The notes under the pieces were generated by a model. The model made no database searches, was not told the origin of the DNA, and saw only the letters and a program-made list of their open reading frames with translations. From Planctomycetota bacterium (GTDB taxonomy: Bacteria; Planctomycetota; Phycisphaerae; Phycisphaerales; SM1A02): a DNA stretch of 43,362 nucleotides. A program made the translations under genes and the position numbers. The DNA is taken from the NCBI GenBank assembly GCA_014381555.1, contig JACNLO010000044.1, forward strand, positions 1 through 43,362, in the 5' to 3' direction. Shown piece after piece: positions 1 to 43,362 of the stretch. The stretch's first letter is position 1. Every line of letters starts with the position of its first letter.

Positions 1-20
1 ATAAACTCCCCGCCAGATTT

Positions 21-43
21 AAAAAGCCGCCCCAGAAGGACGG
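21..43 (-). terminator. Candidate intrinsic terminator at the window edge
   Basis: Read on the minus strand, CCGTCC pairs with GGGCGG (six pairs, one of them T-G) around a five-base loop and is followed by CTTTTT. It lies about 100 bases downstream of the pseudopilin stop codon, so it could end the rho/pseudopilin transcript. The stem is short, so confidence is moderate. The rest of 1-140 shows no gene. Confidence 0.45.
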
Positions 44-140
44 AAGGAAGAGTGTAGCGGAACTGCGTAAAACCGCAACCCTATCCGTCATTTTTATTAA
101 AAATCAGTGCAAGTAAACACAATAATTGCGCCAATAACGG

Positions 141-1088
141 CTATTGAGTAGGTTTTCGTTTCGTCAATTGATGAACTCGGTAGCCATGCGAAAGAAGGGA
201 CAAATCTGCGATCCCAGATGGAGGTGTTTCGGGACCCCTAACTGTCCATGGAGACAATCGATCGACCGAGCCATCGAGCAACAAAACCATGCAATCGTCC
301 CCGTATCGAAAATCAACATCTCCCGTAGGATCTACATTTTCATGTGTAACTATTTGGGCGCCCAAGGCTGGGTCATGAACCTCCCAGGATTCTGAAGATG
401 GCTCAATAGTTTCGCCAGCAATTGAATCAACAAGATAGATTGAACGGGAGGGTGCGTTCAACATATCATAAGTGTAATACCGGTCGATTCTAGATGTCTG
501 GTCTGTGGAGTTAGGGTTTCCATCAGTGCCACTTCGCGCATCAAAGAAATCATTTGCTGCAAAATAGCCCGGTAATTCTTGTGAAGGACCGCGAGTATTC
601 ATAAATGTAGAACGAAGTGGATGATTAAATGAATCGTAAAGATCATAAATATCATCGTCCGGTGAATCTGACTCCCAAAGCAAATGATCTTCACCCTCTT
701 CAAAATCTCTTAATCCATAGGTTTTATATAGTTCATTGTTTGTCCAAAGAATATCTGCCCACGTCCCTTGATATTGACCACGAATGATGTTGTCATTTAG
801 ATTGTCATCTTCAGCATGCTCATCACTTCGAACTCTAATTAACGATCCATTCGCTGCCTCATCACTAAAGTCAAATTGGCTTGGTAGAACCTTGCCGTTA
901 TTATCGCCGGTCCATAATTCCATCCAAACCCCAATTTCCTTCAGCTTTACTTCGGCTTGTAAGGTTCTTGCCGCCTCTTTACTCCCACCAAGCGCAACTA
1001 GAATAAAAGCAGCAAGCAAAGCAATAATCGAGATAACTACAAGCATTTCAACAAGAGTAAAGGCGCGTTTTCGATGTGTATGTACCAT
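141..1088 (-). CDS. Type II secretion/type IV pilin-like pseudopilin with prepilin N-terminus
   Basis: This is a secreted pseudopilin-like protein of about 315 residues. A short basic leader is followed by the prepilin peptidase motif KRAFTLVE and a hydrophobic helix of about 20 residues, so it should be cleaved and methylated before the Phe and anchored in the inner membrane. The C-terminus has YGDDCMVLLLDGSV, which matches the H-X9-DG tail motif of planctomycete pseudopilins except that Tyr replaces His. I chose the ATG at 1088 because GAGGA lies about eight bases upstream and the leader is then short. The frame stays open to an ATG at 1145 that overlaps the rho stop as ATGA, which would add 19 residues to the leader. 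No other secretion gene is nearby, so its partner machine is unknown. Confidence 0.85.
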   Translation of the reverse strand: MVHTHRKRAFTLVEMLVVISIIALLAAFILVALGGSKEAARTLQAEVKLKEIGVWMELWTGDNNGKVLPSQFDFSDEAANGSLIRVRSDEHAEDDNLNDNIIRGQYQGTWADILWTNNELYKTYGLRDFEEGEDHLLWESDSPDDDIYDLYDSFNHPLRSTFMNTRGPSQELPGYFAANDFFDARSGTDGNPNSTDQTSRIDRYYTYDMLNAPSRSIYLVDSIAGETIEPSSESWEVHDPALGAQIVTHENVDPTGDVDFRYGDDCMVLLLDGSVDRLSPWTVRGPETPPSGIADLSLLSHGYRVHQLTKRKPTQ

Positions 1089-1141
1089 GTGAATCATCCT
1101 CATTCTACGCATGCTACCCTGTAATGACCAGAAAAAAGGCT

Positions 1142-2578
1142 TCATCCCAAGTTCATTGTCATTAAGAATTCAGCGTTTGAATTCGTTTTAACCATTCTTG
1201 TGCGTAGCATTTCCATCGCTTCCACGGGACTCATATCGCTCACAACTTTGCGTAAACGACCCACCAACTCATGTTCTTTTGGATCGAGAAGCAACTCTTC
1301 ACGCCGTGTTCCAGATGCAGCAATATCAATTGCTGGCCAAATTCGCTTTTCTACCAACTTGCGGGTGAGATGCAACTCGGAGTTGCCAGTACCTTTGAAC
1401 TCTTCAAAAATAACTTCGTCTGCCTTGGAACCCGTGTCGACAAGGGCTGTACCAATAATCGTTAGCGACCCACCATCTTCAATGTTTCGTGCAGAGCCAA
1501 AAAATTTCTTTGGGCGAATTAGTGCTTTTGAATCTACACCACCAGTTCCAATTTTCCCGGTTGAAGGCAAGCCATTGTTATACCCACGAGCAAGACGAGT
1601 AATTGAGTCCATCAAAATTACAACGTGATCACCAAATTCAACCATACGCCGTGACTTTTCCATCACCATTTCAGCAACTTGGATGTGCCGTGATGCCTCT
1701 TCGTCAAACGTGCTTGCAACCACTTCTACAGAGTCTGGAGTACTGCGCCTGAAGTCGGTCACTTCTTCTGGTCTTTCATCCACCAACAAAACAATAACGT
1801 GAACATCTGGGTGATTTACTGCTATTGCGTTAGTCAACCGTTGCAACAATACGGTCTTACCGGTTCTTGGAGGGGCGACGATAAGTGCTCGTTGACCAAA
1901 ACCCATTGGAGAAACCAAGTCAATCACGCGTGTTTCAATAATATCACTTTCAGTTTCAAGATGAATTCTTGAATCTGGATGCAAGGGGGTTAGGTTTTCG
2001 AAAGTTGCAATGTCGTGGACATCTTTAGGGTCGCGACCATTAATGGCTTCAACCCGAAGCATCGCAAAATATGTTTCTGTTTCTTTCGGCGGTCGAATAA
2101 GACCGCGAATTTCTTGTCCTTTTCGCAAACCAAACCTGCGAATTTGTGAAGGACTTACGTAGACATCATCTGGTGAAGCGACGTAGGAATATTCGGGAGA
2201 ACGAAGGAACCCGTAGCCATCAGTCATAATTTCAAGTGTTCCCTCGCCAATCATTAACCCTTGCCTGGTTGCTTGCGCTTTTAGAATTTCGAAAACCAAC
2301 TTTTGCTTTGGCATCTCTGCCCAGTTTTCTACTTTTTCTTTCTTTGCGACTTCACCAAGATCTTTACTCTTCATGTGTTGAAGTGCGGTTAAATCGTAAC
2401 CCTCTTTTTTGGCTTTGTCGTACTTCTTCTGCGCCGCTTCGGTAAGTTTAGAATCTAAAGACGCTGCCTCACATTCAAGTTCCTCGTCTGTTGGAACCTC
2501 ACCGGGCTTGAGTGTCATTGTCGACATGCCGCCTTCTGAACTTCGATTACCTTTTCGTCGTCTTCGTTTCTTTGCCAT
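1142..2578 (-). CDS. rho: Transcription termination factor Rho
   Basis: Rho is a hexameric RNA-dependent ATPase that ends transcription at untranslated RNA. The 478-residue protein has a basic N-terminal extension (KKRRRRKG), the RNA-binding cold-shock-like domain with DGYGFLRSPEY near residue 120, Walker A APPRTGKT at about 235-242, Walker B ending LLVDE, and the MDSITRLARGYN and GTGGVDSKAL loops. It is a full-length Rho. AGGAG lies about eleven bases before the ATG, and the leader carries a small hairpin (CCCC/GGGG at 2598-2610). It is transcribed after coaE with a 127-base gap, so it may have its own promoter. Rho matters here because many convergent genes in the window leave no room for intrinsic terminators. 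Confidence 0.97.
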   Translation of the reverse strand: MAKKRRRRKGNRSSEGGMSTMTLKPGEVPTDEELECEAASLDSKLTEAAQKKYDKAKKEGYDLTALQHMKSKDLGEVAKKEKVENWAEMPKQKLVFEILKAQATRQGLMIGEGTLEIMTDGYGFLRSPEYSYVASPDDVYVSPSQIRRFGLRKGQEIRGLIRPPKETETYFAMLRVEAINGRDPKDVHDIATFENLTPLHPDSRIHLETESDIIETRVIDLVSPMGFGQRALIVAPPRTGKTVLLQRLTNAIAVNHPDVHVIVLLVDERPEEVTDFRRSTPDSVEVVASTFDEEASRHIQVAEMVMEKSRRMVEFGDHVVILMDSITRLARGYNNGLPSTGKIGTGGVDSKALIRPKKFFGSARNIEDGGSLTIIGTALVDTGSKADEVIFEEFKGTGNSELHLTRKLVEKRIWPAIDIAASGTRREELLLDPKEHELVGRLRKVVSDMSPVEAMEMLRTRMVKTNSNAEFLMTMNLG

Positions 2579-2705
2579 TTTTTAAATTCTCCTGACACCC
2601 CGAAAAGGGGCATTGCTTTTTATGTATCACCATCAAAGGTGAAACAAACTGTTTTTTTCTGCTTTGTTAAAGGGGGTTTGTGTTAGCGACGTATCAAGCC
2701 AAATT

Positions 2706-3317
2706 CTAAACTGGTCGCCTATTGTGTATATCTTCAAGTATTTGTTTGACTTGGTTGTGAACCTCGTCCAACTCGCCCTCGTTGATGACTACATAATCGG
2801 CTTTATTTCGCTTCGTGTCAAGTGGCAACTGGGCTGCTTCTCTACGATTGATTTCATCAATAGACCATCCACGATATTTTTTTACTCGATTTTGACGAAT
2901 TTCAAGAGAGGCATCAACGTAAACAATGGCGTCACATTGCTCATCTAAACCCGCTTCTAATAGCAATGGGGCGTCAATAATGAGAGCTTTAGTGCCATGG
3001 CAAGCTAATCTGAATTGCTCTTCCTGAATTTGTTTTGCTCGAGGATGGAGGATGGATTCAAGCCGAAGACGTTGGGATGTGTCCTTAAAAACAATCGTAG
3101 CAAGTGCTTCATGGCTCACTGAGCCATCATCATCCAAAATATCTTTGCCCCACCACGAAACAAGCTGCTCCCGAATATCCTCATCTAGAAGGGCTTTTTT
3201 TGCGTTTTCATCTGCGTTTGCAACAATGCAGCCAAGCGAACGAAACGCTTCTGCAACTGCGCTTTTCCCAGAACCAATTCCACCCATTAATCCAATAGTT
3301 GGAATGTAGTTGCTCAT
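2706..3317 (-). CDS. coaE: Dephospho-CoA kinase
   Basis: This enzyme catalyses the last step of coenzyme A synthesis, ATP-dependent phosphorylation of the 3'-hydroxyl of dephospho-CoA. The P-loop GLMGGIGSGKS is at the N-terminus, followed by DAPLLLEAGLD and IVYVDAS, as usual for CoaE, and the length of 203 residues is normal. I chose the ATG at 3317 because it overlaps the cysS stop as ATGA, which points to translational coupling. An upstream in-frame start at 3335 would lie inside cysS. The pairing with cysS looks like co-transcription rather than a shared pathway, although CoA synthesis does consume cysteine. Confidence 0.93.
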   Translation of the reverse strand: MSNYIPTIGLMGGIGSGKSAVAEAFRSLGCIVANADENAKKALLDEDIREQLVSWWGKDILDDDGSVSHEALATIVFKDTSQRLRLESILHPRAKQIQEEQFRLACHGTKALIIDAPLLLEAGLDEQCDAIVYVDASLEIRQNRVKKYRGWSIDEINRREAAQLPLDTKRNKADYVVINEGELDEVHNQVKQILEDIHNRRPV

Positions 3318-4846
3318 TGAACGACTCTTGACCACGAAGTACCTTCAGGGCCATCTTTGATTTCTATGCCTAAAGCGCAGAGTTCGTCTCGAAGTTCATC
3401 CGCTCGTGCCCACTCTTTATTTGTACGAGCATCTAGGCGTGCTTCAATCAGTGATTCTATTTTTGACACGTCTAAATTCTTTATACAAACTTCATCTTCA
3501 AGTTCAATCACGCCAAGAATTGCGTCCATATCGTGCAACGCTTTAAGCTCATCCCCAAATGTACTTGGTCCATCTCCCTCGTCAGGATTGCAATCAATGG
3601 AATACAAACCAACTGCTTCACTCAATATTCCAATTGCTCCTGCAATATTAAGATCATCGCACATTGAAGTGATAAATCTTTCTAGAGCATCCTGCAATGG
3701 TGTCTCATTTACTTTGACATCTGTATGAGTGCAAAGCCATGTTGCGAGCCGTCTCCACCGATCGATTTGTCTTTGAGAATCTTTTAATCCCTGAAATGTA
3801 AAGTTTGCGTTTGAACGATAGTGAGTGCGAATGAGCTCTAAACGAATCGCTGCAGGAGTTGCGCCCTTTGAAACTAAATCTCTAAGGGTATAAAAGTTCC
3901 CTTTGCTTTTGCTCATCTTTCCTCCATCAACAAGAAGGAATCTTGTGTGAAACCAATAGTTCGCAAAAGAATCGCGGCCCGTAGCGCAGCATGATTGCGC
4001 GATTTCACACTCATGGTGCGGAAAAATATTATCTTCACCACCACTGTGAATATCAACTACGTCACCGAGGAGGACTGTTGCCATTGAAGAACATTCAATG
4101 TGCCAACCCGGATACCCTTCTCCCCACGGGCTTTCCCAACGCATTAAGTGATTTGGGTCTGGTTTCCACAACATGAAATCTGCAGGATTTCGCTTGATTT
4201 TTTGAGTTTCCATATCAACGCGACCACCTTCACCAGAGCGGAGTTTTTCCATCGTGTTGCCAGAGAGTCTTCCATAAGCAGGAAACGATTGAACATCAAA
4301 ATATACTGCACCGTCTTGAGCAACATACGCGTGCTCTTTTTCGATAAGCAAGCGTACCATCTCGATCATGTGTGAAATGTACTGAGTTGGACGAGGCATC
4401 AAGTCTTGGTTTTCTTCTACATCCGAAACTATTTTCATTCCAAGAGCTTTAGAATCATCAATAAACGCCGACGCATAATATTCAGCAACTGCAAGAGGGT
4501 CTGTAGGATCAACGTCTGTTTCTTTTGGAAGGGTGCCGGATTTTTTTGCTTCTGCTAAACGTGTTGAAGCTACTTCCATTTTATCTTCGCCTCCACCATC
4601 AGCAACATCATCATCAGTCATGTGCCCCACATCAGTGATGTTCATCACTTGATTCACACTGTATCCAATCGATTCAAGAGTTCTTCGCAGTACATCAGCA
4701 TTTAGAAATGCCCTGAAATTTCCGATATGCGCAAAGTCATACACGGTTGGTCCACACGAATAAAACGTAACGACCCGCTGTTCTGGATCAATCGGAACGA
4801 AAACCTCTGTTTTTCTGGTTAGCGAGTTATAAAGTTGCAGCTGCAT
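3314..4846 (-). CDS. cysS: Cysteinyl-tRNA synthetase
   Basis: This class I aminoacyl-tRNA synthetase charges tRNA-Cys. The protein has SCGPTVYDFAHIGNFRA (the HIGH-like motif with the first zinc Cys), GWHIECSS and HHECEIAQS (further zinc ligands) and GGKMSKSKGNF (the KMSKS loop). I chose the ATG at 4846, giving 510 residues that begin MQLQLYNSLTRK, which is the normal family N-terminus. The frame extends 39 codons upstream, but those residues are unlike the family and overlap the divergent epimerase gene. A TATCGT hexamer lies seven bases before this ATG, so the mRNA may be leaderless. The stop overlaps coaE. Confidence 0.96.
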   Translation of the reverse strand: MQLQLYNSLTRKTEVFVPIDPEQRVVTFYSCGPTVYDFAHIGNFRAFLNADVLRRTLESIGYSVNQVMNITDVGHMTDDDVADGGGEDKMEVASTRLAEAKKSGTLPKETDVDPTDPLAVAEYYASAFIDDSKALGMKIVSDVEENQDLMPRPTQYISHMIEMVRLLIEKEHAYVAQDGAVYFDVQSFPAYGRLSGNTMEKLRSGEGGRVDMETQKIKRNPADFMLWKPDPNHLMRWESPWGEGYPGWHIECSSMATVLLGDVVDIHSGGEDNIFPHHECEIAQSCCATGRDSFANYWFHTRFLLVDGGKMSKSKGNFYTLRDLVSKGATPAAIRLELIRTHYRSNANFTFQGLKDSQRQIDRWRRLATWLCTHTDVKVNETPLQDALERFITSMCDDLNIAGAIGILSEAVGLYSIDCNPDEGDGPSTFGDELKALHDMDAILGVIELEDEVCIKNLDVSKIESLIEARLDARTNKEWARADELRDELCALGIEIKDGPEGTSWSRVVQ

Positions 4847-4852
4847 AATTGG

Positions 4853-4859
4853 TACGATA
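4853..4859. promoter_or_regulatory. Candidate overlapping divergent -10 elements (cysS / epimerase)
   Basis: The two divergent start codons are only about 24 bases apart. On the minus strand TATCGT (4859-4854) is followed by seven bases and the cysS ATG. On the plus strand TACGAT (4853-4858) lies twelve bases before the epimerase ATG. Both hexamers keep the A2 and T6 positions of the -10 consensus. No good -35 was seen, so this is an inference. Confidence 0.35.
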
Positions 4860-4870
4860 TGTTGAGAGTG

Positions 4871-5815
4871 ATGGATTATTCTGCGTATAACGGTTTTTTT
4901 GAAGGAAAAACAGCACTTGTAACTGGAGGTGCTGGTTTCATCGGTTCGCATCTTACACAACATCTTGCAGCTCTTCGCTGCAAAGTGCGGGTGCTTGATG
5001 ATTTTAGTACTGGACGTGCATCAAATCTTCTGAATATTGACGCAGAGTCTATCGAAGGTTCAATTCTTGATGATAATCTACTGCAAGAAGTTAGCGATGG
5101 TTGTGACTTCGTTTTTCATTTGGCTGCTTTCGTTTCGGTACCCAAAAGCATTGAGGAGCCACAAGAATGTTACAACACAAATATTTTAGGAACAGAAAAA
5201 GTTGTACAAGCTGCAAACGATGCCAAGTGTAGGCGATTGGTTTTCACTTCATCGGCGGCATGTTATGGCAGTCATCCAAAATTGCCAAGTTCAGAACGTG
5301 ATCAAGTTTCTCTTGAATCACCATATGCAGAGTCTAAATTTGCTGGGGAACAATTGGTCGCGAAAATTTCTGCAATAGATGGTGTGTCGCTTCGCTACTT
5401 CAATGTGTTTGGTCAAAGACAAGATCCAAACTCGCAATATGCTGCGGTTGTAAGCGCGTTTAAAAATGCGATTCAGCAAAACCGTTCACCAATAATCTAT
5501 GGGGATGGTACACAAACAAGAGATTTCACTGCTGTTGAAAATGTTGTGCATGCAAACTTACTTGCAGCTTATCACCCAGAGCCATTGTGCGGAGCTGTAT
5601 TTAATGTGGGGATGGGATTTGCGATGTCATTAAATACATTGGTGAGAACCATGGCAAACGATGAGGATGTTCAAGTGACATATCATCGTGCTCGTAATGG
5701 AGATGTGCAACATTCTCAAGCAGATATCGGTGCAATTTCTGATGTATTAGGATATTCACCCGTCGTCGATACGGTGCCAGCTCTTCGGCTGTTACTCAAT
5801 CCAGCAGAACTATAA
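4871..5815 (+). CDS. NAD-dependent sugar-nucleotide epimerase (extended SDR, GalE/WbpP-like)
   Basis: This protein probably interconverts a UDP-sugar at C4 to feed polysaccharide synthesis. The nucleotide-binding motif GGAGFIGSHL is at residues 19-28, the catalytic Y-x3-K (YAESK) is near 152-156, and LRYFNVFGQRQDP and GDGTQTRDF match UDP-glucose or UDP-N-acetylglucosamine 4-epimerases. The length of 314 is normal. ATG 4871 is preferred because the protein then starts a few residues before the Rossmann fold. Two ATGs upstream (4835 and 4859) are possible. It is the first gene of the glycan island, divergent from cysS. The exact substrate cannot be read from the sequence. Confidence 0.88.
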   Translation: MDYSAYNGFFEGKTALVTGGAGFIGSHLTQHLAALRCKVRVLDDFSTGRASNLLNIDAESIEGSILDDNLLQEVSDGCDFVFHLAAFVSVPKSIEEPQECYNTNILGTEKVVQAANDAKCRRLVFTSSAACYGSHPKLPSSERDQVSLESPYAESKFAGEQLVAKISAIDGVSLRYFNVFGQRQDPNSQYAAVVSAFKNAIQQNRSPIIYGDGTQTRDFTAVENVVHANLLAAYHPEPLCGAVFNVGMGFAMSLNTLVRTMANDEDVQVTYHRARNGDVQHSQADIGAISDVLGYSPVVDTVPALRLLLNPAEL

Positions 5816-5895
5816 AAGCTAAATCCACCAGTAGTACTTCAAAGTTCTCGGAAAAATTCTCTTGAACCACAATTAATTCATTACAGAATTCGTAC

Positions 5896-6441
5896 TTACT
5901 TACCTTGTTTCTCCCGGCTTTTCAACAAAACAGCTGGATTACCAGAATAAATCGTCCACGGGTCAAGGTTAGACATCGCAACACTGCGTGCACCTAAAAC
6001 AGCACCCTCACCAACCGTTACGTTAGGTCCTACAAATGAATCTGTTGCGAGCCAAACATCGTCTTCAATAGTAATTGGCGGTCTAAGTAGCGGCATATCT
6101 TCTTGGTTGTAATCGTGAGAACCAGCGCAAATATGTGCGTATTGCGAAATTGAAACGCGGTCTCCTATTGTTACTGTTCCGAGGCAATACACAATCACAC
6201 CATCTCCTAGGCAACTGTTGGGCCCCACAGTTAAATTCCAAGGGCATTCTATTTTTACTGTTCGACGGATTATGCACGTAGGGTCTACTTCAGCTCCAAA
6301 CGAATTCAGCAAGAAAATTCTCCACCTATTCCAAGTGTGAAACGAATATCGAAAAAGTGTTGCTTGCACAATAGCCCAGAGCATCCGCCAAAGTTTTTCC
6401 TGAAATGTGTAGGGGCTTATGTGCCTATCTTCACTTGCCAT
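5896..6441 (-). CDS. Hexapeptide-repeat acetyltransferase, WcaF-like (copy 1)
   Basis: This left-handed beta-helix acyltransferase of 181 residues probably O-acetylates a sugar. It has the WcaF-like pattern FGAEVDPTCIIRRTVKIECPWNLTVG, then ICAGSHDY, PITIEDDVWLATDSFVGPNVTVGEG and a C-terminal GNPAVLLKSR. His in AGSHD is the likely catalytic base of this family. Its start overlaps the end of the glycosyltransferase gene by eleven bases, so it is the last gene of a four-gene minus-strand operon (8357 to 5896). It resembles the two acetyltransferases upstream. The acceptor is unknown. Confidence 0.88.
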   Translation of the reverse strand: MASEDRHISPYTFQEKLWRMLWAIVQATLFRYSFHTWNRWRIFLLNSFGAEVDPTCIIRRTVKIECPWNLTVGPNSCLGDGVIVYCLGTVTIGDRVSISQYAHICAGSHDYNQEDMPLLRPPITIEDDVWLATDSFVGPNVTVGEGAVLGARSVAMSNLDPWTIYSGNPAVLLKSREKQGK

Positions 6442-7279
6442 GCGACATTTCCTCTTGTTTTAGTTCAACCGTTTTTAGTGAAATGAGTAATTCATACGAA
6501 GAAATAAATAAACAAAAGCGCAAGCCGGTAATTCCATCGAGAAAACCAAAGCGTAACAAATACATCCAGAAAAATCTAAAAAGCCAACGTGCTGGAAGTC
6601 GTGGATAAATGTGACGCTTAATCCAGCGTCTTCGTTGTTGGGCGGATCCAAAAAACTTTGCGTCAATAGTATCGTCTTTAGTTGCAGACTGTTGCAAAAT
6701 TTCTTTTGCTTCAAGTGTTGAATAGTGATTATGCTTTGCCATGTATAACTCTAACCCTCGGCGGTCGTAGTGTTCCATGTGCCCTAGCAGAGAACCTGTC
6801 AGGCCATCAACAACCATATGCTCGTGCACTTCACGTTCTTCGTACCTTGCCTTGCGACGTTTAAAAAAACGTACATTCCAACTTGGGTAGTACCCGCAGT
6901 GTCGAATTCGTTTTGCAAGAAAAATAAAGTAACGATTAATGTTAAATGCAGATTCTTTTACTTCATCAATATTTTTTGAAGCAATTGCAAGCATCTCATC
7001 GCGGAGTTCTGGAAGAATTGCTTCATCGGCATCCAAAAAGAAAATCCAATCAGCTTTTAAATCCAAATTGTCTAGTGCCCAGTTTTTTTGTTTCGCATAA
7101 CCAAGCCACGGTTGCACGACCACTTCTGCGCCAGCCTCTTTTGCAATTTCGCAGGTATTGTCTGTTGATTCGCTATCTACAACCCAAACACGGTCTGCCC
7201 AGCCAATAACGCTTGCAAGTGCGTAAGGAAGATTTACTTCTTCGTTCTTAACTGGGATGATAACCTCGATGTTCGACAT
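6431..7279 (-). CDS. Glycosyltransferase family 2, WaaE/KdtX-like
   Basis: This is a cytoplasmic GT-A glycosyltransferase of 282 residues. IIPVKNEEVNLPYALASV starts the nucleotide-sugar-binding fold, VVDSESTDNT is the usual second strand, and FFLDADE supplies the DXD-like metal site. The pattern W..VRFFKR...YEEREVHEH resembles LPS-core beta-glucosyltransferases of the WaaE type. A basic, aromatic stretch near the C-terminus (WLFRFFWMYLLRFGFLDG) suggests membrane contact. Its ATG overlaps the stop of the preceding acetyltransferase as TAATG, and its stop lies inside the next gene, so translation is probably coupled. Donor and acceptor sugars cannot be assigned. Confidence 0.9.
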   Translation of the reverse strand: MSNIEVIIPVKNEEVNLPYALASVIGWADRVWVVDSESTDNTCEIAKEAGAEVVVQPWLGYAKQKNWALDNLDLKADWIFFLDADEAILPELRDEMLAIASKNIDEVKESAFNINRYFIFLAKRIRHCGYYPSWNVRFFKRRKARYEEREVHEHMVVDGLTGSLLGHMEHYDRRGLELYMAKHNHYSTLEAKEILQQSATKDDTIDAKFFGSAQQRRRWIKRHIYPRLPARWLFRFFWMYLLRFGFLDGITGLRFCLFISSYELLISLKTVELKQEEMSHGK

Positions 7280-7788
7280 TAATTATTCCCATACAACACG
7301 CGGTCGGTTCGTGGAGTTGCTGGTTCTCCAGTACAAATTGTCCATCTTGGTAGACGCCCTTCAACCATTCCCCTCGCACCAACAACAACGCCAGATTCAA
7401 TATATGAACCAGGCATGACAACCGCATCGGTCGCTACCCACACATCGTCTTCGATCGTAATTGGCGCGCTCAGTTTTGTTTTGCCAGAAGTTTCCATATC
7501 ACCTGCTTGTGTAATTAACATTGCATATTGGCTAATCACGCAACGCTTGCCTATTTGTATTGGTTCGGTCGCACGCACAGTCGCGCCATCGCCAAAAACA
7601 ACTAAATCACCAGCCGTCACATTCCATGGTTTATCAATCGTAACACCCTTGCGTGTTCTTACTCTACGACCACATTTCATACCAAACGTCTGCAACAGTT
7701 TTGTACGGATGGGATGCGCGAGATGAGGTATTAGGCGAAAGATGGGTGCGCCAACATACGTCCACAATGTTTGCCGGATTCCACTCAC
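7279..7788 (-). CDS. Hexapeptide-repeat acetyltransferase, WcaF-like (copy 2)
   Basis: This 169-residue beta-helix acyltransferase resembles its two neighbours: FGMKCGRRVRTRKGVTIDKPWNVTAG, ISQYAMLITQAGDM, PITIEDDVWVATDAVVMPGSYIESG and GEPATPRTDRVL. The ICAGSHD/LCAGSHD motif of copies 1 and 3 is changed here to LITQAGDM, so the usual catalytic His is missing at that position. It may therefore have a different substrate or be inactive. Its start overlaps the stop of copy 3 (ATGA) and its stop overlaps the glycosyltransferase start (TAATG). Confidence 0.85.
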   Translation of the reverse strand: MSGIRQTLWTYVGAPIFRLIPHLAHPIRTKLLQTFGMKCGRRVRTRKGVTIDKPWNVTAGDLVVFGDGATVRATEPIQIGKRCVISQYAMLITQAGDMETSGKTKLSAPITIEDDVWVATDAVVMPGSYIESGVVVGARGMVEGRLPRWTICTGEPATPRTDRVLYGNN

Positions 7789-8357
7789 TCAACAACTCTC
7801 GCTGGATTTCCTTGCAACTCACATCCGCCGTCAAAACTACGGTAGACACTTGCTCGAGGGTGCACAATAGTATTTTCGCCAAGTGAAACGTTTGGTGCAA
7901 CATACGCATCAATTCCAATAAATGAATCTGAACCAATCGAAATTGGTGGACGTGTTAATGGGAATGTTGTATCGCGCATGTCATGACTTCCCGCGCAAAG
8001 ATGCGCCTTCGTATCAATACGAACATCGTCACCGAGCGAAATTGTCCCGAGCGTATAAAGAATCACATGTTCAGAAAAATGGCAATTGTTGCCCATTTTC
8101 AAATTCCAAGGAATAATTATTTCAACACTTCTAGCAAACGTGCATCCACGACCGATTTTTGCTCCAAAAAGTCGGAGCACTGATGAGCGGGCATGTGGCA
8201 AGAAGACCCATAGGATTCTTCCAAATGTGCCCCATAAAAGACGCACCACCTTCTGCTTACGAGTCCAAACAGTTCGCCTCTGTGGTGGGGCTTGTTCCAT
8301 CGCAGTTTTTTGCGTTTCTGCGATATTTTGAGTCGAGTTATCAGTCTCTGTTTCCAT
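7785..8357 (-). CDS. Hexapeptide-repeat acetyltransferase, WcaF-like (copy 3)
   Basis: This is the first gene of the four-gene operon, 190 residues long. A polar N-terminal tail of about 30 residues (rich in T, Q and E) precedes the WcaF-like core: FGAKIGRGCTFARSVEII.PWNLKMG, LCAGSHDMRDTTFPLTRPPISIGSDSFIGIDAYVAPNVSLGEN and GNPARVVE. The AGSHD motif is intact. Its likely role is O-acetylation of a glycan intermediate. It is divergent from the formyltransferase gene with a 91-base gap that must hold both promoters. Confidence 0.87.
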   Translation of the reverse strand: METETDNSTQNIAETQKTAMEQAPPQRRTVWTRKQKVVRLLWGTFGRILWVFLPHARSSVLRLFGAKIGRGCTFARSVEIIIPWNLKMGNNCHFSEHVILYTLGTISLGDDVRIDTKAHLCAGSHDMRDTTFPLTRPPISIGSDSFIGIDAYVAPNVSLGENTIVHPRASVYRSFDGGCELQGNPARVVE

Positions 8358-8372
8358 AAAGTCTCAGGGTAG

Positions 8373-8452
8373 TACTATCGGAATAATGAGGGCACACAAA
8401 CACACATTCAACTTATCATTCCTATGATGCGAAACCCGAAATGAGTCGATGA
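8373..8452 (+). other. Chain of ATGA-linked mini-ORFs ahead of the formyltransferase
   Basis: A -10-like TACTAT (8373-8378) lies seven bases before an ATG at 8386. That ATG opens a 13-codon frame whose stop overlaps the ATG of a 6-codon frame (8424-8444). The 6-codon stop overlaps the ATG of a 3-codon frame (8441-8452), and that stop overlaps the ATG at 8449 used by the next gene. Every junction is ATGA. The peptides have no recognisable function. The chain could be a translational attenuator or simply chance. Confidence 0.3.
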
Positions 8453-9288
8453 ATGACCCTTCGGGCACATTACTACATAGAAACACATTCATGAGTTCGC
8501 AAAACAGCAAAACAAGCCATCAATCAGACGACCGTCTACGTGTTCTATTCGTGACCGAAGACGATCCACTATATGTCATTCAGTTCTTCAAGATTTTTTT
8601 TGCGGAATATCCGAATGATAAACTAGATATTATCGGAACCACTGTTGTTGATGCGTTTCACGAGCCAATATGGAAGACAGCATGGCGGATGTTTCGATTT
8701 TACGGTTTGCTAGACTTTATTAGATTGAGTTTGCGATTTGTCGGGGTAAAACTCAGACGAGAATCAATTGCGTCGCTCGCTCAAAATTATGGCATCGAAG
8801 ATGTACCTGCTAACTCGGTCAATTCTCAAGAATATATCCAAACTGCAATTAGTCTCGTGCCCGACGTCATCGTTTCGGTCGCTGCCCCAGAAATTTTCAG
8901 GGATGGAATTCTTGAGGTTCCACGAATCAAATGCATCAATATTCATAGCGGGCGGCTTCCGGTTTACCGTGGAATGATGCCAAACTTCTGGCAACTTCTG
9001 CATGGTGAATCGCACGCAACCATTACCGTGCATGAAATGGCTAAAAAACTGGACGCTGGAGGAATCATCAAAACAAAAGAGTTCCCACTAAAAGAACACG
9101 ACTCGCTCGACCGAGTCATAGTTGGAACCAAACAAGAAGGCGCTAGGCTCATGATGAGTGTGCTTTGCGATATTCAGAGCGGGAAACTTGACGCAACGCC
9201 ACTTGATATGAGTAACGCATCGTACTTTTCATTTCCAAAGCCAATGGATGTTCGCGCTCTCCGTAAACGCGGGCACAAAATGCTGTGA
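8449..9288 (+). CDS. Formyltransferase-fold protein (methionyl-tRNA formyltransferase-like domain)
   Basis: The protein probably transfers a formyl group from N10-formyltetrahydrofolate to an amino sugar. The core is CINIHSGRLPVYRGMMPNFW with Asn164 and His166, then KKLDAGGIIKTKE with Asp202 (numbered from ATG 8449), which together form the N-H-D triad of this fold. At 279 residues it lacks the C-terminal domain of true Fmt, so a sugar N-formyltransferase is more likely than initiator-tRNA formylation. ATG 8491 is an alternative start that removes 14 unconvincing residues. Its stop overlaps the GTG of the deacetylase gene. Deacetylation followed by N-formylation of the freed amine is a plausible two-step modification, inferred from the pairing only. 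Confidence 0.8.
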   Translation: MNDPSGTLLHRNTFMSSQNSKTSHQSDDRLRVLFVTEDDPLYVIQFFKIFFAEYPNDKLDIIGTTVVDAFHEPIWKTAWRMFRFYGLLDFIRLSLRFVGVKLRRESIASLAQNYGIEDVPANSVNSQEYIQTAISLVPDVIVSVAAPEIFRDGILEVPRIKCINIHSGRLPVYRGMMPNFWQLLHGESHATITVHEMAKKLDAGGIIKTKEFPLKEHDSLDRVIVGTKQEGARLMMSVLCDIQSGKLDATPLDMSNASYFSFPKPMDVRALRKRGHKML

Positions 9289-10142
9289 GTTGGAAAGATA
9301 AACAGACAACGCTTTCGGCAATGTCAATAGATGTTGAGGATTGGTTTCAGGTTCAAAATCTTGGAATTGATTCAGACCTCTGGGAATCGAAAGATCGCCG
9401 CGTTGAACAAAATGTCGAACGAATGTTGGAATTGCTAGAACAACACGACGTAAAGTGCACTTGTTTTATACTTGGGTGGATTGCTGAGCGTCACCCAGAA
9501 ACCATTAAGAAAATCGCTGCTGCTGGACATGAGATTGCGAGCCACGGATACAACCATGAACTTGCGTACGATTTAAACCCAGAGGAATTCCGCAAAGATA
9601 TTAGCGAAGCAAAAAAGTTGCTTGAGAACTTGACGGGTAAACAAGTGGTCGGATATCGAGCACCTTGTTTTTCTATTACTGACTGGGCGATTGACATTCT
9701 TCAAGAAGAGGGATACACATACGACTCTTCTTCGTTTCCTACTATTGCACACGACCGTTACGGCAGTTTAACTGGCATGGAAGACGGTATTGTTGTTCAA
9801 GAAATTCGCGATGGCTTTCATGAGGTTTGCGTGTCGTGTTTAGATGTAATGGGTAAACAACTGCCCTGGGCAGGGGGTGGGTATTTTCGCTTGCTTCCAT
9901 ACAATATCTTCCGCGCTGGCGTACGCCGCATCCTCAAAAAGAATCAGCCATACGTGTTTTATATTCATCCTTGGGAAATTGACGGAAATCAACCACGCGT
10001 GCAAGGTGTAAGCAAACAACACACATTTCGGCACTACTTAAACCTTAAAAAATGCGATAGGCGGTGGTCCCGCCTGCTTGGCGATTTTAATTGGGTGACG
10101 GTTGCACAGTTGCTAGAGCACGAATTGCAATCAAGAACATAG
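9285..10142 (+). CDS. Polysaccharide deacetylase (exosortase-locus/PEP-CTERM-like subfamily)
   Basis: This NodB-fold (CE4) deacetylase removes acetyl groups from N-acetylated sugars in a polysaccharide. SIDVEDWFQVQNL carries the catalytic Asp (16) near the N-terminus, ASHGYNHE carries the zinc HxxxH (His87 and His91), VGYRAPCFSI is motif 3 and FYIHPWEID lies near the C-terminus. The SVDVEDxFQ-type opening is typical of the deacetylases found in exosortase gene clusters, but no exosortase or PEP-CTERM protein is visible here. The GTG at 9285 overlaps the previous stop as GTGA. ATG 9321 is an alternative start very close to the catalytic Asp. Its end faces the next gene with only a three-base gap. 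Confidence 0.88.
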   Translation: MSWKDKQTTLSAMSIDVEDWFQVQNLGIDSDLWESKDRRVEQNVERMLELLEQHDVKCTCFILGWIAERHPETIKKIAAAGHEIASHGYNHELAYDLNPEEFRKDISEAKKLLENLTGKQVVGYRAPCFSITDWAIDILQEEGYTYDSSSFPTIAHDRYGSLTGMEDGIVVQEIRDGFHEVCVSCLDVMGKQLPWAGGGYFRLLPYNIFRAGVRRILKKNQPYVFYIHPWEIDGNQPRVQGVSKQHTFRHYLNLKKCDRRWSRLLGDFNWVTVAQLLEHELQSRT

Positions 10143-10145
10143 TCT

Positions 10146-11183
10146 CTATTTACGCACAATAACTTTTGGGGGTTGGTGCCACTGTGCAGATTCATTTTTG
10201 CCACCGGCCATGTACCACTTAGCAGTTCGGTCAATGCCATCTCGGACACTTGCGTCTGCCTTAAAACCAGCATCAATTATTTTTTGTGCTTCAAATTTTG
10301 TTTGGTCTACAAACAGTTTTTTTACACGTGCTGTGGAAACAGGTAAATTTTTACCAGTCAATTTGATAATAACATCGAACGGTTTTGCACCAAGCAACAA
10401 CAACCAAGTTGGTGGTCGCCACTTTGGAAGTTTTTTGCCAAGGGATTCGTAACAGGATTCTGCAATTTCGACACTTGTAAGATCGGGCTTGTCAATGTAA
10501 TTAAAAATTTCAAATGGCTTCAAACCCTCTTTACTCATTAAAAACAAAGTGGCGTCTGCAATATTTTCAATGTATGACAAACTCTTTATATTATTTGACC
10601 CGCTTGCAAAGAAGAACTTGCCGTTGTCAATTTGCCGAAGCAACGAATACATATTTGCAAAATTTTCTGGACCATACGTAACGGTCGGGCGAATGACCAA
10701 ACAGTTTCGACCATCGCCTTTCTCAACCCAAAGTTGAAGCACCTCTTCGCCCTTAAGTTTTGACTTGCCGTAAAACGATTCTGGCTCTGGGGTTGTCTCT
10801 TCACTTATTGGCGGAGGAGCGCTTCCATAGACAGCAACTGTTGAGTAGAAAACGATATCCCTGAGACCGAGTTCATCCATCACCGATGTCATCACTTCAA
10901 GCCCCCCCTCATTTACCGAGTAGTACGTCTCTTCCTCGATTCCAAAATCATGGTGGGCAGCGGCAAGATGAATCACACTATCGCAGCCCTCAAACGCGTC
11001 TCGAACTGCGGTCTCGTCACGAATATCACCATGAACGTACCTGTCACACGGGCTCAAGTCGGTCGGCTCGACTAAGTCGAGAACCACAACCTCATCGCCT
11101 CGCTGCTTAAGTAGACGGCAAAAATATGCCCCAATAAAGCCGGAGCCACCTGTAACAACGATTTTTTGGTTTGATGTGGTCAT
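10146..11183 (-). CDS. NAD-dependent epimerase/dehydratase (extended SDR)
   Basis: This 345-residue Rossmann-fold enzyme probably acts on a nucleotide sugar or related glycan precursor. VTGGSGFIGAYF binds the dinucleotide, the catalytic Ser/Thr region is VFYSTVAVYG, and Y-x3-K is in FYGKSK. The pattern HLAAAHHDFGIEEE and the C-terminus are not close to GalE, so the substrate is open and a 3-beta-HSD-like oxidoreductase is possible. A good promoter (TTGACA near 11265-11270) precedes it. The sense strand contains a run of seven Gs (10902-10908), unusual for this composition. It ends three bases from the converging deacetylase gene. Confidence 0.85.
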   Translation of the reverse strand: MTTSNQKIVVTGGSGFIGAYFCRLLKQRGDEVVVLDLVEPTDLSPCDRYVHGDIRDETAVRDAFEGCDSVIHLAAAHHDFGIEEETYYSVNEGGLEVMTSVMDELGLRDIVFYSTVAVYGSAPPPISEETTPEPESFYGKSKLKGEEVLQLWVEKGDGRNCLVIRPTVTYGPENFANMYSLLRQIDNGKFFFASGSNNIKSLSYIENIADATLFLMSKEGLKPFEIFNYIDKPDLTSVEIAESCYESLGKKLPKWRPPTWLLLLGAKPFDVIIKLTGKNLPVSTARVKKLFVDQTKFEAQKIIDAGFKADASVRDGIDRTAKWYMAGGKNESAQWHQPPKVIVRK

Positions 11184-11241
11184 AACACGTATCTAGAAAC
11201 CTCCATTACGGCTATTCGGATGTGAAACTTGAACCAAATAA

Positions 11242-11270
11242 GATTTATACCAATCGAAAATACTTGTCAA
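11242..11270 (-). promoter_or_regulatory. Candidate sigma70-type promoter for the SDR gene
   Basis: On the minus strand, TTGACA (11270-11265) is followed after 15 bases by TATAAA or after 17 bases by TAAATC. This is the best -35/-10 pair I found in the window. The start codon is about 50 bases downstream of the predicted start site, so this gene would have a leader, unlike several others here. Confidence 0.5.
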
Positions 11271-11286
11271 ACACTTTATTTATTGA

Positions 11287-12222
11287 TTAGTCCCACACAG
11301 CTGTAAAATCGATTGCCCTTGAAGGCAATACATCGTTCACAGTAGAAATAACCATCCAATTGTCACCAGAAAATAATCCAATTTCATCAGCAGGAAATGG
11401 GAATGGAACTTGAACATCAGACCAGTCTTTCAAGAAAATATTGTCTGGTCCCAACGGTGACCCGTCGAGGGGTTGGTATGCAATACCTTCAGGAAGATAT
11501 GATTGAGCGATTCTTACTGATCCATCGCCAGAAACAATACCACCCTTCCAAATTTTATCCTCACCATGGAATCGAAGCGAATTACTTTCTTCGTCATAGA
11601 CGAGTGTACCACCAGGACCAACTGAACTTTCTGGCCCACGGTTAGAAAGAATTAGATCTGAGGAACTTGAACCAGAATGCCACTTCAGCCTAATCCGTTG
11701 ACCGCAAAGTGCTTGGTGTGCATAAGAATTGTGAACCAGGCTAGAAGCAGAACCAGAAGAAACGTCGGCATTAAATTGGTCATCCCAAAACACAGTCTCG
11801 CCATCAATATCATCATATCTGTACACAAGATCCTCGGCATTAATATCTTGAACGTGAGGGTTTGTTTCTACAGGGCTAATTAAAAAATCTGTTTTGAAAT
11901 AATTTCGAGCAACCATCATTGACATCAAATTTGATGTTGTATCTGTAAAATCGTACAGAGTTGGATCAAGCTCGGGGTGGTCCTTGCCAACATCACTAGG
12001 TAATGGAAATCGACCATCGTTTCCAGTTGCATCAAGAACAAGAGCTGCGTGAATACCCTTCAGCCTAGTTTTATCTTCGCTAGATTTTGCTGTAGCAAAC
12101 GCTTTGCCCAAAGCAGGAATAAGCATCGCTGCTATTAGAATAATAATCGCGATAACCACAAGTAACTCTACAATTGTAAAACCGTTGGAATTACGACGTA
12201 TCTTGACGTTGAAACTATTCAT
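11287..12222 (-). CDS. Type II secretion/type IV pilin-like pseudopilin (second copy)
   Basis: This is a secreted pseudopilin-like protein of about 311 residues. A basic leader (MNSFNVKIRRNSNG) precedes FTIVELLVVIAIIILIAAMLIPAL, a textbook prepilin cleavage site with Gly at -1, Phe at +1 and Glu at +5. The rest is polar, contains HSGSSSSDL, and lacks the DG tail seen in the other pseudopilin. I chose ATG 12222. The frame extends 22 codons upstream, but that would give an unlikely hydrophobic leader. A TATCCT hexamer lies seven bases before this ATG. The gene stands alone between the glycan island and murJ. Confidence 0.85.
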   Translation of the reverse strand: MNSFNVKIRRNSNGFTIVELLVVIAIIILIAAMLIPALGKAFATAKSSEDKTRLKGIHAALVLDATGNDGRFPLPSDVGKDHPELDPTLYDFTDTTSNLMSMMVARNYFKTDFLISPVETNPHVQDINAEDLVYRYDDIDGETVFWDDQFNADVSSGSASSLVHNSYAHQALCGQRIRLKWHSGSSSSDLILSNRGPESSVGPGGTLVYDEESNSLRFHGEDKIWKGGIVSGDGSVRIAQSYLPEGIAYQPLDGSPLGPDNIFLKDWSDVQVPFPFPADEIGLFSGDNWMVISTVNDVLPSRAIDFTAVWD

Positions 12223-12229
12223 TCTGTGA

Positions 12230-12235
12230 AGGATA
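12230..12235 (-). promoter_or_regulatory. Candidate -10 of a leaderless pseudopilin transcript
   Basis: TATCCT on the minus strand is followed by seven bases and then the pseudopilin ATG (12222), which would put the transcription start at or next to the ATG. There is no Shine-Dalgarno sequence. No clear -35 was seen. Confidence 0.35.
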
Positions 12236-12379
12236 CGCCATCTCACAATAAAAGTCACCAACATTGATGGGTCTATACCACAAAACAAAACGAAAACAGA
12301 TTTTGCACTATGTGCATGGTAGTTAGCGTATTAATAAGCGTACCGGATTCCACTAGACCAAATTAACAGAAACAAACGG

Positions 12380-13945
12380 CTATCTGGTGCGACCTAGAAT
12401 CCAGTTGAGTTCTGGTTTACGAAGCAAAAAACTACCAATTCCTACAAAGCTGACACCAACCAATACCGCCAAAACAAGCACTATTGTGGAGTGCCAAACA
12501 CCCGCTGTTGGAGACCACATTTGAATAACCAGCGCAACCGCACCACCCATTGCAAACGTCAACAATGCAGTTGTACACCATGAACGGACTACTGTCTGGT
12601 CAACCGGAGACGACACGTGTTTTCGAATCAAAAACATCAGAACGCTCACTTGAATGACTGCACAAATTGCTGTCGACCACGCAAGTCCAGCTGTTCTAAG
12701 TGGAGTCCAAATCAGCGTCATGTTCAACAGGAAATTTAACGCAACACAGAATACAGCAACCTTTACTGGGGTCATAATGTCGTTTTTTGCATAAAAACCC
12801 TTCGTCAATACATGTATCATTGAATACGCCCAAACAGCAGGTGCGTACCCAAGTAATATAGAGCCGACAACTAAAGCATCCTGGTTTGTAAAATTCACAC
12901 CTTGAAAGACTACGGTGGCAAGTGGATTACGAACTAATATTAACCCCGCACTTGCGGGCAAACCAACAAAGACAACAAGTCGTAGTCCTCGGTGCATAGT
13001 ATTAGTAAATGATTCTGTGTCTTTATTTTGCTTTGTTAGTAGCGGATAAATTGCTGTTGCGACGGCAATCCCAAAAACCCCAAGAGGAAATTGATAGAGC
13101 CGCTGAGCCCACGTGAGTGACCCCATTGCTCCAACACCAAGTGGATATTGAAAACCAAAAATAGACGAATCGGTCACCAAAGTTGGCCAACTCGCAATAA
13201 GTCCGTCCAGAAGCGTATTGATTTGGATTGTTCCAAGCCCGACGATCATTGGGAGCATTCTACGCTTCATGACACAAAACTCGTTTTGCACCCTGCAAGT
13301 CTCTCTTGAATACCAACCAAACTTACGAATGGCAAGGAGTGACCACACAACCTGTATTAATCCTGCAAGAACAACAGAAACACCAACCGCCATCATGTGA
13401 TTAAGTGGATTCGCAAAGTAACCAATGAACCCAAACAAGCTCGCAATCATAAAACCATTCAAAAGTATTGGAGCAGCTGCCGGTGGACCAAATGTGTCGT
13501 GCACATGCAACATCGCAGCGAAAATTGCAACACAACACACAAGTGGCATGTATGGAAGCATAATCATTGCAAGTTCGAGTGAATCGCTCGATTCAGTCTG
13601 CATTGAAATAAGCCACCAGAGCAATAATTCTCCCACAATTGTAATTGTGCCAAGCAGAACAATTAATTTAGAAATGGTGAGGGTTGCAAATTGTTTCGCG
13701 AGTTCTGGGTCTTCGTGGTGAAGTTTTGAATAGCTAGGAAGAAACGCAACAGCGAGTGCTCCTTCGCCGAAGAGGCGACGAAACACGTTTGGAATTAAAA
13801 ACGCAAAATAAAATGCTGAAGCAAGCGATTCCATGCCGAACAGTCTCGAAACTGCGCCATCTCGAACAAGCCCCATCACCCTACTGACTAGTGTCAACGA
13901 CCAATTTGTCCTTGTGTTTTTTTCTAGGTTATCTCGCTTGGTCAT
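12380..13945 (-). CDS. murJ: Lipid II flippase MurJ (MviN family)
   Basis: This polytopic inner-membrane protein of 521 residues flips lipid-linked peptidoglycan precursor to the outside. The N-terminus (SRVMGLVRDGAVSRLFG, then AFLIPNVFRRLFGEGALAVAFLPSY) is diagnostic of MurJ, including the conserved arginines of the central cavity. Many hydrophobic segments follow, and VFGIAVATAIYPLLTK is also typical. Its ATG overlaps the stop of the VanZ-like gene (ATGA). It is the last gene of the parA-vanZ-murJ unit. Confidence 0.95.
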   Translation of the reverse strand: MTKRDNLEKNTRTNWSLTLVSRVMGLVRDGAVSRLFGMESLASAFYFAFLIPNVFRRLFGEGALAVAFLPSYSKLHHEDPELAKQFATLTISKLIVLLGTITIVGELLLWWLISMQTESSDSLELAMIMLPYMPLVCCVAIFAAMLHVHDTFGPPAAAPILLNGFMIASLFGFIGYFANPLNHMMAVGVSVVLAGLIQVVWSLLAIRKFGWYSRETCRVQNEFCVMKRRMLPMIVGLGTIQINTLLDGLIASWPTLVTDSSIFGFQYPLGVGAMGSLTWAQRLYQFPLGVFGIAVATAIYPLLTKQNKDTESFTNTMHRGLRLVVFVGLPASAGLILVRNPLATVVFQGVNFTNQDALVVGSILLGYAPAVWAYSMIHVLTKGFYAKNDIMTPVKVAVFCVALNFLLNMTLIWTPLRTAGLAWSTAICAVIQVSVLMFLIRKHVSSPVDQTVVRSWCTTALLTFAMGGAVALVIQMWSPTAGVWHSTIVLVLAVLVGVSFVGIGSFLLRKPELNWILGRTR

Positions 13946-14697
13946 GTTGCTCTAGCCCACGCAACCCTCGTACCCATCATAAGCACCAACATTGCGATAA
14001 CCCATGGTTCAAATGATGTAAACGAAACTAGTATTCCTGCCATAGCTACAAAAACCATCGTCAATAAAACGGTTGGAAGCATAACTTTTACAAGTCGAGC
14101 AACCTCTTTTTGCAAGCCACCTCTTCTAACAATAAACCAAAAGACGCAGCCAGTTGCAACGATATACGCAATAAAAAGAGCACCCGATGAATATTGTTTA
14201 CCGAGCATTTCTTTGAGTAAATACCAAATCGACAGCGTTGTAATACTTGTAACCAATGACCCGATAAATAAAATGATTGTCCAGTTTTTTGCTTTTGATA
14301 AAATAATTTTAAGAGTGTCACGAATGTGAGAAACAGATTCGCCCGAAAGCGCACCTGTCCACAAAATAAACGATGTGATACCAAGTTCACTGGCAATCAA
14401 ATCCTCATAACTAAATTCACGTTCTATTGGGAGAAGGTGTTGAGTCATTTCATCGAAAAGTGCCCACAATCCCACAATTACCCAGCACAACCAGGTGTTC
14501 TTTACCCACTTCGTTTGAATAAACAAAAACCCAAGAATTCCAAAGCATAGAAAATGTAACAATTTGTCTGGTGATTCAAAAAACGGTTCTTCACCAGTTA
14601 GTGGGCTTTGAGGAAAATGAGTTGCTACAGATACCCAAACAAACCAAAACAAAAACGCCTCCCGCCAATGACGAAGCGCTGGTTCATGTGTGTTCAT
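13942..14697 (-). CDS. VanZ-like integral membrane protein
   Basis: This 251-residue membrane protein has two recognisable VanZ-family signatures: SPDKLLHFLCFGILGFLF near residues 43-60, and LFDEMTQHLLPIEREFSYEDLIASELG. The second matches the E..Q...R..s..D...N..G motif with Ser-Glu-Leu instead of Asn. About six hydrophobic segments are visible. VanZ proteins are linked to glycopeptide tolerance and envelope functions, but the mechanism is not known for this type. Its start lies inside the end of parA (14 bases) and its stop overlaps murJ, so the three genes are translationally linked. Confidence 0.75.
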   Translation of the reverse strand: MNTHEPALRHWREAFLFWFVWVSVATHFPQSPLTGEEPFFESPDKLLHFLCFGILGFLFIQTKWVKNTWLCWVIVGLWALFDEMTQHLLPIEREFSYEDLIASELGITSFILWTGALSGESVSHIRDTLKIILSKAKNWTIILFIGSLVTSITTLSIWYLLKEMLGKQYSSGALFIAYIVATGCVFWFIVRRGGLQKEVARLVKVMLPTVLLTMVFVAMAGILVSFTSFEPWVIAMLVLMMGTRVAWARAT

Positions 14698-15508
14698 TGA
14701 CTAATTCAACATCAGCAACAAGGTTTGCAGCCATCACGCTCTCTGCAAGTTTTCGATAATCTTTTGCTCCTGCACAATCTGGTTCGTAATCAAAAATAGT
14801 TTGACCAAAACTCGGTGCTTCGGCGAGTTTTACATTCCTTCTAATTGGTGGCTGCAAAATTTTGCAGTTTCGCCATGGGACATCTTGCATTCTCGATGTT
14901 TCAAAAAACTCTTCAAGGTCTGCAACTACTTCCTTGCCAAGATTAGTATGTCCTTCATGCATACAGAGAACAATTCCAGTTACTTGCAATTCTGGGTTTA
15001 AGCCACCAACAAGCATTTGTACCGTTTCAAACAAACGGCTCACTCCTTGTAGTGCAAGGAAGTGAGTTTGCATTGGTACTATTAATTCTTTTGAAGCAGC
15101 TAGTGCGTTAATCGTAAGCAACCCCAAACTTGGCGGACAGTCAATCAATATGTAGTCGTACTTATCCTTAATAGGTGCTAACTTCTGAGCTAGCAAATCA
15201 TGCCGGTCGGTTTTTGATGCTAGTTCTGATTCTGCTGCAGCAAGGTCAACTTCGCTAGTTATGAGGTCAATATTTTTTCGTGCTCTAACAACAGCATCTT
15301 TCGCTGATACGGTTTCATCCATAAGGAGGTCGTAGACGGAAGCAGCAGTTTCATCTATGCCAAAATGCAAACCAAGGTGTGTCTGCGGGTCAAGATCGAT
15401 AACCAAAACCGTATTCCCAGCTGCCGCAATCGCAGCAGCGAGATTTACAGTGGTCGTGGTTTTCCCCACCCCACCCTTCTGATTTAACAATGAAATAATT
15501 CTCGTCAC
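14684..15508 (-). CDS. parA: Chromosome-partitioning ATPase ParA/Soj
   Basis: This deviant-Walker ATPase of about 274 residues works with ParB to move the replicated origin regions apart. RIISLLNQKGGVGKTTTTVNL carries the ParA P-loop with both lysines, DLDPQTHLGLHFG is Walker A', and YILIDCPPSLGLLT is Walker B. I chose the GTG at 15508, giving MTRIISLL, the common Soj start. A TTG six codons upstream is also open. A TATACT hexamer lies seven bases before the GTG and there is no Shine-Dalgarno sequence. parB is not adjacent but about 10 kb away on the other strand, which is unusual. Confidence 0.93.
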   Translation of the reverse strand: MTRIISLLNQKGGVGKTTTTVNLAAAIAAAGNTVLVIDLDPQTHLGLHFGIDETAASVYDLLMDETVSAKDAVVRARKNIDLITSEVDLAAAESELASKTDRHDLLAQKLAPIKDKYDYILIDCPPSLGLLTINALAASKELIVPMQTHFLALQGVSRLFETVQMLVGGLNPELQVTGIVLCMHEGHTNLGKEVVADLEEFFETSRMQDVPWRNCKILQPPIRRNVKLAEAPSFGQTIFDYEPDCAGAKDYRKLAESVMAANLVADVELVNEHT

Positions 15509-15515
15509 AACGATA

Positions 15516-15521
15516 AGTATA
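15516..15521 (-). promoter_or_regulatory. Candidate -10 element of a leaderless parA transcript
   Basis: TATACT on the minus strand matches the -10 consensus at five of six positions. Seven bases separate it from the GTG start of parA, so transcription would begin at the start codon. The -35 region is poor. Confidence 0.4.
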
Positions 15522-15602
15522 CCCAAATCACAAAATGGCTCTCACACACATACATTGAGATGAAAATAAACGCCCCCAGATATAAACGACCTGCGGGATA
15601 GT

Positions 15603-16313
15603 TTATTCTTGCCACATCCATCGCATGGCAGCGGTTTCTTTTCCGATGATGTCACGGAGGTAATGAGCGAGGAGGCGGTTTGCTCGATGAAGCACGTCTG
15701 GAGATGTTGGTTGCATCGGACCATGGTTTTGAAGCAACCGAAGAACTTCGACAGTTTCTTTACGCACGCGAACTCGATCGATTTCGCCAGTGTCCTCTAC
15801 AACACCACCAATTCGAGAACTAAATGCAACAACAGGTTCATCCTCTTTGTTCATTGTAAGCGTTGGTTGATACCCCGTTTCAACAAGAAGTGCCCACTGA
15901 AAACGCAATAGTGGCCAATCAATGTCATGTCCGTCATCCATCCGGTTCAAAGCTTCAAGTAATGCGTCATAAACATTCGTGTGTGGATCTTGGTCTGTCA
16001 ACATTCTGCCAACAAGATCAACCATGTAAATTGCTCCACGATTTACCGCAAGGTCATTGCGTGTTGTCCACCACACATGTTCAAGTTGCCACTCTGTCAA
16101 TGTTGCTAAATCACTGTTCGTTTTTATCCGAGCAACTATTGCGCCTCGAGTCAATGGATCGAAGCCACCTGAAAACGAACCATTATCACGTTTTGACCCT
16201 TTAGCAATACCACGAATCATGCCGTGCTCTTTCGTAAGCAAATTCACGGTTTGACTTGTTTCTGAAAAGTCCCAACAACGTAAACAAATAGCAGTGTCAG
16301 AAAGAATAGCCAT
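15603..16313 (-). CDS. recO: DNA repair protein RecO
   Basis: RecO loads RecA onto SSB-coated single-stranded DNA together with RecR. The 236-residue protein starts with the OB fold (AICLRCWDFSETSQTVNLLTKEHGMIRGIAKGSKR) and includes the family motif KGSKRDNGSFSGGFDPL. The helical domain follows (VDLVGRML, YDALLEALNRM, RFQWALLVETGYQP). The CxxC...CxxC zinc module of many RecO proteins is absent: the region after GYQPTL has no cysteines. The start is one base from the M16 protease stop, so it is in the lpdA operon. Confidence 0.88.
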   Translation of the reverse strand: MAILSDTAICLRCWDFSETSQTVNLLTKEHGMIRGIAKGSKRDNGSFSGGFDPLTRGAIVARIKTNSDLATLTEWQLEHVWWTTRNDLAVNRGAIYMVDLVGRMLTDQDPHTNVYDALLEALNRMDDGHDIDWPLLRFQWALLVETGYQPTLTMNKEDEPVVAFSSRIGGVVEDTGEIDRVRVRKETVEVLRLLQNHGPMQPTSPDVLHRANRLLAHYLRDIIGKETAAMRWMWQE

Positions 16314-16314
16314 C

Positions 16315-17535
16315 TTAATTGTGCTTCGTGGAAGCTTCGAAAATTGGAACCCAAGGGAAGGCTTCAGAAACTTCTTGCAAATCCTTCAGCGTTAATGACT
16401 CTATCGCTTCAAGTTCCTCTTCTAAGGAAATATATGAACCTGATGTTGTCAACATATTTCCGAGCCGTTGCATTCTTCCTGCAGGGCGTTCACTTGCGAC
16501 TGCTGCTGCTGTTCCAGCTTTTGCAACAACTTTTGCCAAATCTTTATCTGTAAGTGTTTGAGTAACCTTTTTCATTTCGGTTTTCATTATTTCTGCAACT
16601 TGTTCTGAGTTGCTTGGGTCACACACTGCATATGCAAGCTGTTCTCCATACCCATCATTCATGTCCACACTTGTGGCAGCTTCTTCAGCAAGCCCTGTGT
16701 CTACCAACGACCAGTGCAAACGGGAACCGTCGCCCCCACCGAGAATTGCTGCAAGCGCAGCAGCTGCATGTTTTTGTTTGTCTTGAAATGATACGCTTGG
16801 CATCATCATTAATTGGTAGTGCTGTTGTAAGTCTGGGATATGTTTTTCAAACGTACCCTCGTTACGAGTAACTTCAGGATAATTTCTGGTTGCACCAGTA
16901 CGCTCCCACGAACCACAATATTGTTGAATGTCTTCAACCATTCTGTCAAAATCAAGATTCCCCGCAAGCACTACTATTGTGTTATCAGCGCTGTATCGTT
17001 GTGTAAAGTACCCCGCTAATTCGTCACGTTGCATGTCTGTAATTGTTTCTGGAGTTCCAAGAACACGGTGCCCAAGTGGGTTTTTTCCGTAATATTGCTC
17101 CATCGCATTTTCGTACAACACCCAAAACGGCTGGTCGTCATACATCGCAATTTCTTCGAGAATAACTTTTTTCTCATCATCAAAATCTTGCTGCCGGATT
17201 GAGGGTCGAAGAATATCTGCCAGCGTGCGATGAATATCGCCAAGAACTTCGGGTAACCCTGCTCCCCAAAATGCCGTCATTTCACCCGAAGTAAATGCGT
17301 TGTGTTCTGCGCCAATATTGTCAAAGGCAAGGTCAACTTCTTCAGCTGTTAACGTCTCTGTGCCTTTGAACATCATGTGCTCAAGGAAATGACTCACGCC
17401 CATCAACCTTGCGGTTTCGTCTCTAGCACCCGTTTTAACAAAAAAACCAATCGCTGCAGTCACCGCTGAAGTGGAATGTTCTGCAGCAATTCGCAGGCCA
17501 TTATCCAAAGTTGTTTCGCGATACTTAAAACTCAA
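16315..17535 (-). CDS. M16 family zinc peptidase (processing-protease-like)
   Basis: This is a pitrilysin-type metalloprotease of 406 residues. The inverted zinc motif HFLEH is at residues 49-53, the third ligand Glu is near 127-128 (VILEEIAMYDD), and TSGEMTAFW is typical of PqqL/mitochondrial-processing-peptidase-like members. All catalytic residues are present, so it should be the active subunit. No non-catalytic partner is visible. Homologues degrade or process short peptides, and the substrate here is unknown. Its ATG overlaps the lpdA stop (ATGA) and recO follows with a one-base gap. Confidence 0.9.
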   Translation of the reverse strand: MSFKYRETTLDNGLRIAAEHSTSAVTAAIGFFVKTGARDETARLMGVSHFLEHMMFKGTETLTAEEVDLAFDNIGAEHNAFTSGEMTAFWGAGLPEVLGDIHRTLADILRPSIRQQDFDDEKKVILEEIAMYDDQPFWVLYENAMEQYYGKNPLGHRVLGTPETITDMQRDELAGYFTQRYSADNTIVVLAGNLDFDRMVEDIQQYCGSWERTGATRNYPEVTRNEGTFEKHIPDLQQHYQLMMMPSVSFQDKQKHAAAALAAILGGGDGSRLHWSLVDTGLAEEAATSVDMNDGYGEQLAYAVCDPSNSEQVAEIMKTEMKKVTQTLTDKDLAKVVAKAGTAAAVASERPAGRMQRLGNMLTTSGSYISLEEELEAIESLTLKDLQEVSEAFPWVPIFEASTKHN

Positions 17536-18998
17536 TTGTGAATCATTCTGTTTTCAGTGCCAAGGGCTGCTTCGTGAATAGATTCTGCCATCGTTGGGTG
17601 CGCGTGCATCGTAGAAATAATATCCTCGACAGTTGCTTCAAGTCGTATCGCCAAACCAATTTCAGCAATGAGTTCACTTGCATCATGCCCAATTATGTGT
17701 GCACCAAGAATTTCTCCATACGGTTTACTCGCAAGTATTTTTACAACACCGTCTGCAGCGCCAACTGAAATCGCTTTCCCGTGTGCTTTGAGTGAGTACT
17801 CCCCTTTGGTGTATTCGGTTCCAGAATCTTTAACTTGTTGTTCAGTCATGCCAATTGATGCTATTTGTGGGTTTGTGTATGTGCAACCAGGGATTGATTT
17901 GTAATCCAGTCCAAATGTGTGATGCCCTGCAATGCGTTCAACACACGTTACCGCTTCTTCAGATGCAACATGCGCAAGGAGTGGTGGACCGATGATATCG
18001 CCGATTGCAAATATCCCGGAAACGCTCGTTTTATATGTTGGGGAATCGACGTCTTTAGCATCAGTTTTTATATACCCACGATGCAGTTCCATACCAAGAG
18101 AATCATCAAAAAGACCATCACAACGTGGACCAACACCGATTGCCACCAATACTTTTTGTGCATCTACCGATGTTTCTTTTTCATTTTTTGTGAAGGAAAC
18201 GGTTGCACCGCTCTCGTTAGTTTCAATTGCATTCACAGAAGCACTTGTATGAATGGTCATCCCCTGTTTTTTGAAAGCACGTTGTGCAAGTTTGCTTATG
18301 TCTTCGTCCTCAAGAGGAACAATACGATCAAGCATTTCAATAATTGTTACATTTGTACCGAACGCGTTGTACACGTAAGCGAACTCCATACCAATTGCAC
18401 CAGAGCCAATAATTACCAATGACTCTGGCCGTTCTTCAAGTGTCATCGCATGTGATGAATTTAGAATTGTTTTGCCATCGCAAGGAGCAAAAGGTAACTC
18501 GCGTGGTTTTGCGCCCGTCGCAATTAGTACACGGTCTGCTGTAACTGTTTCATAAACTTCTCCGCCATCGCCATTGTAATAGTCGCCCGTTGGTGTTTTA
18601 ACTTCCACAACACAAGGAGTCACTCCATTGTTTCCAGAAACTATGTGTGCGTGCCCTTGAATGTGTTCGATGTTGTTTTTCTTAAATAAGTAGCCGACCC
18701 CACCGTTCAATTGTTCGGTAATTTTTCTGCTGCGACCAATAAAAGATCCCCAATCAACCTTAACCTCACCAATCGTTATGCCCCAATCTTTGCCGTGATT
18801 CACGGCTTCATCGTAAACCTCCGCACCGTGCAACAACGCCTTAGATGGAATGCAACCCCAATTTAAGCAAACGCCACCAAGTTTATCACGGTCAATACAA
18901 GCAACCTTCAACCCAAGTTGGGCTGCTCGAATTGCTCCAACATATCCACCAGGTCCAGAGCCAATAACAATTAAATCAAAATGCCGCTGAGATGTCAA
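17532..18998 (-). CDS. lpdA: Dihydrolipoyl dehydrogenase (E3)
   Basis: This FAD enzyme reoxidises lipoamide in 2-oxoacid dehydrogenase complexes or the glycine-cleavage system. The FAD site is IGSGPGGYVGAIRAAQLG, the redox disulfide is in GGVCLNWGCIPSK (Cys44 and Cys49), the NAD site is IIGSGAIGMEFA, and the C-terminal catalytic His lies in HAHPTMAESIHE. The length of 488 is normal. The start appears to be TTG at 18998, because AGGAAGG lies about eight bases upstream and no ATG fits. The E1 and E2 genes are not in the window. It heads an overlapping lpdA-M16-recO unit. Confidence 0.95.
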   Translation of the reverse strand: MTSQRHFDLIVIGSGPGGYVGAIRAAQLGLKVACIDRDKLGGVCLNWGCIPSKALLHGAEVYDEAVNHGKDWGITIGEVKVDWGSFIGRSRKITEQLNGGVGYLFKKNNIEHIQGHAHIVSGNNGVTPCVVEVKTPTGDYYNGDGGEVYETVTADRVLIATGAKPRELPFAPCDGKTILNSSHAMTLEERPESLVIIGSGAIGMEFAYVYNAFGTNVTIIEMLDRIVPLEDEDISKLAQRAFKKQGMTIHTSASVNAIETNESGATVSFTKNEKETSVDAQKVLVAIGVGPRCDGLFDDSLGMELHRGYIKTDAKDVDSPTYKTSVSGIFAIGDIIGPPLLAHVASEEAVTCVERIAGHHTFGLDYKSIPGCTYTNPQIASIGMTEQQVKDSGTEYTKGEYSLKAHGKAISVGAADGVVKILASKPYGEILGAHIIGHDASELIAEIGLAIRLEATVEDIISTMHAHPTMAESIHEAALGTENRMIHN

Positions 18999-19114
18999 AA
19001 TACAAACCTTCCTAGTAATGGATAAATCAAGTATGAAAAATGGTATTTTATCGTGGAAAACAAGCCTCGAAAGAGGGATTGTAACTGGCTGTCCACAAAT
19101 AGGTTACGACTATT

Positions 19115-19141
19115 ATGTACACTGTTATGTACAGCGTACAT
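19115..19141. repeat. ATGTAC direct repeat plus inverted copy (candidate operator)
   Basis: ATGTAC occurs at 19115 and again at 19127, twelve bases apart, and the second copy forms a perfect inverted repeat with GTACAT at 19136-19141 (spacer AGC). This lies in the 209-base gap between lpdA and the phosphoesterase gene, about 70 bases before the latter's start. It may be a regulator-binding site. No regulator gene is adjacent. Confidence 0.4.
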
Positions 19142-19207
19142 CGGATACCTGTCGAATGTTCCTGGTCTAAGGTATCATTCGCGATTCAGCAGGAAAGAGA
19201 ACTCCAC

Positions 19208-19969
19208 ATGCGAACAGCGTTAATCAGTGATATTCATGGCAATTTAGAAGCACTAACAACAGTGCTTGAGGATATCGGTGACCGCTCTGTCGATAAAATC
19301 GTTTGCCTTGGTGACACGCTTGGCTATGGTCCAAACCCCGCAGAATGCGTGGATAAAATTGCTGATATCTGTGATTGGTGTCTTCTTGGAAATCATGATT
19401 ATGGTGCACTCTATGAACCAACGAATTTCAATGCCGCAGCAGAACAGGCAGCGTATTGGACCAGAGCACAATTCGATGCTGAAGAGGATAAAGAGGTAGC
19501 CGCACGTCGCTGGGAGTTTCTGGGCGGACTTCGGGTACGTACACAAATGGGTGATTTCCTCGCTGTGCACGGAACTCCACGCCGACCAATCAACGAATAT
19601 TTGTTTCCTGATGATGCTATTAACTCACCTGTAAAAATGAAACAAATTTTTGAACGAATTCCCAAGCACTCTATGTCGGGCCATACACACGTGCCCGGAA
19701 TATTTACAGATGAACCAGACTTTTATCCTCCAGAGGATATTGACGGAACGTTTAATTTTGAGAATGAAAAACACATCATCATTAATCCAGGTTCTGTGGG
19801 GCAGCCCCGTGACCTTGACCCTCGATCAAGTTATGCAATTCTTGATGATGAAGCGCACACAGTTGATTTTTTCCGTCTTGATTACGATATCGAAACGGTT
19901 CGAGAAAAAATTTGTGCAATTTCTGATCTCAGCAACTGGCTTGGAGATCGGTTGCGTGAAGGTCGGTAA
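19208..19969 (+). CDS. Calcineurin-like metallophosphoesterase
   Basis: This two-metal phosphoesterase of 253 residues has all five family motifs in order: DIHGN (residues 8-12), GDTLGYGPN, GNHD, GHTH and NPGSVGQPRD. The GYGPNPAEC extension marks the YfcE-like/DUF2436-like group of small cytoplasmic phosphodiesterases with unknown physiological substrates. I chose ATG 19208, with AGGAAAGAG upstream. The frame extends 31 codons further but lacks conservation-like features. yidC follows after 24 bases, so it probably leads the yidC-mnmE operon. Confidence 0.9.
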   Translation: MRTALISDIHGNLEALTTVLEDIGDRSVDKIVCLGDTLGYGPNPAECVDKIADICDWCLLGNHDYGALYEPTNFNAAAEQAAYWTRAQFDAEEDKEVAARRWEFLGGLRVRTQMGDFLAVHGTPRRPINEYLFPDDAINSPVKMKQIFERIPKHSMSGHTHVPGIFTDEPDFYPPEDIDGTFNFENEKHIIINPGSVGQPRDLDPRSSYAILDDEAHTVDFFRLDYDIETVREKICAISDLSNWLGDRLREGR

Positions 19970-19993
19970 TTCCTACATGGGAAATAAAATAAA

Positions 19994-22192
19994 ATGACAC
20001 CACAGTCTCGTCGGCGGTTAATCCCATTCATTGTTTTTGCACTAGCAGCAAGTGTTCTGCTTGTTATTATTTTTGGATCAAAAAGAGCTGAAGAAAAAGA
20101 GGCACTACTTAAATCTCAAGAAGCCTCTGTTGTTGAGCAAACAGTTACCGAAGACAAGCCGGCAGAGGTTGTTCCAAAAAAAGAACAAAACACTCCTCTA
20201 AAAGATAGCGTTTCTGTTACTCAAGAAACCAAAAAAGATGCTACAGAGATTGCTCCGTTTGAGGTTTTGAGTGTCCTTTCGCACGATGTAAACTCGAGTC
20301 CAATTATTCTTGGGGCTTTAGATGACATCGAGTCTTGGCAAATGGAGGTGCATTTTACACATGTGGGCGCTGGCATATCTTCGATTCGCTTTTCAAATAT
20401 TTTTGAAACTGTTGATGGAAAACTTGCTTGGAAGCATTACAGAAAAGATGGGGGCACGCAACCTCCAATCGATGATCTATATTTACTAACCTCCGAAGAA
20501 AACGCTCTCTCCAATAACAAATCTGTGCTTTGTGCTTTTCAACTAAGCATTAATGACCAAAAACTTCCGCTAAACTCTGCACAGAATTGGGAGTTAGTAT
20601 CAAAAACTAAAAACAGTGTTACGTTTATTGCAACTGTTATCGATGCAAAGCAAAATAAAATTGCATCGGTTAACCGAACTTGGACACTCAATAATCAATA
20701 TGGATTACACCTAGAACAATCTGTCCAGAACCTAACTTCTCAAGACATTGTTGTCAGATGGCTCCAATATGGACCTCCCTCCCTAACTGTTGATCGTTCT
20801 CGATACATGGATCGACGGCGATTTCGTTTTGGGTGGGAACTCAGTGATGAATTTGATCCTGGTCAGGCCGCACCAATTCAGTCGAACGATTTCTTTCTTG
20901 AGTTTACGGATGTCACAAAAGAACATGAATTGACAATTTGGCCAACCGATGAAACGATTGAAGATGGTTTTAAACTTTCTTGGTTTGCCTCTACCAATAG
21001 ATACTTTGCACTAGCTGTATTTCCAAATATAAACAACGAAGGTGAAGGCAATCGTGTGTTCACCAACAAGGTTGAAAAAATCACGAGCAGTGTAGAAGGT
21101 GTTGATGAAGAGCAACTCGTATTCACTGGTTTGTGGGGTCCCGAAACTCGCATCGCAGGCAGTGGTTTGTACGACATATCAATGGGAGTCTATGCGGGAC
21201 CATTGAAACGTTCGGTCCTTGATACCCAGGAACCATATATTGCACTAAACATGCGCGACTTAGTGCTCTATCAAATGTCAAGTATGTGCGCAATATGCAC
21301 CTTTCAGTGGCTTGCTGATTTTCTAGCTGTTGTTCTAACGACTTTGGATCAATACGTTGTTTTTGATTGGGGAATTGCAATCGTCCTGCTCGTACTGATT
21401 GTGCGAGGCATTTTGCATCCAATTACCAAAAAATCACAAATCAACATGCAGCGATTTGGCAAGGTGATGCAAAAACTGAAGCCAGAAATAGACAAACTGA
21501 AGAAAAAGTTTCCTGATGACCCAAAACGTGTGCAACGAGAACAAATGGCATTGATGCAAAAATATGGAGTAAATCCATTCCAAATGCTTGGGTGCTTGCC
21601 AATGTTTTTGCAAATGCCAATTTGGGTAGCGTTATACGCTTTGTTGTATTTCATGTTTGATATTCGACAAGAGCCGGCTTTCTTTGGTGTCTTCCAATTG
21701 ATTGGTGAGTGGCCATTCCTCGCTGACTTGAGTTCGGCAGATCACTTTTTTGGGAAATTTAGTGAGCCAAAACAATTCCTGTTTTGGAATATCACTGGGA
21801 TTAACATTCTTCCAATATTAATGGGTGCCATTTTCTTCGTACAACAAAAATACATGTCTCCACAAAGTATGGCGACATCTCCAGAACAAGAATCACAGCA
21901 AAAAATCATGCGTGTCATGATGGTTGTTCTGTTCCCTGTCATGCTTTATTCCGCACCTTCTGGTTTAACACTTTATATCTTGACTTCGAGTTCGGTTGGT
22001 ATTTTGGAAAGTCGACGGATCCGAAAACACATCGAAAACATCCCAATTGAACCAAAACCTGAGGGAGAACCAAGCACCTCACGTCGAAAAATAAAAGATA
22101 AACAGGGCCGCGCTTGGTCAGATGCTATGGATGCTCGAAGAAAGAAAGTTCAGAACAAAGCAAAGAAACGTACTTTCAAGAAGCGTGATTAG
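19994..22192 (+). CDS. yidC: Membrane protein insertase YidC
   Basis: YidC inserts and folds inner-membrane proteins, alone or with SecYEG. The 732-residue protein has an N-terminal signal-anchor (LIPFIVFALAASVLLVIIFG), a charged linker, the large periplasmic beta-domain of Gram-negative YidC, and the conserved Oxa1 core: DWGIAIVLLVLIVRGILHPIT with the cavity Arg, PEIDKLKKKFPDDPKRVQRE, and GVNPFQMLGCLPMFLQMPIW. The C-terminal tail is very basic, as in ribosome-binding homologues. Its length is above the usual 550 because of the linker and tail. mnmE follows after eleven bases, a common origin-proximal gene order. Confidence 0.97.
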   Translation: MTPQSRRRLIPFIVFALAASVLLVIIFGSKRAEEKEALLKSQEASVVEQTVTEDKPAEVVPKKEQNTPLKDSVSVTQETKKDATEIAPFEVLSVLSHDVNSSPIILGALDDIESWQMEVHFTHVGAGISSIRFSNIFETVDGKLAWKHYRKDGGTQPPIDDLYLLTSEENALSNNKSVLCAFQLSINDQKLPLNSAQNWELVSKTKNSVTFIATVIDAKQNKIASVNRTWTLNNQYGLHLEQSVQNLTSQDIVVRWLQYGPPSLTVDRSRYMDRRRFRFGWELSDEFDPGQAAPIQSNDFFLEFTDVTKEHELTIWPTDETIEDGFKLSWFASTNRYFALAVFPNINNEGEGNRVFTNKVEKITSSVEGVDEEQLVFTGLWGPETRIAGSGLYDISMGVYAGPLKRSVLDTQEPYIALNMRDLVLYQMSSMCAICTFQWLADFLAVVLTTLDQYVVFDWGIAIVLLVLIVRGILHPITKKSQINMQRFGKVMQKLKPEIDKLKKKFPDDPKRVQREQMALMQKYGVNPFQMLGCLPMFLQMPIWVALYALLYFMFDIRQEPAFFGVFQLIGEWPFLADLSSADHFFGKFSEPKQFLFWNITGINILPILMGAIFFVQQKYMSPQSMATSPEQESQQKIMRVMMVVLFPVMLYSAPSGLTLYILTSSSVGILESRRIRKHIENIPIEPKPEGEPSTSRRKIKDKQGRAWSDAMDARRKKVQNKAKKRTFKKRD

Positions 22193-22203
22193 CGAGGTCG
22201 TTG

Positions 22204-23487
22204 ATGGATTTGGACACCACAATAGTTGCTGTGAGTTCACCTCGCGGGAACTCTTCTCGTGCGCTATTGCGTATTACAGGGGACAATGTTTTTGAAAGTG
22301 TTAAACGACTTGGCATCGTTCCCAAAAATCGGCAACTTGTAACAGGTCGTTTGGATTTACCAGAAGGCTCTCTTCCAATCCTCTGTTTAACTTTCCCAGC
22401 CTCTTCCTCTTATACATGTCAAGACACAATCGAACTTTCCATTCCAAATAATCAATTTCTTATTTCATCAGTTTTACAACGGCTTGTTGAAGAAACTGGT
22501 GGTCGACTAGCAGGTGCTGGTGAATTTACCGCCAGAGCATTTTTTAACGGGAGAATGACATTGTCTGAAGCCGAGGGTGTTTGCGCTTCCATTTCAGCAA
22601 ACAATGATGGTGAACTTCGTGGTGCCGCACTACTTCGCAAAGGAACACTCAACGGTCTGGTTTCTCCGCTATCTGAAAATATTTCAAAAACACTTTCTCT
22701 TGTAGAGTCTGGGATTGACTTTACAGATGAAGATGGTGTTGTTGCGATTACCGAAGAACATCTTTTGGGCTCAATCGACCAAGTTTCAAGTGCCATTCAA
22801 TCAATTCTGAATGGAAAAATTTCGATGGCAACATTACAGCATCTTCCTCATGTTGTCCTAGCTGGCAAACCTAATGCTGGAAAATCTACCTTGTTCAACG
22901 CATTGCTTGGCTACAAACGTGTTGTGGTATCTGCGGTTTCTGGAACAACTCGAGACGTAATTCAAGAACCGGTTTGGTTTGGCAACAAAGAAGCAAAACT
23001 TACAGATATTGCTGGTTTTGAGGACCCAAACAATTCACTGTCAGCATCTGTTCAGCGTTCAGCAAAGCGAATACTAGAAAATGCTGACGTTGTTATCTGG
23101 TGTGTTGCTCCTGAACAACCACCACCTGCTCGCTTAGACAATACTATTATTGTTCACACAAAATCTGATCTTTGTAACGGTTCCAAACAACTCGCCGTTT
23201 GCGCCATTTCAGGAGAAGGTGTTGAACAATTAAAATCTACTGTTGAGAACATGTTGTCTAGTGCTACATCACCATCCGAAGATGCTCTGGCAATTCTTCC
23301 AAGGCACGAACAATATTTACAAATCGCGCTTGCGTCACTCTTGGAAGCAAAAGATAATTTTACTGTTTCTGAACTGTGCGCAAATTCTTTACGAGAAACG
23401 TTAAATGCGTTGGGATCAATTACTGGAACCGTTACCCCTGATGAAATTCTTGGAGAAGTATTTTCTACATTCTGTGTAGGAAAATAA
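22204..23487 (+). CDS. mnmE: tRNA uridine-5-carboxymethylaminomethyl modification GTPase MnmE
   Basis: MnmE works with MnmG to modify U34 of certain tRNAs. The N-terminal folate-binding domain (TIVAVSSPRGNSSRALLRI) is followed by GEFTARAFFNGRMTLSEAEGV, the G1 loop GKPNAGKST near residue 220, G2 SGTTRD, G3 DIAG, G4 TKSD and the C-terminal FCVGK with the conserved Cys. G4 has Thr in place of the usual Asn. At 427 residues it is slightly short for the family. ATG 22204 has GAGG eight bases upstream and is preferred over the in-frame TTG at 22201. mnmG is not in the window. Confidence 0.95.
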   Translation: MDLDTTIVAVSSPRGNSSRALLRITGDNVFESVKRLGIVPKNRQLVTGRLDLPEGSLPILCLTFPASSSYTCQDTIELSIPNNQFLISSVLQRLVEETGGRLAGAGEFTARAFFNGRMTLSEAEGVCASISANNDGELRGAALLRKGTLNGLVSPLSENISKTLSLVESGIDFTDEDGVVAITEEHLLGSIDQVSSAIQSILNGKISMATLQHLPHVVLAGKPNAGKSTLFNALLGYKRVVVSAVSGTTRDVIQEPVWFGNKEAKLTDIAGFEDPNNSLSASVQRSAKRILENADVVIWCVAPEQPPPARLDNTIIVHTKSDLCNGSKQLAVCAISGEGVEQLKSTVENMLSSATSPSEDALAILPRHEQYLQIALASLLEAKDNFTVSELCANSLRETLNALGSITGTVTPDEILGEVFSTFCVGK

Positions 23488-23488
23488 A

Positions 23489-23562
23489 GTCTTCGCCTAA
23501 TTGTTTTTTATTCAAGGCCTGGCTCTGAGACAATCTGGCTCAGGGCAAAAAAAGACGAAGGC
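23489..23562. other. Structured element in the convergent mnmE/dciA gap
   Basis: An outer stem (GTCTTCGCC at 23489-23497 with GACGAAGGC at 23554-23562, eight of nine pairs) encloses an inner eight-pair hairpin (23522-23529 with 23539-23546, nine-base loop). The inner hairpin is followed by seven A on the plus strand and preceded by TTTTTTA. A T-run does not directly follow the hairpin on either strand, so it is not a canonical intrinsic terminator. It may still block or end transcripts between the two genes. Confidence 0.4.
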
Positions 23563-23568
23563 AAAATG

Positions 23569-23910
23569 TTACCGCTCAACTCGAACTCGGACTTGTTTTA
23601 ATGTTCCGCTGCATCGCTGTTGAAGTTGTCGAAGCAAACCAGAACGAACGAGTCGATTTATTTTGAATGCTGTTGGTGAACCATCGACGACAACTTCAAG
23701 AATACCACCCTTAAATGAAACTGGGATTGCAACAAGACTTAATTGTTCTGGAAGAAGTTCATCCCACGCTTCTTGCATTTGAACGAGTTTTTTATTTGCT
23801 TTTTTTAGCGACCTGCAAAATGTGTTGATAGAAGAATCTATTGATAAATCTTTGTTTCTTCTTGCTCTCCATTTTTGGAGTTGGTTAATTTTAACTGCTG
23901 CATTATCCAT
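23569..23910 (-). CDS. dciA: DciA-like (DUF721) replicative helicase loader
   Basis: This small basic protein of 113 residues resembles DUF721/DciA, which loads the DnaB helicase in bacteria without DnaC. The core matches the family shape: AWDELLPEQL.LVAIPVSFKGGILEVVVDGSPTAFKINRLVRSGLLRQLQ ending in VRVRVER. The N-terminal half is positively charged (QKWRARRNK). The assignment rests on pattern and position near yidC-mnmE and parB, not on a search. It converges on mnmE and is divergent from the ABC gene with a 91-base gap. A generic DUF721 protein would be the fallback name. Confidence 0.65.
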   Translation of the reverse strand: MDNAAVKINQLQKWRARRNKDLSIDSSINTFCRSLKKANKKLVQMQEAWDELLPEQLSLVAIPVSFKGGILEVVVDGSPTAFKINRLVRSGLLRQLQQRCSGTLKQVRVRVER

Positions 23911-23987
23911 TGATTTGTCGTTTTCGAGAGATTAAAAACTCAAGGCAATTTTACTCATTCATACAAGCAATGTGTGGGAAGTGTTGG

Positions 23988-23993
23988 TATTGT
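23988..23993 (+). promoter_or_regulatory. Candidate -10 of a leaderless ABC-ATPase transcript
   Basis: TATTGT lies eight bases before the ATG at 24002. There is no Shine-Dalgarno sequence. The -35 region is not recognisable. Confidence 0.3.
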
Positions 23994-24001
23994 TTATATC
24001 T

Positions 24002-25039
24002 ATGACAGCTATCCATTTGAAAAATCTTGTAAAAAAATTCGGCCAGACTGTTGCGGTCGCTGGAATCGACCTTGATATCGAGCCAGGCGAACTCTTTTTC
24101 CTCCTCGGACCATCTGGTTGTGGCAAAACCACCCTTCTTCGAATGCTCGCTGGTTTTATTGATCCAACACAGGGAATTGTGATGTTTGGAGACAAAGATG
24201 TCACTCATGCACCCCCAAACAAACGTAACACTGGCATGGTTTTCCAAAGTTATGCGCTTTGGCCACACATGACCGTTGCTGAAAATGTTGCATATGGTTT
24301 GATGATTAGGAAAGTTTCTGCTCAAGATAGAAGAAAAAAGGCGCTTCAAGCCCTTTCAAAAGTGCATATGGAACAACTTGCTAATCGTAAGCCAAACGAA
24401 CTATCTGGCGGGCAACAACAACGAGTAGCACTTGCAAGAGCAATTGTTGTAGAACCAGAGGTCCTTTTGTTAGATGAACCGCTTTCGAATCTAGATGCAA
24501 AATTACGATTAGAGATGCGTAGCGAAATCAGAAACATCTGCACATCTCTAGGTATTACAACGGTTTATGTCACACACGACCAGAAGGAGGCTCTTTCAAT
24601 TGCTGACCGTATGGCCATTTTGAAGGACGGTAAAGTGCAGCAGGTTGGCACCCCAAGTGAAATATATCTAGAGCCAAACTCAACTTTTGTTGCTGAATTC
24701 ATAGGTGAAACGAATTTTGTCCATGCTTCTGTTACCGATCATGGTTTGGTTACCTCTTTTGGTCAACTTAGTGCATCAAAACAGATAACCGGTACAGAGG
24801 CTATTTGTTCTATTCGCCCAGAAGCGATAGCCGTTTGCGACTCCCCCGCTGGTACTAATAGTTTTTCTGGCACTTGTGTCGAAACTATCTATCTCGGTGA
24901 AGTTGCCCAACACAAAGTGCAGGTGAACGGGGATATTGTGCTTCGTGTTATGGAGGCAAACCCAAGCCACCTTGGTAAAGTCGGTGATCAAATGCACCTT
25001 TCTGTCGCTCCAAAAGATGTAGTTCCACTACAGGTGTAA
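24002..25039 (+). CDS. ABC transporter ATP-binding protein (PotA/UgpC/FbpC type)
   Basis: This cytoplasmic ATPase of 345 residues drives an importer of the spermidine/sugar/iron type. It has Walker A GPSGCGKT (36-43), Q-loop MVFQSYALWPHMT, signature LSGGQQQRVALARA, Walker B VLLLDEPLSNLDAKLR, H-loop YVTHDQKEALS, and a C-terminal TOBE-like domain (SIRPEAIAV, IYLGEVAQHKV). The TOBE domain separates it from exporter ATPases. No permease or binding-protein gene is in the window, so it is an orphan here and its substrate cannot be given. The start at 24002 places MTAIHLKNLVKKFG at the N-terminus; ten codons upstream are open but unlikely. Confidence 0.9.
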   Translation: MTAIHLKNLVKKFGQTVAVAGIDLDIEPGELFFLLGPSGCGKTTLLRMLAGFIDPTQGIVMFGDKDVTHAPPNKRNTGMVFQSYALWPHMTVAENVAYGLMIRKVSAQDRRKKALQALSKVHMEQLANRKPNELSGGQQQRVALARAIVVEPEVLLLDEPLSNLDAKLRLEMRSEIRNICTSLGITTVYVTHDQKEALSIADRMAILKDGKVQQVGTPSEIYLEPNSTFVAEFIGETNFVHASVTDHGLVTSFGQLSASKQITGTEAICSIRPEAIAVCDSPAGTNSFSGTCVETIYLGEVAQHKVQVNGDIVLRVMEANPSHLGKVGDQMHLSVAPKDVVPLQV

Positions 25040-25061
25040 ACCCGTGTATTTTGGCGTACTG

Positions 25062-25095
25062 CTGCCATCTTACGTGATAATACTGCCTTCTTACG
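25062..25095. repeat. Imperfect direct repeat upstream of parB
   Basis: CTGCCATCTTACG (25062-25074) recurs as CTGCCTTCTTACG (25083-25095), 12 of 13 bases identical and 21 bases apart, about two helical turns. It follows the ABC gene stop. The same 255-base gap also holds an inverted repeat CATGC-N4-GCATG near 25136-25149. The function is unknown; it may be a pair of binding sites. Confidence 0.35.
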
Positions 25096-25201
25096 CTTAC
25101 TTGCTCTCACTTTCAACCTCCTCTTTAGATTGCACCATGCTGGCGCATGTTATCGGACCTTTTGTTTGTGGTTTTTCGTCTATTATTTGCTCCAAACGGA
25201 C

Positions 25202-25230
25202 TTGACGTTCCACGTGGAACATGAGATAAC
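25202..25230 (+). promoter_or_regulatory. Candidate parB promoter with a parS-like site in the spacer
   Basis: TTGACG (25202-25207) and GATAAC (25225-25230) are separated by 17 bases, a good sigma70-type spacing. The first parS-like palindrome fills that spacer, so bound ParB would be expected to block its own promoter. This is an inference from position. Confidence 0.45.
25206..25221. promoter_or_regulatory. parS: parS-like site 1
   Basis: The palindrome GTTCCACGTGGAAC matches the general parS consensus TGTTTCACGTGAAACA apart from the symmetric T-to-C and A-to-G changes and one outer base. It lies about 75 bases before the parB start codon, where ParB is expected to nucleate. Confidence 0.8.
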
Positions 25231-25249
25231 ACCTGTTCATTAAAAACCG

Positions 25250-25265
25250 TGTTCCACGTGGAACA
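25250..25265. promoter_or_regulatory. parS: parS-like site 2 (perfect 16-bp palindrome)
   Basis: TGTTCCACGTGGAACA is a perfect 16-base palindrome with the same core as site 1, centred 44 bases downstream of it and 30 bases before the parB ATG. It differs from the common parS consensus by one symmetric base pair change. Confidence 0.85.
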
Positions 25266-25294
25266 CGCATGCAGTATGGTTGAAGGAGTAACCA

Positions 25295-26308
25295 ATGGCT
25301 AAAGCAGCACGGAATCGGAAGCGTCGACTAGGCAAGGGGCTTGACAGTTTGTTATCAAAAGCTGTGGACGTTAGTCCACCGAGATCTAGCGATGTGGTTG
25401 ATGGTGATGGGCTGTCTCTGCCTGAACCTGTTGTCAATACAAAAAACAACAAAGAGGGGGGCATTGCCAACCCGACTGGGTTGGATTCCTCAGGTTCTCA
25501 AGTTGGTGGTGGTATTGTTTATATATCGGTTTCGCAAATTACACCTAACCCTCGTCAGCCACGCCAGGTTTTTGATGATGAGAGTCTTACCGCGCTAGCG
25601 GATTCCATAAAGAGCGCCGGACTCATGCAACCAATTATCGTCCGCAGGATTGAGGGACAAAAAAAGCTTGAGCTTGTTGCCGGTGAACGCAGATGGAGAG
25701 CTGCGTCGCTTGCTGGGATTACGCAATTGCCAACCCTCATTCGAGATATAGACGAGAGGACATCCGCTGAATGGGCACTCATTGAAAATCTTCAAAGAGA
25801 AGACTTAAACCCAATCGATAGGGCGGAGGCGTTCGATCGGCTTGTTGTTGACTTCAATGTCACCCAGAAAGAAATCGCAACACAACTAGGAATCAACCGC
25901 TCAAGCGTTGCTAACTTCCTGCGCCTCAACGACTTAGAGCCGTATGCAAAAGATGCTCTTAGGGACGGCAGGATTTCAATGGGACACGCAAAAGTTCTTC
26001 TTGGCATACCAGATGCTTCAACGTGTAAAGCTATGACCAAGCGGTGTGCAAGTGAACAGTGGTCCGTTCGTGAACTTGAGAGGCGACTCAAAAAGCTTGC
26101 AAAGAGTGCGTCGAAAAGTTCCCGAAGTGCCGATCCGCTTGAAATGTATATGAACAATTTGGGTGACCAACTTGGGGAACACCTTGGTACCCAGGTTGCT
26201 ATTTCGCTTGGAAGCAAAAAGGGAAGTGGCAAGGTTACCATCTCGTTTTACAGCAATGACCAATTCGAAGGCATCCTAGACTCGTTCAATTTCAAGCCAA
26301 AATCATAA
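25295..26308 (+). CDS. parB: Chromosome-partitioning protein ParB/Spo0J
   Basis: ParB is a CTP-dependent DNA clamp that loads at parS and spreads to build the partition complex. The 337-residue protein has RRLGKGLDSLLS near the N-terminus, ITPNPRQPRQVFDDESLTALADSIKSAGLMQPIIVR, the CTP-binding boxes LVAGERRWRAA and ENLQREDLNPIDRAEA, the helix-turn-helix TQKEIATQLGINRSSVANFLRL, and a C-terminal dimer domain (KVTISFYSNDQFEGIL). GGAG lies eight bases before the ATG. Two parS-like sites sit just upstream. The linker carries a GGGGGG run on the sense strand near 25457. parA is about 10 kb away. Confidence 0.97.
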   Translation: MAKAARNRKRRLGKGLDSLLSKAVDVSPPRSSDVVDGDGLSLPEPVVNTKNNKEGGIANPTGLDSSGSQVGGGIVYISVSQITPNPRQPRQVFDDESLTALADSIKSAGLMQPIIVRRIEGQKKLELVAGERRWRAASLAGITQLPTLIRDIDERTSAEWALIENLQREDLNPIDRAEAFDRLVVDFNVTQKEIATQLGINRSSVANFLRLNDLEPYAKDALRDGRISMGHAKVLLGIPDASTCKAMTKRCASEQWSVRELERRLKKLAKSASKSSRSADPLEMYMNNLGDQLGEHLGTQVAISLGSKKGSGKVTISFYSNDQFEGILDSFNFKPKS

Positions 26309-26368
26309 GAGTTCATAAAAGTCTCTCTTCCTCAAAAGAGTGGGTATAGATTCGCCGATGTGCTTAGC

Positions 26369-26566
26369 ATGTCTAACCAGAATTCATGCCATCCTCTTTT
26401 GCAAATACCAACCAGCTTACAAGCCAATGCTGCAGTTTCGTATTCCACACTCCAGTTTCGGCGAATCATTGCAAACTGGGCCTCTGATTTATTAGCAGCT
26501 CAACGAGATCAGCGACAAAAGGCGTTGTTTTCAATGCAATTTGACGAAGTAAAAACTGCGGCTTAG
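26369..26566 (+). CDS. Small hypothetical protein
   Basis: I do not recognise this 65-residue frame. It is polar with a mildly amphipathic middle (FRRIIANWASDLLAAQRDQRQKALF) and no signal peptide or cysteine pair. It ends five bases before the converging mqnE stop, the kind of tight abutment seen for real genes here. The start is unsure: ATG 26369, or GTG 26360 in the same frame. A TATAGA hexamer lies seven bases before an ATG at 26358, but that ATG opens a different 45-codon frame (to 26495), so the true coding frame is not settled. Confidence 0.4.
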   Translation: MSNQNSCHPLLQIPTSLQANAAVSYSTLQFRRIIANWASDLLAAQRDQRQKALFSMQFDEVKTAA

Positions 26567-26571
26567 TGTGG

Positions 26572-27750
26572 TTATCGGACGCTCCAGCTTTTTCCATCTC
26601 GTTCAATTTCGCGGTACAGGGTGTCTCGTTCAACAGGCACAAAGCCGGCATCTCGTATCGCTCTACAAAGATCTTCTGCGCTACTTTCCTGATGCGTTGT
26701 GTTCGACTCTACTTTTGTAATGTCGTACCACATCACTGTCCCATCAATGTCATCTGCTCCGCACTGCAACATGTGTTGAGCCATGTGCAATGTCTGCATA
26801 ATCCAAAATGCTTTAATGTGCGGAACGTTGTCGAGCATCAATCGAGAAATAGCGATGGTTCTTAGATTTTCAATTCCGCTTGGTCCTGGCAAATGAGAAA
26901 GTTCGCTTACGCCAGGAATAAATGGCAATGGGATAAATGCCTGAAACGTGCCAGAAGAACTTGAGGTAATTGAGCGGTCTTGTTCTTCACGAATTGTCAG
27001 CATGTGCTTGATTCGATCTTCACGAGTTTCAATATGGCCATACAACATTGTTGCGTTTGTATTTAATCCTAACTCGTGCGCAACTCTATGAACATCAAGC
27101 CACTGCTCGCCTTTTATTTTTCCACGGTACGCTTCATCGTGTATCCGTTCATCAAACACTTCCGCGCCTCCGCCTGGCAATGAGCCCAAGCCGGCATCTA
27201 CCAAATCGTTTATTACTGAGGCAATTCCTGCAATTCCGTCGCGACCGCGTTTTGAAATTCGCGCAAGATGAACAATCTCTACCGCAGTGAATGCTTTTAT
27301 ATGAATGTCTGGTGCTATTTCTTTTATGGTTGAAAGCATTTGTGTGTAATAAGAAAAGGGGAGCCACGGGTGCAATCCGCCGACGATGTGCATTTCCGTT
27401 GCTCCTGCTAAACGGGCCTGTGTTGCTTCGTTACTAATGTCCTCAAGTGAATGCGCGTATGCACCTTCTTGATCTTTCTTCCTATAGAAATCACAAAACT
27501 TGCAACTTAACGCGCACACGTTTGAATAATTAACGTGCCTATTTATGTTGTAAAAAGCATTGTTGCCGTGTAATTTAGTTCTAACAGAATCTGCAAGAGA
27601 ACAAACCGACCACAAATCTGTAGTTTCATACAACAGCAATCCATCTTCTGCTGTAAGGCTCTCGTCATGTACCACTTTTTCAACAATCGGAACGAGTGCT
27701 TTATCGGAGGGAGCAAAGTTTTCTGTTAATTGCAAAGCTGATGTACGCAT
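26572..27750 (-). CDS. mqnE: Aminofutalosine synthase MqnE (radical SAM)
   Basis: MqnE adds the adenosyl radical to a chorismate-derived enol ether in the futalosine route to menaquinone. The CX3CX2C cluster motif is C79, C83 and C86 (CALSCKFCDFYR), followed by GATEMHIVGGLHPWLP, HIKAFTAVEI, SLPGGGAEVFDERIH, NATMLYGHIET and FQAFIPLPFIPG, all typical of MqnE. The length of 392 is normal. MqnC and CofH are related, but the GGGAE and MLYGHIET context favours MqnE. No other mqn gene is in the window. TAAAAT lies ten bases before the ATG, so any leader would be very short. Confidence 0.9.
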   Translation of the reverse strand: MRTSALQLTENFAPSDKALVPIVEKVVHDESLTAEDGLLLYETTDLWSVCSLADSVRTKLHGNNAFYNINRHVNYSNVCALSCKFCDFYRKKDQEGAYAHSLEDISNEATQARLAGATEMHIVGGLHPWLPFSYYTQMLSTIKEIAPDIHIKAFTAVEIVHLARISKRGRDGIAGIASVINDLVDAGLGSLPGGGAEVFDERIHDEAYRGKIKGEQWLDVHRVAHELGLNTNATMLYGHIETREDRIKHMLTIREEQDRSITSSSSGTFQAFIPLPFIPGVSELSHLPGPSGIENLRTIAISRLMLDNVPHIKAFWIMQTLHMAQHMLQCGADDIDGTVMWYDITKVESNTTHQESSAEDLCRAIRDAGFVPVERDTLYREIERDGKSWSVR

Positions 27751-27883
27751 AGAACTTCATATTTTACACCACTTCAACATTGTCAATTTGGGTGGTTTGT
27801 ATCGGTTGTGCATAAGGGCTTATGAACTTTCTACATAATCTCGCATCATTCCATCTAAATAGTGCCCGATTCACACTCTTGTA

Positions 27884-28141
27884 ATGAAACATTCTCACCC
27901 ACGTCCATTTTCGGAATATTCGATTGGCGCAATCATGAGTCTATATATTGATCCGCTAAAACAATCCAACCGACACTCGCTCCCATTTCCAACTGCAGCA
28001 GCTTCATTTCTCAGTACTGAAAGAAGTAAGCGATACGACGATATTTTGATGCATATGGATGAAGCTGAAGAACGGCTGCGTTCTCTTGCTTCAATAATGG
28101 GAATGCTGGAAACTGATGATGGCGCACCAACTGCCGCGTAA
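27884..28141 (+). CDS. Small hypothetical protein
   Basis: I do not recognise this 85-residue frame. The C-terminal half looks helical and charged (YDDILMHMDEAEERLRSLASIMGMLE), like a short coiled-coil. ATG 27935 (MSLYIDPLK) is an alternative start that drops a weak N-terminus. The stop codon directly abuts the stop of the opposite-strand gene (TAA then TTA), which supports its being real. A CATAAT hexamer at 27834-27839 could be its -10. The 133-base gap before it holds one DnaA-box-like 9-mer but no other clear feature. Confidence 0.5.
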   Translation: MKHSHPRPFSEYSIGAIMSLYIDPLKQSNRHSLPFPTAAASFLSTERSKRYDDILMHMDEAEERLRSLASIMGMLETDDGAPTAA

Positions 28142-28681
28142 TTAGTTCATTATTGCAACTTCCAACACAAACGAGGTCAGCCGCTTTCTTCGATATGCTT
28201 CATTCTCAAGAAACTTAATTGATCGATATGTTCTCTCTGTTTTGAACACTTTGTTTGCTTCTTCATTTGGTTCCTCGGCTGAAATCCGCTGAGGTTGAAT
28301 CATTTCATCTGGACTTTGCAGTGGCTCTTGTAATTCATCAAGTTGTTTCATGAGCCTCTGTGGTATTTCACCGATGCAATACTCAGTGCCAGCGGGAACA
28401 ATTGGTATATCTCCTGACGGTGTTTGAACATATTCTGAACTTCTAAAAATTGCCATCAAACCACCCGATTTACGAACATAAATATCCGAGCTGCCCTTCA
28501 CTTTGTACAGTCTTTCAAAAGCATGGTCTTGTCGAAAATCAACCTGTTCTACGTGCAGGGAACTACTCAATGAACCCCTATCAGCAACTCCCGCGTCAAC
28601 AGGGATTAGTTCTGGAGATTCTGGTTCACCAACAAATAGTAAAAAACAGGTGAAAGCCATCGTGATTGCATGGTAAATCAT
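28142..28681 (-). CDS. Hypothetical protein with N-terminal hydrophobic segment
   Basis: I do not recognise this 179-residue protein. It begins with a short hydrophobic stretch (MIYHAITMAFTCFLLFVGEPE) that could be a signal peptide or anchor. A compact domain follows (FERLYKVKGSSDIYVRKSGGLMAIF, then TPSGDIPIVPAGTEYCIGEIP), and then a charged C-terminal region. The GTEYCIGEIP segment looks like a conserved core, so a small exported protein is likely. ATG 28681 is preferred. A GTG at 28702 would overlap the MOSC gene. TATACT lies nine bases before the ATG. Confidence 0.7.
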   Translation of the reverse strand: MIYHAITMAFTCFLLFVGEPESPELIPVDAGVADRGSLSSSLHVEQVDFRQDHAFERLYKVKGSSDIYVRKSGGLMAIFRSSEYVQTPSGDIPIVPAGTEYCIGEIPQRLMKQLDELQEPLQSPDEMIQPQRISAEEPNEEANKVFKTERTYRSIKFLENEAYRRKRLTSFVLEVAIMN

Positions 28682-28690
28682 GACAAGTTG

Positions 28691-28698
28691 AGTATAGT
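28691..28698. promoter_or_regulatory. Overlapping bidirectional -10 elements (hypothetical / MOSC)
   Basis: The eight bases AGTATAGT read TATAGT on the plus strand (28693-28698), seven bases before the MOSC ATG at 28706. On the minus strand they read TATACT (28696-28691), nine bases before the ATG at 28681. Both match the -10 consensus at five of six positions. The two start codons are 24 bases apart, so no other promoter fits in the gap. Confidence 0.5.
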
Positions 28699-28705
28699 CC
28701 ACTTT

Positions 28706-29152
28706 ATGGCAACAGTGCTCTCGGTTAACGTATCAAAAGGCGGAATTCCAAAACTTCCGATCGATTCTTGTGTGGTTTCTTTTGACGGTCTAGATGGTGA
28801 CGGCCGAGATCACGATAAGCACATATCACGAGACAGGGCTATTAGTTTAATCGACCGAGAGATTCTTGATCAACTTGAAGCAGAAGGATACGATGTCAGC
28901 CCTGGTGCCGTTGGAGAAAACCTCACCGTAGAAAACCTCAATGTGCAAGAATTAGAGCCAGGCGATTTATTAACTTTTTCAGGTGGTGTCGTGATCGAAC
29001 TAGTAGAAGGTCGACGGCCTTGTTTTGTCCTTGATCCACTTGGTGTTGATTTAAAGAAAGACATTGTTGGTAGATGCGGATACTTAGCGAGAGTTATTAC
29101 TGAGGGTGAACTCGCTAGGGGTGAGTCAATCCAAATACAAAAAGCAAACTAA
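28706..29152 (+). CDS. MOSC-domain protein (molybdenum cofactor sulfurase C-terminal family, YiiM-like)
   Basis: MOSC proteins handle sulfur or bind molybdopterin-linked cofactors. The 148-residue protein has SKGGIPKLPI, GLDGDGRDHDKHISRDRAISL, GAVGENLTVENL and the conserved Cys in EGRRPCFVLDPLG. It is a stand-alone MOSC domain as in YiiM/YuaD. mobA follows six bases later and a molybdoenzyme gene converges on the pair, so a role in cofactor maturation or detoxification is plausible. ATG 28706 gives the family start MATVLSVNVSKGG. Confidence 0.88.
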   Translation: MATVLSVNVSKGGIPKLPIDSCVVSFDGLDGDGRDHDKHISRDRAISLIDREILDQLEAEGYDVSPGAVGENLTVENLNVQELEPGDLLTFSGGVVIELVEGRRPCFVLDPLGVDLKKDIVGRCGYLARVITEGELARGESIQIQKAN

Positions 29153-29157
29153 TACTC

Positions 29158-29703
29158 ATGTGGCCACATACCGTTGCAATTTTGATTGGTGGTCAAAGTA
29201 AAAGAATGGGTTCGCCCAAGCATGAGGTTATTCTTCCAAACGGAAAAACGATGCTCGAAATGATGTTGGAGTTTGCTTCTAGTGTCGGCAAGCGAACAGT
29301 AATTTTAGGTGGGGATATCGACGGCCAACACTGCATTCATGATTTGCGTAAACAACATGGACCCGTCGCTGGTATCGAAGCACTGCTCCATTCCAAAATT
29401 GACACAAACTATCTTGTTGTTGGGTGTGACATGCCGTCCATCACAAATAAAGATGTTCGACCATTGCTCGAATGCCACAACAGCGCAGTGTTTTCTTTCG
29501 AAAACCGGTTGCTTGGTTTGCCGTTGCATATCACGTCTGAACAACTACAAACGTGCAGTGAGTATTTGGATTCTGGCGGCCGCTCAATTCATGGTTTCAT
29601 TGCGGAAGTTCCACACAAGGAAATCAAACTTACAATTAATAAAGCTAACACTCTAATGAGTTGTAACTCGGCTGATGATATTAAGAGGATGTTTAAATTA
29701 TGA
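29158..29703 (+). CDS. mobA: Molybdenum cofactor guanylyltransferase MobA
   Basis: MobA attaches GMP to molybdopterin to make the guanine dinucleotide cofactor used by DMSO-reductase-family enzymes. The 181-residue protein has the nucleotidyltransferase signature ILIGGQSKRMGSPKHE near the N-terminus, GPVAGIEALL and the metal site VGCDMPS. The first LAGG is LIGG here. It would supply bis-MGD to the YdeP-type enzyme encoded opposite. Its stop overlaps the FkbM start (ATGA). Confidence 0.93.
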   Translation: MWPHTVAILIGGQSKRMGSPKHEVILPNGKTMLEMMLEFASSVGKRTVILGGDIDGQHCIHDLRKQHGPVAGIEALLHSKIDTNYLVVGCDMPSITNKDVRPLLECHNSAVFSFENRLLGLPLHITSEQLQTCSEYLDSGGRSIHGFIAEVPHKEIKLTINKANTLMSCNSADDIKRMFKL

Positions 29704-30455
29704 ATCAATATTATCGTACGATTGCATCAACTCATTTTTCTGATGAACCAAATATAAAGTTGCGTGAGGAACTAGCAGAGCAACTTCTTGTTCGAGAGTT
29801 TCTTGGGGAAAACGCCGGGATCTTTGTGGAGGTTGGTGCTAACGATCCGTTTGACCTTTCGCAAACCTGGCACCTTGCAAGAATTGGATGGAATGGTATT
29901 CTGATAGAACCAATACCAGCTCTATGCGTAGAACTTGCAAACAAACGACCGGAATCTACTGTCATAGAGGTAGCTTGTGGTGCTCCCGACTCTCAAGAGG
30001 AGGCAACATTCACTATCGCTAAAGACAGTGGTAAATCAACATTATCTAAAGAATTCTTAGATAAACGTAGCCAAGTTGATGAACACATTACCGTCAAAAT
30101 TTGCACACTTGACTCAATACTAGAAGATCAAAATGTGCATCAAATCGATTTTGTTTCAATCGATGTAGAAGGAACACAGAATGATGTTCTGAGAGGTTTT
30201 TCACTTTTAAAATGGAAGCCACGATTACTCTTGATTGAAGATCATTTACTTGATTTAAAAACCCATAAATTAATTTCCAACCAGGGGTATAAACTTGTTA
30301 AACGTACATGTTTTAACAATTGGTATATCCCTGAAGGAAGTATTAAACCCAAAACTGGGGGGGGTGAAGATCGTATTCTTAGGGGAAAACTACGTAGAGT
30401 TCCAGTGAGAAATTTGAGGTTTAAGATTCGCAGATTGCTAGGCAAGGGACTTTAA
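29700..30455 (+). CDS. FkbM family methyltransferase
   Basis: This SAM-dependent methyltransferase of 251 residues belongs to the family that O-methylates glycans and natural products. The SAM motif I is FVEVGANDPFDLSQT, followed by GWNGILIEPIPALC and FVSIDVEGTQNDVL, the characteristic FkbM core. The C-terminus is basic. It is translationally coupled to mobA, which is odd because no functional link is known. The sense strand contains eight Gs in a row (30357-30364) within the coding part, which could cause slippage. Its stop shares TTAA with the stop of the opposite gene. Confidence 0.88.
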   Translation: MNQYYRTIASTHFSDEPNIKLREELAEQLLVREFLGENAGIFVEVGANDPFDLSQTWHLARIGWNGILIEPIPALCVELANKRPESTVIEVACGAPDSQEEATFTIAKDSGKSTLSKEFLDKRSQVDEHITVKICTLDSILEDQNVHQIDFVSIDVEGTQNDVLRGFSLLKWKPRLLLIEDHLLDLKTHKLISNQGYKLVKRTCFNNWYIPEGSIKPKTGGGEDRILRGKLRRVPVRNLRFKIRRLLGKGL

Positions 30456-32587
30456 CCGTTCTTAATCGAAACCAACGCTCCCTTGTATAGGGGAGTGCGA
30501 GATTCAGCATCAACGGTGTTTGAGAGAATCGCATTTGCTTCTGGGAAATACATTGCACAATTTCCTTCAGAAATATCAACAAACCGAACATAAACTTGAA
30601 GGGTGCCAGCTTCGCCACACACTTCAACACGGTCATCTTGGTTAATGTTCATTCTTTTCGCATCGTTTGAGTTCATCATGATGATGTCACGCCGAGTTTG
30701 GTTTCGGAACACATCTTCCTCTTCATACACAACTGTATTAAATTGCCCCTCACTGCGAATTGTCATAAGACGCAGGGTGTTATTGGTAATGGCGCGTGGT
30801 TCTAACAAATGTACTCTGTGTGCCATTGCTTTACCTGACTCTGTACTAAATCTTGGTTCGTAAAATGTTCGACCACACAATTGATGTTCTTCGTTGGAAT
30901 CAAAGCCATCAAGACACTTTGCAATAAGAGTGCGAATTGCTTCGTGGTTTTTGTATTGTTCCCAATCGATTTTTCCTGCGCCCTCTTTTGCGATATCTGC
31001 AATGATGACAACTTCACTTCTTGGTCCTTCGTGCCTTGCGTCGCCTCCAGAACTTCGACGCACAAGGTTAAACATCGACTCTTGTGTAGTTAATTGTGAT
31101 TCTTCATCTCGAGCAAGCACAGGAAATATGATTGTTTCCTGTCCACGACCTGAAAAGTGCCCTTGGTTTAAGGTCGTAGACATATAAGAAACAAGTTTAA
31201 TTTTCGACATTGCCTCCGTCGCAAACCGAGTATCTGGGTTTGAACCAACAAGATTTCCCCCAAGGCACATTGCATAATCAACTTCGCCTAGGTGTGCCGC
31301 TTTCATGCCAGACATCGTGTCAAAACCATCTGTTGTCGGAAGCGCAACGCCCAATTGTTCCTCAATTGCATTTACCATCGCATCTTTGAGCATCGGAACA
31401 ACACCAACCGAACCCATGCCTTGGACATTAGAGTGACCACGAAGCGGAAGCAATCCGGCACCCTTTTTGCCAAGCATTCCACGAGCCATTGCAACATTTG
31501 CAATCATACGAACGCTATCTGCTCCTCCTTGAACGTGAGTAACTCCCATCGCCCAACAAAAGATTGTGTTCGATGAAGAGGAATATAAACGCGAAATTTT
31601 ATCTATTGCTGATTGTTCAACTCCGCTTTGTTCAATAATTGTTTGCCAAGTCGTTTCGTTTGCTTGTGCAAGCACCTCATCAAAACCATCAACATATTCG
31701 TCTACAAACGAACAATCAATAAAGCCATGTTCAGAAAGCCACTTTATCATCCCAATGAGAAGAAATGTGTCACCACCTATGTTTGGCTGCACGTACAAAT
31801 CAGAAATCTTTGAACCAAAGAGTAAACTTCGCCAATCGCTTGGTATTTTGAAGTTGCACAGTCCCGCTTCTTTAAGTGGATTAACAACAATGACCTTTCC
31901 ACCTCGTCTTCGCAGATCAACGAGTGATTTTAAAAGCCGAGGGTGGTTAGATGATGGATTGCAACCAATCAAAAAAACCATGTCGCATTTTGATAAATCA
32001 GAAAGTTGTACAGTCGCTGTACCTGAACCTGTCACACTTGTTAAACCGACACCGCTTGCTTGATGGCAATAATACGAACAATTGTTAACATTGTTTGTCC
32101 CACGAATTCTTGCTGCAAGTTGTAACAAAAAACCAGCTTCGTTGCTTGATCGTCCACTGCAATAATAAAAGGTGCGTGCGGGATCGACTTCTTTTATTTT
32201 TGTAGAAACTTTTTTGAGCGCTTCGTCCCAAGTAATTGGCTTGTAGTGCATGTCAAGTGGGCCAGCAATAACTGGTGTCGTAAGGCGACCGCACGATTCA
32301 AGTTCTCTTGAAGACATTGCTGAAAGTTGTGCAATGGAATATTTTTCAAAAAACTCAGGTGTAATTGCACCCTGCATATCTGCAGCCATCGCTTGAACAG
32401 ATTTTTTGCAAAACTCTGGAAACTTCCCAGCCTCATTGACCATGCCCCCACGTTGCCCACCCATGCCAAAAGCACAGGTTTTGCAGGCGTTTTTCGTTTG
32501 CATTGCTCTTCGCAGCGCACGAATACCACCCACCGCTCTCGCTTTTTTGAGAACATACAAAATGGAATGAAAACCACCAAGAGACAT
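30452..32587 (-). CDS. FdhF/YdeP-type molybdopterin oxidoreductase
   Basis: This bis-MGD molybdoenzyme of the formate-dehydrogenase-H/YdeP group is 711 residues long. CKTCAFGMGGQRGGMVNE near the N-terminus, FYYCSGRSSNEAGFLLQ, SYYCHQASGVGLTSVTGSGTAT and GCNPSSNHPR are the group's signature, and a C-terminal molybdopterin dinucleotide-binding domain follows. The N-terminal cysteines form only a partial iron-sulfur motif. In YdeP-like proteins the reaction is unknown; a link to acid resistance is reported in Escherichia coli. MOSC and mobA converge on it. Its ATG is six bases before (downstream of) the pepF stop on the same strand. Confidence 0.9.
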   Translation of the reverse strand: MSLGGFHSILYVLKKARAVGGIRALRRAMQTKNACKTCAFGMGGQRGGMVNEAGKFPEFCKKSVQAMAADMQGAITPEFFEKYSIAQLSAMSSRELESCGRLTTPVIAGPLDMHYKPITWDEALKKVSTKIKEVDPARTFYYCSGRSSNEAGFLLQLAARIRGTNNVNNCSYYCHQASGVGLTSVTGSGTATVQLSDLSKCDMVFLIGCNPSSNHPRLLKSLVDLRRRGGKVIVVNPLKEAGLCNFKIPSDWRSLLFGSKISDLYVQPNIGGDTFLLIGMIKWLSEHGFIDCSFVDEYVDGFDEVLAQANETTWQTIIEQSGVEQSAIDKISRLYSSSSNTIFCWAMGVTHVQGGADSVRMIANVAMARGMLGKKGAGLLPLRGHSNVQGMGSVGVVPMLKDAMVNAIEEQLGVALPTTDGFDTMSGMKAAHLGEVDYAMCLGGNLVGSNPDTRFATEAMSKIKLVSYMSTTLNQGHFSGRGQETIIFPVLARDEESQLTTQESMFNLVRRSSGGDARHEGPRSEVVIIADIAKEGAGKIDWEQYKNHEAIRTLIAKCLDGFDSNEEHQLCGRTFYEPRFSTESGKAMAHRVHLLEPRAITNNTLRLMTIRSEGQFNTVVYEEEDVFRNQTRRDIIMMNSNDAKRMNINQDDRVEVCGEAGTLQVYVRFVDISEGNCAMYFPEANAILSNTVDAESRTPLYKGALVSIKNG

Positions 32588-32592
32588 TGTGG

Positions 32593-34296
32593 TTACGCGT
32601 GTTTGTCTAACTCTTCCTCAACAGTTTTCATAAGTGTTGACATCATGTTGGACGAAAAGTCAAATTTCAATCCGCAAGCCTCAAACAATACTGGAAGGGG
32701 CTGGCTAGCACCAAGGGACAAACCATTCTTGTACGATGCAATTGCTTCTGTTGGATTCTCTCGATACTTCAGCCACATTTGTAATGCGCCAAGTTGCGCA
32801 ATTCCATATTCAACATAATAGAATGGGACTTCAAAAGGATGTAGTTGTCGGTGCCAAACGGATTCTTGTTCTGATTCAAGACCAGACCAATCCACACTTC
32901 CTCCAAAACGTTTTCCAAGTTCTAACCACTGGGCTGTTCGTTCTTCGCGAGAATGTTCTGGATTCAGGTAAATCCAATGTTGAAATGCGTCAATCGTTGC
33001 AACCCATGTCAATGTGCTAACAATTCCTTCTAGGTGTTTGCGAATGGCTCGTTTTATTTCATCGGGAGAATAAAACTCGTCCAAGAAGGGGTACGCCATA
33101 GATTCCATGCTCATCGAGGCAACTTCTGCAAACTCAATTGGTGCACCGCGGTACCACACCAAGTCATCATGACGACAGAGCATGTAATGAAATGCGTGGC
33201 CCGCTTCATGAACCATCGTATCGAGATCTCGTGGCAAGCCCGCAGCGTTCATAAAGATAAAAGGTTTTCGTTGACGGTCGCGGCTTGCTTGGTATCCGCC
33301 GGGGGCCTTACCTTTCCTTGATGCAAGGTCAAGGGAATATCCGCCATCACGCATTGAGTCAAACATTTCACTAAGCCCAGAATCCATTCGGTGAAATAGT
33401 TTTGAGGTTTTTTCAATTAGATCGTCCGCCGTATCAAATGGTCTTAAAGCAGAGTTACCGTGTGGATCAACCGCAATATCCCAAGGCCGCAACGTTTCTA
33501 CGCCAAGTGCTTCTTTACGCTCCTCTGCAAGTTTGCGGACAATCGGCATACATTCTTGTTCGATTGCTTCGTGGAATGCAATGCAGTCGTCTGGGGTGTA
33601 ATCAAAACGGTGCTTCGCTGCAAACATATATCCACGATATTCTTCAAAACCCGCATTGTTAGCAGTCTTGTCTCGATTAACAACCATCTTGTCAAAGATG
33701 CAATCAATTTTGTCGCGGTCTTGCAAACGTCGCTCTGCAACTGCTCGCCATGCTGATTCTCGAACACTTCGATCTTGGTCTTGTTGGTACACGCCCATTT
33801 GTGGCATCGTTCGTTCTTCGCCATCAAAGTCCACCATCATCGCACCGCATAATTCCGCATATTCTTGACCAAGTTTTGTATCTTCGGTTTGAAGTGGAAC
33901 ATTCTCTTCGCGGAAAATTTCAACATCTGCAAACCAATCACGAAGCAATACACTGAATCGTTCTTTATCCAAGTCACCGATGTGTTCACTTCGAACCACT
34001 TTTTTATTTAATTCAAAGCCAACTTTTTTCAGCTCAGGTTCAACGCATTCAACAAAAGATATGAATGCATTCTTTGCACCTTCATCTTCAGTGTTGCATG
34101 TCATTGCGATATAGAGATTAGACCCTGCCTCGGCTGCGGCTGCGTCGAGTTCGCTGCGGTCAAGTAGGAATTGCTCTAGGCAACCAGAACACTTGAATTC
34201 GCGGTCAAGTAATTGTTGGTAGTAGGGCTGTAAGTTATCCCAGGTAGTGGCATCAATATCTGCGGGGACAAAATCTGTAATCATCATTGTGGTCAT
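32593..34296 (-). CDS. M3 family oligoendopeptidase (PepF-like)
   Basis: This cytoplasmic zinc metallopeptidase of 567 residues cuts oligopeptides. The M3 zinc motif is MVHEAGHAFHYML, with the third ligand in EFAEVASMSMES, and YYQQLLDRE is in the N-terminal helical domain. FYYVEYGIAQLGALQMW is also typical of PepF. AGGAG lies about nine bases before ATG 34296, which is preferred over the in-frame start at 34323 inside the end of ispE. It sits between ispE and the molybdoenzyme in a tandem minus-strand group. Confidence 0.93.
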   Translation of the reverse strand: MTTMMITDFVPADIDATTWDNLQPYYQQLLDREFKCSGCLEQFLLDRSELDAAAAEAGSNLYIAMTCNTEDEGAKNAFISFVECVEPELKKVGFELNKKVVRSEHIGDLDKERFSVLLRDWFADVEIFREENVPLQTEDTKLGQEYAELCGAMMVDFDGEERTMPQMGVYQQDQDRSVRESAWRAVAERRLQDRDKIDCIFDKMVVNRDKTANNAGFEEYRGYMFAAKHRFDYTPDDCIAFHEAIEQECMPIVRKLAEERKEALGVETLRPWDIAVDPHGNSALRPFDTADDLIEKTSKLFHRMDSGLSEMFDSMRDGGYSLDLASRKGKAPGGYQASRDRQRKPFIFMNAAGLPRDLDTMVHEAGHAFHYMLCRHDDLVWYRGAPIEFAEVASMSMESMAYPFLDEFYSPDEIKRAIRKHLEGIVSTLTWVATIDAFQHWIYLNPEHSREERTAQWLELGKRFGGSVDWSGLESEQESVWHRQLHPFEVPFYYVEYGIAQLGALQMWLKYRENPTEAIASYKNGLSLGASQPLPVLFEACGLKFDFSSNMMSTLMKTVEEELDKHA

Positions 34297-34316
34297 GGTG
34301 CATTCTCCTGTGCGTT

Positions 34317-35135
34317 TCAACACGTGTGCGTTGCAATTGCAACGAGGTTGGTGTTTTCTTCAATCTTGTGAACAAGCGCCGTAGCGTATTGTGCATTATC
34401 GCAGATTATGAACATTGTTGAGCCACTCCCAGAGAGGTGTATTTCGTGCCCAGTCAACGTTTGTAGGTGGTCAATATCTTTAGACAGCCGGTCCTCAACA
34501 GCACACGCGGGTGCAAGAAGATCGTTTCCACTGTTGCTTTCTGGCTCTGTAGTCGAATCAAAAGCGTTGTAGACCGCCGCTGTTGAGCAGCCGTACTCTG
34601 GGATGATTAATACCAAATGAATTGTTTCAAGAGTAATTGGTTCTATTTCATTTCCAATTCCACGAACTACACATGCTCCACCATGAAGAAAATATGGAAC
34701 ATCTGAACCAAGATCCATAGCGATTTCCTTCAAATCTACATCTAAACTGTACATTTCACTCACCGCTTGCAACATAGCCGCAGCATCTGCTGAGCCACCA
34801 CCAAGACCGCCTCCAACTGGAATCCGTTTTTCTAATTTCATTTGTACAGGAAGTGTGGTCCCTACTTTTTCCTCAAGAAGGTGGTGAGCTCGAACAGCAA
34901 GGTCTGATGATACCGACCAATCAATCTCTGATTTGACCGGAGCATTCTCATTCCAGATAATTGCATATCTTGAAAGAGCATATGAATCGAGCTTAGTGAG
35001 CTCAAGTTCATCAAAAAACGCAATTGGGGACATCTTAGAGAGTATTGAATGCATCCCATCGTCCATTGGCTTGCCAACTTGGAGGGATAAATTGACCTTT
35101 GCAAATGCTTGGTAGTGAACCGTTTTCTTTTTCAT
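34317..35135 (-). CDS. ispE: 4-diphosphocytidyl-2-C-methyl-D-erythritol kinase
   Basis: IspE is the GHMP kinase of the MEP route to isoprenoids. The 272-residue protein has KVNLSLQVG at the N-terminus, the ATP loop PVGGGLGGGSADAAAML, and DLGSDVPYFLHGGACVVRGIGNEIEPI with the substrate-site His/Asp region. HLSGSGSTMF is motif 3. TATCCT lies eight bases before the ATG, overlapping a weak GAGG, so the mRNA may be leaderless. It is divergent from the AsmA-like gene with 38 bases between start codons. Confidence 0.95.
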   Translation of the reverse strand: MKKKTVHYQAFAKVNLSLQVGKPMDDGMHSILSKMSPIAFFDELELTKLDSYALSRYAIIWNENAPVKSEIDWSVSSDLAVRAHHLLEEKVGTTLPVQMKLEKRIPVGGGLGGGSADAAAMLQAVSEMYSLDVDLKEIAMDLGSDVPYFLHGGACVVRGIGNEIEPITLETIHLVLIIPEYGCSTAAVYNAFDSTTEPESNSGNDLLAPACAVEDRLSKDIDHLQTLTGHEIHLSGSGSTMFIICDNAQYATALVHKIEENTNLVAIATHTC

Positions 35136-35143
35136 CTCGCCTC

Positions 35144-35164
35144 AGGATACCAGACGGGTATCAT
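35144..35164. promoter_or_regulatory. Back-to-back -10 elements between ispE and the AsmA-like gene
   Basis: On the minus strand TATCCT (35149-35144) lies eight bases before the ispE ATG. On the plus strand TATCAT (35159-35164) lies nine bases before the ATG at 35174. Each promoter's upstream region would overlap the other. No clear -35 is present. Confidence 0.35.
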
Positions 35165-35173
35165 GCACACTCT

Positions 35174-37921
35174 ATGAAGAAGAAGGTAATTTCAATCATC
35201 CTTGGAACGCTTGCTGCTTTAGCGGTGGGAGCATATTTCGGAATCCCAATAATTGCTGCAAATCTAATTGCCGAAAAAATTGCTCAGAACCCTTCATACT
35301 CTGCGGCATCTGTCGACATCACTTGGTCGGGTCCACAAACAATAAGTGGGCTACATATTCAAAATAAACTTGGTACAGCAGATGTTGATGTTGAAATCTC
35401 CCATACTCTTATTGATTTTATCCAAAAAGACCTCGTGTTCAACGTAGCGGTGCGTGGAGATTTGGTTATTACTCCGTTCACAGAAAAACCAGATGAACCT
35501 AAAGAAACTACTCCAGCAGTGGTTGAACCAAAAAATACTGTCCCCATTGCTACAACCACAGACATTACGATTCCAAACATCGTTCTCACTCTAGACCTTG
35601 ATTCACTCACAGTTGAGGGTGAAGAGCCTCTTAAGTATCACGACGTTAATGGTTCCATTCGAATTGATCCAGGAAGAGTTTTTTCACTACTCCTAGATGC
35701 TTCAACAAATGTAGATGGCACGATTTCGTGCTCTTTGGAATCACCAGATCTTCTCACTGAGCAGGGCGCTATTAATTGGGACGCGAGTGCGTCGCTTGAT
35801 TTTATAATCGAAAATGCTGACCTTCCAACAATTGAGGGTCAGGGAGGATGGTCTGTCATTGAGTTGTATGGACAGATTTCTTCTCCAAAACTAAGTGATT
35901 CCATAAATGTTTCAATGGCTGGCAAATTGTCAGAATATGATGTGCCTCGGGGAACAATCACCATCAAAACTCAATTACTTTCAACCACCGACACCCAGAA
36001 TATGTTCGTGTTCAATGACAAAGAGATTGTTGGCACCATTAATTTAACCTCGGTTCCCACAACAATCCTCTCGCCGATTCTTCATTTCTATGACATTGAT
36101 CCTGTTCGAGACATTGGTAACACCATGAATTTGCGTGTCGATCGATTATCTGAAGGCCCTCCTGTTCGTGTAACCTTTACTTCTGACAGGTTACAGGTTG
36201 CGTGTATTTATGATCCAGATCTTGGAGTTATAAACGACCTTGATGTTGTTGCTGATCTTCATACCAAACTAGTACAAACTCTAACCAAAGATGTGTTTCA
36301 AGGAAATGCGATAGCAACTATCCATCTTGACCAACTTGTTCCTTCTGGTATTAGTTCCTCCGAAACGCCAGAGTGTGTTGGTCACATTGATTTGGAAGGT
36401 GCGTTGGATTATGTTCCAACAGGTACCACTATTCAATCTTTACAATCTGATGTTATTGCATCTATCGGTGATAGAAACATTTCAGCAAACGGTTCCATTC
36501 GTCTAAACGATTCCGATTCTACCTTTTCAATTTCTCTCTTTTCAAAAAACAAAAACAAGCTTGATGGTATTGACGACCTTTGGAAAACGGTAACGCGACA
36601 GTTACCTCGGGGCTGGGGAACTATTACTGCTTCAAACGTTCCAGTTAGCACCGTTAAACAGTTTGTAGATGAAGAGCAATCTCAATATCTTCAATATACA
36701 GGTCCAATTCTGTCAACAAATATCTCTCTTGAATTGAACAACATAGATGTTGAACTTATTAGCGACAAGTCGCAAGTAATTGGAACGGTGCAACTTGATG
36801 GGACAAACGTTATTGGAGTAAAAGATGCTGTTTTAAAAGTTAATTTAAGCGAAGCCGAAACATCCCATTTGTTTGATGGGATGTTTAAGAGCAAATCTAT
36901 TTTAAAAGCAAAAATAGGTTCTATTGACCTTGAAGGAAACTCAACATTTGATTCTTCACTTGATGTGGAAGAAAAACACATTACTGTTCGTGGAGTAACA
37001 ACTCGCCAATCAGTTGGAGACCGCGCTGGACAACTTGATGCCAATGTAATCGCAACTGGTATTGACACACTTCTTCTTGACACTTTGTGGAACTGTGATC
37101 GACTACTTGTCCGTTCGTTTGGCTCACCATTGTCAGTTGAAGTGCAAGCAATGGATGTTTTAAATAATCCTGTCATCTACTCTAGTGGCACTTCGCCCAA
37201 TGCTACTTTTGAATCTTCGTTCCGTTTGTTGCCTGACTCTTTCTCTACTCTTCCAAATACTACAACAAAATGTGAATTACAACTATCTCCTCAACTCACT
37301 CAACACCTTCTCAAGGATCTCGGGCCAATTCTGTCTGATATTCGTACAGTCAGGCGTCCTGTCCAAATGGATGCGTCTAATGTTTCAACATCTCTCGATG
37401 GCGACATCGCTTCCCTTAACGCAGATATTGTCATTAACATTGGCGAAGTCGCTCTTGACAGCAGTTCTGTCACTATGAAATTGTTACCTATGTTCAACAC
37501 AAAACATGTTGAAATCGTCCCAGCTTTTTTTGATCCGATACATATTCAAATCCGCAAAGGGATTGCAACATATAAAAAGTTCAACCTTACCCTTGTAAAT
37601 AAATATTCTATTCCATATTCAGGAACTATTAACTTTGTGAATCGTCAACTCAATATTCGATCGGCTGTTCCGCTTACTGGTCTTGGATACAGTATCAAAG
37701 AATTACGCAATCTTGCGACCGATATTGATGTGCCAATTTTGATTACTGGAACAATTGATAACCCAGTCACACAAGTAGACCCAAACTTTGATCTCAATAA
37801 ACTTTTGCAAAGTGTGGCGATTACTGCAATTGGTGATGCTATCGACGATGTGTTTAACAGTGATGATAAAGAGGGTCCAAACCCAATGGATCTTCTTGAA
37901 GAATTGTTTGGGGATAAATAA
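35174..37921 (+). CDS. AsmA-like periplasmic protein
   Basis: This protein of 915 residues has a single N-terminal membrane anchor (KKKVISIILGTLAALAVGAYFGIP) and a long, beta-rich, threonine/serine-rich periplasmic part. The C-terminus (SGTINFVNRQLNIRSAVPLTGLG, then VPILITGTIDNPVTQVDPN) matches the end of AsmA/YhdP-type proteins, thought to shuttle phospholipids to the outer membrane. The middle shows repeated strands but no enzyme motif. ATG 35174 is preferred because it starts directly at the basic anchor; the open frame upstream overlaps ispE. tag follows with a TAATG overlap. Confidence 0.75.
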   Translation: MKKKVISIILGTLAALAVGAYFGIPIIAANLIAEKIAQNPSYSAASVDITWSGPQTISGLHIQNKLGTADVDVEISHTLIDFIQKDLVFNVAVRGDLVITPFTEKPDEPKETTPAVVEPKNTVPIATTTDITIPNIVLTLDLDSLTVEGEEPLKYHDVNGSIRIDPGRVFSLLLDASTNVDGTISCSLESPDLLTEQGAINWDASASLDFIIENADLPTIEGQGGWSVIELYGQISSPKLSDSINVSMAGKLSEYDVPRGTITIKTQLLSTTDTQNMFVFNDKEIVGTINLTSVPTTILSPILHFYDIDPVRDIGNTMNLRVDRLSEGPPVRVTFTSDRLQVACIYDPDLGVINDLDVVADLHTKLVQTLTKDVFQGNAIATIHLDQLVPSGISSSETPECVGHIDLEGALDYVPTGTTIQSLQSDVIASIGDRNISANGSIRLNDSDSTFSISLFSKNKNKLDGIDDLWKTVTRQLPRGWGTITASNVPVSTVKQFVDEEQSQYLQYTGPILSTNISLELNNIDVELISDKSQVIGTVQLDGTNVIGVKDAVLKVNLSEAETSHLFDGMFKSKSILKAKIGSIDLEGNSTFDSSLDVEEKHITVRGVTTRQSVGDRAGQLDANVIATGIDTLLLDTLWNCDRLLVRSFGSPLSVEVQAMDVLNNPVIYSSGTSPNATFESSFRLLPDSFSTLPNTTTKCELQLSPQLTQHLLKDLGPILSDIRTVRRPVQMDASNVSTSLDGDIASLNADIVINIGEVALDSSSVTMKLLPMFNTKHVEIVPAFFDPIHIQIRKGIATYKKFNLTLVNKYSIPYSGTINFVNRQLNIRSAVPLTGLGYSIKELRNLATDIDVPILITGTIDNPVTQVDPNFDLNKLLQSVAITAIGDAIDDVFNSDDKEGPNPMDLLEELFGDK

Positions 37922-38487
37922 TGCAACGGTGCTCGTGGTGTGGTGATGACCCCACCTATGTTTCGTACCATGATGATGAGTGGGGAGTTCCTGAACACAA
38001 CGACAAGGCGCTATATGAGAAACTCTGCCTTGATGGATTTCAAGCAGGATTGTCGTGGATTATCGTGTTGAAAAAACGCGAAAATTTTAGGGCTGCGTTT
38101 GATAACTTTAACCCTGAAAAGGTTGCAAGATATGGTAAACGGCAAGTTAATCGGTTACTCAAAGATGCTGGCATCATTCGAAGCCAAGCCAAAATCAATG
38201 GCGCTATTGCAAACGCTAGGGCGTGGCTTGAAATTATGGATAACGGGAAGGGTTCTTTCGATACGTTTTTATGGAAACATGTCGATCACAAACCAATGTT
38301 AAACAAGTGGAAGACTGATTCTCAAATCCCCACCTCAACACCAATCAGCGAGGCAATGGCAAAAGACTTAAAGAAGCACAACTTCAAATTTGTCGGCCCA
38401 ACAATTTGCTATGCCTTCATGCAAGCAATCGGCATGGTGAATGACCATGTTATAACTTGCCCACAATATAAAAAACTGCTTTCTTAA
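37921..38487 (+). CDS. tag: DNA-3-methyladenine glycosylase I
   Basis: Tag removes 3-methyladenine from alkylated DNA. The 188-residue protein follows the family closely: CSWCGDDPTYVSYHDDEWGVPEHND with zinc ligands Cys4 and His17, GLSWIIVLKKRENFRAAF with the catalytic-site Glu, DAGIIRSQAKINGAIANARA, and KFVGPTICYAFMQAIGMVNDHVITC with the final zinc ligands. Its start overlaps the AsmA-like stop (TAATG). Its stop overlaps the stop of the converging Nif3-like gene at TTAA. Confidence 0.96.
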   Translation: MQRCSWCGDDPTYVSYHDDEWGVPEHNDKALYEKLCLDGFQAGLSWIIVLKKRENFRAAFDNFNPEKVARYGKRQVNRLLKDAGIIRSQAKINGAIANARAWLEIMDNGKGSFDTFLWKHVDHKPMLNKWKTDSQIPTSTPISEAMAKDLKKHNFKFVGPTICYAFMQAIGMVNDHVITCPQYKKLLS

Positions 38488-39608
38488 AAATACGTCCAAA
38501 GCGGAATGTCGGCAGTACTCACAGAGATGTTCGCTTTTGGAATACGTTGGGAAAGTTGTTTTTTAAGCGTAGGTAAATAACCCCTTTCGCTGTTTGTGTG
38601 CCCAGTTAACATTACCGCACATCCGCGTGCATTCGCGGCAACAACATTGTGATGTGTCATTTCGCCAGTAATAAACACATCGCATCCATCGTCTATTGCA
38701 AGTGAACAAACTGATCCACCTGCCCCAGCACACAAACCAACTGTTTGTACCTTTGAGCGATCATCTTTTCCTGCAGCGGGGGCGACACGAACATATCCAA
38801 TACCAAGGTGCTTCTTGAGTTTTCTGGCAAGTTCGTCAATTTGCAAAGATTGATCTAGGTGAACTCTCCTTCCAACTCCCATTTCTCTTCGGGGTCGTTC
38901 TCCAAGTTCATGTACTTCAAGTGCTGGTTCTTCATAAGGATGAAATTGTCTTATTGCTTGAATTGCAAGTGAAAGTGAGTCCCTTGAAACGACCATTTCA
39001 AATTTGCATTCAGCAACTTCTTGCAAAACTCCTGCTTCACCGTGAGTAGGGTTAGATCCATCACCACCAACGAAAGTTCCTATACCAGAAGTTGCAAAAG
39101 AACATTGCTCATAATTTCCGATTCGACCACACCCGACACTCGATAATGCGAGACGCAATTCCTCTACTTTATCTTCGGGACAAAATGTAATGAGTTTGCA
39201 TTCTTCATCTGGAGGCAAGTTGCCAAATGGTCTTAGTGCTCTAACGTCACCCTTTCCAATTCCTTCAACGATCCAATCGTTTACGCCACCCTTCGCAACA
39301 TCAAGTGATGTATGTGGTGAATATATTGCAATCTTATGTGCAATTGCATCAAGTACTACTCGTTCTTTGAAGGAACGGTCTGTTACAGATTTCAATGGAT
39401 GAAAAATTGGTGGGTGGTAGGAAACAATTGAGTCTATTTTTGATTCAATTGCTTCTTTTAAAACCGCTTCGGTTAAATCAATTGTTAACAAAATATTGTT
39501 TGCTTCCCAGTCGGGGGTTCCAACAAGGAGCCCAACATTATCCCAATCGTTGGCGAGATATGTCGGTGCAAAGGATTCAAATGCTTTTATGAGTTCTTTT
39601 GTTTTCAT
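38484..39608 (-). CDS. Nif3-like dinuclear metal-centre protein (YqfO type)
   Basis: This 374-residue protein of the Nif3/GTP-cyclohydrolase-I-type-2 family has a dimetal site of unknown reaction. DNVGLLVG, SYHPPIFHPLKSV, and ITGEMTHHNVVAANARG followed by TGHTNSERGYL supply the metal His and Glu residues. The middle third (about residues 130-240) corresponds to the PII-like insert of YqfO. ATG 39608 gives the family start MKTKELIKAFESFAP; eight codons upstream are open. TATTCT lies 14 bases before the ATG. Many annotations call this family a GTP cyclohydrolase, but that is not well supported. Confidence 0.88.
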   Translation of the reverse strand: MKTKELIKAFESFAPTYLANDWDNVGLLVGTPDWEANNILLTIDLTEAVLKEAIESKIDSIVSYHPPIFHPLKSVTDRSFKERVVLDAIAHKIAIYSPHTSLDVAKGGVNDWIVEGIGKGDVRALRPFGNLPPDEECKLITFCPEDKVEELRLALSSVGCGRIGNYEQCSFATSGIGTFVGGDGSNPTHGEAGVLQEVAECKFEMVVSRDSLSLAIQAIRQFHPYEEPALEVHELGERPRREMGVGRRVHLDQSLQIDELARKLKKHLGIGYVRVAPAAGKDDRSKVQTVGLCAGAGGSVCSLAIDDGCDVFITGEMTHHNVVAANARGCAVMLTGHTNSERGYLPTLKKQLSQRIPKANISVSTADIPLWTYF

Positions 39609-39621
39609 AGGTGAATACGGG

Positions 39622-39628
39622 TAGAATA
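39622..39628. promoter_or_regulatory. Overlapping bidirectional -10 elements (Nif3-like / Bax-inhibitor-like)
   Basis: TAGAAT on the plus strand (39622-39627) and TATTCT on the minus strand (39628-39623) overlap by five bases, between divergent start codons 48 bases apart. The plus-strand gene also has GAGGA eight bases before its ATG, so it would have a leader of about 20 bases. Confidence 0.45.
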
Positions 39629-39656
39629 CCATCGCACAACCATTAGAGGAACCATT

Positions 39657-40478
39657 ATGAGACTCGGAAAAAACATGTTAGAAACCAGTAATCCCGCGCT
39701 AAGGAACCACAATGTCTGGGATGAGGGGCTAGCGGCTGGTGGCGTTGATACTGCATCTGTTGGTGGTGTGGTTAATAAGACAGGAATGCTGACTTCCGTT
39801 GCAATAGCGGGTGGAATGTTTGGCATTTGGCTTACACAAAATCAACCGGGGCTTGCTTGGCCACTGGCCATTGCGGGCATTATCGCCATCTTTGTAGTGT
39901 ATTTCATGATTATGGCCAATCCGCTTCGTGCAAAACAAACCGCTTGGATTTACGCTTTGGTGCAAGGGGCATTTCTTGGAGTTCTCACTCATGCGCTAGA
40001 TGGCGCGCTTGAACAAATGGGATATACCGCAATGGGCGGTCTCGCTTTGCAAGCGTTCGTTATTACTATCAGCGTTCTTATTTCAATGCTTGCTTTGTAT
40101 TATTTTCGCATTTTGCAGCCCACCAAAAAGTTTGTTGCTACGGTAAGCGTACTCACTCTTGGTATTTTTGTTACATACATGATTTCATTCGTGATGTCTT
40201 TCTTTGGTGCTCAGATGCCGTTTCTTTCGATTGGATCTGCGATGGAAGGTGGCAACGCGGCCCTAATTGGCATAGGTCTAAATGTTTTGATTCTTGGGGT
40301 AGCTTCACTTTGGCTCATCATCGATTTTGGCATGATTGAAAAACAGGTTAAATCAGGCGCACCAAAACAAATGGAGTGGTTTTGTGCATTTATTTTGATG
40401 GTCACGCTTGTTTGGATTTATCTCGAAGCCGTGAAACTTTGCTTCCGATTAGCTGTTTTGTTTGGGAATCGTGACTAA
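39657..40478 (+). CDS. Bax inhibitor-1/YccA family membrane protein
   Basis: This inner-membrane protein of 273 residues has about seven hydrophobic segments. The opening TSNPALRN is typical of the bacterial YbhL/YccA-like branch, and the end (SLWLIIDFGMIEKQVKSGAPKQMEWFCAFILMVTLVWIYLEAV) carries the conserved acidic residues of the BI-1 pore (D in IIDF, E in EW and LE). Members are pH- or calcium-sensitive channels or protease modulators; the role here is unknown. Its stop overlaps the RibBA stop (CTAA). Confidence 0.9.
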   Translation: MRLGKNMLETSNPALRNHNVWDEGLAAGGVDTASVGGVVNKTGMLTSVAIAGGMFGIWLTQNQPGLAWPLAIAGIIAIFVVYFMIMANPLRAKQTAWIYALVQGAFLGVLTHALDGALEQMGYTAMGGLALQAFVITISVLISMLALYYFRILQPTKKFVATVSVLTLGIFVTYMISFVMSFFGAQMPFLSIGSAMEGGNAALIGIGLNVLILGVASLWLIIDFGMIEKQVKSGAPKQMEWFCAFILMVTLVWIYLEAVKLCFRLAVLFGNRD

Positions 40479-41659
40479 CGATCGCCGTTTGTTGCAATCG
40501 GAACTTCTTCTTCTATATCAATACCAAAACCATGCAACGCGGTGAGGTGTTTGGGGTGGTTTGTAAGTAGTTTAAGTTTTTTCAAACCTAAGTCGCGAAT
40601 TATTTGTACGCCTGTGCCGTAATCGCGACGATCCATCGGCTGTTCAGAAACGGTAAGGTCTGGAACGTTGACATCTGATTCTGGTCGTTGAATTTTTTGC
40701 AGGCGGTCGATAAATTCGTCACCGTATTGTTCGGGCCGCATATAAATGAGCGCGCCGCGGCCTTCTTCAGAAATCATTCTCAACGAAGCCCTAAGCTCCT
40801 TGCCAGAAGGATGATCCGTAGCATCAAAAATATCGCCCAATAAATTACGTCGGTGTACTCGAACAAGCGTTGGTTCTTCGATTGGTTTTGCGCTGCCATA
40901 TTCATCCATGTCTCCAACTCCGCCAACAGTCAGCGCAAGGTGAGGAACAGCATCAATAGCACTGTGATACGCAAATAAATTGAATGTGCCGTATGGGGTT
41001 TCAATTGGAGTGCCGCACGTTGGCTCAATTCGTTTAACCAAACTCTCACGGGCAAGGCGGTATTCAATAATTTGTTCAACGGAGCACATTTTGAAATTGT
41101 GTTCTTCACAAATTTTCTCAAGATCGGGCACACGGGCCATTTCACCATCTTCTTTAACAACCTCGATGATAACTGCGGATGGTTTTAACCCTGCAAGTTT
41201 ACACAAATCAACTGAACCCTCGGTTTGACCTGTTCTTGCTAGCACACCACCGTTACGCGCGCGAAGAGGATTGATATGCCCCGGGCGGACGAAATCGTCT
41301 GGTCTAGAGTTTGGGTCAACTAGTAATTCAAGAGTTTTTACTCGGTCAGCCGCTGAAATCCCAGTTGAAACATTGTGACGCGGGTGCCCATCGACGCTAA
41401 TCGTGAAAGGTGTACCACGAACACTCGTATTGTCCGAAACCTGTGGCCCAAGCTCCAGTCGGTCGCAATCATCACCAGTCATTGCAACGCAAAGATACCC
41501 ACCACCGATTCGGGTAAAGAAGTTGATGAGTTCGGTGTTGATATGCTCGGTAGCAACGACAAAATCACCTTCGTTTTCACGATTTTCATCGTCAATAAGG
41601 ACAACCACCTTGCCTTGCCGCAAATCTTCCAACACTTCTTCAATAGTCGCTAACGCCAT
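40475..41659 (-). CDS. ribBA: RibBA-like protein with degenerate GTP cyclohydrolase II domain
   Basis: RibBA normally makes two riboflavin precursors. The N-terminal DHBP synthase domain keeps [11 protein letters not shown] and [14 protein letters not shown], but the GHTEA motif is GQTEG, so the metal-binding His (His153 of E. coli RibB) is Gln145. In the C-terminal GTP cyclohydrolase II domain the three zinc cysteines are replaced by Asn272, His283 and Ser285, and RQEGRG reads RPEQYG. Zinc-dependent GTP cyclohydrolase activity is therefore unlikely, as in the RibBX group. ATG 41659 follows TAAAAT by six bases, suggesting a leaderless start. The fold is otherwise full length (394 residues). 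Confidence 0.85.
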
Positions 41660-41665
41660 CACCGT

Positions 41666-41671
41666 ATTTTA
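41666..41671 (-). promoter_or_regulatory. Candidate -10 of a leaderless ribBA transcript
   Basis: TAAAAT on the minus strand is six bases before the ATG at 41659. The 33-base palindrome starts directly upstream and fills the -35 region. The peptidase gene on the other side has an identical TAAAAT-N6-ATG arrangement. Confidence 0.4.
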
Positions 41672-41704
41672 CATGGGGACAGTCCCCAGGGGACTGTCCC
41701 CATG
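41672..41704. repeat. Perfect palindrome of two GGGGAC-N-GTCCCC units (copy 1)
   Basis: A perfect 33-base palindrome, CATGGGGACAGTCCCC then A then its reverse complement. Each half is itself the near-palindrome GGGGAC-N-GTCCCC. No T-run follows on either strand, so it is not an intrinsic terminator. It abuts the ribBA -10 element. It may be a REP-type dispersed repeat or a double operator. Confidence 0.8.
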
Positions 41705-41746
41705 AAATCTGCAATACAAATCTAATAAAAGCGAATTAGGCAAGTT

Positions 41747-41783
41747 TTTTTGGGGACAGTCCCCTGGGGACTGTCCCCAAAAA
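41747..41783. repeat. Perfect palindrome of two GGGGAC-N-GTCCCC units (copy 2)
   Basis: The same 27-base core (41752-41778) as copy 1 with centre T instead of A, flanked by T-run on the left and A-run on the right, giving 37 bases of dyad. It ends six bases before the TAAAAT of the peptidase promoter. The two copies differ only at the centre and flanks. Confidence 0.8.
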
Positions 41784-41788
41784 CGCAG

Positions 41789-41794
41789 TAAAAT
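41789..41794 (+). promoter_or_regulatory. Candidate -10 of a leaderless M42-like peptidase transcript
   Basis: TAAAAT lies six bases before the ATG at 41801. There is no Shine-Dalgarno sequence, and the upstream palindrome occupies the -35 region. Confidence 0.4.
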
Positions 41795-41800
41795 AAAGTT

Positions 41801-42904
41801 ATGAACAAGCATTTGAAATGGTTAATGGAAATTACTGATATTCCGACTGCTGCTGGACAAGAGTGGAGAGTGGTTGATTGGATTGAAGCGTGGGCTAAAC
41901 GGCAGGGTGGCATCACGCTTAAAAAAGACAGGTTTGGGAATTTGCTTATTACGCAAACTCGAAAATCAACAAAAAAGCCAATCTATATAACTGCACATCT
42001 CGACCATCCAGCATTCGTCGTCCGCAAACAAATCGACGAACTGCACCTTGAGATGGAGTTTCGTGGAGGTGTCAACGACGCATACTTTGTTGGTGCAAGG
42101 GTTGAGGTCTTTGATAACGATGATAATGGCTACATTGGAACAATTCAATCACTTGATGCGAAGGCAAAACCATTTAAGCGGGTTGTTGTAAAACTTAAAA
42201 AGGGCGTTGCGGGTATTTTGCTCAAAGACGATGTTGCTCGATGGCATTTCAAACCGCCCGTTGTAAAAAACGGATTGCTCCACGCACCTGCTTGTGATGA
42301 TCTTGCTGGCGTCGCGGCGGCACTTTGCGCGTTAGACAATATTAAAAAACTTCCTGCACTTGGAAATGTTGGTGTTCTCTTAACTCGTGCAGAAGAAATA
42401 GGGTTCGTTGGGGCAATTGCCGCTGCTAAACATCGCTCAGTTCCAAAATCTTCACGGTTACTCTGCCTTGAAACATCAAGAAGTTTTCCAGAATCACCGA
42501 TTGGCGACGGCCCAATTCTTCGTGTAGGTGATAAAACAAGCGTGTTTGGTCCTGAACTTACGAACGCTGCTACTGAAATCATGAACGCACAAAAGAATTT
42601 TTCGTGGCAACGAAAACTTATGCCTGGTGGAACGTGCGAGTCCACTGCTTTCTGCGATTTTGGTTACCTTTCAACCTGTTTATGTTTAGCACTGGGCAAC
42701 TACCACAACATGAAAGATATCGATGGTGTTTTACAAAAAAACAAACCCGCGAAAATCGCTCCTGAAGTAATATCAGTAAACGATTTTCACAGGCTTGTCG
42801 ACATGTTAAAAATTATCTGTCGCGATTTAGATAAACCAAGAAAAGCCACGTTGCGTCGAGCATTAGATGCACGGCTTAAGTGGCATAAAAAACTCCTTAG
42901 TTAG
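41801..42904 (+). CDS. M42/M28-like metallo-aminopeptidase
   Basis: This zinc or cobalt exopeptidase of 367 residues has the clan MH ligands in order: THE HxD pair in ITAHLDHP, the bridging Asp in ACDDLAGVAAAL, the catalytic/metal Glu-Glu in RAEEIGFVGA, a later Asp/Glu region around CLETSRSF, and the final His in ALGNYHNM. The order and the GxVNDAYF-type beta domain insert favour family M42 (glutamyl aminopeptidase/tetrahedral type) over M20. It probably trims cytoplasmic peptides. It is divergent from ribBA across the palindrome pair and its last eight bases overlap the next gene end. Confidence 0.85.
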   Translation: MNKHLKWLMEITDIPTAAGQEWRVVDWIEAWAKRQGGITLKKDRFGNLLITQTRKSTKKPIYITAHLDHPAFVVRKQIDELHLEMEFRGGVNDAYFVGARVEVFDNDDNGYIGTIQSLDAKAKPFKRVVVKLKKGVAGILLKDDVARWHFKPPVVKNGLLHAPACDDLAGVAAALCALDNIKKLPALGNVGVLLTRAEEIGFVGAIAAAKHRSVPKSSRLLCLETSRSFPESPIGDGPILRVGDKTSVFGPELTNAATEIMNAQKNFSWQRKLMPGGTCESTAFCDFGYLSTCLCLALGNYHNMKDIDGVLQKNKPAKIAPEVISVNDFHRLVDMLKIICRDLDKPRKATLRRALDARLKWHKKLLS

Positions 42905-43361
42905 AAAGAACAAGTTCTACCATAAGTTCTGCTGCCGCTTCGTCGTCACCTTCATCTTGTAATGCTTGAATTGCAACAATAAGTGCTGCGTTTCTAGAGG
43001 GTGATCCAGATTCAGCATCTTCTATAATTGCGGTCAGCGAATCCATCTGCAGTTCGCCATCAAGAGTATCGCGAATCATGTGAATTCCCATCAAAGCAAC
43101 CGATTGACCATCTTCTAGGTGAGCAGAGACCTCCCCTAGCATGCCAAGCTCTTGTATAAACTGAACTACTTCTGGAGCCTCTCGTTCGCCGTGATGTGGA
43201 CTCCATTCGCCATGCTTTTCGTGTTGGTTAGGTTGTTGGCTACGAATGTCACAGTGGTTACCATGTTCACCACCGTGACCGCGCATCATCTGCATCATGT
43301 GCTCTCGCATTTCTGGGGGAGATCCGCCATGATCACCATGTTCGCCACCGTGACCGCGCAT
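42897..43361 (-). CDS. His/Gly-rich repeat protein (5' end outside the window)
   Basis: Only the last 154 or so residues are visible. The visible start is a 25-residue tandem repeat (MRGHGGEHGDHGG, then PPEMREHMMQM), full once and partly repeated, followed by a His-rich linker (HEKHGEWSPHHGERE). An acidic helical domain follows (VVQFIQELGMLGEVSAHLEDG, ending DEAAAELMVELVLSN). The His clusters suggest metal binding. The reading frame continues beyond the window, so the ATG at 43361 is probably internal. I do not recognise the family. Confidence 0.75.
   Translation of the reverse strand: MRGHGGEHGDHGGSPPEMREHMMQMMRGHGGEHGNHCDIRSQQPNQHEKHGEWSPHHGEREAPEVVQFIQELGMLGEVSAHLEDGQSVALMGIHMIRDTLDGELQMDSLTAIIEDAESGSPSRNAALIVAIQALQDEGDDEAAAELMVELVLSN
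43254..43361 (-). repeat. 75-bp tandem repeat in the His-rich gene
   Basis: A 75-base (25-codon) unit at 43287-43361 is followed by a partial second copy at 43254-43286. The codes MRGHGGEHGDH and MRGHGGEHGNH differ by one residue. The array probably continues past the window edge. Confidence 0.7.
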
Positions 43362-43362
43362 C

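Follow-up and report, generated by a model that had tools for sequence, protein, structure and literature searches.

The twin palindromes that lie between a ribBA-type gene and a divergent peptidase-like gene very probably represent both ends of a single non-autonomous, REPIN-like element, whose family was most likely copied and placed by a Y1 (HUH/tyrosine) transposase encoded on the same contig (C48). This reading as a mobile element relies on the copy number of the repeat, its paired architecture, the consensus of its inner ends, its association with the transposase gene and the lack of any promoter bias. The window, i.e., the whole stretch of 43,362 nucleotides that was analyzed (G000:C48:1-43362), belongs to a genome (G000) of 1.99 Mb distributed in 91 contigs.

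Twin palindromes in the ribBA/peptidase gap

A search of the window allowing up to one mismatch found four exact copies of the 13-base unit GGGGACNGTCCCC, starting at 41675, 41689, 41752 and 41766, and no copy with one mismatch beyond these (mean of 0 in 100 shuffles). They pair into two 27-mers separated by 50 bases: the left twin (41675-41701), made of two 13-base palindromes as GGGGACAGTCCCC-A-GGGGACTGTCCCC, and the right twin (41752-41778), GGGGACAGTCCCC-T-GGGGACTGTCCCC. Since they differ at the centre base only, each is the reverse complement of the other. Both ends of the 50-base spacer (41702-41751) carry an A-tract/T-tract, as do the inner sides of the twins across the repeat family. 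Reading of the sequence, together with a family-wide test of the flanks, extends the palindrome around the left twin to 41672-41704 (CAT...ATG) and the one around the right twin to 41747-41783 (TTTTT...AAAAA). The window search thus bears out two 27-base cores, differing at their centre only, in a divergent gap of 141 bases, as initially described; this length is counted from the ribBA ATG and becomes 138 bases from the GTG start of the gene call.

The gap is bordered on one side by the ribBA-type gene (40475-41662, minus strand; bifunctional DHBP synthase/GTP cyclohydrolase II), whose product matches the ribB model above its cut-off and the bifunctional and ribA models below theirs. On the other side, the peptidase-like gene (41801-42904, plus strand) has weak M42/M20-type matches, all below cut-off. 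Two putative promoters were recognized by reading: a -10-like box of ribBA, ATTTTA (41666-41671, TAAAAT on the minus strand), three bases from the first 27-mer, and its counterpart for the peptidase gene, TAAAAT (41789-41794, plus strand). The latter is located 10 bases from the second 27-mer and five from its extended palindrome, and not six bases from the core as proposed in the first-pass annotation. A scan of the gap detected no sigma-70-type hexamer pair; its sole match (41813-41842, with 0.4 expected) is inside the peptidase gene. Congeners have similar -10-like boxes in this gap, and those devoid of a GGGGAC/GGGGTC element keep these boxes within shorter gaps (46, 64, 75, 47 and 59 bases being displayed for L061, L064, L066, L067 and L070, compared to 140 here); L061, L066 and L067 carry other small palindromes (GGTGCC-type). 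The element may have inserted between the two boxes because this small gap tolerates insertion there, and its effect on ribBA or on the peptidase gene, if any, would be a side effect. It should also be mentioned that the start codons follow the -10-like boxes at a distance of only about 6 to 10 bases (41657-41671 and 41789-41801 in the window; also in L046 and L053), which suggests that transcripts are leaderless or nearly so in this genus.

Copy number and architecture of the repeat family

The genome G000 harbors 109 exact copies of the 13-base unit, compared to none of its reversed control. These dispersed copies are what the first-pass annotation had expected from a REP-like repeat. They form 44 twins and 27 clusters at about 26 places, two clusters flanking the transposase gene. 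Imperfect units are few: the surroundings that hold all 109 exact units contain only five with one mismatch and six with two. No match to the 27-mer was found in the viral contigs scanned.

The element of the ribBA/peptidase gap (twin, spacer and inverted twin) is 104 bases long, and the usual cluster similarly has two twins that are separated by 50/51 or 60/61 bases, mostly unrelated in sequence. Among the 27 unit-to-unit stretches of 40 to 70 bases, 26 have one of these four lengths (15 of 50 bases, five of 51, five of 60 and one of 61), the last one being of 64 bases. Alignments of these spacers have a mean score of -0.85 versus -5.81 in shuffles, and seven of the 351 pairs score above 10, the maximum in shuffles; the top score belongs to a local duplication within L052, followed by L043/L053. 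The spacers being mostly unrelated, this argues against a recent copying of whole units.

The flanks of 17 twin pairs (34 inner and 34 outer flanks) show 80% T at positions -7 to -4 on the inner sides versus 42% on the outer ones. Therefore, the unit is a pair with inner tracts and not a single twin. On this ground, a CRISPR-like array was set aside. The palindrome extends perfectly into the flanks over a mean of 2.3 bases, compared to 0.96 in re-paired flanks (0/2000); a looser measure, the number of complementary bases among the first eight positions, rises only modestly (3.68 versus 3.27, below the null maximum of 3.91), and only three of the 17 pairs are exactly reverse complementary at all positions. 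Short direct duplications of flank and part of a unit, as if generated by hairpin slippage, were observed in the outer flanks of L046:2960-3060, L044:2893-2945, L042:2925-2985 and L050:2959-3010.

The copy of the ribBA/peptidase gap, the only one that was folded, is predicted to form a single long hairpin (41668-41785) of -42.3 kcal/mol versus a shuffled mean of -13.45 (z = -11.4; none of 200 shuffles as good). The single-stranded element would thus fold as a whole and, by analogy with TnpA-REP, this hairpin may be what the enzyme recognizes.

Genomic context and alternative functions

The 27 clusters include nine located between tandem genes, eight between convergent and seven between divergent ones, two in a called gene and one at a contig end, compared to 22 tandem, nine divergent and nine convergent gene pairs in the window. 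The clusters therefore have no promoter preference. These orientations come from a simple codon-model gene caller, whose calls are rough. Those of L035, L044 and L051 depend on ORFs overlapping the repeat, L058 is convergent in one calling run and tandem in the other, and L046 was left as tandem in the tally, although the conservation of its left gene in the congener G001 (67%) makes it divergent. For L041, L042, L043 and L055, the two runs agree that the repeat has a gene pointing at it from either side. One of the clusters (L034:2706-2810, on G000:C3) is inside a called reading frame; between the same two neighbor genes, with similar flanking sequence, G001 carries a different palindrome (L098:6437, on G001:C59).

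The strength of the predicted hairpin and the frequency of convergent and tandem clusters could also fit a family of terminators or RNA-stabilizing hairpins kept for their effect at transcript ends, the link with the transposase being secondary. Moreover, REPs elsewhere reportedly lie for the most part between unidirectional and convergent genes (PMC3733652). However, the copy under study is upstream of both genes, no stem followed by a T-run occurs in 41600-41860, and the counts per genome range from 109 to 0 inside one genus. We consequently regard this explanation as very unlikely for the family. For the ribBA/peptidase gap itself, a terminator was rejected on the lack of a stem with a T-run.

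Paired operators, where a regulator would bind both twins, loop the 50-base spacer (for a 77-base period of about seven helical turns) and control ribBA and the peptidase gene in place of a -35 box, seem even less probable: the position of the twins between two divergent -10-like boxes, the difference of one helical turn between the 50/51 and 60/61 spacer classes and the scarcity of decayed copies are all in their favor, but operators are expected in few copies in front of genes, whereas the unit is present in 109 copies that are distributed without regard to promoters, including the four convergent clusters common to both runs, and no exact copy exists in nine of the 13 genomes of the genus. 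The operator reading was thus rejected on copy number and gene context. Of the two readings offered by the first-pass annotation, the REP-like element spread by a Y1 transposase finds support and the operator does not, given the very observation (many copies without promoter bias) that the annotation had named as contrary to it.

Y1 transposase genes and associated repeats

Following a check proposed in the first-pass annotation, a search of G000 with the PF01797 profile revealed two Y1 transposase genes, one of which has the same repeats on both sides. This gene (C48:51343-51678, minus strand) is bracketed by repeat units at 51013-51102 and at 51822-51937. It shares its contig with the ribBA/peptidase element, from which it is about 9.5 kb away, and lies about 8 kb beyond the end of the window. 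Its association with the repeats suggests that its product moves them. The protein has the HUH motif as NHYH and the Y..NP motif as YVDQNP; its best model is REP_Tyr_transpos, just below the cut-off (79.4 bits for a cut-off of 80), and it matches Y1_Tnp above cut-off. Its single match among PDB sequences is TnpArep 4er8 (E = 0.00016). Pfam searches with E-values up to 0.1 recovered Y1_Tnp alone and no helix-turn-helix, which could nevertheless be present in a divergent form.

The second Y1 protein of G000 scores 83.7 bits with REP_Tyr_transpos. Its gene, on C13, goes with its own repeat family, GTACCAGGTCCGTAC, represented by nine copies at three places (G000:C13:4950-5728, i.e., L016; C7:2837-2911; C41:39405-39453), four of them beside the C13 gene.

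Among the 567 relatives found for the C48 transposase, 80 were kept, and the nearest named one, from a Phycisphaerae MAG, is 47% identical. The motif GGGGWSAS occurs 1.36 times per locus near these 80 relatives compared to 0.29 in shuffles. Their loci carry the exact unit in one case and a looser palindrome, GGNGNCWGNCNCC, in eight.

Distribution in the genus and in the order

The exact unit is present in four of the 13 genomes of the genus, with 109, seven, two and one copies, and the genome with 109 copies has a transposase gene of this kind, which supports the mobile-element reading. A Y1_Tnp match was also found in four of these 13 genomes, of which G000 and G006 have both. However, two other congeners, G001 and G004, contain many looser palindromes (43 and 21) yet no Y1_Tnp match, so that the involvement of the transposase requires there the added assumption of gene loss. 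At the scale of the order (151 genomes sampled), 10 genomes carry any copy of the unit, the next highest count being six, whereas 106 have a Y1_Tnp match. Therefore, the repeat cannot be predicted from the mere presence of a Y1 gene.

Comparison with known repeat-transposase systems

The repeat shares with canonical REPs the abundance and dispersion of mostly extragenic palindromes (109 units; 24 of 27 clusters intergenic by the rough gene calls). It is nonetheless not a canonical REP, since GT[AG]G is found in none of the 88 ten-base 5′ flanks of the twins (2.9 expected from shuffles); one flank ends in GT[AG], which the initial G of the twin completes to GT[AG]G.

Among known sequences, the GGGGWSAS repeats that accompany TIRYT transposases come closest, so the transposase-repeat kind is known and the present member is new. 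As in the TIRtrons described by Di Nocera et al. 2013 (PMC3733652), the Y1 gene lies between inverted repeats that have no GTAG head and fit GGGGWSAS, here as GGGGACAG. According to the same description, some of the GGGGWSAS TIRs are double palindromic and some moderately abundant families occur in dimers or clusters. The first-pass annotation mentioned similar elements near Y1 transposases, a likeness that applies to these TIRYT repeats (PMC3733652) but not to the GT[AG]G-tagged canonical REPs. Compared to the TIRYT repeats as presented in that paper, the units found here are almost all exact, their twins are spaced by 50/51 or 60/61 bases and they have inner T-tracts.

The C48 transposase resembles the RAYT/TnpA-REP proteins, as described by Quentin et al. 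2018 (PMC6006769), in its HUH and Y..NP motifs, its single gene copy and its flanking palindromes. In that classification, 20 of 26 TIRYTs belong to subclass 2.1, which is said to carry a C-terminal helix-turn-helix; Pfam detected none in the C48 transposase. The same authors report no REP-like sequences beside either subclass 2.1 or subclass 2.3.

The architecture is that of REPINs as described by Bertels and Rainey 2011 (PMC3116915): dispersed elements linked to RAYTs, with inverted paired ends, a less conserved spacer of characteristic length and a single hairpin formed by the whole. For REPINs, the length of the spacer and the capacity to form a hairpin are presented there as critical. In contrast to REPINs, the present elements have GGGGAC double-palindrome ends devoid of GT[AG]G and mostly unrelated spacers, and they are far fewer.

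Repeat places shared between congeners

The stretches around matches to the looser palindrome were compared between genomes (32 places in G001, 13 in G004, 16 in G006, one plus one more in G002 and one in G011). The places of G006 come from 100 of the 111 matches listed, apart from C36 and C146, and those of G004 are apart from C12:31005, C14 and C34. Some of these matches are due to chance, since the reversed control gives two in G001, four in G004 and six in G006. A gap was considered as shared when the palindromes of both genomes lie to the same side of orthologous genes; for L049, L036, L056 and L037, the assignment comes from one flanking gene only. Three kinds of matches were dropped before counting: L041 with G006:C10, where the gene has its palindrome on the opposite side; those of L041, L047_c2, L055 and L058 to L127, L134 or L122 whose alignment is limited to short segments, 49 to 65 residues long, in the C-terminal part (the full-length match of L047_c2 to L122 being kept); and those between the transposase and other Y1 genes (L090, L092, L094 and L141).

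On this basis, at least 12 of the 26 places of G000 also hold such a palindrome in a congener, usually with another sequence. G001 shares eight of them: L034 (in a gene), L037, L040, L046, L047a, the transposase gap, L048 (the ribBA/peptidase gap) and L053. G006 shares at least seven (L036, L046, L047a, the transposase gap, L048, L049 and L056), G004 at least two (L047a and L048), and G002 and G011 one each (L048 and L052, respectively). The palindromes of the shared gaps are mostly of the GGGGTC/GGTGTC type in G001, G004 and G006 and correspond to the GGGGAC unit in G002 and G011. Furthermore, Y1 genes occupy the ribBA/peptidase gap in G005 and the L046 gap in G007, and in G006 a Y1 gene has the same neighbor as its counterpart in G000 but is on the opposite strand. 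Two local features were also noted: in G005, the ribBA/peptidase gap (L093 on C103, about 1273-2650) contains, besides the Y1 transposase gene, a long array with many CTCNGAG-like motifs, and G006 has, at gaps with GGGGAC clusters in G000, tandem arrays with a period of about 16 bases (GGGGTCAGACTCC plus a few bases; L143, L141, L155 and L152).

Simple arithmetic, assuming 1700 gaps, predicts about 0.5 place shared with G001 by chance (26 x 32/1700) versus eight observed. Along 15 syntenic gaps between C48 and G001:C22, all three repeat gaps of G000 are occupied in G001, compared to four of the 15 gaps overall (P = 0.009); this test, the sole one made without choosing repeat places, weighs all gaps alike and would be much weaker if restricted to longer gaps. 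The corresponding comparisons with G004:C17 (1/1 in nine gaps) and G006:C7 (1/1 in three gaps) are too small to count.

One possible, though rather doubtful, interpretation of this sharing is that the repeat places are old and genus-wide and that the palindrome has been swapped in each species, as if each transposase rewrote or re-targeted existing sites (concerted in-place turnover), spacers drifting at a nearly fixed length and transposase genes being found in the same gaps too. Inspection by eye detected no spacer homology between shared-gap pairs, so the sharing may result either from such turnover or from insertions that recur at preferred gaps. The orthoswitch of REP classes at syntenic RAYT genes, as described by Nunvar et al. 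2013 (PMC3686654), similarly places different repeat sequences at corresponding places of related strains. However, the repeats of that description flank the RAYT gene and old ones decay elsewhere, whereas many dispersed places are shared here between species with different palindromes. Within the open-licence literature, searches combining orthologous intergenic sites and repetitive extragenic palindromic sequences recovered no paper, and the motif strings of the repeat recovered only papers unrelated by their titles.

Overall, this analysis removes a tempting operator reading of the ribBA/peptidase gap and provides an example of a transposase paired with repeats that lack the GT[AG]G head, their units numbering 109 in one genome versus few or none in the other genomes of the genus. 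The pattern of shared gaps is the part most worth following: if in-place turnover is true, this genus would allow a test of genome-wide sequence change in such repeats.
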